NCBI GenBank assembly: GCA_029559035.1
Contig: JAKQCT010000013.1
Coordinates: 1-64,000 of the forward strand
Direction of reading: 5' to 3'
Source: Acidobacteriota bacterium
GTDB lineage: Bacteria > Acidobacteriota > UBA4820
Length of the DNA stretch: 64,000 nt
Every line of letters begins with the position of its first letter. Position 1 is the stretch's first letter. This document shows, piece after piece, positions 1 to 64,000 of the stretch. A program made the position numbers and the translations under genes. The notes under the pieces are model-generated. The model was not told the origin of the DNA, ran no database searches, and was given only the letters and a program-made list of their open reading frames with translations.

Positions 1-98
1 ATACCTGCTGGCGGCGGTTCCCCCTCTGAGTGATGTGATGCGGATATCCTACTGCGACGACCCTTGCCAATCTTGCCATGCCTTGATTCTATTCTTCC

Positions 99-141
99 GG
101 GACACACTTGTCAAGAATTAAGTATTGTGTCCCCTGATATC
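99..141. repeat. Left inverted-repeat element with internal palindrome
   Basis: Positions 115-141 carry a 27-bp sequence starting GAATTAAGTATTGTGTCCCC. It recurs on the minus strand at 2238-2264 with one mismatch, so the two copies face each other around the Rhs segment. The left copy also contains half of a short palindrome: GGGACACA (99-106) against TGTGTCCC (126-133). Seen directly. That these are ends of a mobile or recombined unit is inference; no clear target-site duplication is visible. Confidence 0.75.
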
Positions 142-186
142 CCGACTCCGTAATTCAAGCATCAAGAGACGAGCTTCCATCGCCCG

Positions 187-633
187 TTACAATTGAATCC
201 ACTGTTCGCCTATGATTTTTCCTATAACTTCACTTTCTTCAGTAGTCAGTTTCTTTGGTTCGTCATGGTAGTCAGGAGCAAATAACTCAAAAGTAAATAC
301 AAAACCAAGCAACGCCATCTCTCCATTATTAGGACATTTTAGTACCCAGTATTCATGAAGGTCAGCCTTTGGACTCCATTCCTTAATTTGAGAGGCTTCC
401 TCCCATTTCTTTTGGGAAATAGACTTTTCAAGTTCTTTATGAATTTCACTTCCTTGAATTGAAGTCGCCAATTTAAACAAAAAATGGCGACTGGGCCTTC
501 CTTCGCATAATGGACATCGACGTACAGCGGCCAACTCATACCCACTTTTTGTCTTGCTCTTTGTTGCTCGCACAGCATACCTGAGATCAGATAATTCGCG
601 AATTTTTATCTTAATCTTTTCAATAATTTCCAT
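187..633 (-). CDS. Small hypothetical protein, candidate immunity partner of the Rhs fragment
   Basis: Unrecognised cytoplasmic protein of 148 aa with no signal peptide or membrane segment. It has an N-terminal charged helix, a CPLC motif (half of a possible zinc site) near residue 40, and a C-terminal half rich in acidic and aromatic residues. The ATG at 633 is preferred because GGAG lies 6 bases upstream; an in-frame TTG lies at 639. It starts 12 bp after the Rhs ORF stop on the same strand, which is where immunity genes of Rhs toxins usually sit. Its base composition is clearly more AT-rich than the neighbouring housekeeping genes, which suits recent acquisition. The immunity role is inferred from position only. 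Confidence 0.6.
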   Translation of the reverse strand: MEIIEKIKIKIRELSDLRYAVRATKSKTKSGYELAAVRRCPLCEGRPSRHFLFKLATSIQGSEIHKELEKSISQKKWEEASQIKEWSPKADLHEYWVLKCPNNGEMALLGFVFTFELFAPDYHDEPKKLTTEESEVIGKIIGEQWIQL

Positions 634-645
634 TTTCAACTCCGG

Positions 646-2274
646 TTACTGTGGTGTCGTGGCATCATAAACATTTTCACCAGCTTTTTCACCCACCAAC
701 GCGCCTATTATCCCCCCACCAACACCACCAATAACTGCGCCAATAGCTGCGCCAGCAGGAGTGAAAAATGCGCCAATCAATGCTCCACCTTTTGCGCCTT
801 CTGCACCGAAAGCAATAGCTCCAAGCCAAGCCCCGGACTCTTTTGCCATGGTTTTACATTTTTGTCCTTCAGGCGCTTTTGCCACATTTATCGCAGAGAT
901 TGCAGCGCCTGCTCCGAGCATGAGAGGTCCCGCTTTACCCGCAACTCCCATTGCGGCATTGACTTCCGCATTGGTCTTGGTAACAGTGCCAGTCAGGTTA
1001 GAACCAAGCGTTGAACTGGGTTTCATCGTTTCTGCTATAGCTGCCCCAGCCGGTGTTGTCATATTTCTTGCACTTGTCACTAAAGCATCTCTCGCGGCGT
1101 TGCCACCTTCCGGAAGCTTGGATACAGCCTCTTTATAGCCTGTTCTAACGATAGCATCACTCGTTGCCTGTGCACCCAGACTTACTGCAGCTCCTTGTAA
1201 AGGTTTTTCTTCTTTTCCTGTATCTCCTTGCGGGCTCGGACTGCCTTCAGTGTCTGGACCCTTTGGGCCAGCCACTTTCCTTAAATCGCTCATAAACTGA
1301 CCCAAATCTCCCGTATGTCCTGTGGGATCATTAAAGCTTACCGGATTGCCAGTAACATAAGCGTAGAGATTAAAACTTTGAGGATTTGTCAACTTTCCTC
1401 TGACATTATCCGGCTTCATGAAGCGACCTATATTGCTTCCATAGTATCTGAAATGCATGTAATCATACCCGGTTGCCTTGTCCCTCTCATGGCCGGTGTA
1501 CTGGTGTGTGTTCTTGACTGTATCTTCATCCCCGGTGGGATATGGCGCTATCTCCACGCCGAAGGGTTCGTAGTCATGGCGACTTACAACCCCGGTTGGG
1601 TTTGCCGCAGTGGGGGTGGTCGTAATCAGCCTCGTTGTTCCGAGATGATCCCAGTGGTAGAAGAGGTATTCGGGGGCGGAGGCTTCTGTGCGGGATGAAG
1701 GCTGAAGGCTTAAGGCTGAAGGATTGTCTTTATCCGCTGTCGCGTTCATATCACCATTGTCGGCCTGTCTGCCCTTGTTGTCAATTCCCTTGAGCCGGTT
1801 AAGCTCCCTCAGGATGCTTTTCTTCTCCTCGCTCTTCTCCGTTTCCGAGAAGATCCTGCATTCGAAGTTCACTTCCTTGTTTCCGCAGAAGACCACCACC
1901 ATCTCGAGCCCCGTTTCGGCAAAGCAGTTCTCCTCCGTAGACACCCTGTAAAACCCGTTCTCCAGCATCGCGAACTGGTACCTTCCCGAACTGTCCGTCG
2001 TCGTGCTCGCGATGAGGCCCGTATCGCCGACTATACTTTCCTTAAGATTTACCACGACTCCGGATAGCGGCACATCCCCGCCTGCCGTCACCACGCCGTA
2101 GATGGCGTACGTCAGGCGCCTCGCCGTGAAGTTCACCTCCATGACATCCGCTCCCGCTATCGTCACCTCCGTTTGCGTCGGAGTAAAGCCGTACTCGCAA
2201 GGATAGCTCGGCGCGAGAGTGAATGTGTCCCCCGCCGGATATCGGGGGACACAATACTTAATTCCCAAGATCAT
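646..2274 (-). CDS. Rhs-family protein, C-terminal fragment with carboxypeptidase-like domain
   Basis: A 542-aa open frame, far shorter than full Rhs/YD proteins (often over 1,000 aa). Residues about 30-135 form a carboxypeptidase-regulatory-like beta domain (SSGRYQFAMLENGFYRV). Residues about 205-320 are the Rhs core (YHWDHLGTTRLI, DYEPFG, RYYGSNIGRF, NLYAYVTGNPVSFNDPTGH). Residues after about 320 are the variable tail, ending in a Gly/Ala-rich glycine-zipper-like hydrophobic stretch with no nuclease motif I can see. The first dozen codons read through the right inverted repeat, so the 5' end looks truncated and the true start is unknown. Known family logic is polymorphic toxin delivery; whether this fragment is expressed is uncertain. 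Confidence 0.7.
   Translation of the reverse strand: MILGIKYCVPRYPAGDTFTLAPSYPCEYGFTPTQTEVTIAGADVMEVNFTARRLTYAIYGVVTAGGDVPLSGVVVNLKESIVGDTGLIASTTTDSSGRYQFAMLENGFYRVSTEENCFAETGLEMVVVFCGNKEVNFECRIFSETEKSEEKKSILRELNRLKGIDNKGRQADNGDMNATADKDNPSALSLQPSSRTEASAPEYLFYHWDHLGTTRLITTTPTAANPTGVVSRHDYEPFGVEIAPYPTGDEDTVKNTHQYTGHERDKATGYDYMHFRYYGSNIGRFMKPDNVRGKLTNPQSFNLYAYVTGNPVSFNDPTGHTGDLGQFMSDLRKVAGPKGPDTEGSPSPQGDTGKEEKPLQGAAVSLGAQATSDAIVRTGYKEAVSKLPEGGNAARDALVTSARNMTTPAGAAIAETMKPSSTLGSNLTGTVTKTNAEVNAAMGVAGKAGPLMLGAGAAISAINVAKAPEGQKCKTMAKESGAWLGAIAFGAEGAKGGALIGAFFTPAGAAIGAVIGGVGGGIIGALVGEKAGENVYDATTPQ
1695..1724. repeat. GGCTGAA heptamer repeat inside the Rhs ORF
   Basis: GATGAA is followed by GGCTGAA, GGCTTAA, GGCTGAA and GG, a 7-bp periodic run. 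Related runs occur between genes near 36259 and 50062. Here it lies within the open frame, encoding a Ser/Leu/Pro-rich linker (PSALSLQPS) exactly between the carboxypeptidase-like domain and the Rhs core. Confidence 0.7.
2238..2264 (-). repeat. Right inverted-repeat copy
   Basis: Minus-strand copy of the 27-bp element at 115-141 (26 of 27 bases identical). It overlaps a perfect palindrome: TGTGTCCCCCG (2224-2234) with CGGGGGACACA (2243-2253). It lies about 90 bp beyond the pbpC stop codon and forms the start of the Rhs open frame. Confidence 0.75.
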
Positions 2275-2350
2275 TCGCCGGCCTGCCTTTGCTCAATTCC
2301 ATTTCTGCTCCTTTTCATCATTTCGTTTGCGGATATTCCCAGTAAAGGGA

Positions 2351-4636
2351 TCATCTGACGAATACCTTCACAGAATCGCTTTTCCCGTCCGAATCCCTGG
2401 CTTCGATCCTGTGCTCTCCCCTTGTGAAGGGCCAGAAGGTTTTCGCGCCGCTTTTGGCTTTCCTGAACGGCTTTCCGTCTATCACCCATGAGACTTCTCC
2501 TTTTCCGTTCATCGATTCGAGATAGACTCCCTGGTAGGGAGCTTTCAGCGTCGGATCGAAGAGGAACACTGCTGACGGAAGAGGAGACGATATGGCGAAT
2601 TCCTTTTTTTCTTCGCGCGACGCGCCTGCGAGGGCGTCTTCCGGGATCTCCCTGTAGAGCCCCATCGATCTCGCCCATTCATCGAAGGGCTGGGGATATC
2701 TCGCATATGTCCTTCCCTTGTGCCTGATGTGCCATTCGCACACCTCTGGGATCTTGTCCTGCGGAAGCTCCTCGATGATCATTGACGGACAGGCTTCTCC
2801 CGCGAGTCCCCCGGAAAGCGAGCAGAGCTCGACTTTCTTCAGCGAACCCGGGTCCTGAAGGATCCTTTCCTCCGGCGGAGGCTCCATTCCCCTGGTCCTC
2901 AGGACGGCTTCCTCCATTATCTCGTGGAAGATCGGCCCGGCCCCGGAAACACCGCTCGAATACTTGAGCGGCCTCCTGTCGAAGTTGCCCACCCAGACGC
3001 CCACTGTGATGTCCCGGTCGTACCCGAAAGCCCAGTTGTCCCTGTAGCCTTCGGAGGTCCCGGTCTTGGCGGCGACCGCGTATGGAAAATCAAGCACGCT
3101 GTTCCTTCCGAAGGCGAACTCCCTGGCCCTCGGGTCGGAGAGCACATCGGCAACTAGATAACACGACTCGTAGGAGAACAGCCTCCTCGCCTCCTCCCTC
3201 TGTTTTCCCGCGAGCTTGACGGGCTTGATAAAGCTGCCTCCCCTTGCCAGCGCTGAATAGAGGGCGGCAAGTTCGTCCAGCCTGACCTCCGCGTTGCCGA
3301 GGGCCAGACCGTATCCGTAATAATCCGCCGACTTGTCGATCGTCGTGATCCCTCCGCTTTTCAGCCGTTCGATGAAAGCGTCGACCCCTATCCTGCTCAG
3401 GAGATAAACCGCCGGGACATTCACGGACCCCGCCAGCGATCTCCTCGCGGAGAGCGGCCCCCTGAACTTGTTGTCGTAATTCCTCGGCTTGTAATAAGCC
3501 CCTTCTTTCTGCGTTCCGTACGCCTGCGGAATGTCCGGCAGTATCGAAGCGGAAGTGAGATCGCCCTCGAACGCCATCGCGTAGAGGAAAGGCTTCAGCG
3601 CCGAGCCGGGCTGTCTCGGAGCGACGACTCCGTCGATCGAGCCTCCCGTTTCACCTGAACCATAGCATCCCGAACCTTCCCACGCGAGCCATTCGCCGCT
3701 CCTGTTGTCGAGTATCACCACGGCGGCGCTTCCCGCGCCTATCTTCTCGAGAAGCTTCCTGTTCGAATTGATGATCCTCTGGACATCTCCCTGGAGGTTG
3801 ATATCAAGAGTCGTGACGCAGTTCCCCTTGAATCCTTTCGGGAGCTCGTCCCTCACCCTTTCGACGAAGTGGGGGGCGGAGAACGGTTCCGGGGCCCTTG
3901 ATACCGTTATCCTCTCGCCGACAGCCCGCGCATAGCTTTCCTCCGAGACAAAACCAAGCTCCCTCATCCTTTTCAGGACGCGCTCCTGGCGCTTCTTCAA
4001 ACCTTCGGGGTTCTTCGACGGGTCGAGCCTGGTCGGCGCCTTCGGGAGCGAGGCGAGGTAGGCGCACTGCGCGGCCGTGAGCTTTTCGGGAGATGTCCTG
4101 AAATAGGCCTCCGCCGCTTTCCTGATGCCTTCGCAGTTCTTTCCGTAAGGCGCCAGGTTGAGGTAGAGGGCCATGATCTCTTTCTTGGTGAGCCTGCTCT
4201 CGAGCCTCAGGGCGTAGACCGCTTCTTTCAGTTTTCCGAATATGCCGCTTCCCCTCCTGTTGATGAGCCTTTTCGCGGTCTGCTGTGTGAGCGTCGAGCC
4301 GCCTTCCCTGAGCGAGAAGGACCTGATGTCCACGGCCGCCGCCCTCGCCACCGCCACCGGGTCTATGCCGTTGTGGCTGTAGAACCTGTGGTCCTCGGCG
4401 GCCATCGTCGCGCCCTCGACGAGCGGAGGGATGGAGGCCGGCTCCAGCCAGTTGCTCCTAACTTCCCTGCCCGAAAGAGTTTCGTAAAGAAGGATGCCGT
4501 TCCTGTCGAAGATCCTCAAAGATTCGGACCTGCCGGACGGTTCCGCGCCCGCGGGGAGCGGCCCTAGCACCAGCCAGAGCGATATCGCGAGCGCTGCCGC
4601 GAGAGCCGCGACAAGAACTGCCGTGGCTCTCATCAC
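2351..4636 (-). CDS. pbpC: Penicillin-binding protein 1C (bifunctional glycosyltransferase/transpeptidase)
   Basis: Class A PBP of 761 aa, the usual PBP1C length, polymerising and cross-linking peptidoglycan at the outer face of the inner membrane. A single N-terminal anchor covers residues 1-30. The GT51 domain has EDHRFY at 81-86 and GGSTLTQQTAKRL at 112-124. The transpeptidase domain has the catalytic SALK at 345-348, SVN at 404-406 and KTGTS at 524-528. The last 90 residues or so match the C-terminal beta domain typical of PBP1C. It starts 25 bp after the alpha-2-macroglobulin stop. That pairing is widespread (pbpC with yfhM) and implies a shared envelope repair or defence role. All catalytic motifs are intact. 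Confidence 0.95.
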   Translation of the reverse strand: MMRATAVLVAALAAALAISLWLVLGPLPAGAEPSGRSESLRIFDRNGILLYETLSGREVRSNWLEPASIPPLVEGATMAAEDHRFYSHNGIDPVAVARAAAVDIRSFSLREGGSTLTQQTAKRLINRRGSGIFGKLKEAVYALRLESRLTKKEIMALYLNLAPYGKNCEGIRKAAEAYFRTSPEKLTAAQCAYLASLPKAPTRLDPSKNPEGLKKRQERVLKRMRELGFVSEESYARAVGERITVSRAPEPFSAPHFVERVRDELPKGFKGNCVTTLDINLQGDVQRIINSNRKLLEKIGAGSAAVVILDNRSGEWLAWEGSGCYGSGETGGSIDGVVAPRQPGSALKPFLYAMAFEGDLTSASILPDIPQAYGTQKEGAYYKPRNYDNKFRGPLSARRSLAGSVNVPAVYLLSRIGVDAFIERLKSGGITTIDKSADYYGYGLALGNAEVRLDELAALYSALARGGSFIKPVKLAGKQREEARRLFSYESCYLVADVLSDPRAREFAFGRNSVLDFPYAVAAKTGTSEGYRDNWAFGYDRDITVGVWVGNFDRRPLKYSSGVSGAGPIFHEIMEEAVLRTRGMEPPPEERILQDPGSLKKVELCSLSGGLAGEACPSMIIEELPQDKIPEVCEWHIRHKGRTYARYPQPFDEWARSMGLYREIPEDALAGASREEKKEFAISSPLPSAVFLFDPTLKAPYQGVYLESMNGKGEVSWVIDGKPFRKAKSGAKTFWPFTRGEHRIEARDSDGKSDSVKVFVR

Positions 4637-4661
4637 GCGACGCTTCCCTTGATGCCTTCGG

Positions 4662-7600
4662 TCACTTCCTTCCCTGGCCGTCGGAGACCTTCACGAGCAC
4701 CCCCTGTCCCCTGCCGTTCACTCCCGCGTCGTACATCTCCTCGGCGGAGGGTGATGCCGCCTGGAACTCTCCCGATGTTGTCGCCCTCGCGAGGTAAGTG
4801 AACTGGTGCTTCCCCGGCGACAGGTAATCCGCGAACATCACGACCCTGTCGTCGTGCTTCTCGATCTGCCTGAAGCCGCTTATCCACCACCAGTCGTAAT
4901 ATTCCCATTCGTAGTATCCGTAGTAATCCTCATCTTCGCCCCGGCTGTCGTTCGGCTTCATGCTCTTCAGCTTCTTCGCAGTGGTGGCGAAGGCGCCGTC
5001 GAGGATCTCGAAACCTGCAGGGAGCGGGTCTGTCACCACCACGTTGTAGCTCTTGTCGGGGACGGTCACTTCGAGGTGCACCTCGACCATCTCTCCCGCT
5101 GTGAAGGACGTCTTCTCCTCCTTCGAGCCCGAAGCGGTGTATGTCCTCTTTACGGCTATGCCCCTGACCAGCGGCGAGAGCATGACTCCTCTCGGCGCGT
5201 ACCTCAGCCTCACGGAATAATGAAGCTTGTCGCCGGTTCCCGAAGCGAGCTTGAGCGCGAATTTCCCCCGGACCGATTTCGCAAGCTCTTCCATCGGGAC
5301 CGCCCTCGTGAGCTCTGGGCCGTTCTTGTCGCCGAGGACAGCATCGAACAGGGTCTTGCCGTTTAGCGTGACGGTCACCGGGCACCTGGCGGACATTTCC
5401 GCCTGTTTCTTCGCGTACGCGGCGAGCGCTTCGTAGATCATGGCGTTGCGGTGAGTGTTCCATTCGTCCTGGACCCTTCCCCTTTCGACCAGGAACTTTG
5501 CGAGCCTGAACTGCATGTCCGTGTCGTTGGTGTTGGTGATGAAGCTCTTCAGGGCGGCCGCTGTCGCTATCTCGTCGGAAGCCCAGTAGTAGTAGTAATA
5601 GGTGTCCCTGTTCTCCTTCAGGTAACCCTTCTGCCCTGACATGACCAGGCGGGACCTTACCGCGTTCTCCAGCGTCCTGGCCGCCGAGGCTTTTCCGGAT
5701 TTTACGGCCGCGTCCCACAGGTGGCAGAGCGAGATCGTCGGAACGGAAGCGACCTTCTCAAGCATCAGGTTGAGGATCTGGTCGGAGTTCCTTCCCCCTT
5801 CGGCTATGACCTTTGCGGCGAAGGAGCTCTCCTCGTACCAGCAGTAATAGTATTCGGGCGTTATCTTCCTGTCCTTCGTCATGAGCCCTTCCAGGTAGTT
5901 CACGCACTCCGTCAGCATCTCTTCGTCGGGAAGAAGCCCTTCCTCCTTCGCCCTCTGCAGGAGGTGGCAGATGTAGGCCGACAGGTACGGCTGGGAAACG
6001 CCGTCTCCAACCCAGAGGCCGAAGCCTCCGTCGCTTCTCTGGAAAGGCCCGAGCCCCTTGATCCCGTCGATGATGACCTTCTTGGCTTTCTCGCCCTTGT
6101 CGCCGGTCTTCCCGAGGAGCCTGCCCAGCGCGTAGCTGTTGAGAAGGACGATGATCCTGGAAGACCGCTGTTCCGCGCATCCGTAAGGGTATTCTATGAC
6201 GAAGTTGAACCCGTCCTTTATCTCCGCCATCAGGTTCTGCGATACCGTGACCTCCAGCCCTCCGATCGTGGTGAATATGTCCCCGGGGACCTCTCCTTCG
6301 AGGAGGACTTCCCCGCTGAACTCTCCCGCCTGCACCTTCGTGACCTTCTCCAGCGGGTAGTTGACCGGGATGTCCAGTTCGAACGCGTCGTTCTCGTCGA
6401 GGAGAGACGCCCTGACGCGAACCCTCGCTGTCCCGGGCAGAAGCCCCTTCATCTTCCACCTGAACTCCGATTTGCCTTTCGCTGCTATCTCGGCGCTCTT
6501 CTCGGAGGCTTCGACGGAAAGCAACGCGGGCGTCAGGCTCTCGATGTTGACCTTTCCCGTCCCGCCCTTCGACAGGCGGGAGTTAAGGAGCACGCCCGCG
6601 TAGGCCTCGTCGCCCGCTGTGAGGAAGCGCGGGAAGGCGGGAGTGAGAAGCAGCTTCTGCGAGACGATGAACTCCTTCTCCCCCGAGCCGAACCTGCTGA
6701 GCCTGTCGTGCGCGACCGCCATAATCCTGAAGGCGGTCAGGGATTCCGGCAGGAGGAACTCTCCCTCGAACGAGCCGTCGGCGCCCGTCATCGCGGACCC
6801 GACCCAGAAGGCGAGGACCCTGAAATCCTTCCTTATCTGCGAGGCCTGGCCGTATTCCATGCCTCCTCCGCCCCCCTCGTCCTCGCCCTTCGGAATGCTG
6901 ACCCTCGCGGAGATAAGTTTCTCGCGGGAATCGGCGTTGAAGACCGAAAGAGGCCTTTCGACCCAGAACGATTTCGACGGGTCCGGGGTCTTGTAATTGG
7001 TAAGGTTCAGGACGCCCACATCCACGGCCCAGAGGGTTACTTCGGCGCCCTGCACGGGAGCTCCCGCGATGTCCCTGACGGTCGCCTTCACCTTCGCCTT
7101 GTCGGCGGGGCGGTATTCCTCCCTGTCGCTGGAGACGGACACCCTGAGGTTCTTCGTCTCGTTCTCGACGGAGATCTTCGCGTAGCCGATCCTGAAGGCG
7201 GGCTTGTCGTTCTCGTCCTCTCCGCTCCTGCCCTTGAGCAGTATCACCGAGACATAAATGTTGGGGATGTCGTCCTCCGTCAGCTTTATCTCCACCATCT
7301 GCTGGGTCGACGTCAGGTCGAGCGTCCTGCAGCTCCTGACCGTCTCCCTCTCTGTAGTGAGTAGGATCCGCCCCGTTTCCCACGGGGACTTGATGAATAT
7401 CCTGGCGGTGTCGCCGGGCTTGTATTTCGGCTTCTCCACCATCACCTCGATCTTGTTGTCGGTGCGCCTTTCCCAGGGCGTGTAGCCTCCGCCGTAGAAC
7501 CACCACGACGAGCTGACCTCCCGGGTCATGCCTCCGATGTCCGCCTTGGCCCTCACGATGTACTCCCCGCCGGAGGGCACCTGGAAAGCCAGGTCTACGG

Positions 7601-10499
7601 GTGCTTCGGCGCTCCTCACCTTTCGCGTCTCGACGATCTCGAAGTCCCAGTTCGACTCCCATTCGTAGTATGAATCGCCCGTCGCGGAATTGGAGCTTCT
7701 CCAGACCATCTTCGAAAGTTCGACCTCGACGTCGATCCCAGGGACCGCCTTTCCGTCGCTGCTCAGGACCACCATCCTGGTCTTTATTCCTTCCTTGTAA
7801 TCCCTGAAGGCCCATTCGCCCTCGAACAGGCCGATGAAATGATCGGGGTAGAGGACGGTCGTCCCGCTCGAGGAGATGCTCTGCCTCGTCACGTCCGTCA
7901 CCTCGGTCTCGACCGAGTATTCCATCGGGACGGGCTGCGGCGTTATCGGGAAGGACATCTTCAGCTCGCCGTCGGCGTCGAGCTTCGCCTCTCCCTCCTG
8001 CACCGTATCCCTGTCTTTCATCTTTCTTTCGTCCCACCAGCAGAGCCTGTAGTTCCAGTTCTCGCCCGGGAAGACCTCAGTCACCTCCTCGGGAAGGCTG
8101 TAGGAGGGCCTTCCCTGGAAATGGTACTTGACGTCTCCCGCGGAAAGTGGCGCGCCGAAAAGATACGAAGCCGAGAGCTTCCCCTCGAGCGAGGTTTCGC
8201 CCTGCTTCCCGGAAATGTCCACGCTTACGCGGAAATCGGGCTTCCTGTAAGCGGCCACCAGGAAGCTCCCGTAGATCCTCTGCTCCTCGCCGAAGGATAT
8301 GGCGATCTCGTAGCGCCCGAGCGCCGCCTCCTTCGGAATGCTGAAGACACCGTCGGAGCTTGACATCGAGGAGAGGGTCACGGTCCTGCTTTCCCTCACC
8401 TTCCCCTTGGGGTCGGTCAGTTCTATCACGACGGAAGAGCCGGGGTCGAAAAGGGCGAAAACGCCCTTGACCTTGTTCCTGAGGATGGCCTTGTAATGGA
8501 CTTCCTCGCCCAGCTTGTAAACTCCCCTGTCGGTGAAAATGATCCCCGCCTTCTTCCGGGTCACTCCGAGGTTCCAGCTGTAAGGGATGTCGAACCGCCA
8601 CGGCTCCATCCCATCCGCCCAGTCGTTGACGATGTAAGCGGTGTCGCCGTCCTTCCTGGCGATCACGGCGAAGAGCCTGTTGTAATAGGAGGCGTATTCG
8701 CCCTCGGGGACCGAAAAAGGCGCCTTGTCGATGGCCGCTATCCCGCGCTCGTCGGTGACCGCGGCTGCGATCACGCGGTTGTCCATGCTCCTGATCTCCA
8801 CCTGGCATCCCGCCACCGGTCTGGCGCTTGACAGGGAGGTCACGTGGACGAGACATTCCTCGGGGCTGTACTTGAGGGTGAGTCCGAGGTCGGTCACCTG
8901 GATCAGCGCGGTCTTCGAGCCGTCGTACCAATGGCTCGATACGGGAGCGTCCTTGTAAGCCTGCTTCAGCGCTATGGAGGCCCATACTATCCCCTTGCCC
9001 CCCGCGTTCAGGAAAGGCTTCAGTTCGAGGCCCGCGTTGAACACCTTGTCCTGCCTGAAGCCCTTGATCTCCCTGGTCTCCTTGACCATCTTCCCGGTGT
9101 TGACTAGCGAAAGCATTTCTCCTTCGCCGCTATATCCGCTGTTGAGTATCGGGACCAGTTCCTCGACCGGGACTGGAGCCATCTTCTGCTCGACGGTCAC
9201 GACGTTCCTGGCGTAGAAGGGCACCATCGTCCCTCGCGCGCTCTCCCAGACGCCCTCTCCTTCCCCGAAGGAGACGTATGCCCGGCTCAGCGTGAACTCG
9301 AAAGAAGCGTAGGCGGGATACCCGAGCTGCTCGCCGTCGACGGACTTCATGTTCTCGTCCACCCTGAAAAGATAGTGATGGCCGGCCTCGGGCTTGAATC
9401 CCAGCATTCCGAGCGAGAGATATGATGTCTGCGTGCCCTCCGGCTCCTTCAGCTCTATCTCGGTCCCTTCGGTCATGTCGTAGCCTTTCAGGTTCCGGTA
9501 AAGCTCCTTGTAATCGACCGCCTTGGAAAAATCGATGGTGGGATGGCCGTCAACTGTAAAAGTGGGCTTGGGCCTTCCTCCGTAATGGTCGACCAGGAAC
9601 AGCGCGCTGAACCCCGTCAGCGGGTATTCGATGCCGTTCTTCGGCGACACGCCGCCCTCGAGCGCTTTCGTCTGGGAGTCGAACTTCAGCACGAGGTCCG
9701 CATGGAGCGGAGGGGCTGACACCGTCTCGACGACCATGATGTTGCTGTCGCCTGAATTTCTCATGTACCACCCGAAATGGCTCTTCACGAAGGAATCGAC
9801 CTGTTCGGTCCTCTTTTCGGCGACCCGGAACACAAGTTGCCTTCTATTTTTAACCTCGTCATAGACCCTCTCGAGCTTGGCGTAGAGCCTATCCCGCGCG
9901 CCGGGCTCTCTCCGGTCCATTTCCCTGAACCCCTCGGGGGTGAGGACGTTCGAGGAAAGCTGCTTCTCGCGCGTCGTTATGGCAAGGTGCCTGGCGATCC
10001 CTTGAGGATCGACGGGCTGGTTGAAAAGGACGGCTATGACCGCCGGAGAATCGAGATCCTCGCGGTTCCTCATCATCGCCGCGCTGATTATCTTCAGAGT
10101 GGGGGTGGTGAAGCTGAAGGAGTAATCCTGTCCGAGGACGCTTCCCGAAATGCTCGACGCGCCCTTTTTGACCGTCACGACGAACCTGGTCGAGTACGGC
10201 ACCTTCTCCTTCTCTCCCGGGACTATCTTCAGCAGGCGGTCCGAACCCCAGTAGGCGCGCCACCCTGTAGTGGGAGTTATGGTGATGTAAGATGGAAGCC
10301 GGTTGGCCTCGTCAGGGGTCTCCAGCGTGTTCACCATCGACTCGGAGAAAAGAATCTGGATGCTCTCGAACCTGTCCCGTTCGAGATTCTGAAGCTCTCC
10401 CTGCGGGTTGGCCGAAAGCACCTCGAGATCCCCTGCGAAGGCGGCGATGACGCACACCGACAGGAACAACGAGACCGTTAGAACGCGGATTCTGCCCAC
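4662..10499 (-). CDS. yfhM: Bacterial alpha-2-macroglobulin family protein
   Basis: A 1,945-aa periplasmic protease trap. A signal peptide ends near residue 22 (FAG) with no lipobox, so the protein is probably soluble, unlike many lipoprotein homologues. Multiple MG-type beta domains fill the first 1,200 residues. The bait region is followed by the macroglobulin core, and the thioester motif CAEQ is intact (Cys1441, Gln1444), followed by the helical thioester domain and the receptor-binding-like end. Known role: covalent capture of foreign proteases, working beside PBP1C. The start is GTG at 10499, preceded by a strong AGGAGGT 5 bases away. Unusual local feature: an aromatic, acidic stretch near residue 1865 (YYGYYEWEYYDWWW). 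Confidence 0.93.
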   Translation of the reverse strand: MGRIRVLTVSLFLSVCVIAAFAGDLEVLSANPQGELQNLERDRFESIQILFSESMVNTLETPDEANRLPSYITITPTTGWRAYWGSDRLLKIVPGEKEKVPYSTRFVVTVKKGASSISGSVLGQDYSFSFTTPTLKIISAAMMRNREDLDSPAVIAVLFNQPVDPQGIARHLAITTREKQLSSNVLTPEGFREMDRREPGARDRLYAKLERVYDEVKNRRQLVFRVAEKRTEQVDSFVKSHFGWYMRNSGDSNIMVVETVSAPPLHADLVLKFDSQTKALEGGVSPKNGIEYPLTGFSALFLVDHYGGRPKPTFTVDGHPTIDFSKAVDYKELYRNLKGYDMTEGTEIELKEPEGTQTSYLSLGMLGFKPEAGHHYLFRVDENMKSVDGEQLGYPAYASFEFTLSRAYVSFGEGEGVWESARGTMVPFYARNVVTVEQKMAPVPVEELVPILNSGYSGEGEMLSLVNTGKMVKETREIKGFRQDKVFNAGLELKPFLNAGGKGIVWASIALKQAYKDAPVSSHWYDGSKTALIQVTDLGLTLKYSPEECLVHVTSLSSARPVAGCQVEIRSMDNRVIAAAVTDERGIAAIDKAPFSVPEGEYASYYNRLFAVIARKDGDTAYIVNDWADGMEPWRFDIPYSWNLGVTRKKAGIIFTDRGVYKLGEEVHYKAILRNKVKGVFALFDPGSSVVIELTDPKGKVRESRTVTLSSMSSSDGVFSIPKEAALGRYEIAISFGEEQRIYGSFLVAAYRKPDFRVSVDISGKQGETSLEGKLSASYLFGAPLSAGDVKYHFQGRPSYSLPEEVTEVFPGENWNYRLCWWDERKMKDRDTVQEGEAKLDADGELKMSFPITPQPVPMEYSVETEVTDVTRQSISSSGTTVLYPDHFIGLFEGEWAFRDYKEGIKTRMVVLSSDGKAVPGIDVEVELSKMVWRSSNSATGDSYYEWESNWDFEIVETRKVRSAEAPVDLAFQVPSGGEYIVRAKADIGGMTREVSSSWWFYGGGYTPWERRTDNKIEVMVEKPKYKPGDTARIFIKSPWETGRILLTTERETVRSCRTLDLTSTQQMVEIKLTEDDIPNIYVSVILLKGRSGEDENDKPAFRIGYAKISVENETKNLRVSVSSDREEYRPADKAKVKATVRDIAGAPVQGAEVTLWAVDVGVLNLTNYKTPDPSKSFWVERPLSVFNADSREKLISARVSIPKGEDEGGGGGMEYGQASQIRKDFRVLAFWVGSAMTGADGSFEGEFLLPESLTAFRIMAVAHDRLSRFGSGEKEFIVSQKLLLTPAFPRFLTAGDEAYAGVLLNSRLSKGGTGKVNIESLTPALLSVEASEKSAEIAAKGKSEFRWKMKGLLPGTARVRVRASLLDENDAFELDIPVNYPLEKVTKVQAGEFSGEVLLEGEVPGDIFTTIGGLEVTVSQNLMAEIKDGFNFVIEYPYGCAEQRSSRIIVLLNSYALGRLLGKTGDKGEKAKKVIIDGIKGLGPFQRSDGGFGLWVGDGVSQPYLSAYICHLLQRAKEEGLLPDEEMLTECVNYLEGLMTKDRKITPEYYYCWYEESSFAAKVIAEGGRNSDQILNLMLEKVASVPTISLCHLWDAAVKSGKASAARTLENAVRSRLVMSGQKGYLKENRDTYYYYYWASDEIATAAALKSFITNTNDTDMQFRLAKFLVERGRVQDEWNTHRNAMIYEALAAYAKKQAEMSARCPVTVTLNGKTLFDAVLGDKNGPELTRAVPMEELAKSVRGKFALKLASGTGDKLHYSVRLRYAPRGVMLSPLVRGIAVKRTYTASGSKEEKTSFTAGEMVEVHLEVTVPDKSYNVVVTDPLPAGFEILDGAFATTAKKLKSMKPNDSRGEDEDYYGYYEWEYYDWWWISGFRQIEKHDDRVVMFADYLSPGKHQFTYLARATTSGEFQAASPSAEEMYDAGVNGRGQGVLVKVSDGQGRK

Positions 10500-10580
10500 T
10501 TTGCACCTCCTGGGGCTAGGATATTCTTCCGTTTTTCTTTTTTCAAGGGGTTGTTCGTGGAAGGCCGATCGGTCAGGGGT

Positions 10581-11480
10581 TCAGGGTTTCCCGAGCTCCT
10601 CCGCGAGGAACTTCTCGAGGTTCCCGTACCTGAAGAGGTATCCGGCCTTTTCCAGCCTGGCGGGCTTCGCCCTGACGCCTCCGAGAAGCAGCTCGTCGGC
10701 CATCGGGCCGAACGCGGCCTTCAGGGCGAAAGCGGGGACCGTGAGGAAAGCCTTTTTGTGAAGTGCCTCCGCGAGATATTTCGTGAACTCGGCGTTGGAA
10801 ACGCCGTTCGGAGAGGTCACGTTGACAGCGCCCTCCAGGCTTTCTTTCCTCATCATAAAATCGAAAACGAAAGGAAGCTCCCTCGAAGCCACCCACGACA
10901 CGGGCTGGCTCCCCCCGCCGAGCTTTCCTCCGAGGTTCATCCTGAAGAGCGGCAGCATCTTCTTCAGGACGCCGCCGCCTTTGCCGAGAACGACGCCGAG
11001 CCTCGCCGCGACGACACGGGTCCCCTTCTCCTTCAACGGCAGGGACGCCTTCTCCCATTTTTCGCAGACCTCGGCGAGGAACCCCTCGCCTTTTGGAGTA
11101 TCTTCATCGGCGGCCGGGCCGTCGTAGCCGTAATATCCGACTGCGGAAGCGCTCACGAGCAGGGCCGGAGGTTTATCCATCCCGATTATCGTGTCCGTGA
11201 GAAATCCGGCGGTTCCGACCCTCGAACTTATGATCTCAGCTCTTTTCCGCTTCGTCCACCTCGCAGAAATCGAAGCGCCCGAGAGGTTCACTATCACGCT
11301 CACGGAGTCGAGGGCTTTTCTGTCGAGTATCCCGTGCTCTGGATTCCAGTAAAATTCGTCGGCGGAGAGAGGTTTCCTGCGTACGAGGGTGGAGACCTGG
11401 CAGCCCAAAGCCTTCAGCCCCGGGACCAGCACGCTCCCGACGAATCCTCCGGCGCCCGAGATCAGGACCCTCGCGGACAT
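10581..11480 (-). CDS. TIGR01777-family NAD-dependent epimerase/dehydratase-like protein
   Basis: A 299-aa short-chain-dehydrogenase-fold protein. The Rossmann glycine motif GAGGFVGS lies at residues 8-15, VSASAVGYYG carries the catalytic-type Tyr, and the C-terminal region matches the DUF1731 domain of the YfcH/SulA-like family. Its substrate is unknown throughout the family. The frame stays open another 45 codons upstream, but that part overlaps the preceding gene and is Arg/Ser-rich in a shadow-like way. The ATG at 11480 lies 7 bp after the GGDEF/EAL gene stop and begins the conserved Rossmann strand, so I use it. Probably co-transcribed with the genes upstream on the minus strand. Confidence 0.88.
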   Translation of the reverse strand: MSARVLISGAGGFVGSVLVPGLKALGCQVSTLVRRKPLSADEFYWNPEHGILDRKALDSVSVIVNLSGASISARWTKRKRAEIISSRVGTAGFLTDTIIGMDKPPALLVSASAVGYYGYDGPAADEDTPKGEGFLAEVCEKWEKASLPLKEKGTRVVAARLGVVLGKGGGVLKKMLPLFRMNLGGKLGGGSQPVSWVASRELPFVFDFMMRKESLEGAVNVTSPNGVSNAEFTKYLAEALHKKAFLTVPAFALKAAFGPMADELLLGGVRAKPARLEKAGYLFRYGNLEKFLAEELGKP

Positions 11481-11487
11481 GACCCTG

Positions 11488-14409
11488 CTAGTGCGCCCGG
11501 TTGTTCTTCTTGAGAAGTTCGATACCCTCGAGCGGGAGGGCTTTCCCGAAATAGTGGCCCTGGAAGTGGTCGCATTCCGCGTCCTTGAGCAGGCGGTACT
11601 GCCCCTCAGTCTCAACGCCTTCCGCCACCACCTCGAGCCCGAGGCCGTGCGCCATCGTGATTATGGCCTTGATGATCGCCAGGTCCTTGGGGTCCCTTTC
11701 CATGTCCCTGATGAAGGACATGTCTATCTTCAGGCAGTGTATGGGGAACCTCTTGAGATATGTCATGGAAGAATAGCCGGCCCCGAAATCGTCGATCGCG
11801 AGCCTGATGCCTCTCCTGCTGAGAGCGTAGAGCATGGCCGTGGTACTGTCGAGGTCCATGACGGCCGTCCTCTCGGTTATCTCCAGCTCGAGGTACTGGG
11901 GGTTCAGGTCAACCCTTTCCAGGACCCTTTCGAGGACGTCAAGGAGGTCCCTCCTGTGGAACTGCCTGGCCGAAAGGTTGACCGCCATCTTCAGGTTCGG
12001 GAACCCCTCGGCGTGGAGGTTCTTGAGGTTGCTGCACGCCACGTTGAGGACCCATTCCCCCAGCGGCACGATGAGCCCGCTTTCCTCGGCGATCGGAATG
12101 AACTTCTCCGGGGATACCATGCCGTACTTGGGGTCTATCCATCTGAGCAGGGCTTCGAGCCCCACGATCCCCTGGCCCTTCTCGACTATGGGCTGGAAGT
12201 AGAGCGCGAGCTCGTTCCTGTCGATCGCCCCGTGCAGGCGGTTCCTCAGGTCGATCCTTTCCTTCGCCTCCTCGCTCATTTCCATCCTGTAGAACTGGTA
12301 CGCCGCCCCGCCTTCCGCCTTCGCCCTGAACATGGCTATGTCGGCGTTCTTCAGCAGAGCCTCGAGGTCCTCGCCGTCCTCGGGAAAGACGCAGATGCCT
12401 ATCGACAGGGAGATGTGGAATTCCTTGCCCGAGAAGCTGAACGGTTCTTCGAAGGCGAGAAGTATCTTCTTGGCCATCGCCTCCGCATCCTCGGCTCCCG
12501 CGTTCTTGAGGATCACGGTGAACTCGTCGCTCCCGATCCTGCCGAGGCCCGCGCTGTCCTCTATGGTGGAAGCCAGCCTCGAAGCGGCGGCCCTCAATAT
12601 CTTGTCGCCCAGTATGTGCCCTTCCGTGTCGTTGAGCTCCTTGAATCGGTCGAGGTCGAGGAACAACAATGCCACGTTCTTGTTCTTCTCTCCCGCCTCC
12701 TCCATAGCCTTCAGCAGGTTCTCGTGAAAAGCCCACCTGTTCTCGAGCCCCGTGAGGAAATCGTGGTGGGCGAGGTACTTGAGGTTCTCCTGCGCCTGGA
12801 CGATGCCGGTGATGTCGAAAGCGGTCGCGACGATGGCCTCCTCGCCGTCGAGCTGCGTCGCTCCCCCCGTGAATGCGACCCACTTCTCCTCTCCCCTCTT
12901 GGTCAGTATCCTGAGCTGCTTGAAGGAGAGGTCCTTACCCTTTTTCATCTGCTTGGCGAACTCTTCGTGGGTCTGAACGAAATCGTCGGGATGGACCAGG
13001 TCCCAGAGCTGGAGGGCAAGCAACTCTTTCCTGGTGTAGCTTGTCAACATCTCGGCCGCGGCGTTGACGTAAACGATCCACTGGCCCCTGAAGATGAAAA
13101 TCGAGGCGCTGGTGGTCTCGGCGAGCGTCCTGAACCTCTCCTCCGATTCCTTCAGCGAGAACTCCGCCTTCTTCCTGTCCGAGATGTCGAAAGCGGTCAC
13201 CAGCGTCGAGGTCCTGCCTTCGAACTGTATCAGCGCGACGTTCAGCTGGAGCCAGATCTCCCTGCCTTCCTTGGTAAGCGCCACCACTTCGTAGTTCGAC
13301 GGGACGTCCTCTCCCCTGACTCGGGCGGAGGCCCTCTCTTTCACCCAGGTCTGATAATCGCTCCGGAGGAACTCCCAGAATTTCTTCTGGTAGACCTCGC
13401 TGTCCTTGTAGCCGAGCATCTTGAGGCCAGAGGGGTTGATGTACTTGGTGGAATCGCCGTCGAATATCAGGATGCCGGCGCTGGTTGTTTCCGCCAGGAC
13501 CCTCAGCCTCGCTTCGCCTTCCTTCAGCGCGTCGCCCGTCTTGCGCCTTTCGACGGCCATCGCTATCTGCCCCGAAACGAAAGTTAGCAGGTCGACTTCC
13601 CTCTTTCCGTAACGGAGGCCGGCCGTGTAGCTCTGGACCACGATCACGCCTATGGTGAGCTTGTTGACCACGAGCGGGACCCCCAGCCAGTCTATGCTCG
13701 GAGCGCCGTCCGTGACCACCTCGCCTTTCTTCAGGAGATCGGCGAAATTGTCGGGGTCCACGAGGAGCGGCTTGCCGGTCTTTATCACGTAGGAAGTGAG
13801 GTTCTTTCCGAGAGGCTCCGGCTTGGGAGCCTCGTCGAACTCGTCCACGAAATAGGGGAAATCGAGCAGTCCTGTCTTCTGGTCGTAGAGGGCGATGTAG
13901 AAATTCCGGGCGGCGATCAGTTCCTCGACTATCTTGTGTATGTGCGCGAAGAGTTCGGGAAGGGTGTTCGTGAACGACGCCGCCGACGCTATCCTGTATG
14001 TGGCGTTCTGGAGCTTCTCCGCCGTCTTCCTTGCTGTTATGTCCCTCTCGAAGAGGATGACCCTCTTTTCGCCCTCTTCGTACTGGAAGGTGGTTGCGGT
14101 CGTCTCCACCGCGAACGAGCCTCCCGTGGATACCTGCAGGTGCTCGATCTCGCAGAAGCTCTTTTCTTCCGACCCTACCCTGGCGAGCAGCTTGTCGAAA
14201 AGATGGAGGTCGTTATGCTTCGCGAGAAAATTCCTGTAATCAGCCCCGACCGCTTTTCCGGCGTCGATCCTGTGCATCTTCATCCACTGTGAGTTCGCGA
14301 AGACGATCCTGCTGTTGTCGTCCAGGAGGACGATGCCGTCCTTCATGGTCTCGCTAAGAGGACCGAGCATTTTCTTGAAGTTCTCGGCGTTCAGACGATA
14401 ATTATTCAA
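11488..14409 (-). CDS. PAS-GAF-PAS-PAS-GGDEF-EAL cyclic-di-GMP signalling protein
   Basis: A cytoplasmic sensor of about 973 aa with no membrane segment. Rough order: PAS (15-125), GAF (145-290), PAS (300-420), PAS (425-540), GGDEF (545-710), EAL (720-970). The diguanylate cyclase signature reads GSDEF, a tolerated variant, and no RxxD inhibitory site precedes it. The EAL half looks catalytically complete: EALLR, NLSARQF, ELEITE, DDFGAGYSS, KID, VAEGVET and QGHYFGKAL. It may therefore act mainly as a phosphodiesterase. Start uncertain: TTG at 14409 follows AGGGGG by 4 bases and overlaps the stop of a 60-codon ORF; an in-frame ATG at 14499 lacks a well-spaced ribosome site. Confidence 0.9.
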   Translation of the reverse strand: MNNYRLNAENFKKMLGPLSETMKDGIVLLDDNSRIVFANSQWMKMHRIDAGKAVGADYRNFLAKHNDLHLFDKLLARVGSEEKSFCEIEHLQVSTGGSFAVETTATTFQYEEGEKRVILFERDITARKTAEKLQNATYRIASAASFTNTLPELFAHIHKIVEELIAARNFYIALYDQKTGLLDFPYFVDEFDEAPKPEPLGKNLTSYVIKTGKPLLVDPDNFADLLKKGEVVTDGAPSIDWLGVPLVVNKLTIGVIVVQSYTAGLRYGKREVDLLTFVSGQIAMAVERRKTGDALKEGEARLRVLAETTSAGILIFDGDSTKYINPSGLKMLGYKDSEVYQKKFWEFLRSDYQTWVKERASARVRGEDVPSNYEVVALTKEGREIWLQLNVALIQFEGRTSTLVTAFDISDRKKAEFSLKESEERFRTLAETTSASIFIFRGQWIVYVNAAAEMLTSYTRKELLALQLWDLVHPDDFVQTHEEFAKQMKKGKDLSFKQLRILTKRGEEKWVAFTGGATQLDGEEAIVATAFDITGIVQAQENLKYLAHHDFLTGLENRWAFHENLLKAMEEAGEKNKNVALLFLDLDRFKELNDTEGHILGDKILRAAASRLASTIEDSAGLGRIGSDEFTVILKNAGAEDAEAMAKKILLAFEEPFSFSGKEFHISLSIGICVFPEDGEDLEALLKNADIAMFRAKAEGGAAYQFYRMEMSEEAKERIDLRNRLHGAIDRNELALYFQPIVEKGQGIVGLEALLRWIDPKYGMVSPEKFIPIAEESGLIVPLGEWVLNVACSNLKNLHAEGFPNLKMAVNLSARQFHRRDLLDVLERVLERVDLNPQYLELEITERTAVMDLDSTTAMLYALSRRGIRLAIDDFGAGYSSMTYLKRFPIHCLKIDMSFIRDMERDPKDLAIIKAIITMAHGLGLEVVAEGVETEGQYRLLKDAECDHFQGHYFGKALPLEGIELLKKNNRAH

Positions 14410-14588
14410 CGCACCCCCTGAACCGCAGCTTCCGATCCTTCCTGGAAATCGACCCGCTTTCCGGTTTGAACAACGATCTCGTTCTTTCCCCGGAAGCATC
14501 TCCTATCACGGGCAACGCCCGCAACGAGGATTTTTAATGATTCGACCGCTTTTTTCAACGAAAACGAGGTAGCCCCCGAGAACCTCAT
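14406..14588 (-). CDS. Possible 60-aa coupled small protein
   Basis: An open frame whose ATG overlaps the stop of the coiled-coil gene (ATGA) and whose TGA overlaps the proposed TTG start of the PAS/GGDEF/EAL gene (TTGA). Such double overlap is typical of translational coupling. The protein is basic, with an amphipathic N-terminal helix (LKKAVESLKILVAG) and a second segment GKNEIVVQTGKRVDF. I recognise no family. It could be chance, since the gap is short. If real, it links expression of its two neighbours. Confidence 0.35.
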   Translation of the reverse strand: MRFSGATSFSLKKAVESLKILVAGVARDRRCFRGKNEIVVQTGKRVDFQEGSEAAVQGVR

Positions 14589-15502
14589 CCTTTTTTTCTC
14601 GCGAAGCTCATCTCGATCTCGTTCAGCATGGATTCGACATTTCTCTGTTTGACCGCGTCCTGATCCCTATCCGGCGGTGATGAAACGCCGTTCTTCGGGA
14701 CATCCGGGGGGGAGGCGGCTTCATCTTCGTCGTGGCCCTGTTCGCCCGCGGCTCCCTTTCCTCCTGCTATCTCTTCCGCCCTCTTCAGGAGAAGCTCCTT
14801 CTGATCCCTTAAAAGGATCGGGCAGAGGATGCTGTTCCTGATCTCCCTCACTCGGCTCTTCAACTTCTGGCCGCTCATGCTTCCTTTTTTAAACTTTATC
14901 TCTTCCATCCGTCGGGAGAGCTCTTCGAACTTCTCTTCCGCGCCCTTCTCGAGGAACTTCGCCGCCTTTTTTTTCAGTTTCGAGCATAGCCGTTTTATCT
15001 CGGAATTCTCCTTTTCCGAAGCTTTGCGGCCGCTCTTCATCGAAACGAGAGCCGCGTCTGGCGTGTCGGGATACCCCTGCCACCCCGGCTCGGACATCAG
15101 CTTCAGGGAATCCTGCAGGAAGAGGATCTGTTCGATGTCGGAGTCATCCTTTGAAGGTTTTTCGAGCAGTTCCTCGAGTTCCTCCATGCAGCCCTCGACG
15201 GCCTCTTTTCTCTTATAAAACAGCCATTGTTGGTACTTCCGTTCCTCGTCCTGCTTTTCCCTCACTGCTTCCCTGGCAAGGGAAAAAGCCTCCCACAGCC
15301 TGGCCCTGTCGTTCTTCCTCAGAGGGGTTATCCGCCTGAATATGTCATGTATCCTGTCCGAGTGGAGCCAGAAAGCCTTGAAGTCCCAGCGGCCGCCTTC
15401 ATAATGCGACCCCAGTTCCGCGATCTCCTTCTCCAGAGCTTCCGCGTTCGCGGCCTCGAGTTGCGTCCGTTCCTCCCTGCTAAGTTTGACCTCTTCGCTC
15501 AT
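14585..15502 (-). CDS. Coiled-coil hypothetical protein
   Basis: A 305-aa, highly charged, mostly helical cytoplasmic protein rich in Lys, Glu and Arg. A region near residues 45-110 (DRARLWEAFSLAREAV with following charged helices) loosely resembles DUF349-type tryptophan/phenylalanine helical repeats, but I would not assign it. Residues 185-235 form another Lys-rich coiled coil, and the segment near 255-285 is low-complexity and acidic. The ATG at 15502 is chosen because AGGAG sits 7 bases upstream; the frame is open 11 codons further without such a site. First gene of the minus-strand cluster that continues into the c-di-GMP protein. Confidence 0.7.
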   Translation of the reverse strand: MSEEVKLSREERTQLEAANAEALEKEIAELGSHYEGGRWDFKAFWLHSDRIHDIFRRITPLRKNDRARLWEAFSLAREAVREKQDEERKYQQWLFYKRKEAVEGCMEELEELLEKPSKDDSDIEQILFLQDSLKLMSEPGWQGYPDTPDAALVSMKSGRKASEKENSEIKRLCSKLKKKAAKFLEKGAEEKFEELSRRMEEIKFKKGSMSGQKLKSRVREIRNSILCPILLRDQKELLLKRAEEIAGGKGAAGEQGHDEDEAASPPDVPKNGVSSPPDRDQDAVKQRNVESMLNEIEMSFARKKG

Positions 15503-15646
15503 TCCTGTTCTCCTACGATGGAGCTCCCCCAACAAACCGGATTAGTCTACCACAGTTTTCCCGTTGGAGCCTCCTCCGCCCTCCGAAGAGTTGCATTTTA
15601 CCCGAAATCTGTTCAAACTATGCCTTGTCTGAACGGAGGGCAGAAA

Positions 15647-16450
15647 TTGAAAACCCGGGCAATCCTCCTGTTGTTGATGCTTATGCTCGCTTCTTCCTGC
15701 TGCGTGGATTTCGGCGGAAAGGAAAAGCGCTACAAGAAAATGATGCTTTGCGCCAGGAGGGTCAACAACGACAACTCCATCATGATCCTGAAAAAAGGTT
15801 CCTTCTGCTGCCCCCGCCTTCCGTCGCACGTGAACGACATCTCTTCTGCGAGGCGTTTTTATTACATGAAGGCCGCCGAGATATTCCCGGAAAGGGACGA
15901 AGCGTTCGAGGCCGTCGGCAGGACCTTCTGGGAAGAGGGGCGGCACGCGGAGGCTCTGGAGTACTATGAAAAAGCGCTGGGCCTGTCCCCGGGCAACATC
16001 AACGACCTGGTTGCGGTCGCGACTCTTCGAAGGACCTGCGGCAAGCTCGACGAAGCCCTGGAGACCCTATCTCTCCTCGAAAAGACCGAATTCCGGGAGA
16101 AAAGCAAGAGCCTGGCATACCTGAGGGGCAAGGTCGTCTACGAGCAGGGCGATACAAGGAAAGCGAAAGAGCTCTTCGAGAACGCTCTGGGCGATATCGA
16201 GAAAGGCGGGGGATCTTTCTATATCGGGCCGACGCCCTACACGATGAAGGACATCTATTTCTACCTGGCGCAGATCGAGCTAAAGCAGAATGAACCGCAG
16301 AAAGCCCACGAGCTTTTCCTGAAGTACCTTGCCGAGGAAGGACATCCCGATTTCGTAAGCACATACCAGGAGTGCCTCAGGCAGAGCGCCGGCGAACAGG
16401 AATTCCTTTACGGGCTGGTGGAGGAGAGATGGGCCCGGACGCACCAGTAG
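15647..16450 (+). CDS. TPR-repeat lipoprotein
   Basis: A 267-aa predicted lipoprotein. A short basic start and hydrophobic run lead to ASSCC at residues 15-19 (lipobox slightly off consensus). Tetratricopeptide-like repeats follow from about residue 65 (AFEAVGRTFWEEGRHAEALE, then AKELFENALG). The role is presumably protein-protein scaffolding at the membrane or in the periplasm; no specific partner is visible. The start is TTG at 15647, since GGAGG stands 7 bases upstream and the signal peptide begins there. ATG at 15620 is an alternative. The gene is divergent from the coiled-coil gene across a 144-bp gap with no convincing promoter. Confidence 0.75.
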   Translation: MKTRAILLLLMLMLASSCCVDFGGKEKRYKKMMLCARRVNNDNSIMILKKGSFCCPRLPSHVNDISSARRFYYMKAAEIFPERDEAFEAVGRTFWEEGRHAEALEYYEKALGLSPGNINDLVAVATLRRTCGKLDEALETLSLLEKTEFREKSKSLAYLRGKVVYEQGDTRKAKELFENALGDIEKGGGSFYIGPTPYTMKDIYFYLAQIELKQNEPQKAHELFLKYLAEEGHPDFVSTYQECLRQSAGEQEFLYGLVEERWARTHQ

Positions 16451-16457
16451 CCCCGTT

Positions 16458-16485
16458 TTGACATGAAACGCCTTTGTGAGATACT
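16458..16485 (+). promoter_or_regulatory. Sigma70-type promoter for pepD
   Basis: TTGACA (16458-16463), 16-bp spacer, GATACT (16480-16485). A short TACCCC/GGGGTA hairpin (16497-16514) lies in the leader just before the GGAGG of pepD. Confidence 0.55.
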
Positions 16486-16526
16486 TCTATTTATAGTACC
16501 CCGAAGGGGGGGTAGACGGAGGAAAA

Positions 16527-17984
16527 ATGGTAGTCAATAAAGAACCTGTTCTCGTCTGGCGTTATTTCGAAGAACTTTCAGCGATCCCCCGCCCGAGCGG
16601 CCATGAAAAGGCCGCCGCGGACTGGATAGCGAAGACCGCGAAGGAGCACGGCCTTCCATTCAAAAAGGACAAGGTAGGGAACGTGATGATCTCGATACCG
16701 GGCACGGCTTCCTTTGAAAAAGCGCCCGCCGTCGTTCTGCAGGGACACCTCGACATGGTCCCAGAGAAGAACCACGATTCGAAGCACGATTTCCTCAAGG
16801 ACCCGATCGGCCTGAAAGTGGAAGGAGACTGGCTGAAGGCCAGGGGCACCACTCTGGGCGCCGACAACGGGATAGGGGTGGCGATGGCTCTCGCGCTCCT
16901 GGACGACAAGAAAGCACAGCACGGGCCGCTGGAACTCCTTTTCACGATCGACGAGGAGAGGGGCCTGAAGGGGGCGAACTCCCTCTCGAAGGACTTCGTC
17001 AAGGGCCGGAGGCTCATCAACGTTGATACAGAAGAGGAAGGCGCCATATACATCGGCTGCGCGGGAGGGGTTGATACCGCCCTCGAATTCAAGGTTTCCA
17101 GGGAGAAAAAAGGATTCTCCTCGATTCACACGCTCATGGTGACGGGATTGAGGGGAGGACATTCCGGGTCGGAGATACACGAGGGAAGGGGCAACGCCAA
17201 CCAGCTCCTGGCAAGGATCCTGCTGGAGCTTGAAAAGCATGGTATCGAATACTTCCTCCACGAGATATCGGGAGGCTCGAAGAGGAACGCCATACCCAGG
17301 GAAGCCTTCGCGAAGATATCGGTCAAGCCCTCTTCCAAGGACAAGCTGAAGAAGCTCCTGAAAAAACTGACCGCCGAGTTCAGGTTCGAACTGCGGGGAA
17401 TCGACGAGAAGGTTTCGGTCTCCCTGAAGGACGAAAAATCGGTCCCGGTGGGGCCTATCAGCAAGAAATCCAGGACCCGCCTTCTCTGGTTCCTTTCGGC
17501 GATACCCCACGGTCCCCTGGCTTTCGACAGGGAGATCCCGGGACTGGTGGAGACGTCTGCCAACTTCGCGATCGTGGAGACATCCGCGAAATCCGTGAAG
17601 GTCCACACTTCCCAGAGGTCGAGCGTCTGGTCCAAGCTCCAGTACGCGGCGGAGACGGTCAGGAACCTCGGGCTTGTTGCCGGGGCGAAAGCCGAAAGCT
17701 CGGGCATGTACCACGGTTGGACGCCTAATCTATCTTCCGCCCTGCTGCTCCAGGCGAAAAAGACCTACAAGAGGATCTCGGGAAAGGATGCGGAAGACAA
17801 AGCCATCCACGCGGGGCTGGAATGCGGCATCCTGGGAGAACGCTACCCCGGAATGGACATGATCTCGATGGGACCGGACATCCGCAACGCACACTCCCCG
17901 GACGAGATGGTATCGATACCGTCTGTGGAGAGGACGTACCTCTTCCTCAAGGAACTTCTGAAGGATCTGGCCGAGGCAAGGTAG
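16527..17984 (+). CDS. pepD: Aminoacyl-histidine dipeptidase (M20 family, PepD/carnosinase type)
   Basis: A 485-aa cytosolic zinc dipeptidase of normal length that cleaves X-His and related dipeptides. Visible metal and catalytic elements: GHLDMVPEK near residue 78 (His and Asp), the DNGIGVAMA segment after it, and DEERGLKGA near 150 with the catalytic and metal-binding acidic pair. The C-terminal half carries MGPDIRNAHSPDE, the usual histidine ligand region. The ATG is preceded by GGAGG. Monocistronic: promoter upstream, strong terminator 36 bp after the stop. Confidence 0.95.
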   Translation: MVVNKEPVLVWRYFEELSAIPRPSGHEKAAADWIAKTAKEHGLPFKKDKVGNVMISIPGTASFEKAPAVVLQGHLDMVPEKNHDSKHDFLKDPIGLKVEGDWLKARGTTLGADNGIGVAMALALLDDKKAQHGPLELLFTIDEERGLKGANSLSKDFVKGRRLINVDTEEEGAIYIGCAGGVDTALEFKVSREKKGFSSIHTLMVTGLRGGHSGSEIHEGRGNANQLLARILLELEKHGIEYFLHEISGGSKRNAIPREAFAKISVKPSSKDKLKKLLKKLTAEFRFELRGIDEKVSVSLKDEKSVPVGPISKKSRTRLLWFLSAIPHGPLAFDREIPGLVETSANFAIVETSAKSVKVHTSQRSSVWSKLQYAAETVRNLGLVAGAKAESSGMYHGWTPNLSSALLLQAKKTYKRISGKDAEDKAIHAGLECGILGERYPGMDMISMGPDIRNAHSPDEMVSIPSVERTYLFLKELLKDLAEAR

Positions 17985-18019
17985 CGCCGGCCCGGATCTT
18001 TTCTCGAGAAAAATCCCAT

Positions 18020-18046
18020 GGGGGGTTGACCACCCCCCTTTTTTTT
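18020..18046 (+). terminator. Rho-independent terminator after pepD
   Basis: GGGGGGT stem (18020-18026), loop TGACC, ACCCCCC (18032-18038), followed by eight T. Confidence 0.9.
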
Positions 18047-18083
18047 GCTAACATTGTGACCTTAATATAGTTAGCGGAGCGAA

Positions 18084-19004
18084 ATGAAACTGAAAAGATA
18101 CCATGTGATAGTTTTGAGAGAGGACGGCAAGCAGTATCAGAACCGTATCCTCGATTTTCTTTATGTCAGGAAGAGGATGGTCATCCTCGGGTTCCTTGCC
18201 GCCCTTCTTCTCATCGGGAACCTCGCCTTTCTCTTTCTGGCTGCCAGGCAGGGGTTCCTGATCGCCGAAACCCGCAAGGCCAAGGCTGACCTGACCGTTG
18301 CAAAGGAAAGCCTTTCAAGGGTCAAGGACGATCTATCAGTCGTCGAACGCCAGCTTCAGGGCACCGAGGAAAAGCTTTACCGCCTCGAGCACCTTGCGAA
18401 AGAACAGAACCTGAGCCTGCCCCAGTTAAGCCTCGCCGGGACCGGAGGCGGGATGAGCAGGAACATCGTCCCGAAGGGTTCATGGGATTTCGAAGATCCC
18501 GAGCTCAGGTCCATCTACCAGAAAATAGAGGACACGAAATCTTACTGCAACGCCCTGGTCCGCGAGACCGAGAATCTCGATTCCGTCCTCAACCCTCATC
18601 TTGTATCGCTTTCCCGCAAACCTTCCATATGGCCGGTCAAGGGATTCCTCTCTTCTCCGTACGGAGGAAGGCCTGATCCTATTCACGGAGCGCCTTCCTG
18701 GCATCAGGGGATTGACATATCGGCTCCTCGCGGTACCCCGGTCGTCGCGACCGCCGAAGGAATAGTCGCCTCGGCCGGCTGGATGACAGGGATGGGGAGC
18801 ACGGTCGTTATCCAGCACGGCAACGGGATGGTGACCCTCTACGGTCATTTATGTGAGATAAAAGTTTCTCCCGGCCAAAAGGTCAAGAGATGGGACGTCG
18901 TAGGTAGCGTCGGCGCGACCGGCAGGGCGACCGGGAACCACTGCCATTATGAGGTCCACGTCAACGGCAGGCCGACGAATCCCGCCCATTTCATGAACTA
19001 TTAA
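18084..19004 (+). CDS. M23-family (LytM) cell-wall endopeptidase-like protein
   Basis: A 306-aa inner-membrane-anchored envelope protein: basic N-terminus, membrane segment near residues 30-55, coiled coil about 65-115, then a C-terminal M23 domain from about 185. Zinc ligands look complete: HQGIDI supplies His and Asp, and HCHYEVH supplies the HxH pair. The protein could therefore be an active peptidoglycan endopeptidase rather than a degenerate activator. It resembles the coiled-coil plus LytM proteins that FtsEX-type complexes control, but ftsEX lies 40 kb away, so a link is speculative. It starts 38 bp after the pepD terminator and has its own leader (GGAGCGAA before ATG). Confidence 0.9.
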   Translation: MKLKRYHVIVLREDGKQYQNRILDFLYVRKRMVILGFLAALLLIGNLAFLFLAARQGFLIAETRKAKADLTVAKESLSRVKDDLSVVERQLQGTEEKLYRLEHLAKEQNLSLPQLSLAGTGGGMSRNIVPKGSWDFEDPELRSIYQKIEDTKSYCNALVRETENLDSVLNPHLVSLSRKPSIWPVKGFLSSPYGGRPDPIHGAPSWHQGIDISAPRGTPVVATAEGIVASAGWMTGMGSTVVIQHGNGMVTLYGHLCEIKVSPGQKVKRWDVVGSVGATGRATGNHCHYEVHVNGRPTNPAHFMNY

Positions 19005-19010
19005 GAGGGC

Positions 19011-19039
19011 TTGACATTCAGCGCGACTAATATTATAAT
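19011..19039 (+). promoter_or_regulatory. Near-perfect sigma70 promoter
   Basis: TTGACA (19011-19016), 17-bp spacer, TATAAT (19034-19039): both boxes are consensus at optimal spacing, the strongest promoter in the window. It implies a transcript with a leader of about 90 nt for the lipoprotein at 19134. Confidence 0.9.
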
Positions 19040-19133
19040 CCGCTCTCTTGATGGTTCGTCCATCAGGAAGGTTTGAGGAAAAAATAGAAAAGTGGATTAT
19101 ATATCGGATGTGATTAGGAAAGGAGAAAGTAAG

Positions 19134-19778
19134 ATGAGAAAAGCTCTGTACGCAATGATGGTAGTTGCTTTACTTGGACTGATCGCCTGCGCGAAGCCGC
19201 CGCAGGCTGAGATCGACGCCGCCAAGGCCGCCCTCCAGGCTGCCAAGGCCGCCGAAGCAGCAATTTACGCCCCCGAGTCGCTGAAGGCCGTGACCGACAA
19301 GGAAGCCGCCCTCGACACGGAACTCGCCACCCAGCAGAACAAGTTCTTCAAGAGCTACAAGGTCGCCACCCAGCTCACCAGCGAACTTAAGCAGCTCGCC
19401 GAGAAGGCCAAGGCTGACGCGGCCGCCGGCAAAGAAAAAGCCAAGGGCGAAGCAGAAGCCGCCATCGTGGCCGCCGAGACCGGCATCCAGATGGCAGTCG
19501 AAACCCTGAAGCTGGCCCCCAAGGGCAAAGGCAGCCAGGCCGACATCGCAGCCATGCAGGGTGACATCGACGCCGCCACCACCGCCATCGGCGAAGCCAA
19601 GGCCGACATGACCGCCGAGAAGTACCTCGACGCCAAGTCGAAGGCCGAGAACGTCAAAGCCCAGGCCGAAAAGGTCTGCTCCGACGTCAAGGCCGCCTGG
19701 GAACTCAAGTTCCCCGGCAAGACCTTCCCCGAAGTGAAGCTTCCCGAAGCTCCCGCTCCGGCAGCCGAAACGAAGTAA
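19134..19778 (+). CDS. Abundant-type helical lipoprotein with C-terminal lysine
   Basis: A 214-aa lipoprotein: signal peptide MRKALYAMMVVALLGLIAC with lipobox LIAC (Cys19). The mature part is almost entirely Ala/Lys/Glu helix and resembles DUF4398-type proteins (IYAPESLKAV region). After a short Pro-rich tail it ends PAAETK, so the final residue is lysine, as in Braun lipoprotein. A consensus promoter, a good ribosome site (AAGGAG) and a private terminator point to high, monocistronic expression, again like lpp. Two YkuD-fold enzymes follow immediately. Tethering to peptidoglycan through the terminal Lys is inference; no family assignment beyond the helical lipoprotein type is certain. The ATG at 19134 is chosen over GTG at 19092 for the ribosome site and signal peptide. 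Confidence 0.85.
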   Translation: MRKALYAMMVVALLGLIACAKPPQAEIDAAKAALQAAKAAEAAIYAPESLKAVTDKEAALDTELATQQNKFFKSYKVATQLTSELKQLAEKAKADAAAGKEKAKGEAEAAIVAAETGIQMAVETLKLAPKGKGSQADIAAMQGDIDAATTAIGEAKADMTAEKYLDAKSKAENVKAQAEKVCSDVKAAWELKFPGKTFPEVKLPEAPAPAAETK

Positions 19779-19803
19779 ACCAGTTCGAAAAATGATCCAC
19801 GAA

Positions 19804-19832
19804 AGAGGGGGTGAAAAACCCCCTCTTTTTTT
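19804..19832 (+). terminator. Rho-independent terminator after the lipoprotein
   Basis: AGAGGGGGT stem, GAAAA loop, ACCCCCTCT, followed by a T tract. Confidence 0.92.
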
Positions 19833-19845
19833 AAAGTGGATTCTC

Positions 19846-19872
19846 TTGAAAATGAGAGCGGTAAGATATAAT
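19846..19872 (+). promoter_or_regulatory. Promoter for the YkuD/lepB cluster
   Basis: TTGAAA (19846-19851) and TATAAT (19867-19872) with a 15-bp spacer. The expected start point near 19879 would leave the GTG at 19883 almost leaderless, which supports the ATG at 19898. Confidence 0.55.
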
Positions 19873-19897
19873 ATATAAACTTGTGGGAAAGAGATTT

Positions 19898-21049
19898 ATG
19901 AAAGGTTTCTTATTACGCATACCGATCTACTTGGCCATCCTCCTTCTGGGGATTTATGCCGCCGAGACCGTGGTCCCGGAACTTGACGGCCGCAAAGACC
20001 TTCCCGTGGGAAGCGACGCGGTCAACGCAAGGAACATGCTGTATAAATCACTGAAGCACGGGGCCAAAGATTATTTTCCCCTGGAATACGACGACGCCGA
20101 GTACGTGCTCGACCAGGCGCGCAAGGCGGTCAACGCGGAACTCGCCCAGAACTGGTTCGTCAGGGATTTCACCTACTCCTCCGGGAAACTGTCCGAGGCC
20201 GAGGACAAGGTCTCTTCCCTTCTCTTGAAAACGGCGCGCCGCGAGAACGGCGACAGGATAGAAAGCGAAGCGAAGCTCAGGCAGCTTGAAGCCATCCTGA
20301 GGGAAGGCCGGGCTCTTCTCGAACACACCTCCATCAGCACCCTCGCGAGGCAGAGGTACACGACCGCGGACCTCCATTACAAGAACGCCAGGGACGCCTT
20401 CGCACGCAATAAGTACGGCACATCCCTCAAGCAGGCTCACGCGGGGATCAAGAGCGCCTCCATGGCCATGGAAACGAGCAGGTCGCTGCTGTCTCGCTAT
20501 TCAGACCCCGCCCTTCTCGCCAAGTGGAAATCGTGGAAGAACAGGGCGATCGAATCGAGCAGGATCTCGGGAGTCGCCATCGTAGTAACGAAGGAGAAGC
20601 ACAGGCTCGACCTTTACAGGAACGGGTCCCTTTCGAGAAGCTTCGACGCCGAGCTGGGAGCGAACTCGATCAATCAGAAGATGTACGCAGGAGATAGAGC
20701 GACCCCCGAGGGGTATTATTCGATAATCCAGAAAAAAGGCCACGGGCAGAGCAAATACAACTGCGCCCTTCTTATCAATTACCCGAACGGGGACGACCGT
20801 CACAGGTTCAACACACTGAAATCTAGGCACGAGCTCGGAAGAGGTTCAAAGATCGGCGGACTGATAGAGATCCACGGCGAAGGCGGAAAAGGGTTCGACT
20901 GGACAGACGGATGCGTCGCGCTGACGGACAGGGAAATGGAGTGGCTTTTCAAGGCAACACCAGTGGGCACCGCCGTGGCGATAATCGGATCTGATGGCAA
21001 CGGGGGGCCGATCAGTTCGGCTTTGAACGGCTCCGGCGGGAATAGATGA
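19898..21049 (+). CDS. YkuD-fold protein with helical N-terminal domain and variant active site
   Basis: A 383-aa envelope protein. An N-terminal membrane anchor or signal (residues 1-25) is followed by a long helical region (about 30-220), whose YFPLEYDDAEYVLDQARKAV part resembles the lipoprotein just upstream. The C-terminal YkuD domain carries IEIHGEGGKGFDWTDGCVAL: the first His and the catalytic Cys are present, but the usual SHGC reads TDGC. That places it with the DWTxGC branch of the superfamily, which includes YafK/DpaA-like proteins, rather than classical cross-linking enzymes. Enzymatic direction (forming or cutting links to meso-DAP) is unresolved. Its stop overlaps the next gene by 4 bp (ATGA). 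Confidence 0.85.
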   Translation: MKGFLLRIPIYLAILLLGIYAAETVVPELDGRKDLPVGSDAVNARNMLYKSLKHGAKDYFPLEYDDAEYVLDQARKAVNAELAQNWFVRDFTYSSGKLSEAEDKVSSLLLKTARRENGDRIESEAKLRQLEAILREGRALLEHTSISTLARQRYTTADLHYKNARDAFARNKYGTSLKQAHAGIKSASMAMETSRSLLSRYSDPALLAKWKSWKNRAIESSRISGVAIVVTKEKHRLDLYRNGSLSRSFDAELGANSINQKMYAGDRATPEGYYSIIQKKGHGQSKYNCALLINYPNGDDRHRFNTLKSRHELGRGSKIGGLIEIHGEGGKGFDWTDGCVALTDREMEWLFKATPVGTAVAIIGSDGNGGPISSALNGSGGNR

Positions 21050-21768
21050 CGGGGACGGGGAACGCCACGCTTTACGACGTCACCAACGACGACCTCGCGG
21101 CAAAAAAGATGCCCCGTGTCTTGGTCGTAGTTCTCGTTCTCCTTTCCATCCTGCTCCTTGGGTCATCCCTGTTCCTGGCCGTTTTTCTCGGAACGGGATA
21201 CGATTCCAGAATCATAACGGAGGAACTCCTTGTCTCTGGGAGGCAGGCTCCTTCCCATTCGGAGCGATCCGATCCCCAAACAGCCCTGGCGGAAGCTGAA
21301 AAGATCACGGAGGGGCTGCTCCCCAAGAAATATTTCATAGTTATCGACAGGGTCCACAACCGCCTCTGGCTGAGGGAAGGAGAACGCACCGACCTCGAAG
21401 CTCTCATATCGGCGGGGGCCGGTTCCGTTCTGAAGGACCCCAAGGGAGACAGGGAGTGGGTCTTCGATACTCCCATGGGAAGGTTCAAGGTCAAGGGAAG
21501 GCGTGAGAAACCGCTCTGGACCGCGCCCGATTGGGATTACATCGAAGCCAACGAACCTTTCCCGAAGAATTACGCGGACAGGGTCGAGGAAGGCTCCCTC
21601 GGCGAATACGCCCTGGACCTTGACGTCCCGGGCTACATGATCCACGGCACTCTTTACACGAGACTGATTGGAAGAAATGTCAGCCACGGCTGCATAAGGG
21701 TTGGTAGAGATGACCTACGCGTCCTTTGGAAAAAGAGCCCGGTCGGCAGCGCCGTTTTCATTTTTTAA
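21046..21768 (+). CDS. L,D-transpeptidase (YkuD family, canonical SHGC)
   Basis: A 240-aa type II membrane protein: cytoplasmic tail, membrane segment near residues 24-48, then a periplasmic YkuD domain. The active site is complete: YMIHG near residue 197 and NVSHGCIRV near 213, with Cys as nucleophile. The family forms 3-3 cross-links or attaches lipoproteins to meso-DAP. It is translationally coupled to the variant YkuD protein (ATGA overlap), and its last 59 bp overlap the next lipoprotein gene in another frame. The pair suggests opposing or complementary activities on the same substrate; this is inference. Confidence 0.92.
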   Translation: MTGTGNATLYDVTNDDLAAKKMPRVLVVVLVLLSILLLGSSLFLAVFLGTGYDSRIITEELLVSGRQAPSHSERSDPQTALAEAEKITEGLLPKKYFIVIDRVHNRLWLREGERTDLEALISAGAGSVLKDPKGDREWVFDTPMGRFKVKGRREKPLWTAPDWDYIEANEPFPKNYADRVEEGSLGEYALDLDVPGYMIHGTLYTRLIGRNVSHGCIRVGRDDLRVLWKKSPVGSAVFIF

Positions 21769-22438
21769 GGCGTTCGCCGTCGCTCTATCGCTGTTCCTCC
21801 TGAACTCCTGCGGAGGCCCGCCCACGCCCTCGCTGGGCGATGAGGCCGCGCTCTCGCCTCCGGAGGCGGCCCATCTTGCGGCACTGAAAGCGGACCTCGC
21901 CGCATCCAAGAACTTCTACGCCGAACTCTCGCTAAGGGACGGAGAGCTGAGGCTCTGCCATTCAGGGACCTTCCTCAGGAAATACAAGCTCTCGGGAGCT
22001 TCGGTCCAGCACCGGAGGCTTCTCTTCTTCAGTTCCGGCAAGCTGGACGAGTGGAACAACAGGATCTGGAGGAACGGGGAGCTTTCCCCCCCCCGGGTCA
22101 TAGAAAGGGTCAGGATAATCCCCGGCGACGAGTCCACCCGCCCGACCCCCGGCAAACCTGGAATCCTCCCTCCGACGATGGAAGAGATAATATCCGTCCC
22201 TTCTTCGTTCAACCTCGAGTTCCCTGAAGGGCTTACCGTCAGAGTGGAACTGAGGGGCGAGATCCCGGGCAAGAAACTGGAGCTCAAGAAAAAGAACCTT
22301 CTCTGGAACGATTTCCTCTGCGGTCTCGGTTTGAGGAAAGGCCCCGCAGTGAGATTGAACCTCGAGATGGAAGGAAAAGAAGGGGCGGCCTTCTTCAGGT
22401 CGCTCCCCGAGAACTCCCCTCTCCTCATACTGCCGTGA
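21710..22438 (+). CDS. Hypothetical lipoprotein
   Basis: A 242-aa predicted lipoprotein with lipobox LNSC (Cys34) after a hydrophobic run. The mature part lacks recognisable domains: an early helix, then beta-rich sequence with many charged residues and a Pro-rich loop near residues 140-155. The start ATG at 21710 has GGTAGAG just upstream and lies inside the preceding gene, giving a 59-bp out-of-frame overlap. A TTG at 21701 is an alternative. It joins lepB by a GTGA overlap, so it belongs to the same operon. Function unknown; probably part of the envelope module. Confidence 0.75.
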   Translation: MTYASFGKRARSAAPFSFFKAFAVALSLFLLNSCGGPPTPSLGDEAALSPPEAAHLAALKADLAASKNFYAELSLRDGELRLCHSGTFLRKYKLSGASVQHRRLLFFSSGKLDEWNNRIWRNGELSPPRVIERVRIIPGDESTRPTPGKPGILPPTMEEIISVPSSFNLEFPEGLTVRVELRGEIPGKKLELKKKNLLWNDFLCGLGLRKGPAVRLNLEMEGKEGAAFFRSLPENSPLLILP

Positions 22439-22962
22439 TTAAAAGGGAAACGATCCGCTTCTGCGTGGAGACCGCCGCCGTGTCCCTATTGTCCGTCGCG
22501 TTGTTCCTCACGGCCCTCCAGTTCTTCGCCAAGCCCTTCAGGGTCGAAGGCATGAGCATGGAACCGCTTCTCCACGACGGAGATCTCATCCTGGTCAGGA
22601 GATGTTATTCCCCTCCCGTGGTGAAAAGAGGCGAGGTCGTGATAATAAGGGCGCCCGGCGGAGGCTTCGCGGTCAAGCGAGTCGCGGCTGTTGCGGGGGA
22701 CGAGATATCCGTTTCCGGAGGGCGGCTTTTTGTAAATGGCAAAAGTGAGAGTAAAATGGCTTTTTCGGATGGAGGCCCGGATGCAGAGCACGCCAAAACA
22801 ACACTCGGAAAAGGCTGCGTTTACCTGCTCGGGGACAACCGCGGGAAAAGCCTCGACTCGAGGGCCTGGGGGGCGGTCCCGGTGGATACCATCTACGGGA
22901 AACCCCTCTTCCTCGACGGAGCGGTCGTGACGGGAAGAACGGCTTTGAAGGGATCCCGATGA
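22435..22962 (+). CDS. lepB: Signal peptidase I
   Basis: A 175-aa, short single-span signal peptidase I. A membrane segment covers residues 12-32. The catalytic Ser41 is in GMSMEPLLHDGD and the Lys81 general base in AVKRVAAVAGD; the late box LGDNRGKSLDSRAWG is intact. It cleaves exported pre-proteins at the periplasmic face. GTG start overlapping the previous stop (GTGA). The 3' end overlaps the DUF4388 gene by 4 bp. Confidence 0.93.
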   Translation: MIKRETIRFCVETAAVSLLSVALFLTALQFFAKPFRVEGMSMEPLLHDGDLILVRRCYSPPVVKRGEVVIIRAPGGGFAVKRVAAVAGDEISVSGGRLFVNGKSESKMAFSDGGPDAEHAKTTLGKGCVYLLGDNRGKSLDSRAWGAVPVDTIYGKPLFLDGAVVTGRTALKGSR

Positions 22963-24095
22963 TCGACGAGAGGGCCGGAAACACTCCGCTGCACGGAACG
23001 CTGGAAGAGCTCGGCCTTCCGGAGATACTAGATTTCCTCTCGACGATGGCCAAGACGGGCGTCCTGCTTCTCCGCAACGGGAACGTGACAAAGACCCTTC
23101 ACATCAAGAGAGGAATCGTCGTCTTCGCCACGTCGAACATTCCCGAAGAGCGTTTCGGGGAAATGCTCCTGAAGGAAGGGAAGATAACCCCCGACCTTTT
23201 CACCGAAGCGTCAAGGCAGATCACGAGGGGCAAGAGGCTGGGAAAGATCCTCGTCGAGATGCAGGCGATAAGCCCTAAAGAACTCTGGAGCGAAGTGCGG
23301 CACCAGGTCCAGGAGATCGCTTTCGGCCTGCTCTCCTGGGATTCCGGCACATTCCAGTTCTTCGAGGGAGAGGAGAGGACCGGCGAGAACATCACCACTT
23401 CGCTCACTGTGCAGGAGATCCTCCTCGAGGGGCTGAGACGGATCAGGAACAAAGCCCTCCTCGAAAAAGCCTTCCCGAGCAAGGACATCGTTTTCGAAAG
23501 GGTCCTTCCCACGCACCGTCCGACGAACCTTCATTTCGAAGAATACGAGAAGCACGTGTTCAAGCTGGTCGATTCCGGCAGGACCGTGTCCGAGATATGC
23601 GACCTTTCCGAGATCGGCGAGTTCGAAACTCTGAAGACCCTCTTCATTTTCTTCTCGATCGGCTTCCTGCACGTCAAGAAAAGGAAGGACCGGTTCGCCG
23701 AGGAACAGAAGGAGCTGCAGGACGCGAGGCAGCTCATAAGGAACTACAACGAGATGTTCTCCTTCCTCTACCACTACTTCCTCAGGGAAGTTGGCCCGAT
23801 CGCCGAGAACATCCTCGAGAAGTACCTCAACCGCCTGAAGACCGACCAGCCAGAGCTTTTCCAGCGGGTGACGATGAGAAGCAACGGCACGCTGGCCGAA
23901 GAGAGGATCCTCGAGAACCTGAAGGCCGTGCCGAGGGACAGAATGCTGTTCCTCGTGAGGGGATTGAACGAGTTCCTCTACTCCACTCTTTTCGTGATCA
24001 GGAAGACCCTGGGAGAAGAGCACGAGAAGAACGTGCTCGACACCCTGAAGAGGACGAGGCCGGACCTTTTCGAGAAGTATGGCGGAAAACCCTGA
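22959..24095 (+). CDS. DUF4388 domain protein
   Basis: A 378-aa cytoplasmic protein. The N-terminal 100 residues (LHGTLEELGLPEILDFLSTM, then a strand-rich part with FGEMLLKEGKI) match the DUF4388/PATAN-like fold found in signalling proteins of Deltaproteobacteria and relatives. The middle (about 110-235) repeats a similar FxFFEGEE theme, and the remainder is helical with LRNYNEMF-like segments. No catalytic motif is visible, so an adaptor role in signalling is the best guess. It overlaps lepB by 4 bp and miaA by 17 bp, so it is co-transcribed with both. Confidence 0.82.
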   Translation: MIDERAGNTPLHGTLEELGLPEILDFLSTMAKTGVLLLRNGNVTKTLHIKRGIVVFATSNIPEERFGEMLLKEGKITPDLFTEASRQITRGKRLGKILVEMQAISPKELWSEVRHQVQEIAFGLLSWDSGTFQFFEGEERTGENITTSLTVQEILLEGLRRIRNKALLEKAFPSKDIVFERVLPTHRPTNLHFEEYEKHVFKLVDSGRTVSEICDLSEIGEFETLKTLFIFFSIGFLHVKKRKDRFAEEQKELQDARQLIRNYNEMFSFLYHYFLREVGPIAENILEKYLNRLKTDQPELFQRVTMRSNGTLAEERILENLKAVPRDRMLFLVRGLNEFLYSTLFVIRKTLGEEHEKNVLDTLKRTRPDLFEKYGGKP

Positions 24096-25041
24096 CCTGA
24101 AAGCCTTATCCGGCAAGATCCTGGCGGTCCTGGGGCCGACCGGCTGCGGGAAATCAGCTTTCTCTATAGAACTCGCCCTATCCATTCCGTCCGAGATCAT
24201 TTCTTCCGACAGCATGGCAGTTTACCGGGGCGTGGAGATAGGGACGGACAAGGTCCCGGCCGCTTCCAGGCGGGGCATACCCCATCATCTCTACGACGTG
24301 GCCGAACCCGGGACGTTCTTCTCCGCAGGCCTTTTCCGCGCCATGGCGACGGACGTCATAGAAGGGATCCGCTCGCGGAACAGGCTCCCGATCCTCGTTG
24401 GCGGAACCGGGCTCTACGCCCGATCTCTCCTTGAAGGGATCGCGTCCGCTCCGTCGCGGGACGAAGCCCTGCGCGCCAGGCTGAAGGAAAGGTCCATGAG
24501 AAAGGGGCTTCCGTCCCTGTACCGGATCCTTCGGAGGCTGGACGGACGGAGAGCCCTCGATGTTAGCCCCAACGACGAGATCAGGATAGTGAGGTCTCTC
24601 GAGATCAGGATACTTACCGGCAAACCCTTCTCCCTCGTCATGGAGGAAGGCAGGAATCCAGCGGCCCAGGACGCGTTCAAGATCTGCCTTACCCTCCCCC
24701 GCCCCCTGCTCTACAGGCGCATTGAAGAGAGGGTCGACAGGATGGTCTCCCTCGGCCTCGTGGAAGAGGCCAGGTCGCTCTGGATGAGCGACAGGCTTTC
24801 AGGGCCGATAGCAAAGGCGATAGGCTACAAGGAGCTTGTCCCCCATTTCGAAGGACGCGCGAGTCTCGCAGATTCGATAGAAGAGATAAAGAAGAATTCG
24901 AGGAACCTCGCGAAGAGGCAGTTGACTTGGTTTAGAAAAGAAAATGGGCTAGAATGGGTTAGGATGGAAGACGAGCATGAACGACTCGGCATCAGGGAAA
25001 AAGTGACAAGATGGTTGAAGGGAGAGAGATATGACAGGTGA
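24079..25041 (+). CDS. miaA: tRNA dimethylallyltransferase
   Basis: A 320-aa enzyme adding the isopentenyl group to A37 of tRNAs reading UNN codons. The P-loop GPTGCGKS is at residues 19-26, followed by SSDSMAVYRG (substrate Asp), HHLYDV and GGTGLYARSLL. The C-terminal KRQLTWFRKE box is also present. It overlaps the preceding gene by 17 bp and hfq by 11 bp. The miaA-hfq order is a classic bacterial arrangement. Confidence 0.95.
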   Translation: MAENPDLKALSGKILAVLGPTGCGKSAFSIELALSIPSEIISSDSMAVYRGVEIGTDKVPAASRRGIPHHLYDVAEPGTFFSAGLFRAMATDVIEGIRSRNRLPILVGGTGLYARSLLEGIASAPSRDEALRARLKERSMRKGLPSLYRILRRLDGRRALDVSPNDEIRIVRSLEIRILTGKPFSLVMEEGRNPAAQDAFKICLTLPRPLLYRRIEERVDRMVSLGLVEEARSLWMSDRLSGPIAKAIGYKELVPHFEGRASLADSIEEIKKNSRNLAKRQLTWFRKENGLEWVRMEDEHERLGIREKVTRWLKGERYDR

Positions 25042-25345
25042 GGTCAGTATCCAGAACCAGCTCCTGAACCTCGTCAGGAGGGAGCATTCCCTGATCACCG
25101 TTTTCCTGGTCTCGGGGAAGAAATTCGTCGGTTACGTGATCGGCTTCGACCGCTACACTGTGCATCTCCGGTGCAGGGATTTCGACCAGATAGTCTTCAA
25201 GCACGCGATCACCAACATATCCGTACCCAGGGCGATCATGCAGAGGCTTCCGATCGCCGAAGGGGCTGACCACGCCGAGGTTTTTCAGAACGGCCCGGAG
25301 CACGAAGAGATGATCGGAGAGCCCGAATCCAGGGAGGAGAGCTGA
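25031..25345 (+). CDS. hfq: RNA chaperone Hfq, divergent
   Basis: A 104-aa Sm-like protein that pairs small RNAs with mRNAs. The Sm1 strand region reads SIQNQLLNLVRREHSLITVF with FLVSGKKFVGYVIGFDRYTV, and the diagnostic KHAITNISVP matches the Sm2 YKHAI motif. Residues 70-104 form a Glu-rich tail that differs from the proteobacterial C-terminus. The position directly after miaA confirms the call. The ribosome site lies inside miaA (GGGAGAGAT), so translation is probably coupled. Confidence 0.9.
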   Translation: MTGEVSIQNQLLNLVRREHSLITVFLVSGKKFVGYVIGFDRYTVHLRCRDFDQIVFKHAITNISVPRAIMQRLPIAEGADHAEVFQNGPEHEEMIGEPESREES

Positions 25346-25346
25346 T

Positions 25347-26015
25347 ATGCAGGACCTCGAGCTGCTGAAAAAAGTCCCTCTCTTCCAGAACCTGAGCCCC
25401 CGCGAACTGATGGCGGTCAAGGACAGCGCCAACATCTTGAAGCTTCCCAAGCAGAACATCCTTTTCTGCGAAGGCGACAAGGGAGACGCGCTCTTCCTGA
25501 TCCTCAAGGGCAAAGTAAAGGCTTTCCTTCTCGCGGAGGACGGCCGCGAGGTCATCCTGTCTTTCATGGGACAGGGGGAGATCGTGGGGGAAATGGCGAT
25601 CTTCGACCTGGAGGAGAGGCGCTCCGCGACGGTGGAAACCATCGAGGACTGCGAATTCCTGACGATCACCGGAGACAAGTTCATAAAGGTGCTGGAAGGC
25701 AACCCCCAGATCTCGCTCAACGTGCTCAAAACGCTCTCCTCGAGGCTGAGGGAGACCTCTTCCAGGATCAGGAGCCTGATCTTCCTCGACACTTACAGCA
25801 GGGTCGGCAGGTACCTCCTGGACAGGGCGAAGACCGACGGCCGCGAGCTTGCGGACGGCTCGGTGCTCGTCACGAGGCCCACTCACGAGGACATAGCCAA
25901 TTTCATAGGTACATCGAGGGAAACCGTTTCCCGCTCCCTCAAGGAGCTGGAGAGCCAGGGGCTCCTCCGGAACGTCGGGAGAAAAGTGATCCTTTACAAG
26001 ATACGAAAAGTCTAA
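25347..26015 (+). CDS. Crp/Fnr-family transcription regulator
   Basis: A 222-aa regulator. A cyclic-nucleotide-binding beta-roll spans about 15-130 (FCEGDKGDALFLILKGKV, GEIVGEMAIFD with the Glu of the phosphate-binding cassette). A C-terminal winged helix follows (RPTHEDIANFIGTSRETVSRSLKELESQGLL). No N-terminal Cys cluster is present, so it is not an Fnr-type iron-sulfur sensor. Ligand and regulon unknown; it may control its own operon or the downstream lyase. It starts 1 bp after the hfq stop. Confidence 0.92.
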   Translation: MQDLELLKKVPLFQNLSPRELMAVKDSANILKLPKQNILFCEGDKGDALFLILKGKVKAFLLAEDGREVILSFMGQGEIVGEMAIFDLEERRSATVETIEDCEFLTITGDKFIKVLEGNPQISLNVLKTLSSRLRETSSRIRSLIFLDTYSRVGRYLLDRAKTDGRELADGSVLVTRPTHEDIANFIGTSRETVSRSLKELESQGLLRNVGRKVILYKIRKV

Positions 26016-26046
26016 CAATCCAACTTCAATTTTATCGGGGGACAAA

Positions 26047-27582
26047 ATGACTGTTATTATCGACGGAACCAACCTGACCATCGAGAACGTTCTTCAAGTG
26101 GCAAGATTCAGCGAGAAGATAGAACTCCACCCTTCCTCGCTGGAAAAGATCAAGGCTTCGAGGGCATTCATCGAAAGGAAGATAAAGGCCAAGGAGATCA
26201 TGTACGGCGTCAACACGGGCATAGGCGAACTGGCGTCGATCGTCCTTGACGAGAACCAGACGAAGGAGTTCCAGAAGTACCTCATCTACAACCACGCGGC
26301 AGGCATCGGAGAACCCGCTCCGATCGAACACGTGAGGGCCGCCATGCTGAGCAGGGTCAACGTGCACGCCAAGGGATACAGCGGCTGCCGCCCCGAGATC
26401 ACACTAACCTACATCGACATGCTGAACAAGGGCGTCATCCCGGTCGTCTGCGAAAAAGGCAGCGTAGGAGCCTGCGGGGACCTCTCCCCCATGAGCCAGT
26501 GCGCTCTCTCCCTGATGGGCGAGGGCGAGGCTTTTTACCAGGGCAAGAGGATGCCGACCAGGGACGCCATGGAGAAGGCGGGCATACCCATCCCCGGCCT
26601 TCAGGCCCGCGACGGTCTCGCCGCGATCAACGGGTCGAACCTGATAACCGGCATCGGCTGCATCCTCCTCAACGACATCGAAGCGTGGACCAAGCACGCC
26701 GAGATCGCCGCCGCGATGACCCTGGAGGCCCTGCTCGCCAACATGAAGCCCTACAACACCCGCATACACGAACTGCGCGGTTTCCAGGGCGCCGTGAAGT
26801 CAGCCGCGAACCTCCGCGCCGTGATGAACGAATCCGACCTGATGACCGGAAAGATGAAGGTCAAGGTCCAGGACGCGTATTCGATGCGCTCGACGCCGCA
26901 GGTGATAGGCGCGCTGCGCGACCAGCTCGCCCACGCCAGGAAACAGCTCGAGATCGAGCTCAACGGAGTCGCCGACAACCCGATCTTCGTTGGCGAAGAG
27001 GACATCGTCCTGACCGGGGCCAATTTCCAGGGGACGCCCATCAGCCTGCCTCTCGACGTCGTCGGCGCGGCGGTAACGATGGTTTGCGTCCTATCGGAAA
27101 GAAGGCTCAACAGGCTTCTTAACCCCGCCTGCAGCGTGGGGCTCCCCTCCTTCCTGACCAAGGGCGCCGGAATGTTCTCCGGCATGATGCTGAGCCAGTA
27201 CACGGCGGACATGCTCATCAGCGAGGCGCGCATCCTTTCCGCTCCCGCCTATGTGCTTTCCATCCCCGCCGCGGCGGACCAGGAGGATTTCGTCTCGATG
27301 GGAATGAATTCCGCCCTCAAGACCAAGCAGATCCTGAAGAACTCCTACGGCGTAATGGGCATCGAGTTCATGGCCGCGGCGCAGGCGCTGGATTTCAGGG
27401 ACTTCGGCTTCGGGAAGGGAACAAAAGCGGCACACTCCGCGATCAGGAAGCACGTCGAGCATCTCGAGGTCGACAGACCTCTCTTCAACGACCACAACGC
27501 GATGTCCGCCCTCGTGGAGAGCGGCGAGATCCTGAGCGCCGTCGAAAAAGAGGTCGGTCCTCTCGTCAGCTCGTGGAAATAG
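26047..27582 (+). CDS. hutH: Histidine ammonia-lyase family protein with Ala-Cys-Gly MIO triad
   Basis: A 511-aa aromatic amino acid lyase of HutH length. Counterparts of the bacterial HAL active-site residues fall at almost the same numbers: Tyr53 (YGVNTGIG), Asn195 (INGSN), Tyr278 and Arg281 (QDAYSMRSTPQV), Glu413 (AAADQEDFVSMG). The prosthetic-group triad reads Ala142-Cys143-Gly144 (codon TGC) instead of Ala-Ser-Gly. Ser-to-Cys enzymes are reported to remain active in this family, so MIO can probably still form. GQF-type neighbours differ (NFQGTPI). Substrate is likely histidine, but PAL/TAL-like activity cannot be excluded. No hutU or hutI is nearby. The start has GGGGGACAAA upstream. Confidence 0.85.
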   Translation: MTVIIDGTNLTIENVLQVARFSEKIELHPSSLEKIKASRAFIERKIKAKEIMYGVNTGIGELASIVLDENQTKEFQKYLIYNHAAGIGEPAPIEHVRAAMLSRVNVHAKGYSGCRPEITLTYIDMLNKGVIPVVCEKGSVGACGDLSPMSQCALSLMGEGEAFYQGKRMPTRDAMEKAGIPIPGLQARDGLAAINGSNLITGIGCILLNDIEAWTKHAEIAAAMTLEALLANMKPYNTRIHELRGFQGAVKSAANLRAVMNESDLMTGKMKVKVQDAYSMRSTPQVIGALRDQLAHARKQLEIELNGVADNPIFVGEEDIVLTGANFQGTPISLPLDVVGAAVTMVCVLSERRLNRLLNPACSVGLPSFLTKGAGMFSGMMLSQYTADMLISEARILSAPAYVLSIPAAADQEDFVSMGMNSALKTKQILKNSYGVMGIEFMAAAQALDFRDFGFGKGTKAAHSAIRKHVEHLEVDRPLFNDHNAMSALVESGEILSAVEKEVGPLVSSWK

Positions 27583-27595
27583 GAAGGGCGCAATT

Positions 27596-28762
27596 ATGAA
27601 AAAGCTGTCTCCTGTATTCCTTTCGGTCCTTCTCTTCGCGCTGCCATTATTCGCCGCAGCGCCCGAAAGAGACGCGATCCTTAAAGAGATGGCTATCCCC
27701 TCCACGGACAAAGTCAGGGGGCAGAAGGACGGCGTCGGTTACGCCAGGACGGCGGAACAGATGACCGAAGCCTGGGACCTTTCCGGCTCCGCTCCTTCTC
27801 CCCTCTGTTTCGGAAAGGAGATCCTCGGGGAAGGTATTGCGGTGATCGTCCCTCACGACGATTATATTTACGCCGGGCGCGTCTACAGGTCGCTCGTTCC
27901 GGCGCTGAAGGCGAAAACCGTCGTCATCGTCGCCCCTTTCCACCGCTGGAAGGATTTCGGCGTCAGGGGCAGGGTCGTTTTCGACGGGTACGACGCGTGG
28001 AGGTCACCGGAGGGAGAGGTCCCCGTTTCGAAGATCAGGGATATAATCGTTCGCGGCCTGCCCGCTTCGGATTATGTCGTCAGCAACACCATGCACGACT
28101 CCGAGCATTCGATCGAAGGTCCCCTCTACTGGCTGAAGCGGGCGAATCCCTCCGTCGAGATAGTCCCCATCCTAGTGACTCCGATGGACTACCAGACGAT
28201 GGAGCAGGTCCTTTACGACCTGAAGGACGTCCTCGGGAACTACCTCGAGTTCAACGGCATGAAGATCGGAGAGGACGTCGGGTTCCTAATCAGCGCCGAC
28301 GCGGTCCACTACGGCGAAGACTTCAATTACGCCCCCTACGGGCCCGGCGGAGTGGAACCTTACCTGAAAGCGGTAGAGGAAGACAAGCGGATAATGTCCA
28401 GGCTTCTATCCGGCACCGTCAACGAACGCAGGCTCAAGGCCATCTTTTCCGCCTTCCAGGACCCGAACGCCCCCGATGCGGCGCACATAACCTGGTGCGG
28501 GCGATTCTCGATACCCTTCGGCCTGAGCCTGGCGTCCGGACTCTTTTCAAGCCTGAAAGGCAGGGGCGAAAGCAGAGGCCTCGTCTGCTTCGGCACGCCG
28601 ATCGCATACTCGACATCGGTCGGAACTCCGTCACTTCCTTCGAGGACGGGCATGGCATCGACGGCCCCCTCCAACCTTTACCATTTCGTCGGCCACCCCG
28701 GGATGTTCTACGGAAAGGCGCTGGTGGAGCCTCTCTCCCAGAACAGGGAGCCCCTCCAGTAA
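27596..28762 (+). CDS. Exported MEMO-family (AmmeMemoRadiSam protein B-like) protein
   Basis: A 388-aa protein of the MEMO1/AMMECR-associated fold. Landmarks: VPHDDYIYAGRV, VVIVAPFHR, a HDSEHSIEGPLYWL helix (the EHS motif) and ISADAVHYGEDFNY, which match the metal and substrate cleft of the family. Unusually it begins with a clear signal peptide (MKKLSPVFLSVLLFALPLFA, cleavage near residue 20), so it should act in the periplasm, whereas family members are normally cytosolic. No AMMECR1 or radical SAM partner is in the window. It starts 13 bp after the lyase stop with GGAAGGG as ribosome site, so the two are probably one transcript. Confidence 0.85.
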   Translation: MKKLSPVFLSVLLFALPLFAAAPERDAILKEMAIPSTDKVRGQKDGVGYARTAEQMTEAWDLSGSAPSPLCFGKEILGEGIAVIVPHDDYIYAGRVYRSLVPALKAKTVVIVAPFHRWKDFGVRGRVVFDGYDAWRSPEGEVPVSKIRDIIVRGLPASDYVVSNTMHDSEHSIEGPLYWLKRANPSVEIVPILVTPMDYQTMEQVLYDLKDVLGNYLEFNGMKIGEDVGFLISADAVHYGEDFNYAPYGPGGVEPYLKAVEEDKRIMSRLLSGTVNERRLKAIFSAFQDPNAPDAAHITWCGRFSIPFGLSLASGLFSSLKGRGESRGLVCFGTPIAYSTSVGTPSLPSRTGMASTAPSNLYHFVGHPGMFYGKALVEPLSQNREPLQ

Positions 28763-28857
28763 GAGCCACTTGATTTTTCGGCCCGCAGGCTTTAATCTGG
28801 GAACATGAGCTGAGTTCCTTGTCCTTTGTTGATTTTTTGCCGCGAAGGAGGCTTGAG

Positions 28858-29340
28858 ATGGAGACCTACCGGATCCCAAAAGAAAAAATGACGGTTCTGC
28901 TGAGAGTCCCCCCGGAGCCTCCCGACGAGAAGACGGTTTTTCTCAGCCCGTTCGCGGATTCCCACCAGGGACGAGAGACCTTGTCGGACCTTTTGCTGAA
29001 GAAAGACAGGTTCCTCCCCGTGCTTGAAAAGGATTCATACCTTCTCCTCGTTCAGAAAAGCGCGATACAGTGGATCGAGGTGCTGAAGCCAGAACAGGCC
29101 GAATGGTACTATTTCGAAATGAGGCAGGGAACCTCAAAGGCGAGGATACTCGTCGAATTCACGACGGGTGAAACGATGGAGGGCCACATCCACGCCCTCA
29201 CTCCCGAAGGGGACAGGAGGGTCTCCGACGTTATAAACCTCTCGCAGGGGTTCCTTCATCTCGAGACGAGGGAGGGCCTCTATCTTATAAACCTGGAAAA
29301 GGTCAATACGGTCAAGATAATCGAAGAAGAAGCTTCATGA
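28858..29340 (+). CDS. Hypothetical protein, DUF6812-like
   Basis: A 160-aa cytoplasmic beta-rich protein. Two similar halves carry a pattern of loops and strands: FLSPFADSHQGRETLSDLL with a following LLLVQKSAIQWIEV, then ILVEFTTGETMEGHIHAL with INLSQGFLHL and YLINLEKVNTV. This duplicated layout resembles small proteins annotated DUF6812 in Deltaproteobacteria; function unknown. The ATG at 28858 follows AAGGAGG by 6 bases and is preferred over an upstream ATG at 28819. Confidence 0.6.
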   Translation: METYRIPKEKMTVLLRVPPEPPDEKTVFLSPFADSHQGRETLSDLLLKKDRFLPVLEKDSYLLLVQKSAIQWIEVLKPEQAEWYYFEMRQGTSKARILVEFTTGETMEGHIHALTPEGDRRVSDVINLSQGFLHLETREGLYLINLEKVNTVKIIEEEAS

Positions 29341-29400
29341 GGAAGACCTGCCGGGACGCGTTGCCGGCGTGACGGGCATTTTGCCTGAAGGAGAACAGCA

Positions 29401-29814
29401 ATGGGACTTTTCGACGCCATTCTTGAAAAAGTAGGGATCACCAATTCTGAATCCAGGGTAGTCCTGGGGCCGAAAACGGAAGCCGCGATGAAATCCGGGT
29501 TCAAACCGCCCGTGGCTCAGCCGGCCGCTCCGCCGGCGCCCGCGCCCATCGCCCTCGTGGACGTAATGTCAAGGCTGGAAGAGCTCGCGAAAGCCAATCC
29601 TCAGAAGCTGAACTGGAAGTCATCCATTGTCGACCTTCTGAAGCTCCTGGACCTCGACAGCAGCTTCTCCGCGAGGAAGGAACTCGCTGTGGAGCTCGAA
29701 TGCCCCGCCGAAAAGATGAAGGACTCCGCCCAGATGAACATGTGGCTTCACAAGACCGTCCTCCAGAAGCTCGCGGACAACGGCGGGAACATTGCGAAGG
29801 AGCTTCTCGACTGA
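29401..29814 (+). CDS. DUF3597 domain protein
   Basis: A 137-aa protein. The short N-terminal helix (GLFDAILEKVG) and Ala/Pro-rich linker (residues 37-50) lead to the conserved DUF3597 block: LNWKSSIVDLLKLLDLDSS, ARKELAVEL and MNMWLHKTVLQKLADNGG. Family function is unknown; the fold is an all-helical domain. Good ribosome site (AAGGAG). It ends 68 bp before the phospholipase-D gene. Confidence 0.88.
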   Translation: MGLFDAILEKVGITNSESRVVLGPKTEAAMKSGFKPPVAQPAAPPAPAPIALVDVMSRLEELAKANPQKLNWKSSIVDLLKLLDLDSSFSARKELAVELECPAEKMKDSAQMNMWLHKTVLQKLADNGGNIAKELLD

Positions 29815-29881
29815 AACCGGGTTCGCCTCGCCACAGCTCGAAGTCGGGCGACACGGTCCTCCCCTGCACGGAATTCTCTTT

Positions 29882-31354
29882 ATGAAGACGATAAGCCGTT
29901 TCTCCTCTGCGCCGCGCGGTTTGGTGTTCGAATGGAAGGAGCTGGCTGAACAGGCCTTTTCCAGGACTGCAGGCGCTCCGCTCATCGGGGGCAACTCGAT
30001 ACGTCTTCTGAGGGACGCCCGGGAAAATTATCCCGCCTGGCTCGAAGCCATAGGCTCCTCCCGCGAACATGTTCATCTCGAAAATTACATTTTCTCCGCC
30101 GACCGCACCGGAGAAAAGTTCGCCGATGCCCTTTCCGAGCGCGCGGAAAAAGGCGTCAGGATCAGGCTCATCTACGACTGGGTGGGCTGTTTCATGAAGA
30201 CGCCCGGGAAGTTCTGGGACCGGCTCAGAAGACACGGGATAGAGGTCCGTTGCTACAATCCCCCCAGGTTCGACAGTCCTCTCGGTTGGCTCTCCCGCGA
30301 CCATAGGAAGGTCCTCTCGGTAGACGGAAATGTAGGCTTCGTATCGGGTCTTTGCATAGCCGACGAGTGGGAGGGCATTCCTGAAAAGAAGATCGATCCC
30401 TGGAGGGACACTGGCGTGGAGCTGAGGGGCCCCGCCGTGGCGGAGCTGGAGCAGTCTTTCTCGATGAGCTGGGAGATGACAGGAACTCCCCTGCCCCCAG
30501 ACGATCCGCCGGAACCGGATCCCATTGTTCCTGCTGGCGACGCGAGCGTTCGGCTGGTGGCGGGCCTTCCCTCGACGGTGAGGATGATGCGCCTTGACCA
30601 GCTTATCGCCGCACTGGCGAAAAAGAGGCTCTGGCTCACTGACGCATACTACGCGGGAACTGCGGCGTATGTCCAGGCGCTCAGGGCGCTCGCGGAAGAC
30701 GGCGCCGACGTGAGGCTCCTCGTCCCGCACGGCACCGACATACCGCTTCTCAGGCCGCTCTCCCGCTCGGGATACCGCACCCTGCTCGAGGCCGGCATCC
30801 GGATCTTCGAGTGGAACGGGACCATGCTCCACGCCAAGACCGCGGTCGCAGACGGTGTGTGGGCCCGGGTCGGATCGACCAACCTCAACATGTCGAGCTG
30901 GCTGGGCAACTGCGAAATGGACGTGGTCGTAGAGGATGCCGGTTTCGCGAGGCAGATGGAGGAGATGTACATCGAGGACCTCAGAAACTCGACGGAAGTG
31001 GTCCTCGACGAAAGAAGAAAGGTCCGGGCTCCCGGGGAGCCCCGCCATCCCCGCCAGCTTATAAGAAAGGGAGGAGGAAGCGTCAGCCGTGCAGCTGCTG
31101 GAGCCATCCGCATAACCAACGTCGTCGGCGCGGCGGTTACGGACAAGAGGATACTCGAACCCGTCGAGTCGAGGATAATGATATTCTCGGGGTTGTTCCT
31201 GCTTCTTCTCGCCGCCCTCTTCATGGTTTTTCCGTTCCTCCTCGCATATCCCCTGATCCTCGTGATTTTATGGATTTCGGTGATCCTTATCTACCGGGGT
31301 ATCAGACTTCGTTCCGAAAGGAAGGTTTCCTCCCTGAAAGACCCCGCGAAGTAA
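29882..31354 (+). CDS. Phospholipase D-type cardiolipin synthase-like protein
   Basis: A 490-aa protein with two PLD domains. The first active site is in SRDHRKVLSVDG and the second in GTMLHAKTAVADG, both with the HxK pair intact and followed by the expected SGL/STNLN segments. Cardiolipin synthases usually carry two N-terminal membrane helices; here the N-terminus is soluble. Instead, two hydrophobic helices lie at the C-terminus (residues about 435-480, IMIFSGLFLLLLAALFMVF and a following LILVILWISVILI). The likely role is phosphatidyl transfer at the inner membrane. The ATG at 29882 begins the conserved region; a longer frame from 29792 overlaps the DUF3597 gene. Confidence 0.85.
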   Translation: MKTISRFSSAPRGLVFEWKELAEQAFSRTAGAPLIGGNSIRLLRDARENYPAWLEAIGSSREHVHLENYIFSADRTGEKFADALSERAEKGVRIRLIYDWVGCFMKTPGKFWDRLRRHGIEVRCYNPPRFDSPLGWLSRDHRKVLSVDGNVGFVSGLCIADEWEGIPEKKIDPWRDTGVELRGPAVAELEQSFSMSWEMTGTPLPPDDPPEPDPIVPAGDASVRLVAGLPSTVRMMRLDQLIAALAKKRLWLTDAYYAGTAAYVQALRALAEDGADVRLLVPHGTDIPLLRPLSRSGYRTLLEAGIRIFEWNGTMLHAKTAVADGVWARVGSTNLNMSSWLGNCEMDVVVEDAGFARQMEEMYIEDLRNSTEVVLDERRKVRAPGEPRHPRQLIRKGGGSVSRAAAGAIRITNVVGAAVTDKRILEPVESRIMIFSGLFLLLLAALFMVFPFLLAYPLILVILWISVILIYRGIRLRSERKVSSLKDPAK

Positions 31355-31475
31355 ACTCCCGCCGCGATCCCGCCTGTTCCTCATTTCCGCCATCCGTTGT
31401 GCCGGTTGGAGCGGTAACTTTGTCCTGCAAGCTTCCGTATATCAGGTTTGTCGATTTCGACCATTGGAGGAAAGA

Positions 31476-32576
31476 ATGAAAAAGTTCCTTAAAATTACGA
31501 TCCCGGTAGTCGTGCTGATAATAATCGCCGTATTGGTATATTCATTCTTCATCAAGAAGGGACCTTCGAACGGAAACACGCTCGTGGAGATCAAGAAGGG
31601 CGTCATCACCAAGAAAGCCCTTGCGGTGGGGCAGATCGAGCCGAGATTCAAGTTCCAGGTAAAATCGAAGATCTCCGGCATAGTGAAAAGCTGCGCCGTG
31701 GAGGTCGGGGACATCGTGAAGACCGGCGACCTCCTGTTCGAGATCGCGCCCGATCCCACCCCGCAGGACCTCATCGAGGTGACCAGGAACCTGGAAACGG
31801 CTACGGCCTCCTACGAAAAGGCTCACGCGGATTACGAAAGGGCCGGCTCGCTGTTCAAGCAGGGGATCACATCGGAGAGCGACCTCGACAAAGCCAAGGA
31901 GCTTTTCAGCGTTGCCGAATCCCAGATGGCGAGGGCCAAGGAAACGCTCGAGCTGACGATGCGCGGCAAGGTCACCAGCTCGAAGAGGAACATCGAGAAT
32001 GTGATAAAAGCGCCCGCCCCGGGATGCATTCTCACCAGGACCGTCAACACGGGGGACCCGGTCGTTCCCCTGACATCCTACCAGGCGGGCACCGAACTGG
32101 CGACACTTGCGGACATGACGGACATCATTTTCAAAGGCACAGTCGACGAGATCGACGTGGGCAAGCTCCACACAGGGATGAAGGCCAAGATAATCATGGG
32201 GGCCCTTCCCAACGAATTCATCGAGGGGACTCTCTCGAAGATCTCCCCGCAGGCGAAGCAGAAGGAGGGGTCGACCCTGTTCGACGTCGAGATAGAACTC
32301 GTGCAGAAGGCAGGGATCACCCTGCGCGCGGGCTATTCCTCCAACGCCGAGCTGATCATAGACGAGCGCAAAGACGTGCTCGTCGTTCCCGAAAGGCTCG
32401 TCACTTATGAAGACAACGGAAAGAAATCCTTCGTCGAGATACCGGAGGGTTCCAAGAACGTGCCGAAGAAGGTTGAAGTCAAGCTGGGCCTCTCCGACGG
32501 GATGAACGTGGAAGTGCTCTCCGGCCTCAAGGAGAACGACAAGGTCGTCGAGCGCCCTCCGAAAGAGATAAAGTAG
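31476..32576 (+). CDS. HlyD/MacA-family periplasmic adaptor
   Basis: A 366-aa adaptor of a MacAB-like efflux or export system. One N-terminal membrane anchor (residues 4-25) is followed by a barrel-sandwich domain half (KSKISGIVKSCAVEVGDIVK), a short helical hairpin of about 85 residues, and the second half-lipoyl part (VIKAPAPGCILTRTV). The last part is the beta-barrel and membrane-proximal domain. It probably bridges the permeases to an outer-membrane factor not seen here. GGAGG lies 5 bases before ATG at 31476. The permease genes follow after 171 bp of hairpin and AT repeat. Confidence 0.92.
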   Translation: MKKFLKITIPVVVLIIIAVLVYSFFIKKGPSNGNTLVEIKKGVITKKALAVGQIEPRFKFQVKSKISGIVKSCAVEVGDIVKTGDLLFEIAPDPTPQDLIEVTRNLETATASYEKAHADYERAGSLFKQGITSESDLDKAKELFSVAESQMARAKETLELTMRGKVTSSKRNIENVIKAPAPGCILTRTVNTGDPVVPLTSYQAGTELATLADMTDIIFKGTVDEIDVGKLHTGMKAKIIMGALPNEFIEGTLSKISPQAKQKEGSTLFDVEIELVQKAGITLRAGYSSNAELIIDERKDVLVVPERLVTYEDNGKKSFVEIPEGSKNVPKKVEVKLGLSDGMNVEVLSGLKENDKVVERPPKEIK

Positions 32577-32606
32577 GGATAGCCCCATGATGCCCCTTCT
32601 TACCCG

Positions 32607-32662
32607 AGGAAGCAAAAATATAAACGCCCCGGATTTCATTCATCGGGACGTTTTCGCTTCCT
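32607..32662. repeat. Long imperfect hairpin between adaptor and permease genes
   Basis: Outer stem AGGAAGC (32607-32613) with GCTTCCT (32656-32662); inner stem AAACG-C-CCCG (32622-32631) with CGGG-A-CGTTT (32644-32653). No T tract follows, so it may attenuate, protect or process the operon mRNA. Confidence 0.6.
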
Positions 32663-32664
32663 GC

Positions 32665-32703
32665 AATTTAAAATTTCAAATTTCAAATTTAAAATTTAAA
32701 TTC
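32665..32703. repeat. AT-rich heptamer repeat
   Basis: About five 7-bp units of the AAATTTC/AAATTTA type in tandem, directly after the hairpin. The same kind of run appears at 36314-36351 and 60739-60780. Confidence 0.75.
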
Positions 32704-32747
32704 TTTTCGCCTTCCCCTTCGCCTTTATTTCTCGCGGGAGGGATGAC

Positions 32748-33980
32748 ATGACCCCCGTCATCGACGCCGTAAGGCAGCTCTTCATGGACCTCAGGACGCA
32801 GAAGCTGAGGACTTTTCTGACGACCTTCGGCATAGTCTGGGGAACGGTCTCCCTGAGCCTCCTGCTGGCCTTCGGCGACGGGCTATATACTCAGATGAGG
32901 AGGAGCTTCGCGGGCCTCGGCGACAGGATCGTCATAGCGTGGCCGTCTAGGACATCGCTCCCCTTCGAGGGCATCAACAAGGGAAGGAGGATCCTCGTGA
33001 CAGAAGAGGACCTGGACCTCGTCAGAAAAGAGTCGAGGCTCCTGTTGTCGATCTCCCCCGAATACTCTTCCAGCTTCAAGGTGGACATAGGAAAGAAGAC
33101 GATCCTCGTGGACATCTCAGGCGTCGAGCCGGAGTTCGGCGAGATGCGCAACCTCGTTCCGCAGAAGGGCGGACGGTTCATAAACCATCCCGACATGGAC
33201 GAACGGCGGAGAGTCGTCTTCATAGGAAACGACCTGGCGAGGGACATGTTCGGCGAAGAGGACCCGGTAGGAAAGACGGTCAAGATTTTCTCCTCCCCTT
33301 TCACCGTGGTCGGAGTACTCGTCAAAAAGGACCAGGATTCCAGCTACAGCGGAAGGGACAAGGACAAGGCTTTCATCCCGGCCTCGACGTTCACCGCGGT
33401 TACAGGGGCCAAATACCCGGACATCCTTATCTACAAGGCGAAATCGCCCGACATGAACCAGCCGCTGACGGAAGAGATAAGGGGCATACTCGGAAAGAAG
33501 CTTCACTTCGACCCGACTGACAAGGAAGCGATACAGGTGTGGGACACGACCGAGATGTTCGTCTTCCTGGACACATTCATGGGAGCGTTCAGGCTCTTCC
33601 TCGGCATCGTGGGGCTGATGACGCTCATCGTAGGAGGCATAGGCGTTTCGAACATAATGAACGTGGTGGTCGAAGAGAGGACGAGGGAGATCGGGATAAA
33701 AATGGCGCTCGGCGCGACTCCCAGGTATGTTCTTTTCCAGTTCCTGACCGAAGCAGTGATAATAACCGCGCTCGGGGGCGCTATAGGCCTGGCCATTTCA
33801 AGCGGCATCTGCTCGCTGTTCGCCAAGGCGGGGCTGGAAGAATTCGTGGGAGTGCCGGTCGTGACCCTGAGGATAGCCATTCTCACATCATCCCTGCTGG
33901 GCTTCGTGGGCATAATGGCCGGCTATTTCCCCGCGAAGGACGCGGCTTCCAAGGAACCCGCAGTAGCTATGAAGTTCTGA
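32748..33980 (+). CDS. MacB/FtsX-type ABC transporter permease 1
   Basis: A 410-aa permease. A first membrane helix near residues 20-45 is followed by a large periplasmic MacB-PCD-like domain (about 50-270), and three helices at the C-terminus (FRLFLGIVGLMTLIVGGIGVS, then VIITALGGAIGLA and the last segment). NIMNVVVEERTREIGIKMALGA is the coupling-helix signature of the family. It lacks an ATPase domain, which a separate gene supplies. It starts after GGGAGGG and is followed 9 bp later by a second permease, suggesting a heterodimer for lipoprotein or small-molecule export. Confidence 0.93.
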   Translation: MTPVIDAVRQLFMDLRTQKLRTFLTTFGIVWGTVSLSLLLAFGDGLYTQMRRSFAGLGDRIVIAWPSRTSLPFEGINKGRRILVTEEDLDLVRKESRLLLSISPEYSSSFKVDIGKKTILVDISGVEPEFGEMRNLVPQKGGRFINHPDMDERRRVVFIGNDLARDMFGEEDPVGKTVKIFSSPFTVVGVLVKKDQDSSYSGRDKDKAFIPASTFTAVTGAKYPDILIYKAKSPDMNQPLTEEIRGILGKKLHFDPTDKEAIQVWDTTEMFVFLDTFMGAFRLFLGIVGLMTLIVGGIGVSNIMNVVVEERTREIGIKMALGATPRYVLFQFLTEAVIITALGGAIGLAISSGICSLFAKAGLEEFVGVPVVTLRIAILTSSLLGFVGIMAGYFPAKDAASKEPAVAMKF

Positions 33981-33989
33981 GGGTCTGAA

Positions 33990-35249
33990 ATGACGAGAGA
34001 AGAAGTAAAGATAATACTGACGCTCTTTTTCAGCGCGGCCTTCCTGAGGAAGAAAAGGGCCGTGCTCACCATAGCGGCGATCGCGTGGGGCACGGTCGCG
34101 ATACTCCTTCTTCTCGCTTTCGGAGAAGGGCTTCAGAACCGCCTCCTGACGGCACGCAAGGGCATGGGGGAGAATATCTCCGTCGTCTGGCCGGGCCAGA
34201 CATCGGAAGCATACAAGGGACTCAAGGAGGGGAAGCAGATCATCTTCAGGGTGGACGACATCGCTTTCCTCAGGGAGCGCCTCCCCGAGTTCGAAGGAAT
34301 AGTCGGCGAGATGACCAACTGGGGAACCACTCTCTCTTACGGAAAGAAGACCATCACCGCTTTCGTGACAGGCGCCAACTGGCAATACGGCGACATCAGG
34401 AACCAGATCCCCGACAAGGGCGGGAGGTTCATCAACCCGCAGGACGAAGAGGAGAGGAAGCGGGTCATATTCATCGGCTACGAGAGGGCCGAGGAGCTCT
34501 TCGGAAAAGAGGACCCCGTGGGCAAAGAGGTCCTTCTGAACGGGACCCCTTACACGGTCATCGGTATTCTCAAGAAGAAACTGCAAATGGGGAATTATTC
34601 GGGCCCCGATTCATACAGGTCGGTCATTCCCCTCTCCACCTTCGTTTCGCAGTACGGCAGGCAGGAGCTTGACAACCTCGTCCTCAAGGTCGGCGACCCC
34701 AAGACGATGGAGGGCGGACTCGTCAGGCTGAAGCAGACCCTCGGCGGAAAATGCGGGTTCAACCCCGAGGACACCAAGGCCCTTCACATCTGGGATACGG
34801 TGAACAGCTCCAAGTACATGGTCAACTTCACCCGGGGGCTCAACATTTTTCTCGGGATCATCGGCGTCCTGACGCTCCTGGTCGGCGGGACCGGCATCGC
34901 GAACATCATGTACGCGGTGGTCAAGGAGAAGACCAAGGAGATAGGCATCCTGATGGCGATAGGCGCGCGCTCGCGCTGGATCACGCTCCCCTTCATGCTC
35001 CAGAGCCTCTTCTACACCCTTCTGGGGGGAGCCTTCGGGCTTCTTATCTCCTCTGCGATAATATTCGTCATTTCGCTCATCCCGACGGAGGGCAACGAAG
35101 CCATAGAATTCCTCGGGAAACCGACCCTTTCGGTGCCTATAGGGATCTTCACCGCGCTGGTCTTGGGCGCCATCGGCCTGCTGGCGGGCCACTTCCCCGC
35201 CAAGAGGGCCGCGCAGATCGAACCCGCGGAAACCTTGAGATACGAGTAA
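33990..35249 (+). CDS. MacB/FtsX-type ABC transporter permease 2
   Basis: A 419-aa paralogue of permease 1 with the same layout: one N-terminal helix, a periplasmic domain (about 55-280) and three C-terminal helices. The coupling motif reads NIMYAVVKEKTKEIGILMAIGA, and a final FPAKRAAQIEPAETLRYE tail is shared with permease 1. Spacing to its neighbours is about 9 bp on each side, so the two permeases and the ATPase form one operon. Confidence 0.93.
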   Translation: MTREEVKIILTLFFSAAFLRKKRAVLTIAAIAWGTVAILLLLAFGEGLQNRLLTARKGMGENISVVWPGQTSEAYKGLKEGKQIIFRVDDIAFLRERLPEFEGIVGEMTNWGTTLSYGKKTITAFVTGANWQYGDIRNQIPDKGGRFINPQDEEERKRVIFIGYERAEELFGKEDPVGKEVLLNGTPYTVIGILKKKLQMGNYSGPDSYRSVIPLSTFVSQYGRQELDNLVLKVGDPKTMEGGLVRLKQTLGGKCGFNPEDTKALHIWDTVNSSKYMVNFTRGLNIFLGIIGVLTLLVGGTGIANIMYAVVKEKTKEIGILMAIGARSRWITLPFMLQSLFYTLLGGAFGLLISSAIIFVISLIPTEGNEAIEFLGKPTLSVPIGIFTALVLGAIGLLAGHFPAKRAAQIEPAETLRYE

Positions 35250-35258
35250 CAGGAGGAT

Positions 35259-35993
35259 ATGATGAACATCCCTTTCTTCAGGAAAAAGAACAACGGCGGC
35301 GACGGGAACGGCATCGCGATATCCATGGACAACATAACCAAGGTCTACGACACGGGAAAGATAAAGGTTGACGCCCTCAAGGGAATCGACCTCAGCGTCA
35401 AGAACGGAGAATTCGTCGCGATAGTGGGCCCTTCCGGATCGGGAAAATCCACTCTGATGAACATAATCGGATGTCTCGACAAGTCCACAGACGGCAAGTA
35501 CGAGCTGTCGGGCGAGCTGGTCTCGGGATTCGACAAGGAGAGGCTGGCGGACATCAGGAACAGGAAGATCGGATTCGTCTTCCAGAACTTCAACCTTCTC
35601 CCCCAGATAACCGCCCTCGACAACATAGAGATGCCGATGATCTTCGGCAGGGTACCTTCTTCGGAGAGGAAGCAGAAGGCCAGGGAGCTTCTCGCGAAGA
35701 TGGGACTTTCCGACAAGGAAGCCGCCAAGCCGACCGAGCTCTCGGGCGGCCAGACCCAGCGCGTCGCCATAGCGAGGGCGCTCGCCATGGACCCCAAGGT
35801 CCTGCTTGCCGACGAGCCGACCGGGAACCTCGACTCCACATCAGGCTCCGACATCCTGAGCGTCTTCTCGGAGCTGAACGACCAGGGAAGCACGATCATC
35901 GTCGTCACCCACGACATGGCGCTCGCCCGCCGCGCCAACAGGATCATCGAGATCCGCGACGGCAGGATCGTTTCGGACCAGAAAACCAACTAG
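35259..35993 (+). CDS. ABC transporter ATP-binding protein (LolD/MacB type)
   Basis: A 244-aa ATPase that energises the two permeases. Walker A GPSGSGKST near residue 50, Q-loop in FQNFNLLPQ, signature LSGGQTQRVAIARAL (Thr in place of the usual Gln), Walker B VLLADEPTGNLDS, and H-loop THDMA. The first 15 residues are extra and charged. AGGAGG precedes tandem ATG codons, so the start could be 35259 or 35262. Confidence 0.95.
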   Translation: MMNIPFFRKKNNGGDGNGIAISMDNITKVYDTGKIKVDALKGIDLSVKNGEFVAIVGPSGSGKSTLMNIIGCLDKSTDGKYELSGELVSGFDKERLADIRNRKIGFVFQNFNLLPQITALDNIEMPMIFGRVPSSERKQKARELLAKMGLSDKEAAKPTELSGGQTQRVAIARALAMDPKVLLADEPTGNLDSTSGSDILSVFSELNDQGSTIIVVTHDMALARRANRIIEIRDGRIVSDQKTN

Positions 35994-36002
35994 GGCGGCG
36001 GG

Positions 36003-36198
36003 ATATCCAGAAGAAGATCTTCTCAGTGGCGTCCGCGCTTGTTATCGTCACGCCGATGCTCCAGGGATTAAGCCCGAGGCAGGGTTTCGAGGCGGTCAGC
36101 GTGTATGTTCCCGCAGAAAGACCCGTGAACTGGTACCACCCGCAGTTGATCTCGTCGGAGAAGATTTGCCAGAAAATCTGGTAAATAGGGACAGCCAC
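36003..36198 (-). pseudogene. Remnant of a carboxypeptidase-regulatory-like surface protein
   Basis: The minus-strand frame contains WYQFTGLSAGTYTLTASKP and GVTITSADATEKIF, about 50 residues of the same beta-domain type that opens the Rhs fragment at 646-2274. Homology stops near the ABC gene end, and the 5' side meets a short palindrome (AATAGG/CCTATT, 36184-36207). No start, signal peptide or complete domain, so this is a fragment. Confidence 0.55.
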
Positions 36199-36236
36199 CT
36201 ACCTATTATCTTCATTTTTCACTTTTCAATTAAGGC
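36184..36236. repeat. Palindrome followed by a TTTTCA-type repeat
   Basis: AATAGG (36184-36189) and CCTATT (36202-36207) enclose GACAGCCACCTA. A short TTCATTTTTCACTTTTCAAT run of the AT-heptamer kind follows. Confidence 0.5.
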
Positions 36237-36258
36237 GATGCCTTATGGCTGACGCCAG

Positions 36259-36317
36259 GGCTGAAGCGCTGAAGGCTGATGGCTGAAGTTCAATAGGGGA
36301 AATAATTCCACCGTTTT
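36259..36317. repeat. Interspersed GGCTGAA repeat, copy A
   Basis: GGCTGAA-type units followed by GCTGAAGTTCAATAGGGG and AATTCCACCGTT. The same order of elements recurs at 50062-50120, about 14 kb away. Confidence 0.65.
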
Positions 36318-36351
36318 AAAATTTTCAATTTAAAATTTGATATTTAAAATG
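36314..36351. repeat. AT-rich heptamer repeat
   Basis: TTTTAAAATTTTCAATTTAA and continuing AAATTTGATATTTAAAAT: periodic A/T runs like those at 32665 and 60739, placed directly upstream of the DUF1207 gene promoter. Confidence 0.65.
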
Positions 36352-36361
36352 AAAGCGCAGC

Positions 36362-36388
36362 TTGCCATCCCCTCTCCTGCTGTATAAT
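36362..36388 (+). promoter_or_regulatory. Promoter for the DUF1207 gene
   Basis: TTGCCA (36362-36367) and TATAAT (36383-36388), 15-bp spacer, 23 bp upstream of the start codon. Confidence 0.5.
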
Positions 36389-36410
36389 TATATTTTGGAA
36401 GAAGGGTAAG

Positions 36411-37526
36411 ATGAGAATAAAAAGACATCACTTAATGACGGCAACTCTCGGTTTGTTGGCAGTCATTCTGGGGCTGATTGCTCAGCCTGCATTCGCCACC
36501 GTCCCGGGGGACGATTTCATCAGGGGCTATATCGCCTCGGTTCTCGAGCAGGGCCTCGGCTGGAACCGGAGCGATTACCGTATAGAGGTCGCGGACGGCC
36601 ATGCGCAGATAACGATGCTGGAGAACGATCCCGTTTCCAGGGACGCTGCGCTGGAGAAACTCCGCTCGATCGAGGAGCTGAAGGAAGTGGCGGTCACGGT
36701 CACCCTTCCCGAAAGGCAGGAAACGGGGAAACTTCGGGAGATCGCCGAGAAGATCGCCGCGGGAGAAAAATTGCCCGCGGGGGACGTCTTCCGCCCGCTT
36801 GTCGCCGACCCGAAACTGCCGCAATTCTTCGTCAGTCTCGACCACATAAAGACTCCCCGCGAAAGCTACACGATGGGCGAGGCGGGTTTCGGGGAGACCT
36901 TCGGGCTTTACAAGTTCCGGTCGGGAAGGAAAGGCGAGAGCCTTCAATTGAGCGTCGGGGCGTCGCTGATCGCGAGGTTCAACATGGAGACCGACTCCTA
37001 CAACCTTCTCAACGCCGATTATACAGTCGGGCTTCCCCTGACCTACCGCAGGGGCGACAACTCCTTCCGGCTGAGGCTCTACCACCAGAGCTCGCACCTG
37101 GGGGACGAGTTCCTTCTCTTAAACCCCGACCATCCTGAAAGGATCAACCTCAGTTTCGAGGCCCTGGAATTCATATACTCGCGCGAGTGGGAGGGCTTCA
37201 GGGCCTATGTCGGCGGAGAGTACATGATCCGCAGGGACCCTTCGGACCTGGAGCGGACGAGCGCCCACTTCGGGTTCGATTACATCGGGAGCAAAAAATT
37301 TTTCCACAGGGGCAGGTTCATCGGCGGAGTGGACTTCAAGAGCTACGACGAGCTGGCCTGGAACCTCGATACCAGCGTCAAGTTCGGCATCCTTTTCGGC
37401 TCCCCGGATTCGGGACACCGCCGCTTGCGCCTGCTCGCGGAGTGGTACAGGGGGCACGACCCGCGCGGCCAGTTCTTCGTCAACAGGGTAACCTACTACG
37501 GCCTGAACTTAAGCCTCGGCTTCTGA
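36411..37526 (+). CDS. DUF1207 outer-membrane-like protein with N-terminal BON-like domain
   Basis: A 371-aa exported protein; the signal peptide ends near residue 29 (PAFA). Residues about 35-105 look like a BON-type alpha/beta domain (NRSDYRIEVADGHAQITM, then AALEKLRSIEELKEVAVTV). The rest is the DUF1207 region with alternating aromatic strands (YTVGLPLTYRRGDNSFRLRL, YHQSSHLGDEF, RVTYYGLNLSLGF). The terminal Phe and amphipathic strands suit a beta-barrel or barrel-associated fold in the outer membrane. Function unknown. It has its own promoter and stands alone. Confidence 0.8.
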   Translation: MRIKRHHLMTATLGLLAVILGLIAQPAFATVPGDDFIRGYIASVLEQGLGWNRSDYRIEVADGHAQITMLENDPVSRDAALEKLRSIEELKEVAVTVTLPERQETGKLREIAEKIAAGEKLPAGDVFRPLVADPKLPQFFVSLDHIKTPRESYTMGEAGFGETFGLYKFRSGRKGESLQLSVGASLIARFNMETDSYNLLNADYTVGLPLTYRRGDNSFRLRLYHQSSHLGDEFLLLNPDHPERINLSFEALEFIYSREWEGFRAYVGGEYMIRRDPSDLERTSAHFGFDYIGSKKFFHRGRFIGGVDFKSYDELAWNLDTSVKFGILFGSPDSGHRRLRLLAEWYRGHDPRGQFFVNRVTYYGLNLSLGF

Positions 37527-37586
37527 GGTCTCTGGTCAGCCTCACTCCCATGTGCGATAATCTCCAGCTTTGGAGAGCGCGGCAGG

Positions 37587-39773
37587 ATGCTGGAAGAGAT
37601 CTTATCGGGACTTAACGACAAGCAGAAGGAGGCGGTGCTGGCCGGGGACGGCCCGATGCTGGTGCTCGCCGGAGCCGGTTCGGGAAAGACCCGCGTCATC
37701 GCCCACAGGATAGCGTACCTCCTCGAAGAGAAGCACGAGCCTCCTTACAACATCCTTGCAGTGACATTCACCAACAAGGCCGCGAACGAGATGAAAGAGA
37801 GGGTCCTTAGGCTCCTCGGCAGGGACAGCGTTCCCTTCCTCTGGATCGGAACCTTCCACTCGATCGGGGTCAGGATGCTGAGGGAGGACATCGAGAAGCT
37901 CGGCCTCGGCATCGACAGGAACTTCACCATTTTCGACCGAGACGACTCGAAGGCCCTGGTTAAGAAGATAATGAAGGAAGAGGGGGTGGACGACGAGAAG
38001 TTCACGCCCCAGGAAGTGGTCGAATACTTCAGCAGGCTCAAAAGGAGCGCTGAAACGGCGAAAGCGAAGGGGCCCGTCCTCGCGATGTTCGACCTTTACC
38101 AGAAGAGGCTGAGGGAATCCAACGGCTGCGATTTCGACGACCTTCTCCTTTACACGCTGAGGCTTCTGAAGGAGGTCAAGGAAGTAAGAATCCGATACCA
38201 GGAGAGGTTCAGGCACGTGCTGGTGGACGAGTACCAGGACACCAACGACGTGCAGGAGGAGATGCTCTCGATCCTTTCGGGAAGATGGAACAATCTTTTC
38301 GTGGTGGGCGACGAGGACCAGGCCATCTACAGCTTCAGGGGCTCGGAAGTAAGGCACATCGTGGATTTTCCCGAAAGGTACGACGGGGCGAGAACGGTGA
38401 AGCTGGAACAGAACTACCGCTCCATCTCGACAATATTGAAAGCCTCGTCGGCCCTCGTCTCGCACAACACGGACAGGCTGGGAAAGAATCTCTGGACGGA
38501 CAGGGGCGCCGGCGACAAGATCCTTTTCTTTCCCGCTCCGTCGGACCGCGAGGAGAGCGCCTTCGTCGGCGACAAGATAAGGGAGCTGAGCGGGACCTAC
38601 GATTACAAAAAGATAGCCGTCCTCGTCAGGACCAACGCCCAGTCGCGAAGCTTCGAAGAGGCGTTCCTGAACAGGCGGGTCCCCTACCAGATCATCGGCG
38701 GGCTCAGGTTCTACGAGAGGAAAGAGATCAAGGACATCCTCGCCTACATCAGGCTTGCGCTAAACCCGTTCGACAGGGTGTCGCTGCTAAGGATAGTCAA
38801 CACGCCCCCCAGGGGCATCGGAAAGACCACGATCGCCGAGATAGAGAAGCTGGGAGAGGAGAGGAACCTGGCGCTCTTCCAGGCCGCGAAAGCCGGAATC
38901 GCGGAACATCTTTTCAGTCCGCGGGCCTCGGCGGCGCTCTCGGATTTCGTGAAGCTGGTCGAGGCGCTCGCGGCGAAGGTGAAAGAGCAGAAGCCGTCGG
39001 AAGCGGTCAGGTGGCTTCTGGATGTGACCTCGTTCATCAGGCACCTTGAAGAGGCGTCCGACCTTCTGAAGGACGACAGGATCGAGAACGTGGAGGAACT
39101 GGTCTCGGCGCTGAAGGAGTTCGAGGAGAGGGAGCGGGGCGACATGCAGACCTTCCTCGAGAGGCAGGCTCTCCAGAGCGACCAGGACGAGCTCAACGGG
39201 AAGGCGGTCGAGACGGACAGCGTCAAGCTGATGACGATCCACTCCGCGAAAGGCCTTGAGTTCCCGGTGGTCTTCATCGTGGGGCTGGAGGACGGCTACT
39301 TTCCGCACGAGCTGTCGAAAGGAAACGAGATGGAGGTCGAGGAGGAAAGGCGTCTTCTCTACGTCGGGATGACGAGGGCTATGGAGAAGCTCGTCGTCAC
39401 GAACTCGGCCAGCAGATACATCTTCGGCTCTCTCAAGGAACGAAGACCTTCGCCGTTCCTCGGAGAGATCCCCGCGGAGCACCTGAAGCTGGTCGCCGGG
39501 ATAACTCCGACGAGGAAGTCCGGCTGGGGCGATCTGTTCCGGGAAGGTTCACGGCCGGCAGGGTACGGAGGATGGACGGACGCTGCCAGGCTTCAGCAAA
39601 GCTCTTCGGACAGCGAGTTCAGGCCGGGCGCCAGGGTCCACCACAAGACCTTCGGGGTGGGCGTGGTCCTTTCGACCGAGGGAAGCGGGGACGGCCTCAA
39701 GGTGATCGTCTCTTTCAGCAGGTTCGGCAAGAAGGTCCTGCTCGCAAGGATAGCCAGGCTCGAAATAATGTGA
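37587..39773 (+). CDS. pcrA: UvrD/PcrA/Rep-type DNA helicase
   Basis: A 728-aa superfamily 1A 3'-5' helicase for repair and replication restart. Motif I AGAGSGKT (28-35), Ia TFTNKAANEM, II VDEYQDTN, III VVGDEDQAIYSFRGS, IV QNYRS, V LMTIHSAKGLEFPVVF, VI RRLLYVGMTRAMEKL. The C-terminal 60 residues carry the PcrA-like RVHHKTFGVGVVLS tudor-type segment that binds RNA polymerase in relatives. The ATG is preceded by a weak GGCAGG. Monocistronic. Confidence 0.95.
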   Translation: MLEEILSGLNDKQKEAVLAGDGPMLVLAGAGSGKTRVIAHRIAYLLEEKHEPPYNILAVTFTNKAANEMKERVLRLLGRDSVPFLWIGTFHSIGVRMLREDIEKLGLGIDRNFTIFDRDDSKALVKKIMKEEGVDDEKFTPQEVVEYFSRLKRSAETAKAKGPVLAMFDLYQKRLRESNGCDFDDLLLYTLRLLKEVKEVRIRYQERFRHVLVDEYQDTNDVQEEMLSILSGRWNNLFVVGDEDQAIYSFRGSEVRHIVDFPERYDGARTVKLEQNYRSISTILKASSALVSHNTDRLGKNLWTDRGAGDKILFFPAPSDREESAFVGDKIRELSGTYDYKKIAVLVRTNAQSRSFEEAFLNRRVPYQIIGGLRFYERKEIKDILAYIRLALNPFDRVSLLRIVNTPPRGIGKTTIAEIEKLGEERNLALFQAAKAGIAEHLFSPRASAALSDFVKLVEALAAKVKEQKPSEAVRWLLDVTSFIRHLEEASDLLKDDRIENVEELVSALKEFEERERGDMQTFLERQALQSDQDELNGKAVETDSVKLMTIHSAKGLEFPVVFIVGLEDGYFPHELSKGNEMEVEEERRLLYVGMTRAMEKLVVTNSASRYIFGSLKERRPSPFLGEIPAEHLKLVAGITPTRKSGWGDLFREGSRPAGYGGWTDAARLQQSSSDSEFRPGARVHHKTFGVGVVLSTEGSGDGLKVIVSFSRFGKKVLLARIARLEIM

Positions 39774-39796
39774 CCGGTTTTCCGCCCGCCCCGTCT

Positions 39797-39825
39797 TTGC
39801 AACTTCTTCTATCTTATTGTAAAAT
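39797..39825 (+). promoter_or_regulatory. Promoter for the ileS-lspA-lgt operon
   Basis: TTGCAA (39797-39802), 17-bp spacer, TAAAAT (39820-39825), 20 bp before the GTG start of ileS. The leader is too short for a T-box or other riboswitch. Confidence 0.65.
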
Positions 39826-39845
39826 ACAGCGTTTAGGAGGAAAAG

Positions 39846-42599
39846 GTGAGTAAGGATTACAAAGATTCTCTGTGCCTTCCGAAGACCCAGTTCCCAATGA
39901 AAGCGAACCTCACGACGAGGGAGCCTCAGATCATCGAAAAGTGGGAAAAGGAAGGGCTCTACGGGAAGATCATGGAGGCGCGCAAGGACGCGCCGGTATT
40001 CGCCTTCCATGACGGGCCTCCTTACGCCAACGGCCACATCCACCTCGGCCACGCCCTGAACAAGATCCTGAAGGACATAGTGGTCCGCTCGAGGATACTG
40101 ATGGGGAACAAGGTCTACTACAGGCCCGGCTGGGACTGCCACGGCCTCCCCATCGAGCTGGCGGTCGAGAAGGAGCACGGCAAGAAGGTGCACGGTCTCG
40201 ACATCCACGAGTTCCGGAATTTCTGCAAGGGTTACGCCGAAAAGTACATAGACATCCAGCGCGAGGAGTTCAAGAGGCTCGGCCTTCTCGGCGACTGGGA
40301 GAACCCCTACCGCACGATGGAGTTCGATTACGAGGCGGAGATCGCCAGGTCGTTCATCGAGTGCTTCCTGAAGGGTTACGTCTACAAGGGGCTGAAGCCC
40401 GTGCAGTGGTGCATCCGCTGCCAGACAGCCCTGGCCGAGGCCGAGGTCGAGTACGAGGACCACGCTTCGCCCAGCGTTTACGTGGCTTTTCCCTTCGAGG
40501 TGGAGGAACGGGCGAAATGGCCAGAAGCGCTGAAAGGCTTCGACGCCTCCGCGGTGATCTGGACCACCACCCCCTGGACGCTTCCTGCCAACCTCGCCAT
40601 CGCTTTCCATCCCGATTTCACCTATGTCGCGATAAAGACGAAGGACAGGGTCTACGTGGTGGCCGAAGAGCTGATGGAGATTTTCCTCAGGGAAACGGGC
40701 GTCTCCGGGACCGTCGAGGGGAAATTCAAGGGGAAGGAGCTGGACAGGCTCTACTTCCGTCATCCCTTCTACGACAGGAAGTCGGTAGGGCTTCTGGCTC
40801 AGTATGTCACCTCGGAACAGGGGACGGGCTGCGTGCACACCGCGCCCGGACACGGCCAGGAGGACTTCATAAGCGGCCTCAAGTACGGCCTCGAGATCCT
40901 CTGCCCCGTAGACGGGAAGGGCAATTTCGTCGAAGACCTGCCGTTATTCGGAGGGCAGAACGTCTTCGAAGCGAACCAGAAGGTTATCCAGCTTCTCAAG
41001 GACAAGCACGCCCTTCTCAAATCGTCCACGGTGCACCATTCCTACCCGCACTGCTGGAGATGCAAGAACCCCCTGATCTTCAGAGCGACCAAACAGTGGT
41101 TCATTTCCCTCGAGCACGACAACCTGAGGAGGAGGTCGCTCGAGGCAATAGAAAAAGTGCAGTGGATACCCGCCTGGGGGCGGAACAGGATCTACGGGAT
41201 GATCGAGAACAGGCCCGACTGGTGCCTCTCCCGCCAGAGGAAATGGGGAGTCCCGATCACGCTGCTCTCCTGCGACAAGTGCGGCGAGTGGGTCAAGGAC
41301 CGAAAGTTCTTCGACAACGTTGTGAAGGCGATGGAAGAGCGCGGCGCGGGCGTCTGGTTCGAGGCCGATCCCTCCGGCTTCCTGCCGGAAAACTTCGCCT
41401 GCCCCAAGTGCGGCGGGAAGAAGTTCAACGCGGAACAGGACATCCTCGACGTCTGGTTCGATTCGGGCGTCAGCCACAAGGCGGTCCTCGGAAAGAACCC
41501 CGACCTGCCGTGGCCCTCGGAGCTGTACCTCGAAGGATCGGACCAGCACAGGGGCTGGTTCCACACGTCGCTTCTGACTTCCATGATCCTGGACGACAAG
41601 GCGCCCTACAAGTCCGTGATAACGCACGGCTTCACGCTCGACGGACAGGGAAGGAAGATGGCCAAGTCGATGGGCAACGTCATACCGCCCTCCGAGGTGA
41701 CCAAGAAGTACGGCGCCGAAGTGCTCCGCCTCTGGGTGTCGATGGTGGACTACCGCGACGACGTCAGGCTTTCGTGGGACCTCTTGAACCAGAACGCCGA
41801 AGCGTACATGAAAATAAGGAACACGATCCGCTACCTGATCGGGAACCTGAACGGCTTCGATCCCGAAAAGGACAAAGTGCCCGTCGAAAAGATGCTGGAG
41901 ATGGACAGGTACATCCTCTATCTTTTCAACAGGCTGATCCCGAAGGTGGTAAAGGCCTACGACGACTACGCCTTCCACATCATAAACAGGGAGCTTCTGC
42001 AATTCTGCACCGTGACGCTCTCCTCCTTCTATCTCGACATAATAAAGGACAGGCTCTACTGCTCCGGCGAGAAAAGCGTCGAACGGCTCAGCGCGCAGAG
42101 CGTCCTTTACCTGGTCCTCGTCAAGATGCTGAAGCTTATGGCGCCGATACTTCCCTTCACGGCGGAAGAGGCGTGGGGCTATCTCTACGGCGAGAACGCC
42201 GCTCCGATCCACGCGGAGGTCTTCCCGGAGGCTTTCGTCGAGGAGGATCCCGCCGTCATCGAGAGGTGGGACAAGCTGAGGGAGGTCAGGGAGACCGTCA
42301 ACAAGGCGCTCGAAACGAGCAGGCAAAAAGGGGAGATAGGGAAAAGCCTCGAAGCGAAGGTGGTCATCAGCGTGAAGGACGGAGGCGCCCTGTCGCTCTT
42401 GAAGCAATATGAAAAGATCCTGCCCGAAGTGTTCATCGTTTCCCAGGTGGAAGTGCTGGAAGGGGAAGATCCGGTTGTCGTCGTCCCGCTCGAGGGAGCG
42501 AAGTGCCCCAGGTGCTGGAACGTTCCGGTCGGTTTCGTCAAGGCCGGCGAGGACGAACTCTGCCCGAGGTGCGCAGAGGTGATCTCCAAGTTATCATGA
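39846..42599 (+). CDS. ileS: Isoleucyl-tRNA synthetase
   Basis: A 917-aa class I synthetase. HIGH box HLGH (66-69) in the PPYANGHIHLGHA segment; CP1 editing domain about 200-400 (TTTPWTLPANLAI). The KMSKS loop reads GRKMAKSMGNV, a tolerated variant. The C-terminal zinc site is complete (CPRCWNV and CPRCAEV). GTG start after AGGAGG. It overlaps lspA by 4 bp; the ileS-lspA pairing is widespread in bacteria. Confidence 0.96.
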   Translation: MSKDYKDSLCLPKTQFPMKANLTTREPQIIEKWEKEGLYGKIMEARKDAPVFAFHDGPPYANGHIHLGHALNKILKDIVVRSRILMGNKVYYRPGWDCHGLPIELAVEKEHGKKVHGLDIHEFRNFCKGYAEKYIDIQREEFKRLGLLGDWENPYRTMEFDYEAEIARSFIECFLKGYVYKGLKPVQWCIRCQTALAEAEVEYEDHASPSVYVAFPFEVEERAKWPEALKGFDASAVIWTTTPWTLPANLAIAFHPDFTYVAIKTKDRVYVVAEELMEIFLRETGVSGTVEGKFKGKELDRLYFRHPFYDRKSVGLLAQYVTSEQGTGCVHTAPGHGQEDFISGLKYGLEILCPVDGKGNFVEDLPLFGGQNVFEANQKVIQLLKDKHALLKSSTVHHSYPHCWRCKNPLIFRATKQWFISLEHDNLRRRSLEAIEKVQWIPAWGRNRIYGMIENRPDWCLSRQRKWGVPITLLSCDKCGEWVKDRKFFDNVVKAMEERGAGVWFEADPSGFLPENFACPKCGGKKFNAEQDILDVWFDSGVSHKAVLGKNPDLPWPSELYLEGSDQHRGWFHTSLLTSMILDDKAPYKSVITHGFTLDGQGRKMAKSMGNVIPPSEVTKKYGAEVLRLWVSMVDYRDDVRLSWDLLNQNAEAYMKIRNTIRYLIGNLNGFDPEKDKVPVEKMLEMDRYILYLFNRLIPKVVKAYDDYAFHIINRELLQFCTVTLSSFYLDIIKDRLYCSGEKSVERLSAQSVLYLVLVKMLKLMAPILPFTAEEAWGYLYGENAAPIHAEVFPEAFVEEDPAVIERWDKLREVRETVNKALETSRQKGEIGKSLEAKVVISVKDGGALSLLKQYEKILPEVFIVSQVEVLEGEDPVVVVPLEGAKCPRCWNVPVGFVKAGEDELCPRCAEVISKLS

Positions 42600-43084
42600 A
42601 GCGTTTGAAATATATGGTCCTGGCTCTCCTGGTCTTCATCCTGGACCAGGGGACAAAACTCGCCGTCATCAATTCGCTCACCCCAGGCGATGAGAAGGAG
42701 ATACTTCCGTTCTTCTCGCTCGTGCACTGGCAAAACCGCGGAGGGCTTTGGGGGTTTTTGGGATCGGCTTCGGAAAGCGTGACCTTCTGGATCTTCCTGA
42801 TCCTGCCGATACTCGGCCTCGTGTTTCTCTTTTACCTCTTCTTCACGACGAGGGAGAAGCTGGAGATGATCCTCATTTCCCTGATAATAGGAGGCGCGCT
42901 GGGAAACATACTGGACAGGATCGTCCACGGAGCGGTCACCGATTTCCTCTATTTCTTCATGCCGGGAGGGCCGGCCTGGCCGGCATTCAACGCCGCGGAC
43001 GCCTTCATTTCCACATCGCTGACCGTGCTTCTGATAAAGATCGTCGTCACAGGAGAAAAGAAAGATGCACCCGATCCTGTTTAA
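42596..43084 (+). CDS. lspA: Lipoprotein signal peptidase II
   Basis: A 162-aa four-span membrane aspartyl protease that removes lipoprotein signal peptides. Conserved boxes: DQGTKLAV in the first span, the HWQNRGGLWGFL region, and the catalytic Asp pair in GNILDRIVHGAVTDF and FNAADAFI. The ATG at 42596 overlaps the ileS stop (ATGA); the frame open upstream belongs to ileS. It overlaps lgt by 20 bp, so the two maturation enzymes are tightly coupled. Confidence 0.94.
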   Translation: MKRLKYMVLALLVFILDQGTKLAVINSLTPGDEKEILPFFSLVHWQNRGGLWGFLGSASESVTFWIFLILPILGLVFLFYLFFTTREKLEMILISLIIGGALGNILDRIVHGAVTDFLYFFMPGGPAWPAFNAADAFISTSLTVLLIKIVVTGEKKDAPDPV

Positions 43085-43841
43085 ATTCGGAGATTTCGTC
43101 ATCGGAACATACGGGCTCGTCGTCGCGATCGGAGTCTTCTTCTCGATCTGGCTCGGCAGGGCCCTCGCCCGCAGGGAAAAGCTCGATCCCGAGGAGGTGA
43201 CCGACTTCTTCGTCTATTCGGTGCTCGCGGGGTTCGTCGGCGCGAAGATCGCGCTCGTCATCGGCGACTTCAGTGAGTTCTCGGAAAGGCCTCTTCACTT
43301 CCTGATGGAGAACCTCAGGTCTTTCGGCGCCTTTTACGGCGGGTTCGTGGCGGCGCTCCTGGTCGGCATTTTTTACATCAGGAAGAAGAAACTGCCCTTC
43401 TGGGAGCTGACAGACATCACCGTTGTCTGCCTGGCGCTCAGCCAGGGGATAGGAAGGTGGGGGTGCTTCCTCGCGGGTTGCTGTTACGGTTCGCCGACAT
43501 CGCTTCCGTGGGGCATGTACTTCCCATACGTGGACATCTGTTCAGACGGGACGAAGATCCATCCGTGGCCCATATATGAATCCATCCTGGACTTCGCGAT
43601 ATTCGGGTTCTTGTATCATCTGTTCCCCCGAAGGCGGTTCAAGGGGCAGGCGTTCATCCTTTACGCCATCATCTACGCCTTCGGGAGGGGCGCGCTGGAG
43701 TTCCTGAGGGGGGACGCGATGAGGGGGCTTTATTTCGGCGGGGCGGTCTCGCTGAGCCAGATCGTCGCCATCGCCATCATCGCGGCCGCGGTTCCGTGTT
43801 ATTTCTGGAGAAAGAAACAGGCTAAGAAAGAAGATGGATGA
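43065..43841 (+). CDS. lgt: Prolipoprotein diacylglyceryl transferase
   Basis: A 258-aa multi-span membrane enzyme that transfers diacylglycerol to the lipobox Cys, the first lipoprotein maturation step. MHPILFKFGDFVIGTYGL start, FYGGF, and the signature region GRWGCFLAGCCYG, a Cys-rich variant of the GRxGNFxNxE(x)G motif seen in several non-enteric lineages. The Tyr/Arg-rich C-terminal segment RGALEFLRGD is present. It overlaps lspA at the start and rluD by 8 bp at the end. Confidence 0.93.
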   Translation: MHPILFKFGDFVIGTYGLVVAIGVFFSIWLGRALARREKLDPEEVTDFFVYSVLAGFVGAKIALVIGDFSEFSERPLHFLMENLRSFGAFYGGFVAALLVGIFYIRKKKLPFWELTDITVVCLALSQGIGRWGCFLAGCCYGSPTSLPWGMYFPYVDICSDGTKIHPWPIYESILDFAIFGFLYHLFPRRRFKGQAFILYAIIYAFGRGALEFLRGDAMRGLYFGGAVSLSQIVAIAIIAAAVPCYFWRKKQAKKEDG

Positions 43842-44781
43842 GATCCTGGAGATAGTGTTCGAAGGGGCCGCCAAGAGGATCGACGCCGCGCTGACGAAAG
43901 AGCTCGCGGGAAAAGGAATTACAAGGTCCAGGGTGCAGAAGCTGATAGCCGAGGGAAGAGTTATCCTGGAAGGCAGGGTGCCCAAGGCTTCGGAAGAGGT
44001 CCGCAAGGGAGACAAGGTCGTCATTTCGATGCCGAATCGTCCGGATCCCGAGCCCCTGCCCCTCGATTTCCCCCTGAAGGTCGCCTACGAGGACGAGCAA
44101 CTTTTCGTCGTCGAGAAGCCGTCCGGCATGGTCACTCATCCCGCCCACGGCCATTTCGACGACACCCTCGTGAACGTTCTCCTCTCGCTCGGGAAGCCCC
44201 TTTCGGAGTTCCAGGGAAAGGAGAGGGCGGGCATCGTCCACCGCCTGGACAAGGAGACGAGCGGGCTGATGATCATCGCGAAGACAGAAGAGGCCCACTC
44301 CTACCTGTCGGGGCAGTTCGCCGACAGGAAGGTGTCGAAGGAATACCGCGCGCTTGTCTGGGGAACCCTGCCCAGGGACGAGGTGACGGTGGCCGGCAGC
44401 ATCGGCAGGGATCCGAAGAACAGGCAGAAGTTCGCCGTCAGAACCGACGGGAAGACCGCGGAGACGGTCTTCACGGAGCTGGAAAGGATGAAGCATATCA
44501 GCCTGGTCCTTGCGCGCCCGAAGACGGGCAGGACTCACCAGATAAGAGTCCACCTCGCCCACATCCATCATCCGATAGTGGGGGACAAGCTGTACGGCGG
44601 GCGGCAGGAAAAGGGTGTTCCCGAAGCGCGCCTTAGGGACGCGGTAAAGAACGCCGGGAGGTTCTTCCTCCATGCCAGCAGGCTTCTGTTCACTACCGTG
44701 GGAGGGGAGAGGATCGAGGTCGTTTCGGAGATCCCGCGGGATTTCACGGACCTCATGGAGGTTTTCAGGGAAAATGAGTAG
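43834..44781 (+). CDS. rluD: RluD-family 23S rRNA pseudouridine synthase
   Basis: A 315-aa enzyme: N-terminal S4 RNA-binding domain (about 14-75, ITRSRVQKLIAEGRVILEG), then the RluA/D catalytic domain. The nucleophilic Asp is in HRLDKETSGLMIIAK, with the later motifs RPKTGRTHQIRVHL. RluD modifies helix 69; whether this paralogue is RluD or RluC cannot be settled here. It overlaps lgt and the DUF2520 gene by 8 bp each. Confidence 0.9.
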   Translation: MDEILEIVFEGAAKRIDAALTKELAGKGITRSRVQKLIAEGRVILEGRVPKASEEVRKGDKVVISMPNRPDPEPLPLDFPLKVAYEDEQLFVVEKPSGMVTHPAHGHFDDTLVNVLLSLGKPLSEFQGKERAGIVHRLDKETSGLMIIAKTEEAHSYLSGQFADRKVSKEYRALVWGTLPRDEVTVAGSIGRDPKNRQKFAVRTDGKTAETVFTELERMKHISLVLARPKTGRTHQIRVHLAHIHHPIVGDKLYGGRQEKGVPEARLRDAVKNAGRFFLHASRLLFTTVGGERIEVVSEIPRDFTDLMEVFRENE

Positions 44782-45634
44782 ACAATTCGCCCTTTACGGA
44801 TGCGGGAAGGCGGGCCTTTCGGTCGCGCTGGCGCTTAAGGCGGCCGGCTGGAAGGTGTTCGGCTGCGATTCCAGGACGGAGAAGAGCAGGGAGCTCGGGT
44901 CGCAGTGGCTCGCCTGTCCGGCCATCAACATCCCCGCGGACCTTCCGCCCGGCATTCCCATAATGGTCGGGGTTCCGGAGGGAGCCCTCGCGGAAGCCGA
45001 TTACAGGATCGCCGATAACGACAGGCACATAGCCGGCAGGATCGTTTTTCACCTGAGCGGCGCCCTTCCGTCAAGGACGCTTAACCTTTGCAGGCTGAGT
45101 GGAGCGAAGGTGGGCTCTCTTCATCCCCTCATGATCCTTCCGGACCCTCTTACCGGGGCGAGGAACCTGAAAACCGCCACCTTCGCGATAGAGGGGAGGG
45201 AAGAAGCGGTCTCTCTTCTAAAAAAGATGGCCGCGGCGGTTTCGGGGAAGATGTTCATCTTGTCGGTGAGGGGAAAGACCCTCTACCACATCGCGGCGGT
45301 GACCGCGTCTAACCACCTGATAAGCCTCCTGGCGGAGAGCGAGAATCTTCTCATGAGAACGGGCGTTCCCGAAGAGGAGAGCCTTAAAGCGTTCCAGTCC
45401 CTGGTCGAGGCCACAGTGAAGAACTTCTTTTCGGAAGGGCCGGTGCAGGCGCTGACGGGCCCCATAGAAAGAGGAGAGGTCCAGATGATAGGCTCTCATC
45501 TGCACGCTCTCGCTAAGACTCCCGCGTCGCGGGACCTTTACAAGGCGGTGGCCCGCAAAACGCTCGTCCTGGCGAGGAAAAAGCACCCGGAGAGGGCGGA
45601 GATATACGACGAACTTGAAAAGGTTCTGGAATAG
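44774..45634 (+). CDS. Rossmann-like and DUF2520 domain protein
   Basis: A 286-aa protein. The Rossmann fold opens with YGCGKAGLSVALAL (residues 8-21), and FHLSGALPS follows. The helical C-terminal DUF2520 domain contains GSLHPLMILPDP near residue 115 and TASNHLISLLAESENLL near 180. The fold is that of ketopantoate-reductase-like oxidoreductases; substrate unknown. ATG at 44774 overlaps the rluD stop; the longer frame from 44672 is a shadow of rluD. Last gene of the ileS cluster. Confidence 0.88.
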   Translation: MSRQFALYGCGKAGLSVALALKAAGWKVFGCDSRTEKSRELGSQWLACPAINIPADLPPGIPIMVGVPEGALAEADYRIADNDRHIAGRIVFHLSGALPSRTLNLCRLSGAKVGSLHPLMILPDPLTGARNLKTATFAIEGREEAVSLLKKMAAAVSGKMFILSVRGKTLYHIAAVTASNHLISLLAESENLLMRTGVPEEESLKAFQSLVEATVKNFFSEGPVQALTGPIERGEVQMIGSHLHALAKTPASRDLYKAVARKTLVLARKKHPERAEIYDELEKVLE

Positions 45635-45667
45635 TGGCAGTATAGTATATTTTCGGAGGTCCGAGGG

Positions 45668-46792
45668 ATGGCTTTCTTCAATTACGCGACGATGCAGATG
45701 GCTGCCAAGATCGTTTATTACGGTCCCGGCCTCTGCGGCAAGACGACCAACCTCCAATACATCTACAACAAGACCTCCAACCAGTCTAGAGGCGAGATGG
45801 TCTCTCTCGAGACCGAAACGGACAGGACGCTCTTCTTCGACCTTCTTCCTCTTGAAGTCGGCGTGATCGCGGGATTCAAGACCAGATTCCAGCTCTATAC
45901 CGTTCCCGGCCAGGTGTTCTACGGTGAGACAAGGAAAATGGTCCTGAGGGGCGTGGACGGCGTCGTCTTCGTCGCCGACAGCCAGAGGGCGCTCCAGGAA
46001 TCGAACCTGGAAAGCCTGAAAGACCTTCACAACAACCTCAAGGGGCTCGGGCTCGACATCAGGTCGGTACCGATGGTGTTCCAGTACAACAAGAGGGACC
46101 TTCAGAACATCCTCTCCGTGGAAGAGCTCCAGAAACAGCTCAATCCTTTCGGATACCCTTACTACGAGGGCATCGCGATCAAGGGGACCGGCGTTTTCGA
46201 CACGCTCAAGGGAATAAGCAGGATCACGCTGCAGGCGCTGACCGAAAAGCTCATCAAGCCGAACGAAAAGACTACGGTGTCGGTCGCCGAACCGGTGAGA
46301 TCCGCGGCCCCCCAGAAACCCTCCCAGCCTCAGCCGGCAGCGCCTTCCCCCGTGGTGGAGTTCGCAACAGAACAGACCAGGCTTTCGGAAGAACTTCTCG
46401 CCCAGACAGCGCCCAAGATCAAGACGATCACTTCATCCGCCTCGAAAGTTTCCAGCGAGCTCGACCACATAAGGGAAAGGCTGCTCGGGCCCCTCGTCGT
46501 GCCGTCGCAGAAGCCCAAAGTGAAGGACCTCGTTTCGCCGGCGCTCGAGGACCTGAAAAAGTTTTCCGTCCAGGCGCCGACTACCCCTCAGCCGCCCCGC
46601 AGGATCGTAGAGCCCATCAACATTGATTTTTCGCAGGAAGCCCTTTACAAGATCGAGTCGGTTTACGTGACCATCGAGATACAGACCGGGAAAAGGACCT
46701 TCAAGGAGAAGATCAGGGTGCACGAGAACTCGATCGGGAAAGAGAACGACACAATCGAGCTGGATATCAAGCTTCGTCCTAGAAAAGCTTGA
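45668..46792 (+). CDS. MglA-family small GTPase with long C-terminal extension
   Basis: A 374-aa protein, twice the usual MglA length of about 195. The GTPase domain (1-200) is typical: P-loop GPGLCGKT (19-26), TETDRTLFFD, G3 replaced by TVPGQVFY as in MglA, G4 YNKRD. A Pro/Ala-rich linker (about 205-230), a Ser/Glu-rich helical stretch and a C-terminal beta segment (INIDFSQEALYKIESVYVTI to LDIKLRPRK) follow and are not part of MglA. MglA sets cell polarity with an MglB GAP; no MglB or Roadblock gene is in the window. GGAGG precedes ATG. The 3' end overlaps the convergent merR by 14 bp. Confidence 0.88.
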   Translation: MAFFNYATMQMAAKIVYYGPGLCGKTTNLQYIYNKTSNQSRGEMVSLETETDRTLFFDLLPLEVGVIAGFKTRFQLYTVPGQVFYGETRKMVLRGVDGVVFVADSQRALQESNLESLKDLHNNLKGLGLDIRSVPMVFQYNKRDLQNILSVEELQKQLNPFGYPYYEGIAIKGTGVFDTLKGISRITLQALTEKLIKPNEKTTVSVAEPVRSAAPQKPSQPQPAAPSPVVEFATEQTRLSEELLAQTAPKIKTITSSASKVSSELDHIRERLLGPLVVPSQKPKVKDLVSPALEDLKKFSVQAPTTPQPPRRIVEPINIDFSQEALYKIESVYVTIEIQTGKRTFKEKIRVHENSIGKENDTIELDIKLRPRKA

Positions 46793-47180
46793 ACTTTTTT
46801 TTGCTTTTTTCTTCCTCCAGGACCGCCACCCTTTTATAAAGCTCTTCGATACTCTTCTTGATCTTCACATTGTTCTCTACCAAATTCTCAAAAACCTCCA
46901 GAAGAAGGTCGATGTCCTTCCTCAGGAGCATCGGATCCTTATCTGAAATTAGAGTGGCTTTGACATCCTTGAGCGTTTTTTTCTGATTGTGGACCATGTC
47001 ATGGATATACTTCAGCTTTTCAAGGTCGTCCGGACGGAACCGCCGATGCCCTCCCTGGGTTTTCGTTATGTTGAGGTAGCTAGCGAACTCGTTCTCGTAG
47101 AACCTTATGGTGCTGACAGGCAGATTAAGCATTTCGCTCACTTGTCCTATTGAATAACTGAGATCTATTTCGTTGGCCAT
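46779..47180 (-). CDS. MerR-family transcriptional regulator
   Basis: A 133-aa regulator. The winged-helix motif SIGQVSEMLNLPVSTIRFYE spans about 8-27, then GGHRRFRPDDLEKLKYI. The C-terminal half is a Lys/Glu coiled coil ending KSKKKFKLF, with no Cys metal-binding cluster, so a metal sensor is unlikely. The start at 47180 fits a ribosome site (GAAGG, 5 bases) and the promoter at 47220-47249; a longer frame to 47249 would begin upstream of the predicted transcript start. Target unknown. Confidence 0.88.
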   Translation of the reverse strand: MANEIDLSYSIGQVSEMLNLPVSTIRFYENEFASYLNITKTQGGHRRFRPDDLEKLKYIHDMVHNQKKTLKDVKATLISDKDPMLLRKDIDLLLEVFENLVENNVKIKKSIEELYKRVAVLEEEKSKKKFKLF

Positions 47181-47219
47181 CCGAACCTTCTTTCTTACTG
47201 AAGAATTTTCAGAAACCAC

Positions 47220-47249
47220 ATTATAGAACAAATTACTTTCATACTTCAA
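47220..47249 (-). promoter_or_regulatory. Promoter for merR
   Basis: On the minus strand TTGAAG (47249-47244), 18-bp spacer, TATAAT (47225-47220). The implied transcript starts near 47213, just upstream of the ATG at 47180. Confidence 0.6.
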
Positions 47250-47490
47250 ATTCCAAAAAGGAAAGTAAAACTACAACTGTCGAAAACCGATCTGTCCTCG
47301 GTTTACTGCCCGGGCGCTCCCGGCCTGGCTCTGTTGTCGAAGCAGTCGTCAGCCGGACGGCTTGCTTCTGACATCACTCAAAATAAAGCTCTGGTAGATT
47401 TTCTGAAGAGGCGGAAGCCCGGGCACCAGAAAATGGCGTCTATGCCATTTATACCGAAAAAGCGCAAGAGTTTTTCATCTTTCTGATGGG
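47250..47490. other. Hairpin-rich intergenic region, possible structured RNA
   Basis: The gap between divergent merR and the exported-protein gene is 361 bp. It holds at least three good local hairpins: AAACCGA/TCGGTTT (47284-47304), CCGGG-CGCT-CCCGG (47310-47323) and AAATGGC-GTCTAT-GCCATTT (47431-47450). Two GCCCGGGC palindromes (47309 and 47417) could also pair with each other. I recognise no known RNA family (not tmRNA, SRP or RNase P). A frame open across it lacks a good start, so coding is not supported. Confidence 0.4.
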
Positions 47491-47519
47491 TGGACGATCG
47501 GGAAGGAAGGAATTATATT
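47491..47519 (+). promoter_or_regulatory. Possible promoter for the exported protein gene
   Basis: TGGACG (47491-47496), 17-bp spacer, TATATT (47514-47519). If used, the hairpin region would lie upstream of this transcript rather than in its leader. Confidence 0.4.
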
Positions 47520-47541
47520 GCCTAGTGGAAAGGAGCAAGAA

Positions 47542-48141
47542 ATGAACACAAAAAAAACTCTTGTCGCGATGCTTATGGGGGGGCTTGTTCTCGCAATAAT
47601 GGCAACCGCGCCCCAGTTATCGAAAAAAATATCGCTTTTCGGGTACAAATCGGAGGCCGCCGGGATTAAGCTGATTGTGGATGGCGGGGTGGCGAGGCTC
47701 AGGGGGGAAGAGAAGTTCATACCTCTTCTGGTATGGCTCGGCCACAGCGAAAAGAAGACGATTCGCGTTAACCGAGGAAGTTTCACGCTTACTGATCCGC
47801 AGGGCAATTCCTTCTCCATGCCGGCGCACTCGGAGGTGGTCGAGGGCTACGGGGCTCACATCATGAGCTTCGACTACGAGCTCGCGAGAAAAAGTGACGA
47901 TTACGGCGCGATGGATTTCCTATCCTGCAAGTTCATGAGGAAGATCGCGTTCTTTCCGGACCCCTCGTCCAGCAGGATAATGTACGACAACGCCGAACTT
48001 CCGAACAGAAGCTACATGAGGACCCTGCTCTATTTTCCCAGCAAGGCGGGAAAGTCAGACGGGACTTACATCCTGACCTACGAGGACAGGGAAACCGGGG
48101 ACAAGGTGGCGGTCGCCTTCAGGATCGACTGGATGAAATGA
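47542..48141 (+). CDS. Exported hypothetical protein
   Basis: A 199-aa protein with an N-terminal hydrophobic segment (residues 6-27), either a signal peptide or an anchor. The remainder is beta-rich with an immunoglobulin-like feel (IRVNRGSFTLTDPQGNSFSM, ILTYEDRETGDKVAVAFRI), similar in style to small periplasmic DUF proteins, but I recognise no family. AAGGAG lies 6 bases before ATG. It ends at a strong terminator and is therefore monocistronic. Confidence 0.75.
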   Translation: MNTKKTLVAMLMGGLVLAIMATAPQLSKKISLFGYKSEAAGIKLIVDGGVARLRGEEKFIPLLVWLGHSEKKTIRVNRGSFTLTDPQGNSFSMPAHSEVVEGYGAHIMSFDYELARKSDDYGAMDFLSCKFMRKIAFFPDPSSSRIMYDNAELPNRSYMRTLLYFPSKAGKSDGTYILTYEDRETGDKVAVAFRIDWMK

Positions 48142-48167
48142 GAACGCGCTGAAAAACAACCGTTGAC

Positions 48168-48196
48168 GGGCCGGCGCTGCCGGCCCTTTTTATTTT
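48168..48196 (+). terminator. Rho-independent terminator
   Basis: GGGCCGGC (48168-48175), loop GCT, GCCGGCCC (48179-48186), then TTTTTATTTT. Confidence 0.92.
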
Positions 48197-48205
48197 TCGA
48201 GAGTA

Positions 48206-48214
48206 TGCTACAAT
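48206..48214 (+). promoter_or_regulatory. Extended -10 promoter for rsmI
   Basis: TGCTACAAT gives a TGn extended -10 box (TACAAT at 48209-48214) just after the terminator; no good -35 is present. Confidence 0.45.
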
Positions 48215-48236
48215 CCTTCCTATTTTGGAGGGGCGG

Positions 48237-49052
48237 ATGAACGGGAAACTCTACGTCGTCGCGACGCCGATCGGCAACCTGAAGGACATCACCCACAGGG
48301 CCGTAGAGGTCCTGGGATCGGTCGCCGTCATCCTGGCGGAGGACACCAGGGTTTCCAGCAAGCTGCTCAACGCGTACTCCATTTCAACGCCGCTCAGGTC
48401 CAATTTCGCGGGCAACGAGGCCAGGCGTACGACCGAAGCCGTTTCTGAACTGCTCTCCGGAAAAGACGTGGCCCTGATAAGCGACGCAGGGACCCCTTCG
48501 ATATCAGACCCCGGATATCTTCTGGTGAAAGCGTGCAGGGAGAACGGCATCGACGTGATCCCCGTGCCGGGGGCGTCTTCTCTCTCCGCGGCAGTTTCGG
48601 TCAGCGGATTCCCCGATCACCCGCTCCTTTTCATGGGGTTCGCGGGAAGGAAGGAATCGGAGAGAAAGAAGTGCTACGACGAGATAAATAAGCTTCCATG
48701 CACGATCGCGTTTTTCGAGTCGCCCCTGAGGGTAAGGAGATTCATCTCGGAACTTTACGGGAATTTGCCTGAAAGGGATATTTTCGTGGCGAGGGAGATG
48801 ACGAAGAAGTTCGAAAGCTATTTGATGAACCCGGTCGCGGATGATGTTCCGGAAAAAGGGGAGTTCGTCGTCATCCTGTCGCCTCCGCGGAGAGAGAAGA
48901 AGGAACTCGACATCGACGGGATAAAGGCGGAATTCGCGAAGCTTGTCGAACGGGGGAGCGTTCCGAAGGATGCCGTCAAAACGCTCGCGAAAAGTTGCAA
49001 AATACCGAAAAGAGTGCTGTATAATATCCTGCTTGTGAAAGACGAGGGATAG
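48237..49052 (+). CDS. rsmI: 16S rRNA (cytidine1402-2'-O)-methyltransferase
   Basis: A 271-aa tetrapyrrole-methylase-fold enzyme. ATPIGNLKDIT near the start, LAEDTRVSSKLL, ISDAGTPSISDPGYLLV (SAM-binding region) and VPGASSLSAAVSVSGF are all typical of RsmI. Start ATG 48237 follows GGAGGGGCGG; a further in-frame ATG lies 4 codons upstream. The stop overlaps the nrnA start by one base, so the two are coupled. Confidence 0.95.
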   Translation: MNGKLYVVATPIGNLKDITHRAVEVLGSVAVILAEDTRVSSKLLNAYSISTPLRSNFAGNEARRTTEAVSELLSGKDVALISDAGTPSISDPGYLLVKACRENGIDVIPVPGASSLSAAVSVSGFPDHPLLFMGFAGRKESERKKCYDEINKLPCTIAFFESPLRVRRFISELYGNLPERDIFVAREMTKKFESYLMNPVADDVPEKGEFVVILSPPRREKKELDIDGIKAEFAKLVERGSVPKDAVKTLAKSCKIPKRVLYNILLVKDEG

Positions 49053-50044
49053 TGGCGAAACAGAGCGCGCTAAGACAACTCGCGGAGGTCCTGGAGCGGT
49101 CGGAGCAGATCGTCATCACGACGCACATCAAGGCGGACGGCGACGGGATCGGCTCGGAGCTTGCTCTGAAGAGGGCTCTCGCCGGCATGGGCAAGGACGC
49201 CAGGATCATCAACGACACTCCCGTGCCTCAGCCGCTCAAGTTCATGCTCGATGAAGATGACGAGATCATCTTTTTCGAACCGGCACGCGACCGCGATTTC
49301 ATCCTCTCCGCGGACCTGATCGTCGTCGTCGATGTCGCCCTGCTCTACAGGCTTGGCCGCATGCAGAGCTTCTTCGAAGCGAGCCGGGCGCAGAAGATCT
49401 GCGTCGACCATCACCTCGAGGGCGACGACGTATTCGACAAGAAGCTGGTCGAGCCCGACGCGACATCGACCGGCGAACTCATTTTCGACCTGCTGAAAGA
49501 ACTCGATTGCGAACTTACGCCCGCGATCGCCAATGCGCTCTACACTTCGATCGTCGTCGATTCAGGCTGCCTTTCTTACGAGAGGTGCGTCTCAAAGACT
49601 TTCCTCACGGTCGCGGAATTAGTGGACAAGGGCGCCTGCCCATACGACGTCCACCTGGCGCTCCACTGGAAGAAGACTCTTCCCGAACTGAAGCTCGAGG
49701 GAGATGTCATCTCCAAGTTGAAGGTAAGAGGCGAGGTCGCGTATAGCCATGTGACAAGCGAGATGGCGAGGACCCTCGCCGTGGACCCGATGGAAATGCC
49801 CGAACTTGTCCACATCCCCCTCGCTCTCGGTGAAGTTGAGATAGCCCTTTTGTTCATCGAGAACGGCGGAAACGAGATAAAGGTCTCGGCAAGGTCGAAG
49901 GGGCGCGTCAAGGTTTGCGAACTTGCGCGGATATTCGGCGGCGGCGGCCATTCGCTCGCGGCGGGGTTCGTCCTCGACGGCCCGCTCGAGAAAGCTATTG
50001 AAACGGTCGTCGGCGAGGCCGTCAGCTTCCTGAAAAGATCGTAG
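49052..50044 (+). CDS. nrnA: DHH-family nanoRNase / pAp phosphatase
   Basis: A 330-aa cytosolic enzyme that degrades 2-5-nt RNA and dephosphorylates pAp. DHH domain: THIKADGDGIGSE, the VVVDVA strand, ICVDHHLEGD. DHHA1 domain ends with FGGGGHSLAAGFVL, which binds the substrate. Length is normal. GTG start. Followed by an interspersed repeat and the convergent hsp20. Confidence 0.92.
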   Translation: MAKQSALRQLAEVLERSEQIVITTHIKADGDGIGSELALKRALAGMGKDARIINDTPVPQPLKFMLDEDDEIIFFEPARDRDFILSADLIVVVDVALLYRLGRMQSFFEASRAQKICVDHHLEGDDVFDKKLVEPDATSTGELIFDLLKELDCELTPAIANALYTSIVVDSGCLSYERCVSKTFLTVAELVDKGACPYDVHLALHWKKTLPELKLEGDVISKLKVRGEVAYSHVTSEMARTLAVDPMEMPELVHIPLALGEVEIALLFIENGGNEIKVSARSKGRVKVCELARIFGGGGHSLAAGFVLDGPLEKAIETVVGEAVSFLKRS

Positions 50045-50061
50045 CCCGAAGCCTTCGGCGC

Positions 50062-50120
50062 AGGCTGATGATTTAAGGCTGATTGCTGAAGTTCGACAAG
50101 GAATTGAATTCCACAGTTAA
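50062..50120. repeat. Interspersed GGCTGAA repeat, copy B
   Basis: GGCTGAT, GATTTAA, GGCTGAT and TGCTGAA heptads run into GCTGAAGTTCGACAAGG and GAATTCCACAGTT, matching copy A at 36259-36317 unit for unit. Confidence 0.65.
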
Positions 50121-50167
50121 CAAAATCACATTCAAAACAATGTTTTGCAAGTACTCGGGGCTTGAAA

Positions 50168-50211
50168 CGCCTCTTAAATAAAGAGGCGCGGGGCGGCGAA
50201 GGCCGCCCCGC
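50168..50211 (-). terminator. Tandem hairpins downstream of hsp20
   Basis: Hairpin 1: GCGGGGCGGC, GAAG, GCCGCCCCGC (50188-50211). Hairpin 2: CGCCTCTT, AAATA, AAGAGGCG (50168-50188). They share one base. No U tract follows on the minus strand, so termination is plausible but not certain. Confidence 0.55.
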
Positions 50212-50242
50212 TTGCTTATGAGGGTTAATGAGGGAGGGTGGG

Positions 50243-50683
50243 TTATGACTTTATGGCGATCTTCTTCGGCTTGGCTTCTTCCGCGTAGGGAAGCGTGAGT
50301 ACCAGGATGCCGTCCTTCATGGTCGCCTCGACCGAATCGGACTTGATCGCAGAGGGAAGCGAGAAGGAGCGCGAGAACTTGCCGTATGTCCTTTCTATCT
50401 TGTGGTAGTTCTCCTTCTTCTCGTCCCTTTCGAACTTCTTTTCTCCGCGCACGGTAAGCACGTTGTTCTCGATGTGGATCTCGACATCTTCCTTCCTGAT
50501 GCCGGGGACTTCCATCTCGAGGACCACCTTGTCCGCCTCTTCCCTCATGTCTACGGGAGGAAGCCAGGCGCCGTACTCGAATTCGCCTCCTTCGCCCTTG
50601 TCCATGGATTCCCTGAGTATCCTTCCTATCTGGTTCTGGATCGCCATCATCTCGTTCACCGGGTTCCATCTCCTGATATACAT
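50243..50683 (-). CDS. Small heat shock protein (Hsp20/alpha-crystallin family)
   Basis: A 146-aa holdase chaperone. Residues about 45-135 form the alpha-crystallin domain (LPPVDMREEADKVVLEMEVP, VEIHIENNVLTVRGEK, the A-x-x-x-n-G-i/l-L motif as ATMKDGILVLTLP). The C-terminal I-x-I oligomerisation motif reads KKIAIKS. AGGAGG precedes the ATG. Control appears to be through a housekeeping-type promoter at 50738-50766 plus a hairpin at the mRNA 5' end. No CIRCE element is seen. Confidence 0.94.
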   Translation of the reverse strand: MYIRRWNPVNEMMAIQNQIGRILRESMDKGEGGEFEYGAWLPPVDMREEADKVVLEMEVPGIRKEDVEIHIENNVLTVRGEKKFERDEKKENYHKIERTYGKFSRSFSLPSAIKSDSVEATMKDGILVLTLPYAEEAKPKKIAIKS

Positions 50684-50711
50684 TTTCTACCTCCTATCTT
50701 TCTTGTTTCCG

Positions 50712-50729
50712 CCCCCGAACCAACGGGGG
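50712..50729 (-). promoter_or_regulatory. 5'-terminal hairpin of the hsp20 mRNA
   Basis: CCCCCG/CGGGGG with a 6-nt loop, beginning almost at the transcript start predicted from the promoter. It does not obviously cover the AGGAGG at about 50690, so mRNA stabilisation is as likely as thermosensing. Confidence 0.45.
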
Positions 50730-50737
50730 TAAGCCAT

Positions 50738-50766
50738 AATATAATACCTGTTCGTCAAATTGTCAA
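50738..50766 (-). promoter_or_regulatory. Sigma70-type promoter for hsp20
   Basis: On the minus strand TTGACA (50766-50761), 17-bp spacer, TATATT (50743-50738). Confidence 0.7.
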
Positions 50767-50835
50767 GTATCTTTAGTGAAAAAGGCTCATATTATAGCTT
50801 ATAGCAAGATTATAAAGAGGATAATTTGTTATTGA

Positions 50836-53394
50836 TTAAAGGTTTTTCTTCAATTCCGCCAGTAAGTTAAGCGCTTCAAGGGGGGTCAGTTTCTCGATGT
50901 CCGTCTCCGAGAGCTTGTCCCTGAGTATTTCGAGGTTCTCGTCCCTGTCGAAAAGGGTCGGCTGTTTCAATGATTCTTTAAGCTCCGCCGCTCTCGGCGA
51001 CCTTTTCTCCAGGTCTTTCAGGACTTCCCGCGCCCTCTGGACAACTCTAGCGGGTATCCCCGCCAGCTCTGAAACGTGTATCCCGTAGGATTTGTCAGCG
51101 GCGCCCTCCTCGACGGTCCTCAGAAAATAGACCTTCCCTCCCTGTTCCCTCACGCCCATCGTCAGGTTATGCGCACCATCGCTTTTTCTTCCGAGGTCGG
51201 TGAGCTCATGGTAATGTGTCGCGAAAAGCGTCCGGCATCCGATCCCTATATTCTTGAGAAGAGCCTCCGCTATGGCCCAGGCGATGGCGAGGCCGTCGAA
51301 GGTGGAAGTCCCCCTGCCGATCTCGTCGAGCAGGACCAGCGACCTCGGAGTCGCGTTCCTCAGGATGGCTGAGGATTCGGTCATCTCCACCATGAAAGTG
51401 GAAAGCCCTCTTCTCAGGTTATCGCTCGCGCCCACCCTGCAGAAGACCCGGTCGACAGTCCCTATCCTCGCGCGCTTTGCCGGGATGCCGCTTCCGGCGT
51501 GCGCCATTATCGTGAGCAGGGCTATCTGCCTGAGATAGGTCGATTTTCCGCCCATGTTGGGGCCGGTGAGGATAATGAGCTGGTTCTCTCCGCTGTCTAT
51601 CAGCGTGGGATTGGGGACGAAGGGCTGATGCCTCGGGTCCCGCTCGAGCACCGGGTGCCTTCCTTCTTCTATATCAAGGAGAGGTTCGTCGGTTATCTCG
51701 GGAAGTATATATCCCCTTTCGAGGACGGACCAGGCGAATGATGCGTAAAGGTCGATCTCCGCAAGGATCCTCGCCGCCTCTCTCAGAAGGGGAAGCTCGG
51801 CCGAGACCCTCGCGCAAAGTTCCGCCCAGAAGGCTTCTTCGAGGGCGAGAGCCTCTTCCTTCGCCGAGATGATCTTCACCTCAAGCTCCCTGATCTCCTT
51901 CGTCACAAACCGCTCCGCGTTGACGAGCGTCTGTTTTCTTTCGTAATGGTCGGGGGCTTTTTCGATGTGAACCTTCGTTATCTCTATGAAATAGCCGAAC
52001 ACCTTGTTGTACTTTATCTTCAGGGAAGGAATGCCGCTAGTCTCCCTTTCCTTCTTCTCCAGTTTTATTATCGCTTCGTGGGCGTTGCCCGAGAGTTCTC
52101 TGAGCTCGTCCAGCTTTTCGGAGAACCCCTTCCTGAACACGCCTCCCTCCCTCCCGTGGGGAGGAGGCTCTTCGGCAAGGGCCGAGCGAAGGTACCCGCC
52201 CAGTTCTTCGAACAGAGGGAGCCTGCCGGCTTTCAGCGAGGGCGGGCCGGGAACAGCTCCCGCCGTCGAGGCGATCTCCTTGAGTTTCCCGAGGATCTCC
52301 CTCAAAGCTCCGGCGTCGCGAGGCCCGGCGATCGAAGCGCCGAACCTGGCGTTTATCCTGGCCCAGTCGGGAAAGTTGACGAGCAGTTTTCTAAGGTCCC
52401 TCAGCTTCTGCGTTTCCCCGAGCCAGGCGGAGACTTCCTCCTGCCTGACGAGGATCTCTTCCTTGTCCGAGGGCGGAGAGAGGAGCACTTCCTCGAGAAG
52501 CCTTTTCGCCATCGGCGTCATCGCCGAATCGACGGACCTGAGAAGCGTCCCTTCCTTCGAACCGTCCTCCAGGTTGACGACAAGTTCGAGGTTCCTGCGG
52601 GTCGCTTCGTCTATGATCAATTTCCTGTCCCACTGTTCCAGCTTGGGAAAGTCGATCGGCGGGCTTTTCTGTTCCTCGAGGTAACGAAGAAGCGCGCCCA
52701 GCGCCCTTTGGACCGCCTCAGAGCCGGGAATTCCCGGAAGGGACGATGGAAGGCGGTAGTAGGCGCATATCTTGTCGCAAGCCCTGTTCGGCTCGAAGAA
52801 TCCGTCGTTCAGGCGCGTCACGAAGATGCCGGGCAGTTCGGCGGGCGCGCCTTCCTTCAGGAGAAGCTCCTTCGGGCAAAGCGTCTTGAGGATCTCGATG
52901 ACGAGGCTCTTGTCCCCCGATCCGACCCGCGCCTCGCCGGAAGAGATGTCCGCGTAGGCGAGGGCCGCCTCGTTCGCGTCCTCGTGGAGCGAAGCGATGA
53001 TCACCCGCTCCTCTTTTTCAACGAGGCTCTCTTCGAGGAGCGTTCCGGGAGTCAGGATCCTCGTGATATCCCTTTTCACGATGCCCTTGGCTTTTTTCGG
53101 GTCTTCGATCTGGTCGACGATCACGGCCTTGAGGCCGTTCTTCACCAATCTCTGCAGGTAGAGGTCCACCGAGTGGAAGGGGACGCCGCACATCGGGAGA
53201 GGGTTTTCCTTGTCCCTGTCCCTGGTCGTGAGGACGATCTCCAGGACGGGAGCTGCGGCGAGCGCGTCCTCTCCGAAGATCTCGAAGAAGTCGCCCATCC
53301 TGAAAAGGATGATCTTGTCCGGATGTTCGTTCTTGAACCTCTGCCACTGTTTCATGGCCGGAGTGAGGTTCTCTTTTCCCTGAATTCCCGCCAA
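50836..53394 (-). CDS. mutS: DNA mismatch repair protein MutS
   Basis: An 852-aa mismatch sensor of normal length. The mismatch-binding Phe-x-Glu motif appears as FRMGDFFEIF (F-F-E rather than the common F-Y-E). The core and lever domains follow; the ATPase has GPNMGGKSTYLRQ (Walker A), STFMVEMTESSAIL, LLDEIGRGTSTFDG (Walker B) and ATHYHEL. Start is TTG at 53394 after GGGAGGAACC. The mutL gene is not in the window. Confidence 0.95.
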   Translation of the reverse strand: MAGIQGKENLTPAMKQWQRFKNEHPDKIILFRMGDFFEIFGEDALAAAPVLEIVLTTRDRDKENPLPMCGVPFHSVDLYLQRLVKNGLKAVIVDQIEDPKKAKGIVKRDITRILTPGTLLEESLVEKEERVIIASLHEDANEAALAYADISSGEARVGSGDKSLVIEILKTLCPKELLLKEGAPAELPGIFVTRLNDGFFEPNRACDKICAYYRLPSSLPGIPGSEAVQRALGALLRYLEEQKSPPIDFPKLEQWDRKLIIDEATRRNLELVVNLEDGSKEGTLLRSVDSAMTPMAKRLLEEVLLSPPSDKEEILVRQEEVSAWLGETQKLRDLRKLLVNFPDWARINARFGASIAGPRDAGALREILGKLKEIASTAGAVPGPPSLKAGRLPLFEELGGYLRSALAEEPPPHGREGGVFRKGFSEKLDELRELSGNAHEAIIKLEKKERETSGIPSLKIKYNKVFGYFIEITKVHIEKAPDHYERKQTLVNAERFVTKEIRELEVKIISAKEEALALEEAFWAELCARVSAELPLLREAARILAEIDLYASFAWSVLERGYILPEITDEPLLDIEEGRHPVLERDPRHQPFVPNPTLIDSGENQLIILTGPNMGGKSTYLRQIALLTIMAHAGSGIPAKRARIGTVDRVFCRVGASDNLRRGLSTFMVEMTESSAILRNATPRSLVLLDEIGRGTSTFDGLAIAWAIAEALLKNIGIGCRTLFATHYHELTDLGRKSDGAHNLTMGVREQGGKVYFLRTVEEGAADKSYGIHVSELAGIPARVVQRAREVLKDLEKRSPRAAELKESLKQPTLFDRDENLEILRDKLSETDIEKLTPLEALNLLAELKKNL

Positions 53395-53505
53395 GGTTCC
53401 TCCCGAAAAAAGGATTTTAACATTATTGACAAGGTTCGGGCATTTTGGTTTTTTCTTCTTCGGTCATAAACTGATATCCTGATGATATGGAAAAAGGAGG
53501 ACTGC

Positions 53506-53784
53506 ATGGCAGGAGGGAAAAAAACTCCACGGGAAGGCGGTCTCAGAACCATTCCCGGAGTCGGCCCAAGCATCGAAAAGGACCTACAGGAGCTCGGATA
53601 CTTCTCGGTCGCCGACCTCAAGGGTGCCGATCCGGAAAAGATGTACGAGAAAAGCTGCCGCATCGCCGGGACCGGGATCGACCGCTGCCTCCTCTATGTT
53701 TACAGGTGCGCGGTCACTTACGCCGGAATGAAAGATCCAAAGCGCGAGAACCTCAAGTGGTGGGATTTCAAGGACGGGAAATGA
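53506..53784 (+). CDS. Helix-hairpin-helix protein (Cdd1/pathogenicity-locus type)
   Basis: A 92-aa protein matching the small Cdd1-like HhH family. The HhH motif TIPGVGPSIEKDLQELGYFS lies near residues 12-31, with ADLKGADPEKMYEK and a C-terminal half of helices bearing Cys, CLLYVYRCAVTYAG. Its biochemical role is unknown; HhH motifs bind DNA non-specifically. ATG 53506 follows AAGGAGG by 5 bases. The stop overlaps the next start (ATGA), so the pair is coupled. Confidence 0.85.
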   Translation: MAGGKKTPREGGLRTIPGVGPSIEKDLQELGYFSVADLKGADPEKMYEKSCRIAGTGIDRCLLYVYRCAVTYAGMKDPKRENLKWWDFKDGK

Positions 53785-55214
53785 AAAAAACAGCGGTTTT
53801 CTTGCTTTTCGTCGGAATATCCTCCTTTCTTCTTCATGCTCAAACGCCATCAACTACAAAATCCTGCAATGGCGTCTCTTTGATAATGAAAACAATCGAA
53901 GAGACGGGCAAGGCTAGAACTTACAGCCGTTACAAAAAAAATCTTGATGATCTCAAATGGGAAGAGGCGCCTATAGAATGCATGTGCAATTTTTGTCCTG
54001 ACATCTATTGTCATCCGGAGATACCAAAGGATATCAGAAATAGTCTGTCATCGCTGAATTGGAACAATGGCCTTGAAGATTATTGCTATAAGGCAACTCA
54101 AAAAACTACGAGTGCTTTGATCCTGAGATACTTCTACACCGACTTCTCGTTTGAAAAAGTAGAGCCGAGGCTACAGCGGACAGTGATAGCCTACAAGGAC
54201 GAAAATCCGTCGCTTAAAGATCTTACCGACGAAGTGGTGAAACGGGGGGCTGTTCTGGAGGATTGGGAAGTCGTCAACAGAAACGGACAAAGGATTTTCA
54301 TCCATAGCGAACTGAAAATCTCGGGGATGTCTGTCTTTCTTTTTCATTCCGACAACACGACCGCCGCGTTGATCTATTCTGACCATTATTTTCTGAAAAT
54401 AGATAAGCAGTATTATCCAGAGGATTCTGTTGCCAAGTGCAGGCAGCACACGATCGTGCGCTGGGTAATAGAGGCTAAAAACGAACTGGAGAAAGGCGGC
54501 TATAAATTTCACTGTGAAACGGAGCATATGTATTTGGCGGAGTACGGACTTGCGCAAGCCGATGTGTCTTTGAGAAATATTAAAGAACACCTTCAGCAGA
54601 TACGCGAATGGAGAAAAACTGGAGACCCCCGCATTCAGCCTCTATTGTTCTTGACCGGAACATTCATGATCGACCCCATAACCGAAACAGAATATATGGG
54701 CTATGAGTTCGACGTCCTTGGAGCAGGCTATTTCAAGGATTCCAGGGATGAGAAAACATATTGTTCATCCTTTTCTGTCTTGAAAGAATTGATTAAGGAT
54801 TATCGGGGCACCAAATGGGGAGAGCGGGCAGTCATCGTCAACGCAATGTTCGGGTTCGGGGAATGCGACATCTGGGACTGCGCCTATTATAAAAAAGTTA
54901 TCGCGGAGTTCCCAGGATTCCTTTCCAAATGCCGGGACCGCGACGCTCTGATAATGGGGACATTCTTTATCGGAGCGGCTTATGAAACCCAGTGGTGCTC
55001 GTCAAAAACACAACTCGTTCCTCTGGTTCATGATCCCAGAGATGTTCCTATGCCCTGCCCGGAGGAATGCAGGGGTAAGGCTATAGAAGCCTACAAGAAT
55101 GTTTTGAAAATGGACAGGGAAAGCTGTTTTACCCCATATTTAAAAAGGACACTGCCAATGCTTTATTTGAATATCTGCACGGGCGCGAATTTTTTTGTGA
55201 TCTTTGTGGATTGA
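53781..55214 (+). CDS. Exported cysteine-rich orphan protein
   Basis: A 477-aa protein with a Sec signal peptide (MKKTAVFLLFVGISSFLLHA). I recognise no family. It holds 17 Cys, including a cluster CMCNFCPDIYC near residue 69, GECDIWDC, and PCPEEC near 420. With the periplasmic location, disulfide bonds or metal or heme binding are possible, but no CxxCH is present. The middle part is helical (LRNIKEHLQQIREW). Codon and base composition are visibly more AT-rich than its flanks, suggesting acquisition. The last codons (NFFVIFVD) look like a read-through of a Gly/Val-rich intergenic sequence, so the C-terminus may be secondary. It is coupled to the HhH gene. Confidence 0.7.
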   Translation: MKKTAVFLLFVGISSFLLHAQTPSTTKSCNGVSLIMKTIEETGKARTYSRYKKNLDDLKWEEAPIECMCNFCPDIYCHPEIPKDIRNSLSSLNWNNGLEDYCYKATQKTTSALILRYFYTDFSFEKVEPRLQRTVIAYKDENPSLKDLTDEVVKRGAVLEDWEVVNRNGQRIFIHSELKISGMSVFLFHSDNTTAALIYSDHYFLKIDKQYYPEDSVAKCRQHTIVRWVIEAKNELEKGGYKFHCETEHMYLAEYGLAQADVSLRNIKEHLQQIREWRKTGDPRIQPLLFLTGTFMIDPITETEYMGYEFDVLGAGYFKDSRDEKTYCSSFSVLKELIKDYRGTKWGERAVIVNAMFGFGECDIWDCAYYKKVIAEFPGFLSKCRDRDALIMGTFFIGAAYETQWCSSKTQLVPLVHDPRDVPMPCPEECRGKAIEAYKNVLKMDRESCFTPYLKRTLPMLYLNICTGANFFVIFVD

Positions 55215-55219
55215 ATAAA

Positions 55220-55786
55220 ATGAACCTCATCACTCACGCGCTTGTCGGATGGACGGCGGCCAATTTTTCAAAGACGCTTTCAAAGCGGGACATGTTCATC
55301 ATCACCTGCGCGGGAGTGATACCGGACATCGACGGCCTGGGCGCGCCGGTCGAGATTCTGACGAGGGATTCTTCCAACCCGCTTCTGTGGTGGACCGAGT
55401 ACCATCACGGGCTTCACACTCTTCTTTTCTGCGCGGTAGTATGCGCGGCAGCATCCTTTTTCGGCAGGAGGAAACTCCTGACGGCTTGCCTTGCGGCAAT
55501 CTCCTTTCATCTGCACATACTTGGGGACATTCTCGGCGCGCGCGGCCCCGACGGATACCAGTGGCCGATCCCATACCTGAGGCCTTTCTCCGAGGCGTGG
55601 CAGCTGACCTGGGAAGGCCAGTGGAAGCTGAACGCCTGGCCCAACATCGCCATAACCATGATCCTTCTTGCGATCGCATTCAGGCTGGCGTGGCTCAGGG
55701 GCTATTCGCCCGTCGGCCTTTTCTCCGAAAAGGCGGACACAGTTTTCGTTGAGACGATAAGGAAGAGGTTTCCGGGCAAAATTTAA
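55220..55786 (+). CDS. DUF457 / LexA-regulated-type inner-membrane putative hydrolase
   Basis: A 188-aa membrane protein of the YdjM-like DUF457 family, often annotated as metal-dependent hydrolase. Typical metal-site motifs: NLITHALVGW at the start, GVIPDIDGLGAP, the HHGLHTLLFC helix and HLHILGD. Three to four hydrophobic segments span the rest. The function in the family is unproven. ATG 55220 begins the conserved motif; a TTG at 55211 sits 9 bases upstream, overlapping the preceding stop. Confidence 0.85.
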   Translation: MNLITHALVGWTAANFSKTLSKRDMFIITCAGVIPDIDGLGAPVEILTRDSSNPLLWWTEYHHGLHTLLFCAVVCAAASFFGRRKLLTACLAAISFHLHILGDILGARGPDGYQWPIPYLRPFSEAWQLTWEGQWKLNAWPNIAITMILLAIAFRLAWLRGYSPVGLFSEKADTVFVETIRKRFPGKI

Positions 55787-55810
55787 CCATCAAATCTTAA
55801 TGATGTCGGC

Positions 55811-55839
55811 TTGCCTCTTTGTCTTATTTTGGCTAGAAT
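55811..55839 (+). promoter_or_regulatory. Promoter for the split transketolase
   Basis: TTGCCT (55811-55816), 17-bp spacer, TAGAAT (55834-55839), 20 bp before the start codon. Confidence 0.6.
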
Positions 55840-55858
55840 TCCATTTCAAGGAGTTGCG

Positions 55859-56704
55859 ATGCCCCCTTCAATAAAAGAGATCGAAAAGACCGCCTGCCAG
55901 ATAAGGAAAGAGATCGTAAAGATGACCAACAAGGCTCAGTCGGGCCACCCCGGCGGGTCGCTCTCGGCGATTGACATCGTCGCGTGCCTGTTCATGGCCG
56001 AGATGAAGCATGACCCGAAGAACCCCGGCTGGGAGGAGCGCGACCGTTTCGTCCTTTCGAAGGGGCACGCCAGCCCCGCGCTATATGGCATCCTCGCTTT
56101 TGAAGGCTATTTTCCTAAGGAAGAGCTGATGACCTTCAGGCAGCTTGGCTCTCGCCTGCAGGGCCATCCGGAAAAGCTGATGCTGCCCGGGGTGGAGATA
56201 ACGACCGGCTCCCTGGGGCAGGGGCTTTCCGTCGCGAACGGGATGGCGCTCGGCCTCAAACTTCGCGGGCTCGGCGGCAGGGTCTACTGCCTCATCGGCG
56301 ATGGCGAGATGCAGGAAGGCCAGGTGTGGGAGGCGATTCAGTCGGCGGGACACCGCGGCACCGACAACCTCTGCGCGATCCTTGACAGGAACAGGCTCCA
56401 GATTGACGGCAAGGTCGAGGACATCAAGAAAGAAGAGCCGATCGTCGAGAAGCTCGCCGCCTTCGGCTGGAACGCGATAAGGATAGACGGGCACGACTAC
56501 AGGGCGATACTCGAGGCTCTAAAAGCGGCGCGTGAGACGAAGGGGAAACCGACCTTCATTGTGGCCGACACTGTGAAGGGCAAGGGCGTGTCGTTCATGG
56601 AGAACAACGTGGATTTCCACGGAAAAGCCGCCACCGACGAGGAATGCCGGAAAGCCCTGGAAGAGCTGGACGGCCGCCTTGAAATGATCGAGAAGGGGAA
56701 CTGA
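55859..56704 (+). CDS. tktA: Transketolase, N-terminal subunit
   Basis: A 281-aa first half of a split transketolase, which carries the thiamine diphosphate pyrophosphate-binding half. SGHPGGSLSAIDIVA near the start, KGHASPALYG, TGSLGQGLSVANGMALG and IGDGEMQEGQVWEA (the GDG...N diphosphate motif) are intact. The pentose phosphate pathway enzyme functions as a heterotetramer with the next gene. ATG 55859 follows AAGGAG by 6 bases; the frame is open 16 codons upstream. Confidence 0.94.
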   Translation: MPPSIKEIEKTACQIRKEIVKMTNKAQSGHPGGSLSAIDIVACLFMAEMKHDPKNPGWEERDRFVLSKGHASPALYGILAFEGYFPKEELMTFRQLGSRLQGHPEKLMLPGVEITTGSLGQGLSVANGMALGLKLRGLGGRVYCLIGDGEMQEGQVWEAIQSAGHRGTDNLCAILDRNRLQIDGKVEDIKKEEPIVEKLAAFGWNAIRIDGHDYRAILEALKAARETKGKPTFIVADTVKGKGVSFMENNVDFHGKAATDEECRKALEELDGRLEMIEKGN

Positions 56705-56705
56705 T

Positions 56706-57647
56706 ATGGCATCCAAAGGGACAAGGGACGCTTACGGAAAGACCCTTCTCGAACTGGGCAGGGATGATAAAAGGATAGTCGCGCTCGATGCCGACCTTTC
56801 TTCATCGACGAGGACGGTCCTTTTCGCGAAGGCATTCCCCGAGAGGTTCTTCAACGCCGGGGTAGCCGAAGCGGACATGATAGGAACGGCGGCAGGGCTG
56901 GCCTCTGTCGGCCTCATCCCGTTCGCCTCCACCTTCGCCGTCTTCGGCACGGGAAGGTGCTACGACCAGATAAGGCAGGCGGTGTGCATCTCGCAGAGCA
57001 ACGTGAAGATCGTCGTCACCCACGGCGGCATCACGGTCGGCGAGGACGGAGCGACGCACCAGATGATAGAAGATGTCTCGCTGATGTCCGGCCTTCCGAA
57101 CATGAGGGTGATAGTCCCCGCGGACGCCCACCAGGCGGAAGCGGCGGTGAGGCTTGCGGCGAGAACGGATGGGCCTTTCTTCATAAGGCTAAGCCGCGAA
57201 AAGTTTCCCGTCATCTATGAAGAGAACCCGAAGTTCGAGCTGGGGAAAGCCGATATCCTCAGGGAGGGGAAAGACCTAACCTTTGTCGCCATGGGGTTGA
57301 TGGTCAGCAACTGCCTCGAAGCCTCGGAAATCCTTTCGAAGGAAGGGATCGAAGCTGAGGTGATCAACTGCGCCTCCGTGAAGCCGATAGATAAACAGAC
57401 GCTCGTCGCCTCGGCTAAGAAGACGGGGATCATCGTTACTGCCGAAGAGCATTCGGTCATCGGCGGCCTCGGGTCGCAGGTGCTCTCCGCCATCTCTGAG
57501 GAGTGCCCCGTGCCTCTCAAGACGCTGGGGATCGAGGATAGGTTCGGGCTCTCGGGAAAGCCGGGCGAGCTTGTTAAATACTTCGAGCTGGACCCTGAAT
57601 CCATCGCGCGGAAAGCAAAAGAATTTCTCGGCGGGAAAAAGAGATAG
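56706..57647 (+). CDS. tktB: Transketolase, C-terminal subunit
   Basis: A 313-aa second half with the pyrimidine-binding and C-terminal domains. ALDADLSSSTRT, FFNAGVAEADMIGTAAGLA (conserved Glu of the ThDP ring) and THGGITVGEDGATHQ are present, followed by EEHSVIGGLGSQV in the C-terminal domain. It begins 1 bp after the N-terminal subunit stop. The split form is common in archaea, Clostridia and many candidate phyla, so it is a useful lineage hint. Confidence 0.94.
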   Translation: MASKGTRDAYGKTLLELGRDDKRIVALDADLSSSTRTVLFAKAFPERFFNAGVAEADMIGTAAGLASVGLIPFASTFAVFGTGRCYDQIRQAVCISQSNVKIVVTHGGITVGEDGATHQMIEDVSLMSGLPNMRVIVPADAHQAEAAVRLAARTDGPFFIRLSREKFPVIYEENPKFELGKADILREGKDLTFVAMGLMVSNCLEASEILSKEGIEAEVINCASVKPIDKQTLVASAKKTGIIVTAEEHSVIGGLGSQVLSAISEECPVPLKTLGIEDRFGLSGKPGELVKYFELDPESIARKAKEFLGGKKR

Positions 57648-57653
57648 CGGCAT

Positions 57654-57914
57654 CTGTTGGCTGCCGCATTGAAAATTGAAAAGTGAAGATTGAAAAGTGA
57701 AAAATGGAGGTATGGTAATTCTCTTAAGAGATTTGAATGAGGATGATTTAAGTCAAAATGGGAAAGAAAGCAGAGGGTCTTTCTGTTGGCTGCCGCATTG
57801 AAAATTGAAAAGTGAAGATTGAAAAGTGAAAAATGGAGGTATGGAATTTCTCTTAAAAGATGTGATCAAGGATGATCCAGGTCAAAATGGAAAAGAAGGC
57901 TGAAGATCTTTCTG
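57654..57914. repeat. Imperfect tandem duplication (period 129 bp)
   Basis: Copy 1 (57654-57785) and copy 2 (57783-57914) start with about 62 identical bases (CTGTTGGCTGCCGCATTG and onward through GGAGGTATGG), then diverge to roughly three quarters identity. Each ends with the first codons of a four-helix-bundle gene. The identical part contains GAAAATTGAAAAGTGAAG-type repeats. Confidence 0.85.
57758..57808 (+). pseudogene. Remnant 5' end of a second four-helix-bundle gene
   Basis: ATG GGA AAG AAA GCA GAG GGT CTT matches the start of the gene at 57887 (MEKKAEDLS versus MGKKAEGLS), then runs into the second copy of the 129-bp repeat and stops after 16 codons. Confidence 0.65.
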
Positions 57915-58246
57915 AGCGGCTGGTCGATTATGGCGCCGAAATCGTGAAGCTGACCGCGATGTTGTCAAAAACATTCGCTGGAAGGCAGTTAGCCGCCCAA
58001 CTGCTTCGAAGCGGCACTTCAGCCGGTGCCAATTACGAGGAGGCGTGCGGAGCAGAAAGCAGGGCCGATTTTACACATAAGCTTCATATTGTTTTCAAAG
58101 AGATCAAAGAATCGCTTTATTGGTTGAGAATCGTTAAAAAGGCCGAAATATTAAAAACATCAAGGCTGGACGAAATTATTGACGAAACCAGGCAATTGAG
58201 CAATATTGTGGCAAAATCGATCATCACGGCAAAGAAGAGAAAATAG
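57887..58246 (+). CDS. Four-helix-bundle protein (23S rRNA intervening-sequence family)
   Basis: A 119-aa all-helical protein of the S23 ribosomal/IVS family. Landmarks: SKTFAGRQLAAQLLRSGTSAGANYEEACGAES and FTHKLHIVFKEIKESLYWLRIV. Genes of this family occur inside 23S rRNA or as free, often horizontally moved units; function is unknown. ATG 57887 is preferred because the duplicated upstream copy keeps this ATG while the alternative ATG at 57872 would meet a stop there. The gene is more AT-rich than its neighbours. Confidence 0.85.
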   Translation: MEKKAEDLSERLVDYGAEIVKLTAMLSKTFAGRQLAAQLLRSGTSAGANYEEACGAESRADFTHKLHIVFKEIKESLYWLRIVKKAEILKTSRLDEIIDETRQLSNIVAKSIITAKKRK

Positions 58247-58315
58247 TTGTCTTTTTTAATAGGTGCATGAACTCCGAAAGGCGGATTTATTAAGAAAATG
58301 GTTGCGAATTGAAGA

Positions 58316-58353
58316 TTTTTCAATTTTCATTTTTCAATTTTCATTTTTCAATA
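58316..58353. repeat. TTTTCAA/TTTTCAT heptamer repeat
   Basis: Five alternating heptads (TTTTCAA, TTTTCAT) in tandem, ending 12 bp before the AAGGGG ribosome site of ftsE. Confidence 0.8.
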
Positions 58354-58373
58354 ACCCCTTACAAGGGGATATT

Positions 58374-59036
58374 GTGATCCGCTTTTATCACGTCACTAAG
58401 GTTTACCGGTCGAAAAGCCACGCCCTCCAGGACATAACGGTCACGATCCATCCGAGGGAGTTCTGTTTCCTGACGGGCCCCTCGGGCGCGGGGAAGAGCA
58501 CCTTCCTCAAGCTGGCGCTGGGCGAGGAGCATCCCACATCGGGCCAGATCCTAGTGACGGGAAGGAACCTCCAGACCATCTCCCACAGGGAACTTCCCTA
58601 TTTCAAGAGAAGGATCGGGACGGTTTTCCAGGATTTCAGGCTGATACCGTCAAGGACCGTCTTCGAGAACGTAACGATGCTCCAGACCCTTCAGGGGGTC
58701 GCGCTCAGGGACAGGCGCAAACTGGCCTTCGACACGCTCCGACTCGTCGGCCTTCAGAACAAGATGGAATCCTTCCCCGAGGAACTTTCCGGCGGAGAGC
58801 AGCAGAGAGTGGCGATCTCGAGGGCGCTTATCAACAAGCCGGTCCTGCTTCTCGCGGACGAGCCGACCGGGAACCTTGACCCCGAGCTCGCGCACGAGAT
58901 AATGAGGATATTCCAGGAGATCAACGCCTCCGGCACGACCGTCGTTGTCGCCACGCACGACAAGACCCTGATCACTACCTTCAGCGGAAGGGTGATAGTG
59001 CTCGGCAAGGGCAAGCTGATAGATCCGGGAGAATGA
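58374..59036 (+). CDS. ftsE: Cell division ATP-binding protein FtsE
   Basis: A 220-aa ATPase that with FtsX couples cytoplasmic division machinery to periplasmic amidases or endopeptidases. Walker A GPSGAGKS, Q-loop FQDFRLIPS, signature LSGGEQQRVAISRAL, Walker B LLLADEPTGNLD and H-loop THDK. GTG start at 58374 after AAGGGG; the frame extends 37 codons upstream into AT repeat sequence, which is not coding. The last 4 bp overlap ftsX (ATGA). Confidence 0.94.
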   Translation: MIRFYHVTKVYRSKSHALQDITVTIHPREFCFLTGPSGAGKSTFLKLALGEEHPTSGQILVTGRNLQTISHRELPYFKRRIGTVFQDFRLIPSRTVFENVTMLQTLQGVALRDRRKLAFDTLRLVGLQNKMESFPEELSGGEQQRVAISRALINKPVLLLADEPTGNLDPELAHEIMRIFQEINASGTTVVVATHDKTLITTFSGRVIVLGKGKLIDPGE

Positions 59037-59953
59037 TGGGACTTTTCAGGCTGATCCTCTTTTTCGTTCAGGAAGGCTTCCTCGGTATCGCGAGGCACAA
59101 GACGCTGAGCGTGTTCGCCATCTTCATCGTCTCCCTTTCGCTTTACGTTCTCGGCTTCTCGAGGTACCTGACGTCCAACATCAACAATCTCCTTACAAGC
59201 TGGGAGGGGCAGCTCGAGGTAAGGCTGGTGATGAAGGACGGTATCGACGAGGAGGGAATCAGAAAAGCCATATCGATCCTCGAGAAAGACCCGCAGGTCG
59301 AAAGCACCAAGATCATCAGCCCCAAAGAAGCGATGGAGTTCCTCGAAAGGCTGTCCCCCTCGCTGCGGGCGCTGTCCTTCAAAGAAAGCGACAACCCTCT
59401 TCCCTACTCGCTGAGCCTTACCCTCAGGAAACCGGTGGATGTGAACAAAGTGCGCGTCCTTATCGAAAGCGCGAGGAAGATCCCCGGCGTAGAGGAGGCT
59501 ATCTTCGACTGGGAGTGGATGGACAAGCTGAAGACCTATTCGAGGTTCCTGGCGTTCCTCGGATGGCTTCTCTTCGCGGCACTCGGCGTTGCATCGCTTT
59601 TCACTGTCACCGCGATAACGAGGATACTCGCCCTTTCGAGGAAGGAGGAGATCGCCGTCCTCTATTCTCTGGGCGCCACTCCGGCCTCGATCAGAGGGCC
59701 TTTCGTCATGAACGGCATCCTCATCGGCCTTCTGTCGAGCATCCTCGCCCTGATCTTCATCCTTGTGACGCACCTTGTCATCAGGAGGACGATGGGCGGA
59801 GACAGCTTCATCCTGCTCCTGCTGTCGAAGGAGTTCCTCACCTTCTCTGACCAGGCCGCCCTCGTGGCGGTTGGAACGGTGATGGGAGGCGCGGGGGGAT
59901 TCCTGAGCCTCGGATCGATCCACGACTGGCGCTATTCGAGGTTCGCGGGGTAG
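59033..59953 (+). CDS. ftsX: Cell division protein FtsX
   Basis: A 306-aa permease-like partner of FtsE. Four membrane helices: one near residues 22-45, three after residue 170 (FLAFLGWLLFAALGVASLFT and following). The periplasmic loop (about 50-165) has VRLVMKDGIDEEGIRKAI and the FtsX extracellular motif. ITRILALSRKEEIAVLYSLGA is the coupling helix. FtsX usually recruits an EnvC/M23-type activator; the only M23 gene here is 40 kb away. Confidence 0.93.
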   Translation: MMGLFRLILFFVQEGFLGIARHKTLSVFAIFIVSLSLYVLGFSRYLTSNINNLLTSWEGQLEVRLVMKDGIDEEGIRKAISILEKDPQVESTKIISPKEAMEFLERLSPSLRALSFKESDNPLPYSLSLTLRKPVDVNKVRVLIESARKIPGVEEAIFDWEWMDKLKTYSRFLAFLGWLLFAALGVASLFTVTAITRILALSRKEEIAVLYSLGATPASIRGPFVMNGILIGLLSSILALIFILVTHLVIRRTMGGDSFILLLLSKEFLTFSDQAALVAVGTVMGGAGGFLSLGSIHDWRYSRFAG

Positions 59954-59963
59954 AGACTGCTTG

Positions 59964-59992
59964 TTGATTTTGTCCCATCAAGATATTAAAAT
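59964..59992 (+). promoter_or_regulatory. Promoter for the 65-aa Cys protein gene
   Basis: TTGATT (59964-59969) and TAAAAT (59987-59992), 17-bp spacer. A TCGCG/CGCGA hairpin (60000-60016) lies at the start of the expected leader. Confidence 0.5.
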
Positions 59993-60037
59993 TCAAGGCT
60001 CGCGCGGTCTACGCGATGTTTTTCGGGGAGCGGTAAA

Positions 60038-60235
60038 ATGAACGAAAATAAGAACCAATGCATGTTCACGCTCGGATGCCCGGTTTACAAACATTTTTCC
60101 TCAGAAGGCATCAAGAGGCTGTTCATCCTGCAGTACTGCGAGTCGGATTTCGTCAGATGCGAAAGGTTCATACTGAAAATGGCGGGAAAGGAAGTCCCCG
60201 AGAAACTGCTTCCCAACGGGGATACGCTCGAATAG
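60038..60235 (+). CDS. Small four-cysteine protein
   Basis: A 65-aa protein with Cys8, Cys14, Cys34 and Cys41 (CMFTLGCP, then YCESDFVRCERF). The spacing C-x5-C-x19-C-x6-C with the YC...F..C.R pattern resembles small Cys modules appended to signalling proteins in Deltaproteobacteria, which probably bind zinc or an iron-sulfur cluster. No membrane segment. GGGGAG ribosome site and its own promoter support it as a real gene. Function unknown. Confidence 0.72.
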   Translation: MNENKNQCMFTLGCPVYKHFSSEGIKRLFILQYCESDFVRCERFILKMAGKEVPEKLLPNGDTLE

Positions 60236-60259
60236 GGCGATCCGCGGCCCTTTTAAAAA

Positions 60260-60667
60260 TTATTTCTTGTCCAGGTCTTTCAGCACATCCTCGAGGCTCG
60301 GCGAATCGGATTCTCCCGACAGGTCTATCACGTTCTCCTGCTTCCCGCTGTTGAGCTGCGGTATCTCGATCCCCCAGCTTCCCCCGTAGGACCTGTTCAC
60401 CTCGGCAAGGTCGTTCTTCATCGCGAGGTATTTGTCGAGCTGGTCCTTGAAGTGATACCTCAGGCGGGTGTTTATTATCTGAGTGTCGTCAGCGGCGTAG
60501 GCGGCGAAGATCCTTCTTATCTGGACATCGGTCATCTTCAGGGTTTCGGCGTTCTTCACGTGCCCCGGAAGCTCCGCCATTAGCTGGTCGAGCCTTCCAA
60601 GCTCCTGCTCCTGGCGCATCTGCTTTCTTTTGAATTCCGCGTCCTCGTGACCCTGTCCGTCAACCAT
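60260..60667 (-). CDS. Hypothetical helical protein
   Basis: A 135-aa charged, mostly helical cytoplasmic protein (EFKRKQMRQEQELGRLDQLM, VQIRRIFAAYAADDTQ). No recognised domain. The tail after residue 100 is Ser/Asp-rich and probably disordered. Its 3' end converges on the four-cysteine gene with a 24-bp gap; there is a weak ribosome site. A 137-bp gap with AT repeat and terminator separates it from metG. Confidence 0.65.
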   Translation of the reverse strand: MVDGQGHEDAEFKRKQMRQEQELGRLDQLMAELPGHVKNAETLKMTDVQIRRIFAAYAADDTQIINTRLRYHFKDQLDKYLAMKNDLAEVNRSYGGSWGIEIPQLNSGKQENVIDLSGESDSPSLEDVLKDLDKK

Positions 60668-60738
60668 CGCTTTTTCTTATCTCCGTTTGAAATCATACCA
60701 TTTTTCAATCCGGCATGCCACAGGCAGGGCCTGCAACT

Positions 60739-60780
60739 ATAATTTCAAATTAGAAATTTCAAATTTAAAATTTAGAATGA
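60739..60780. repeat. AT-rich heptamer repeat
   Basis: AATTTCAAATTAGAAATTTC and continuing AAATTTAAAATTTAGAATGA: another run of the AAATTTC family, downstream of metG. Confidence 0.7.
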
Positions 60781-60802
60781 AAGGCGGCCCATGAGCCGCC
60801 TT
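60781..60802 (-). terminator. Hairpin just after the metG stop
   Basis: AAGGCGGC with GCCGCCTT, 6-nt loop, 2 bp past the stop. The following minus-strand sequence is TTTCATTC, only weakly U-rich. Confidence 0.55.
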
Positions 60803-60804
60803 GT

Positions 60805-62691
60805 CTAGCTGATCTTCGATCCGGGCGGGACATCCTCGAGGAACTGCAGGAGGATCGGTTCGCCGTCAAGGTTCCCGGCCATGATCATGCCGTTGCTCTC
60901 CACGCCCATCAGCTTGGCGGGTTCGAGGTTGAAGACGAAGGGGCAGGTCTTTCCCACGAGCTCCTCCGGCTGGTACTTCTTGCCGATACCGCCGACTATC
61001 TGGCGGTTCTCGTCGCCGAAATCGACGATCATCCTGATCAGCTTGCTGCTCTTCGGCACGCGCTCGGCCTGTATTATCTTTCCCGCCCTGAGGACGATCT
61101 TCCTGAACTCGTCGATCGTGACCAGCGGTTGTTCTACTTTCTCTTCCGTATCCACTTTCTTCTCCGTCTTCTGTTCTTCCGGCTTTTTCACGTCCGCGAA
61201 ATATTCCTTCTTGTCCACCCTCGGGAAAAGGTTCGAGATCCTGTAGCTGCGCGTCTCCTGAGGATCGTCCCAGTTGAACTGCGGGAACAGTGCCGGCCTG
61301 AACCCGAGCGACTTCATTATCGTTCCCGCTGCGTGGGGCATCACCGGCGCGATCTGTAGCGCTATCAGCCTCAGCGCCCTCGCGGCCTCGGAGAGCGTAT
61401 CCTCCGACTCCTTCGTCTTCGGCTTGGCCCAGGGCTCCCTTTCGACGAGGTACTTGTTGAGCTGGGAGATGAAGGTCCAGACGAATTCGAGCGCTTCCTT
61501 CGGCTGGAACTTCCCCATTGCGTCGTGGTAGTCGGAAAGTTGTTTTAGTGCGGCCTCCTTCAGGCTTCCGTCGCCGGCGGTGATCTTTCCTTCGAACTGC
61601 ATATCGAGAAGCGCGGTGAGCCGTGAGGCGAAATTGCCGATATCGTTCGCAAGGTCGGCGTTCAGCCTGTCGATGAAGGCCTCGTCCGAGAACGAGCCGT
61701 CCGTCCCTATAGGCTTCTCCCTCAGGAGGAAATACCTCATCACGTCGCTCCCGAACTGGTCCACGTATGGTACCGGGTCCACTATGTTGCCGAGCGACTT
61801 GCTCATCTTGTTCTGGTCCTTCATCCACCAGCCGTGGCCGAAAACGTGCTTCGGCAGCGGAAGCCCCGCGCTCATGAGGAACGCCGGCCAATAGACGGCG
61901 TGGAACCTGAGGATGTCCTTGCCTATGAGGTGCAGGTCGGCGGGCCAGAACTCGTTGTAAAGCTTGTCGTCCCCCGAGCCGTATCCCAGCGCGCTCACGT
62001 AATTGGAAAGGGCGTCGAGCCAGACGTAGAGCACGTGCTTTTCGTCGCCCGGCATTGGTATGCCCCAATGTATGGAGGTCCTCGAGATGGAAAGGTCTTT
62101 GAGCCCCTTCTCGACAAAGCTCCTCACCTCGTTCATCCTGCTCTCGGGCATGACGAAATTTTTCTGCTCGGAGTAAAGCTTCAGCAGCGGTTCCTGGTAC
62201 TTCGAGAGCTTGAAGAAATATGACTCCTCCTTCAGGACCGTCACCGGGTGGCCGAAATCGGGGCATTTGCCGTCGACTATGTCCTTTTCGGGGAAGAAAG
62301 ATTCGCAGTTCACGCAGTATGGACCCTCGTAGCTGGCCTTGTAGACGTCGCCCTTCTCCTCCATCAGCTTCAGTATCGCGAGAACTCCCTTAGAGTGGCG
62401 CTCCTCCGTCGTCCTGATGAAATCGTCATGACTTATATCGAGTTTCTTCCATAGGTTCTGGTAGCGGCTCACGACGCGATCCGCCAGCTGCCGGGGAGTG
62501 ATCCCCTCCTTCTCGGCCGTTTTCTGCACCTTCTGTCCGTGCTCGTCCGTTCCCGTAAGGAAGCGCGTGTCGTCGCCCATCAGCCGGTGGTACCTGGCGA
62601 AAAAGTCCGCGAGGATCGTGCAGTAGGCGTGGCCCAGGTGAGGGTTGTCGTTAACGTAATAGATAGGCGTCGTGATATAGAACTTTCCCAT
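60805..62691 (-). CDS. metG: Methionyl-tRNA synthetase
   Basis: A 628-aa class I synthetase with an added C-terminal tRNA-binding domain. HLGH (18-21), FLTGTDEHGQ, zinc-type YCVNCESF with CPDFG, DALSNYVSALG, and KMSKSLGNI near 297. The last 110 residues (IVLRAGKIIQAERVPKSSKL, CPFVFNLEPAKLMGVESNGMIMAG) are the Trbp111-like domain, linked by a Lys/Glu-rich stretch. GGGGAG precedes the ATG. A CCGCCT/AGGCGG hairpin (62706-62722) lies in the leader. Confidence 0.96.
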   Translation of the reverse strand: MGKFYITTPIYYVNDNPHLGHAYCTILADFFARYHRLMGDDTRFLTGTDEHGQKVQKTAEKEGITPRQLADRVVSRYQNLWKKLDISHDDFIRTTEERHSKGVLAILKLMEEKGDVYKASYEGPYCVNCESFFPEKDIVDGKCPDFGHPVTVLKEESYFFKLSKYQEPLLKLYSEQKNFVMPESRMNEVRSFVEKGLKDLSISRTSIHWGIPMPGDEKHVLYVWLDALSNYVSALGYGSGDDKLYNEFWPADLHLIGKDILRFHAVYWPAFLMSAGLPLPKHVFGHGWWMKDQNKMSKSLGNIVDPVPYVDQFGSDVMRYFLLREKPIGTDGSFSDEAFIDRLNADLANDIGNFASRLTALLDMQFEGKITAGDGSLKEAALKQLSDYHDAMGKFQPKEALEFVWTFISQLNKYLVEREPWAKPKTKESEDTLSEAARALRLIALQIAPVMPHAAGTIMKSLGFRPALFPQFNWDDPQETRSYRISNLFPRVDKKEYFADVKKPEEQKTEKKVDTEEKVEQPLVTIDEFRKIVLRAGKIIQAERVPKSSKLIRMIVDFGDENRQIVGGIGKKYQPEELVGKTCPFVFNLEPAKLMGVESNGMIMAGNLDGEPILLQFLEDVPPGSKIS

Positions 62692-62705
62692 TTAACTCCC
62701 CGGAT

Positions 62706-62722
62706 CCGCCTTTCGGAGGCGG
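62706..62722 (-). promoter_or_regulatory. Leader hairpin upstream of metG
   Basis: CCGCCT and AGGCGG with a 5-nt loop, ending about 8 bases before the GGGGAG ribosome site. No T-box or SAM riboswitch signature is seen. Confidence 0.35.
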
Positions 62723-62823
62723 AACAAAGGGGTATTGTACCAAAAAAACGGGGAATTGCGGCAATAAACTGATTCAGGGCCGGCTTTCCGCGCGGGTGAT
62801 ATAATCTCTCCTCGGAGTTTTTG

Positions 62824-63390
62824 ATGGACATGCCCGTATTACAGGTTGTTTTAATAGCGGTGGCCCTCTCGATGGACGCGTTCGCGGTGTCTATCTCCAG
62901 CGGGATCGTCATCGGGAAGATGCGTGTCCGTCACGCCCTGCTCATCGCCTCGTTCTTCGGGGTGTTCCAGGCGGTCATGCCTTTTCTTGGTTGGGAGGCC
63001 GGGCGCGGCCTCAGGCGGATCCTGATGAATTACGACCACTGGGCGGCTTTCATCCTGCTTCTGGCAGTGGGCGTGAAGATGATCTGGGATTCGTTGAAGA
63101 AGGACGCGGACGAGAAGCCGTTCGACCCGCTGAACATCTATGTCCTGTTCATCCTCGCCATCGCGACAAGCATAGATGCGCTCGCGGTGGGGATAGCCCT
63201 TTCCTTCGCGGGAGTCAACATAGTTCTGCCGGTGATCATAATAGGCTGCGTGACCTTCGCGATGTCTTTCGCGGGAACCTATGTCGGGTCTATATTCGGC
63301 CACATGCTGGAATCGAAGGTCGAAATGGCCGCGGGGATACTTCTCATAGGCATCGGAGTGAAGATCCTCGTCCAGCACACCCTGGGCTAG
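62824..63390 (+). CDS. mntP: Manganese efflux pump MntP
   Basis: A 188-aa six-span membrane protein exporting manganese. Each half carries the conserved Asp-containing motif: VALSMDAFAVSISSG and AIATSIDALAVGIALS. A cytoplasmic loop (KKDADEKPFDP) separates them. The start ATG at 62824 follows GGAG by 6 bases; TTG at 62821 is adjacent. I see no yybP-ykoY manganese riboswitch in the 130-bp upstream region, only a TATAAT at 62800-62805. Ends in a terminator. Confidence 0.94.
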   Translation: MDMPVLQVVLIAVALSMDAFAVSISSGIVIGKMRVRHALLIASFFGVFQAVMPFLGWEAGRGLRRILMNYDHWAAFILLLAVGVKMIWDSLKKDADEKPFDPLNIYVLFILAIATSIDALAVGIALSFAGVNIVLPVIIIGCVTFAMSFAGTYVGSIFGHMLESKVEMAAGILLIGIGVKILVQHTLG

Positions 63391-63448
63391 GTCCAGCCGG
63401 CAGGCCCGTCAAATCAAGCTCCCGCGCCGTGTGTTATCCTTGTCTTCT

Positions 63449-63478
63449 GAGCGGGGGGAAGAATAACCGCTCTTTTTT
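63449..63478 (+). terminator. Rho-independent terminator after mntP
   Basis: GAGCGG (63449-63454), 12-nt loop, CCGCTC (63467-63472), six T. Confidence 0.8.
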
Positions 63479-63506
63479 CGATGTTGAACATTCTCGTGGA
63501 GGAAAA

Positions 63507-64000
63507 ATGAAACTCGGATCTGTCGCCTTGGTTTTAGCGTTTTTAGTTCTTCCGTGCCTGGGGGGCGCGGCGGGAGAGAACCCATTGTTGAAGCCTTTCG
63601 GAACGCCCTTCGAGGTGCCGCCGTTCGACAGGATCGAGACCGGCCACTACCTTCCCGCGGTAAGGGAGGGGATCAGGATCCACAACTCCGAGATAGAAGC
63701 GATAACCGCGAACCCCGCGCCCGCAGATTTCGGAAACACCGTCGAAGCGCTCGACACTTCGGGAAAGCTACTGGAAACGGTGAGAGCTGTCTTTTACAGC
63801 CAGACGGGAGCTTGCAGCAGCGACGAGCTGATGGCCGCCGCGAGGGAGATCTCGCCTCTGCTCTCCTCTCACAACGACGACGTCATGCTGAACGACAGGC
63901 TCTTCGCCAGGGTCAAAGCGGTATACGATTCCAGGGAGAAGGCGAAGCTCGCTCCCGACAGCCTTTACCTCCTGGAGAACATCTACGGGGAGTTCGTCCG
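63507..64000 (+). CDS. M3-family peptidase (oligopeptidase A / dipeptidyl carboxypeptidase type), partial
   Basis: The gene runs off the window after about 164 codons. A signal peptide (MKLGSVALVLAFLVLPCLGG) suggests export. The mature start NPLLKPFGTPFEVPPFDRIE and GHYLPAVREGIRIHNSEIEA is the characteristic N-terminal helical region of M3 peptidases. The HEXXH zinc site would lie beyond the end. GGAGG precedes ATG 63507. Confidence 0.85.
   Translation, partial: MKLGSVALVLAFLVLPCLGGAAGENPLLKPFGTPFEVPPFDRIETGHYLPAVREGIRIHNSEIEAITANPAPADFGNTVEALDTSGKLLETVRAVFYSQTGACSSDELMAAAREISPLLSSHNDDVMLNDRLFARVKAVYDSREKAKLAPDSLYLLENIYGEFV

Follow-up and report, generated by a model that had tools for sequence, protein, structure and literature searches.

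Proteins of the MEMO family are distributed from archaea to humans, are normally intracellular and have been linked to cancer and to iron homeostasis, and we know of no molecular function that has been agreed upon for the family. A protocatechuate dioxygenase-Memo superfamily with five Memo families has reportedly been delineated by Burroughs et al. 2019 (J Biol Chem). The iron ligands of human MEMO1 are H49, H81 and C244, as given in the accessible part of PMC11081632. The same part reports no catalytic activity for MEMO1, so that even in the parent family a role as an enzyme is uncertain, and it names a Glu as the third ligand in the class III extradiol dioxygenases LigB and DesB. RRE-MEMO fusions are already in print, as far as the available part of PMC12710340 goes.

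The protein described here is encoded on the forward strand of a 64,000-nucleotide stretch of acidobacterial DNA, the whole of which is called the window. It is like human MEMO1 (PDB 7kq8, 3bcz) in its fold over 280 residues, in its His/His/Cys site and in the EHSIE and SDxxHxG-type pocket motifs, but differs in its predicted export, in having PHDDY for PHAGY, in its length (388 against about 294 aa) and in the presence of WCGR and a conserved C-terminal TAPxNLYHFVGY. Like AmmeMemoRadiSam system protein B it scores above the TIGR04336 cut-off; unlike that protein it carries a signal, belongs to a clade of its own and has no adjacent AMMECR1 or radical SAM gene. The signal-bearing MEMO-AMMECR1 fusions (L002 for example) also carry an export signal ahead of a MEMO domain, but they are of the PHAG type, form another clade, have AMMECR1 fused and lie next to a Tat-type radical SAM gene. 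With the class III extradiol dioxygenases (DesB, LigB, 2-aminophenol dioxygenase) the fold is shared at a Z of about 15 to 16, whereas their Glu ligand is replaced by a Cys (70/70 rows of the MEMO alignment), the window protein is apparently exported and its subfamily occurs in strict anaerobes.

The MEMO gene, its signal peptide and its relatives

The gene product begins with MKKLSPVFLSVLLFALPLFAAAPE. Its ATG is preceded by a Shine-Dalgarno-like GGAAGGG, whose end lies 7 bases 5′ of the start, and by the stop codon of the upstream gene, which ends 13 bases 5′ of it. The features at this end of the gene are the following.

27596..28762, + strand: MEMO-family protein predicted to be exported, 388 aa, ATG start, from PF01875, TIGR04336 and an AlphaFold2 model
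27596..27655, + strand: predicted Sec-type signal peptide, approximately residues 1-20, from sequence, rule score, the low-confidence N-terminus of the model and a codon-position test
27689..27691, + strand: M32, a nearly invariant Met and the sole nearby shorter in-frame ATG, judged internal

The PF01875 profile (Pfam) was matched with an E of 1.3e-18 and 67.7 bits against a gathering cut-off of 27. TIGR04336 (NCBIfam, 'AmmeMemoRadiSam system protein B') gave 75.2 bits (cut-off 26) in a match covering model positions 38-210 of 270 only, and the stricter MEMO1 equivalog NF001987 gave 50.6 bits, below its cut-off of 295. With PF01875, TIGR04336 and the MEMO1 fold described below, membership of the MEMO family is far beyond chance. 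The source genome holds three MEMO genes: the one in the window, an ordinary one on contig C74 and a fusion on contig C24.

The N-terminus has the layout of a signal peptide, with MKK, a hydrophobic core and LFA followed by AAP, the putative signal peptidase I site lying between the two triplets. The Tat and lipoprotein routes were considered for the window protein and rejected, its N-terminus having neither twin arginine nor lipobox. Lipobox-like strings were seen in three relatives, and these were located within the hydrophobic core and are not believed.

An alignment of 20 relatives (A1) served to scan named bacterial genomes for further relatives, and the best 80 of 502 stretches were analysed. 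These came mainly from Acidobacteriota (Geothrix and other Holophagae, Thermoanaerobaculia, Aminicenantes), the remainder being from Eisenbacteria, Latescibacterota and Gemmatimonadota with single records from further groups. Signals were called by a home-made hydropathy rule, not SignalP, with a threshold of 2.0 that was the same for four MEMO classes. By this rule 71 of the 78 subfamily members were signal-bearing against none of 30 ordinary free-standing MEMO proteins, and the MEMO-AMMECR1 fusions were so in 12 of 13 cases and a third MEMO class in 0 of 8. The 78 scored members were the 81 entered, window included, minus L047, L078 and L106, which lacked a usable core or frame. An earlier and different rule had classed 59 of the 80 as signal-peptide-like and 12 as weak; 6 had no start within range, and the remaining 3 lacked the core motif. 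Among the seven members negative by the present rule, L070, L079 and L101 (a spirochaete, a planctomycete and a Burkholderiales bin) seem truly without a signal, L085 is cut by a contig edge and in L066 a possible signal lies beyond the range that was allowed.

The exported form is well supported, on these sequence comparisons, as a trait of the subfamily and not a quirk of one genome. A MEMO-family open reading frame with a signal peptide, as the sequence-only reading had it, was thus borne out by profiles, fold and the Sec-type signal. Its further claim of a periplasmic version stands in part: export has good support from the subfamily counts set against the ordinary controls, while the final location, periplasm or outside, is presumed. 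Its premise that MEMO proteins are cytosolic in known cases was too simple. Since MEMO-AMMECR1 fusions of the same phylum carry signals, one of them in the source genome, the window protein is not an isolated exception in an otherwise cytosolic family.

A maximum-likelihood tree was generated from 70 MEMO domains, with the subfamily represented by 19 rows, ten further intended rows having been left out by too strict a pattern. The subfamily was found on one branch with support of 100/100 and a length of 2.11, and the ordinary MEMO proteins (n = 30), the fusions (n = 13) and the third class (n = 8) each formed their own group. Judged by sequence, the window protein is a member of a distinct MEMO subfamily whose mark is PHDDY. 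The third class (L151-L158) consists of proteins of approximately 400-440 aa that have an additional domain at the N-terminus and lack a signal, and is possibly the same as the RRE-MEMO fusions in the available part of PMC12710340.

The parent MEMO family is well known, but the literature searched yielded no description of an exported subfamily bearing a signature of its own, and no paper dealing with export of either a MEMO protein or the AmmeMemoRadiSam radical SAM. That literature did not cover Burroughs et al. 2019, which may already list the PHDDY subfamily, and no priority is therefore claimed for it.

Fold, metal site and candidate function

An AlphaFold2 model was made from 71 aligned sequences (alignment A4; of the 80 loci, nine short or doubtful ones and one with N were left out) and was confident apart from its N-terminus, with a mean pLDDT of 92.7 and a pTM of 0.91. 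The top structural match was human MEMO1 (Foldseek E 4.7e-17), to which VIA-align aligned 280 residues at Z 29.6, rmsd 2.9 and approximately 20% identity. The next folds were archaeal TK2203 (Z 17.1) and DesB (Z 16.0); class III extradiol dioxygenases and TK2203 together ranged from Z 13.5 to 17, an uncharacterised E. coli protein reached 11 and the other matches listed were below 5. The residues of the predicted site and pocket are given below.

27854..27856, + strand: H87, predicted metal ligand, equivalent to H49 of human MEMO1 by alignment to 3bcz; invariant
27941..27943, + strand: H116, predicted metal ligand, equivalent to H81 of human MEMO1 by alignment to 3bcz; invariant
28496..28498, + strand: C301, predicted third metal ligand, equivalent to C244 of human MEMO1, in WCGR
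27857..27862, + strand: D88-D89, subfamily signature, Ala-Gly in ordinary MEMO
28103..28111, + strand: E170-H171-S172 (EHS), pocket motif
28298..28330, + strand: D235 to Y245 (DAVHYGEDFNY), with D235 and H238 expected beside the metal site

The positions of H87, H116 and C301 were invariant in all 71 sequences of A4 and in all 70 rows of the four MEMO classes, and the column of C301 was the only Cys column common to these 70 rows. Also invariant in A4 were D88, D89, W135, R148, E170, H171, S172, E174, D235, H238, Y239, W300 and G302. The pair D88-D89 was present in 19/19 subfamily rows, where the ordinary rows had A in 30/30 and G in 29/30; PHDDY, D88/D89, R148, W300 and the C-terminal NLYHFVGY motif are the marks of the subfamily. 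Two relatives (L022 and L023, from genomes G004 and G006) have Trp at H171, with SEWSVE for SEHSIE, and keep the metal ligands.

The EHS and HYGEDFNY motifs (E170-H171-S172 and residues 238-245) had been reported as retained cleft motifs in the sequence-only reading, and they are indeed present. Both contribute pocket residues, however, and not ligands of the MEMO1 type, and the predicted Cys ligand C301 had not been mentioned. A loss of metal ligands, which that reading had named as a reason to abandon its claim, was not observed among the aligned sequences, and the predicted site appears intact. The structure prediction that it had proposed gave the confident MEMO1-like model described above.

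On balance we lean towards a mononuclear-metal enzyme with the MEMO/LigB fold that leaves the cytoplasm through Sec, is independent of AMMECR1 and radical SAM and probably does not depend on O2. Such a protein would pass through Sec unfolded and lose its signal to signal peptidase I at about residue 20; it would fold, either in the periplasm or beyond the cell, around one metal on H87, H116 and C301. The charged pocket would be lined by D88, D89, H171, D235, H238, R148 and W300. A small substrate might be bound there and turned over without an AMMECR1 or radical-SAM partner, probably without O2, in a hydrolytic or lyase-type reaction and not by ring-cleaving dioxygenation. Against an exported enzyme of this kind speak the awkward combination of a Cys ligand with Fe(II), if that is the metal, in an oxidising periplasm, the Trp in place of H171 in L022 and L023, and the 7/78 members without a signal by the rule. 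The substrate of an exported MEMO would have to be available in the envelope, and no cytosolic partner would be needed.

The protein could instead be a non-catalytic exported metal binder, acting in the scavenging, delivery or sensing of iron or copper, in which the MEMO site merely holds the metal. The ligands are invariant, and human MEMO1 binds Fe and Cu at the equivalent site and showed no dioxygenase activity on the substrates tried, according to the accessible part of PMC11081632. The invariant non-ligands D88, D89, W135, R148, E170, D235 and W300 nevertheless exceed what holding a metal would need, and no recurrent metal transporter or receptor was present among the neighbour families listed, so we regard a mere metal binder as unlikely.

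Co-occurrence with AMMECR1 and radical SAM

Neither AMMECR1 nor radical SAM was found by tblastn in the window or at any of the 80 loci, in searches where the positive controls were found, and membership in an AMMECR1/radical-SAM gene cluster or fusion was accordingly seen neither for the window gene nor at the 80 loci. In the two genomes G049 and G061, which are 99-100% complete, the subfamily MEMO was the only TIGR04336 match, no AMMECR1 was found and no TIGR04337 match exceeded the cut-off. Gene order at the 80 loci and co-occurrence in G049 and G061 thus indicate that the subfamily has no fixed link with the classical three-gene set. A stand-alone extracytoplasmic subfamily that provides the sole MEMO of these two genomes would narrow the question of MEMO function sharply.

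The fusion of the source genome is encoded on contig C24 (L002:1435-2919) and is a MEMO-AMMECR1 protein of 495 aa with a Sec-type signal. Adjoining it is an AmmeMemoRadiSam radical-SAM gene (L026, C24:62122-63105) with a Tat-like signal. A twin-arginine signal together with CxxxCxxC was present in 14/14 radical-SAM neighbours of fusions (L026, L164, L169-L179 and L181) and in 5/15 others, and from these sequences the radical SAM beside the fusions looks exported. The Tat-type radical SAM beside the fusions raises the question of radical-SAM action outside the cytoplasm; if the enzyme truly works across the membrane, radical-SAM chemistry would take place where SAM is presumed absent, and the exported MEMO would be part of an envelope-side modification pathway.

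In a different account of the window protein, it would act with this exported AmmeMemoRadiSam set, the Tat-type radical SAM and the Sec-type fusion being encoded elsewhere in the same genomes. A fusion was counted in 19 of the 24 genomes with subfamily MEMO and in 12 of the 56 without (Fisher P 2e-6, uncorrected for kinship), where the counts were read by eye, a fusion was an open frame of at least 475 aa with a PHAG-type score, and an AMMECR1 match on the same stretch was established for the 19 genomes with both and only in part for the 12. The co-occurrence is an association only and not obligate. Five of the 24 genomes had no fusion and two of these lacked AMMECR1 and radical SAM altogether, the genes were not adjacent in the window or at the 80 loci, and shared ancestry could yield the association; the involvement of the exported set consequently seems to us quite improbable. 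Equally doubtful in our view is the broader proposal that Acidobacteriota and their allies have an extracytoplasmic MEMO chemistry in at least two forms, a stand-alone MEMO and a full AmmeMemoRadiSam set with a Tat-exported radical SAM.

Oxygen, translation start and gene neighbourhood

The fold shared with DesB, LigB, 2-aminophenol dioxygenase and DOPA dioxygenase (Z 13.5 to 16) and the two His ligands in common would fit an exported extradiol-type dioxygenase cleaving an aromatic ring with O2. The third ligand was nevertheless Cys and not Glu in 70/70 rows, so the two-His-one-Glu site of these enzymes was not found, and no recurrent family of aromatic-ring degradation was present among the neighbour families listed. 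Eight Geothrix isolates among the 80 of 502 records carry the subfamily gene, and the available part of PMC4885859 describes isolates of Holophaga and Geothrix as strict anaerobes. With a Cys as third ligand and the gene kept in strictly anaerobic Geothrix, O2-dependent ring cleavage is very unlikely. Geothrix is also a culturable carrier, in which deletion of the gene would be a direct test of function.

A longer or shorter in-frame start lacking the signal had been put forward as what would undo the initial claim. A longer start was not found anywhere in the open frame, and the shorter one at M32 is judged internal. The consensus PxxEEVRKxM in the 71 sequences of A4 revealed conserved residues 5′ of M32. 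Among 20 pairs of relatives, the 358 substitutions in the signal region fell on codon positions 1/2/3 in the ratio 114/74/170, a third-position share of 0.47 compared with 0.64 in the mature part. The excess over one third had a binomial P of 2e-8, which is indicative only since the pairs share sequences. The third-position excess and the conserved PxxEEVRK before M32 mean that the signal region is translated in the relatives. A cytosolic MEMO translated from M32, with the hydrophobic N-terminus as a gene-calling artefact, is hardly credible even though M32 is nearly invariant and a purine-rich stretch often precedes its equivalents, given the PxxEEVRK conservation, the ordered helix of residues 25-31 in the model, the upstream codon-position bias and the hydrophobic signal kept in 71/78 members.

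Upstream of the MEMO gene lies one further feature.

26047..27582, + strand: histidine ammonia-lyase (PF00221), 13 bases upstream of the MEMO gene

Close same-strand neighbours across the 80 loci were mostly unrelated. The tallies comprised the 25 commonest families listed of 72 upstream and 35 downstream, from simple ORF picks of which some may be wrong, and the downstream ORF of L098 was left out. Upstream (n = 47, window included), PF00221 was found in 6 and flavin amine oxidase in 4; downstream (n = 33, window included), a DUF6812-like protein was found in 3. The PF00221 lyase was the only upstream family in more than 4 loci, and was confined to two families of one order. Besides the window it preceded the MEMO gene at L030, L031, L067, L083 and L088, with 75-82% identity to the window lyase. 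The source genome encodes a urocanase elsewhere, and a second lyase of the PF00221 type was not found in it. With one order only, urocanase elsewhere and no second lyase, the enzyme looks like part of ordinary histidine breakdown, and a substrate deduced from this neighbour was for that reason rejected.

Downstream, at 28819-29340 of the window, a protein with weak similarity to DUF6812, below the Pfam cut-off, is encoded, and its relatives hold the same place in L030 and L031.
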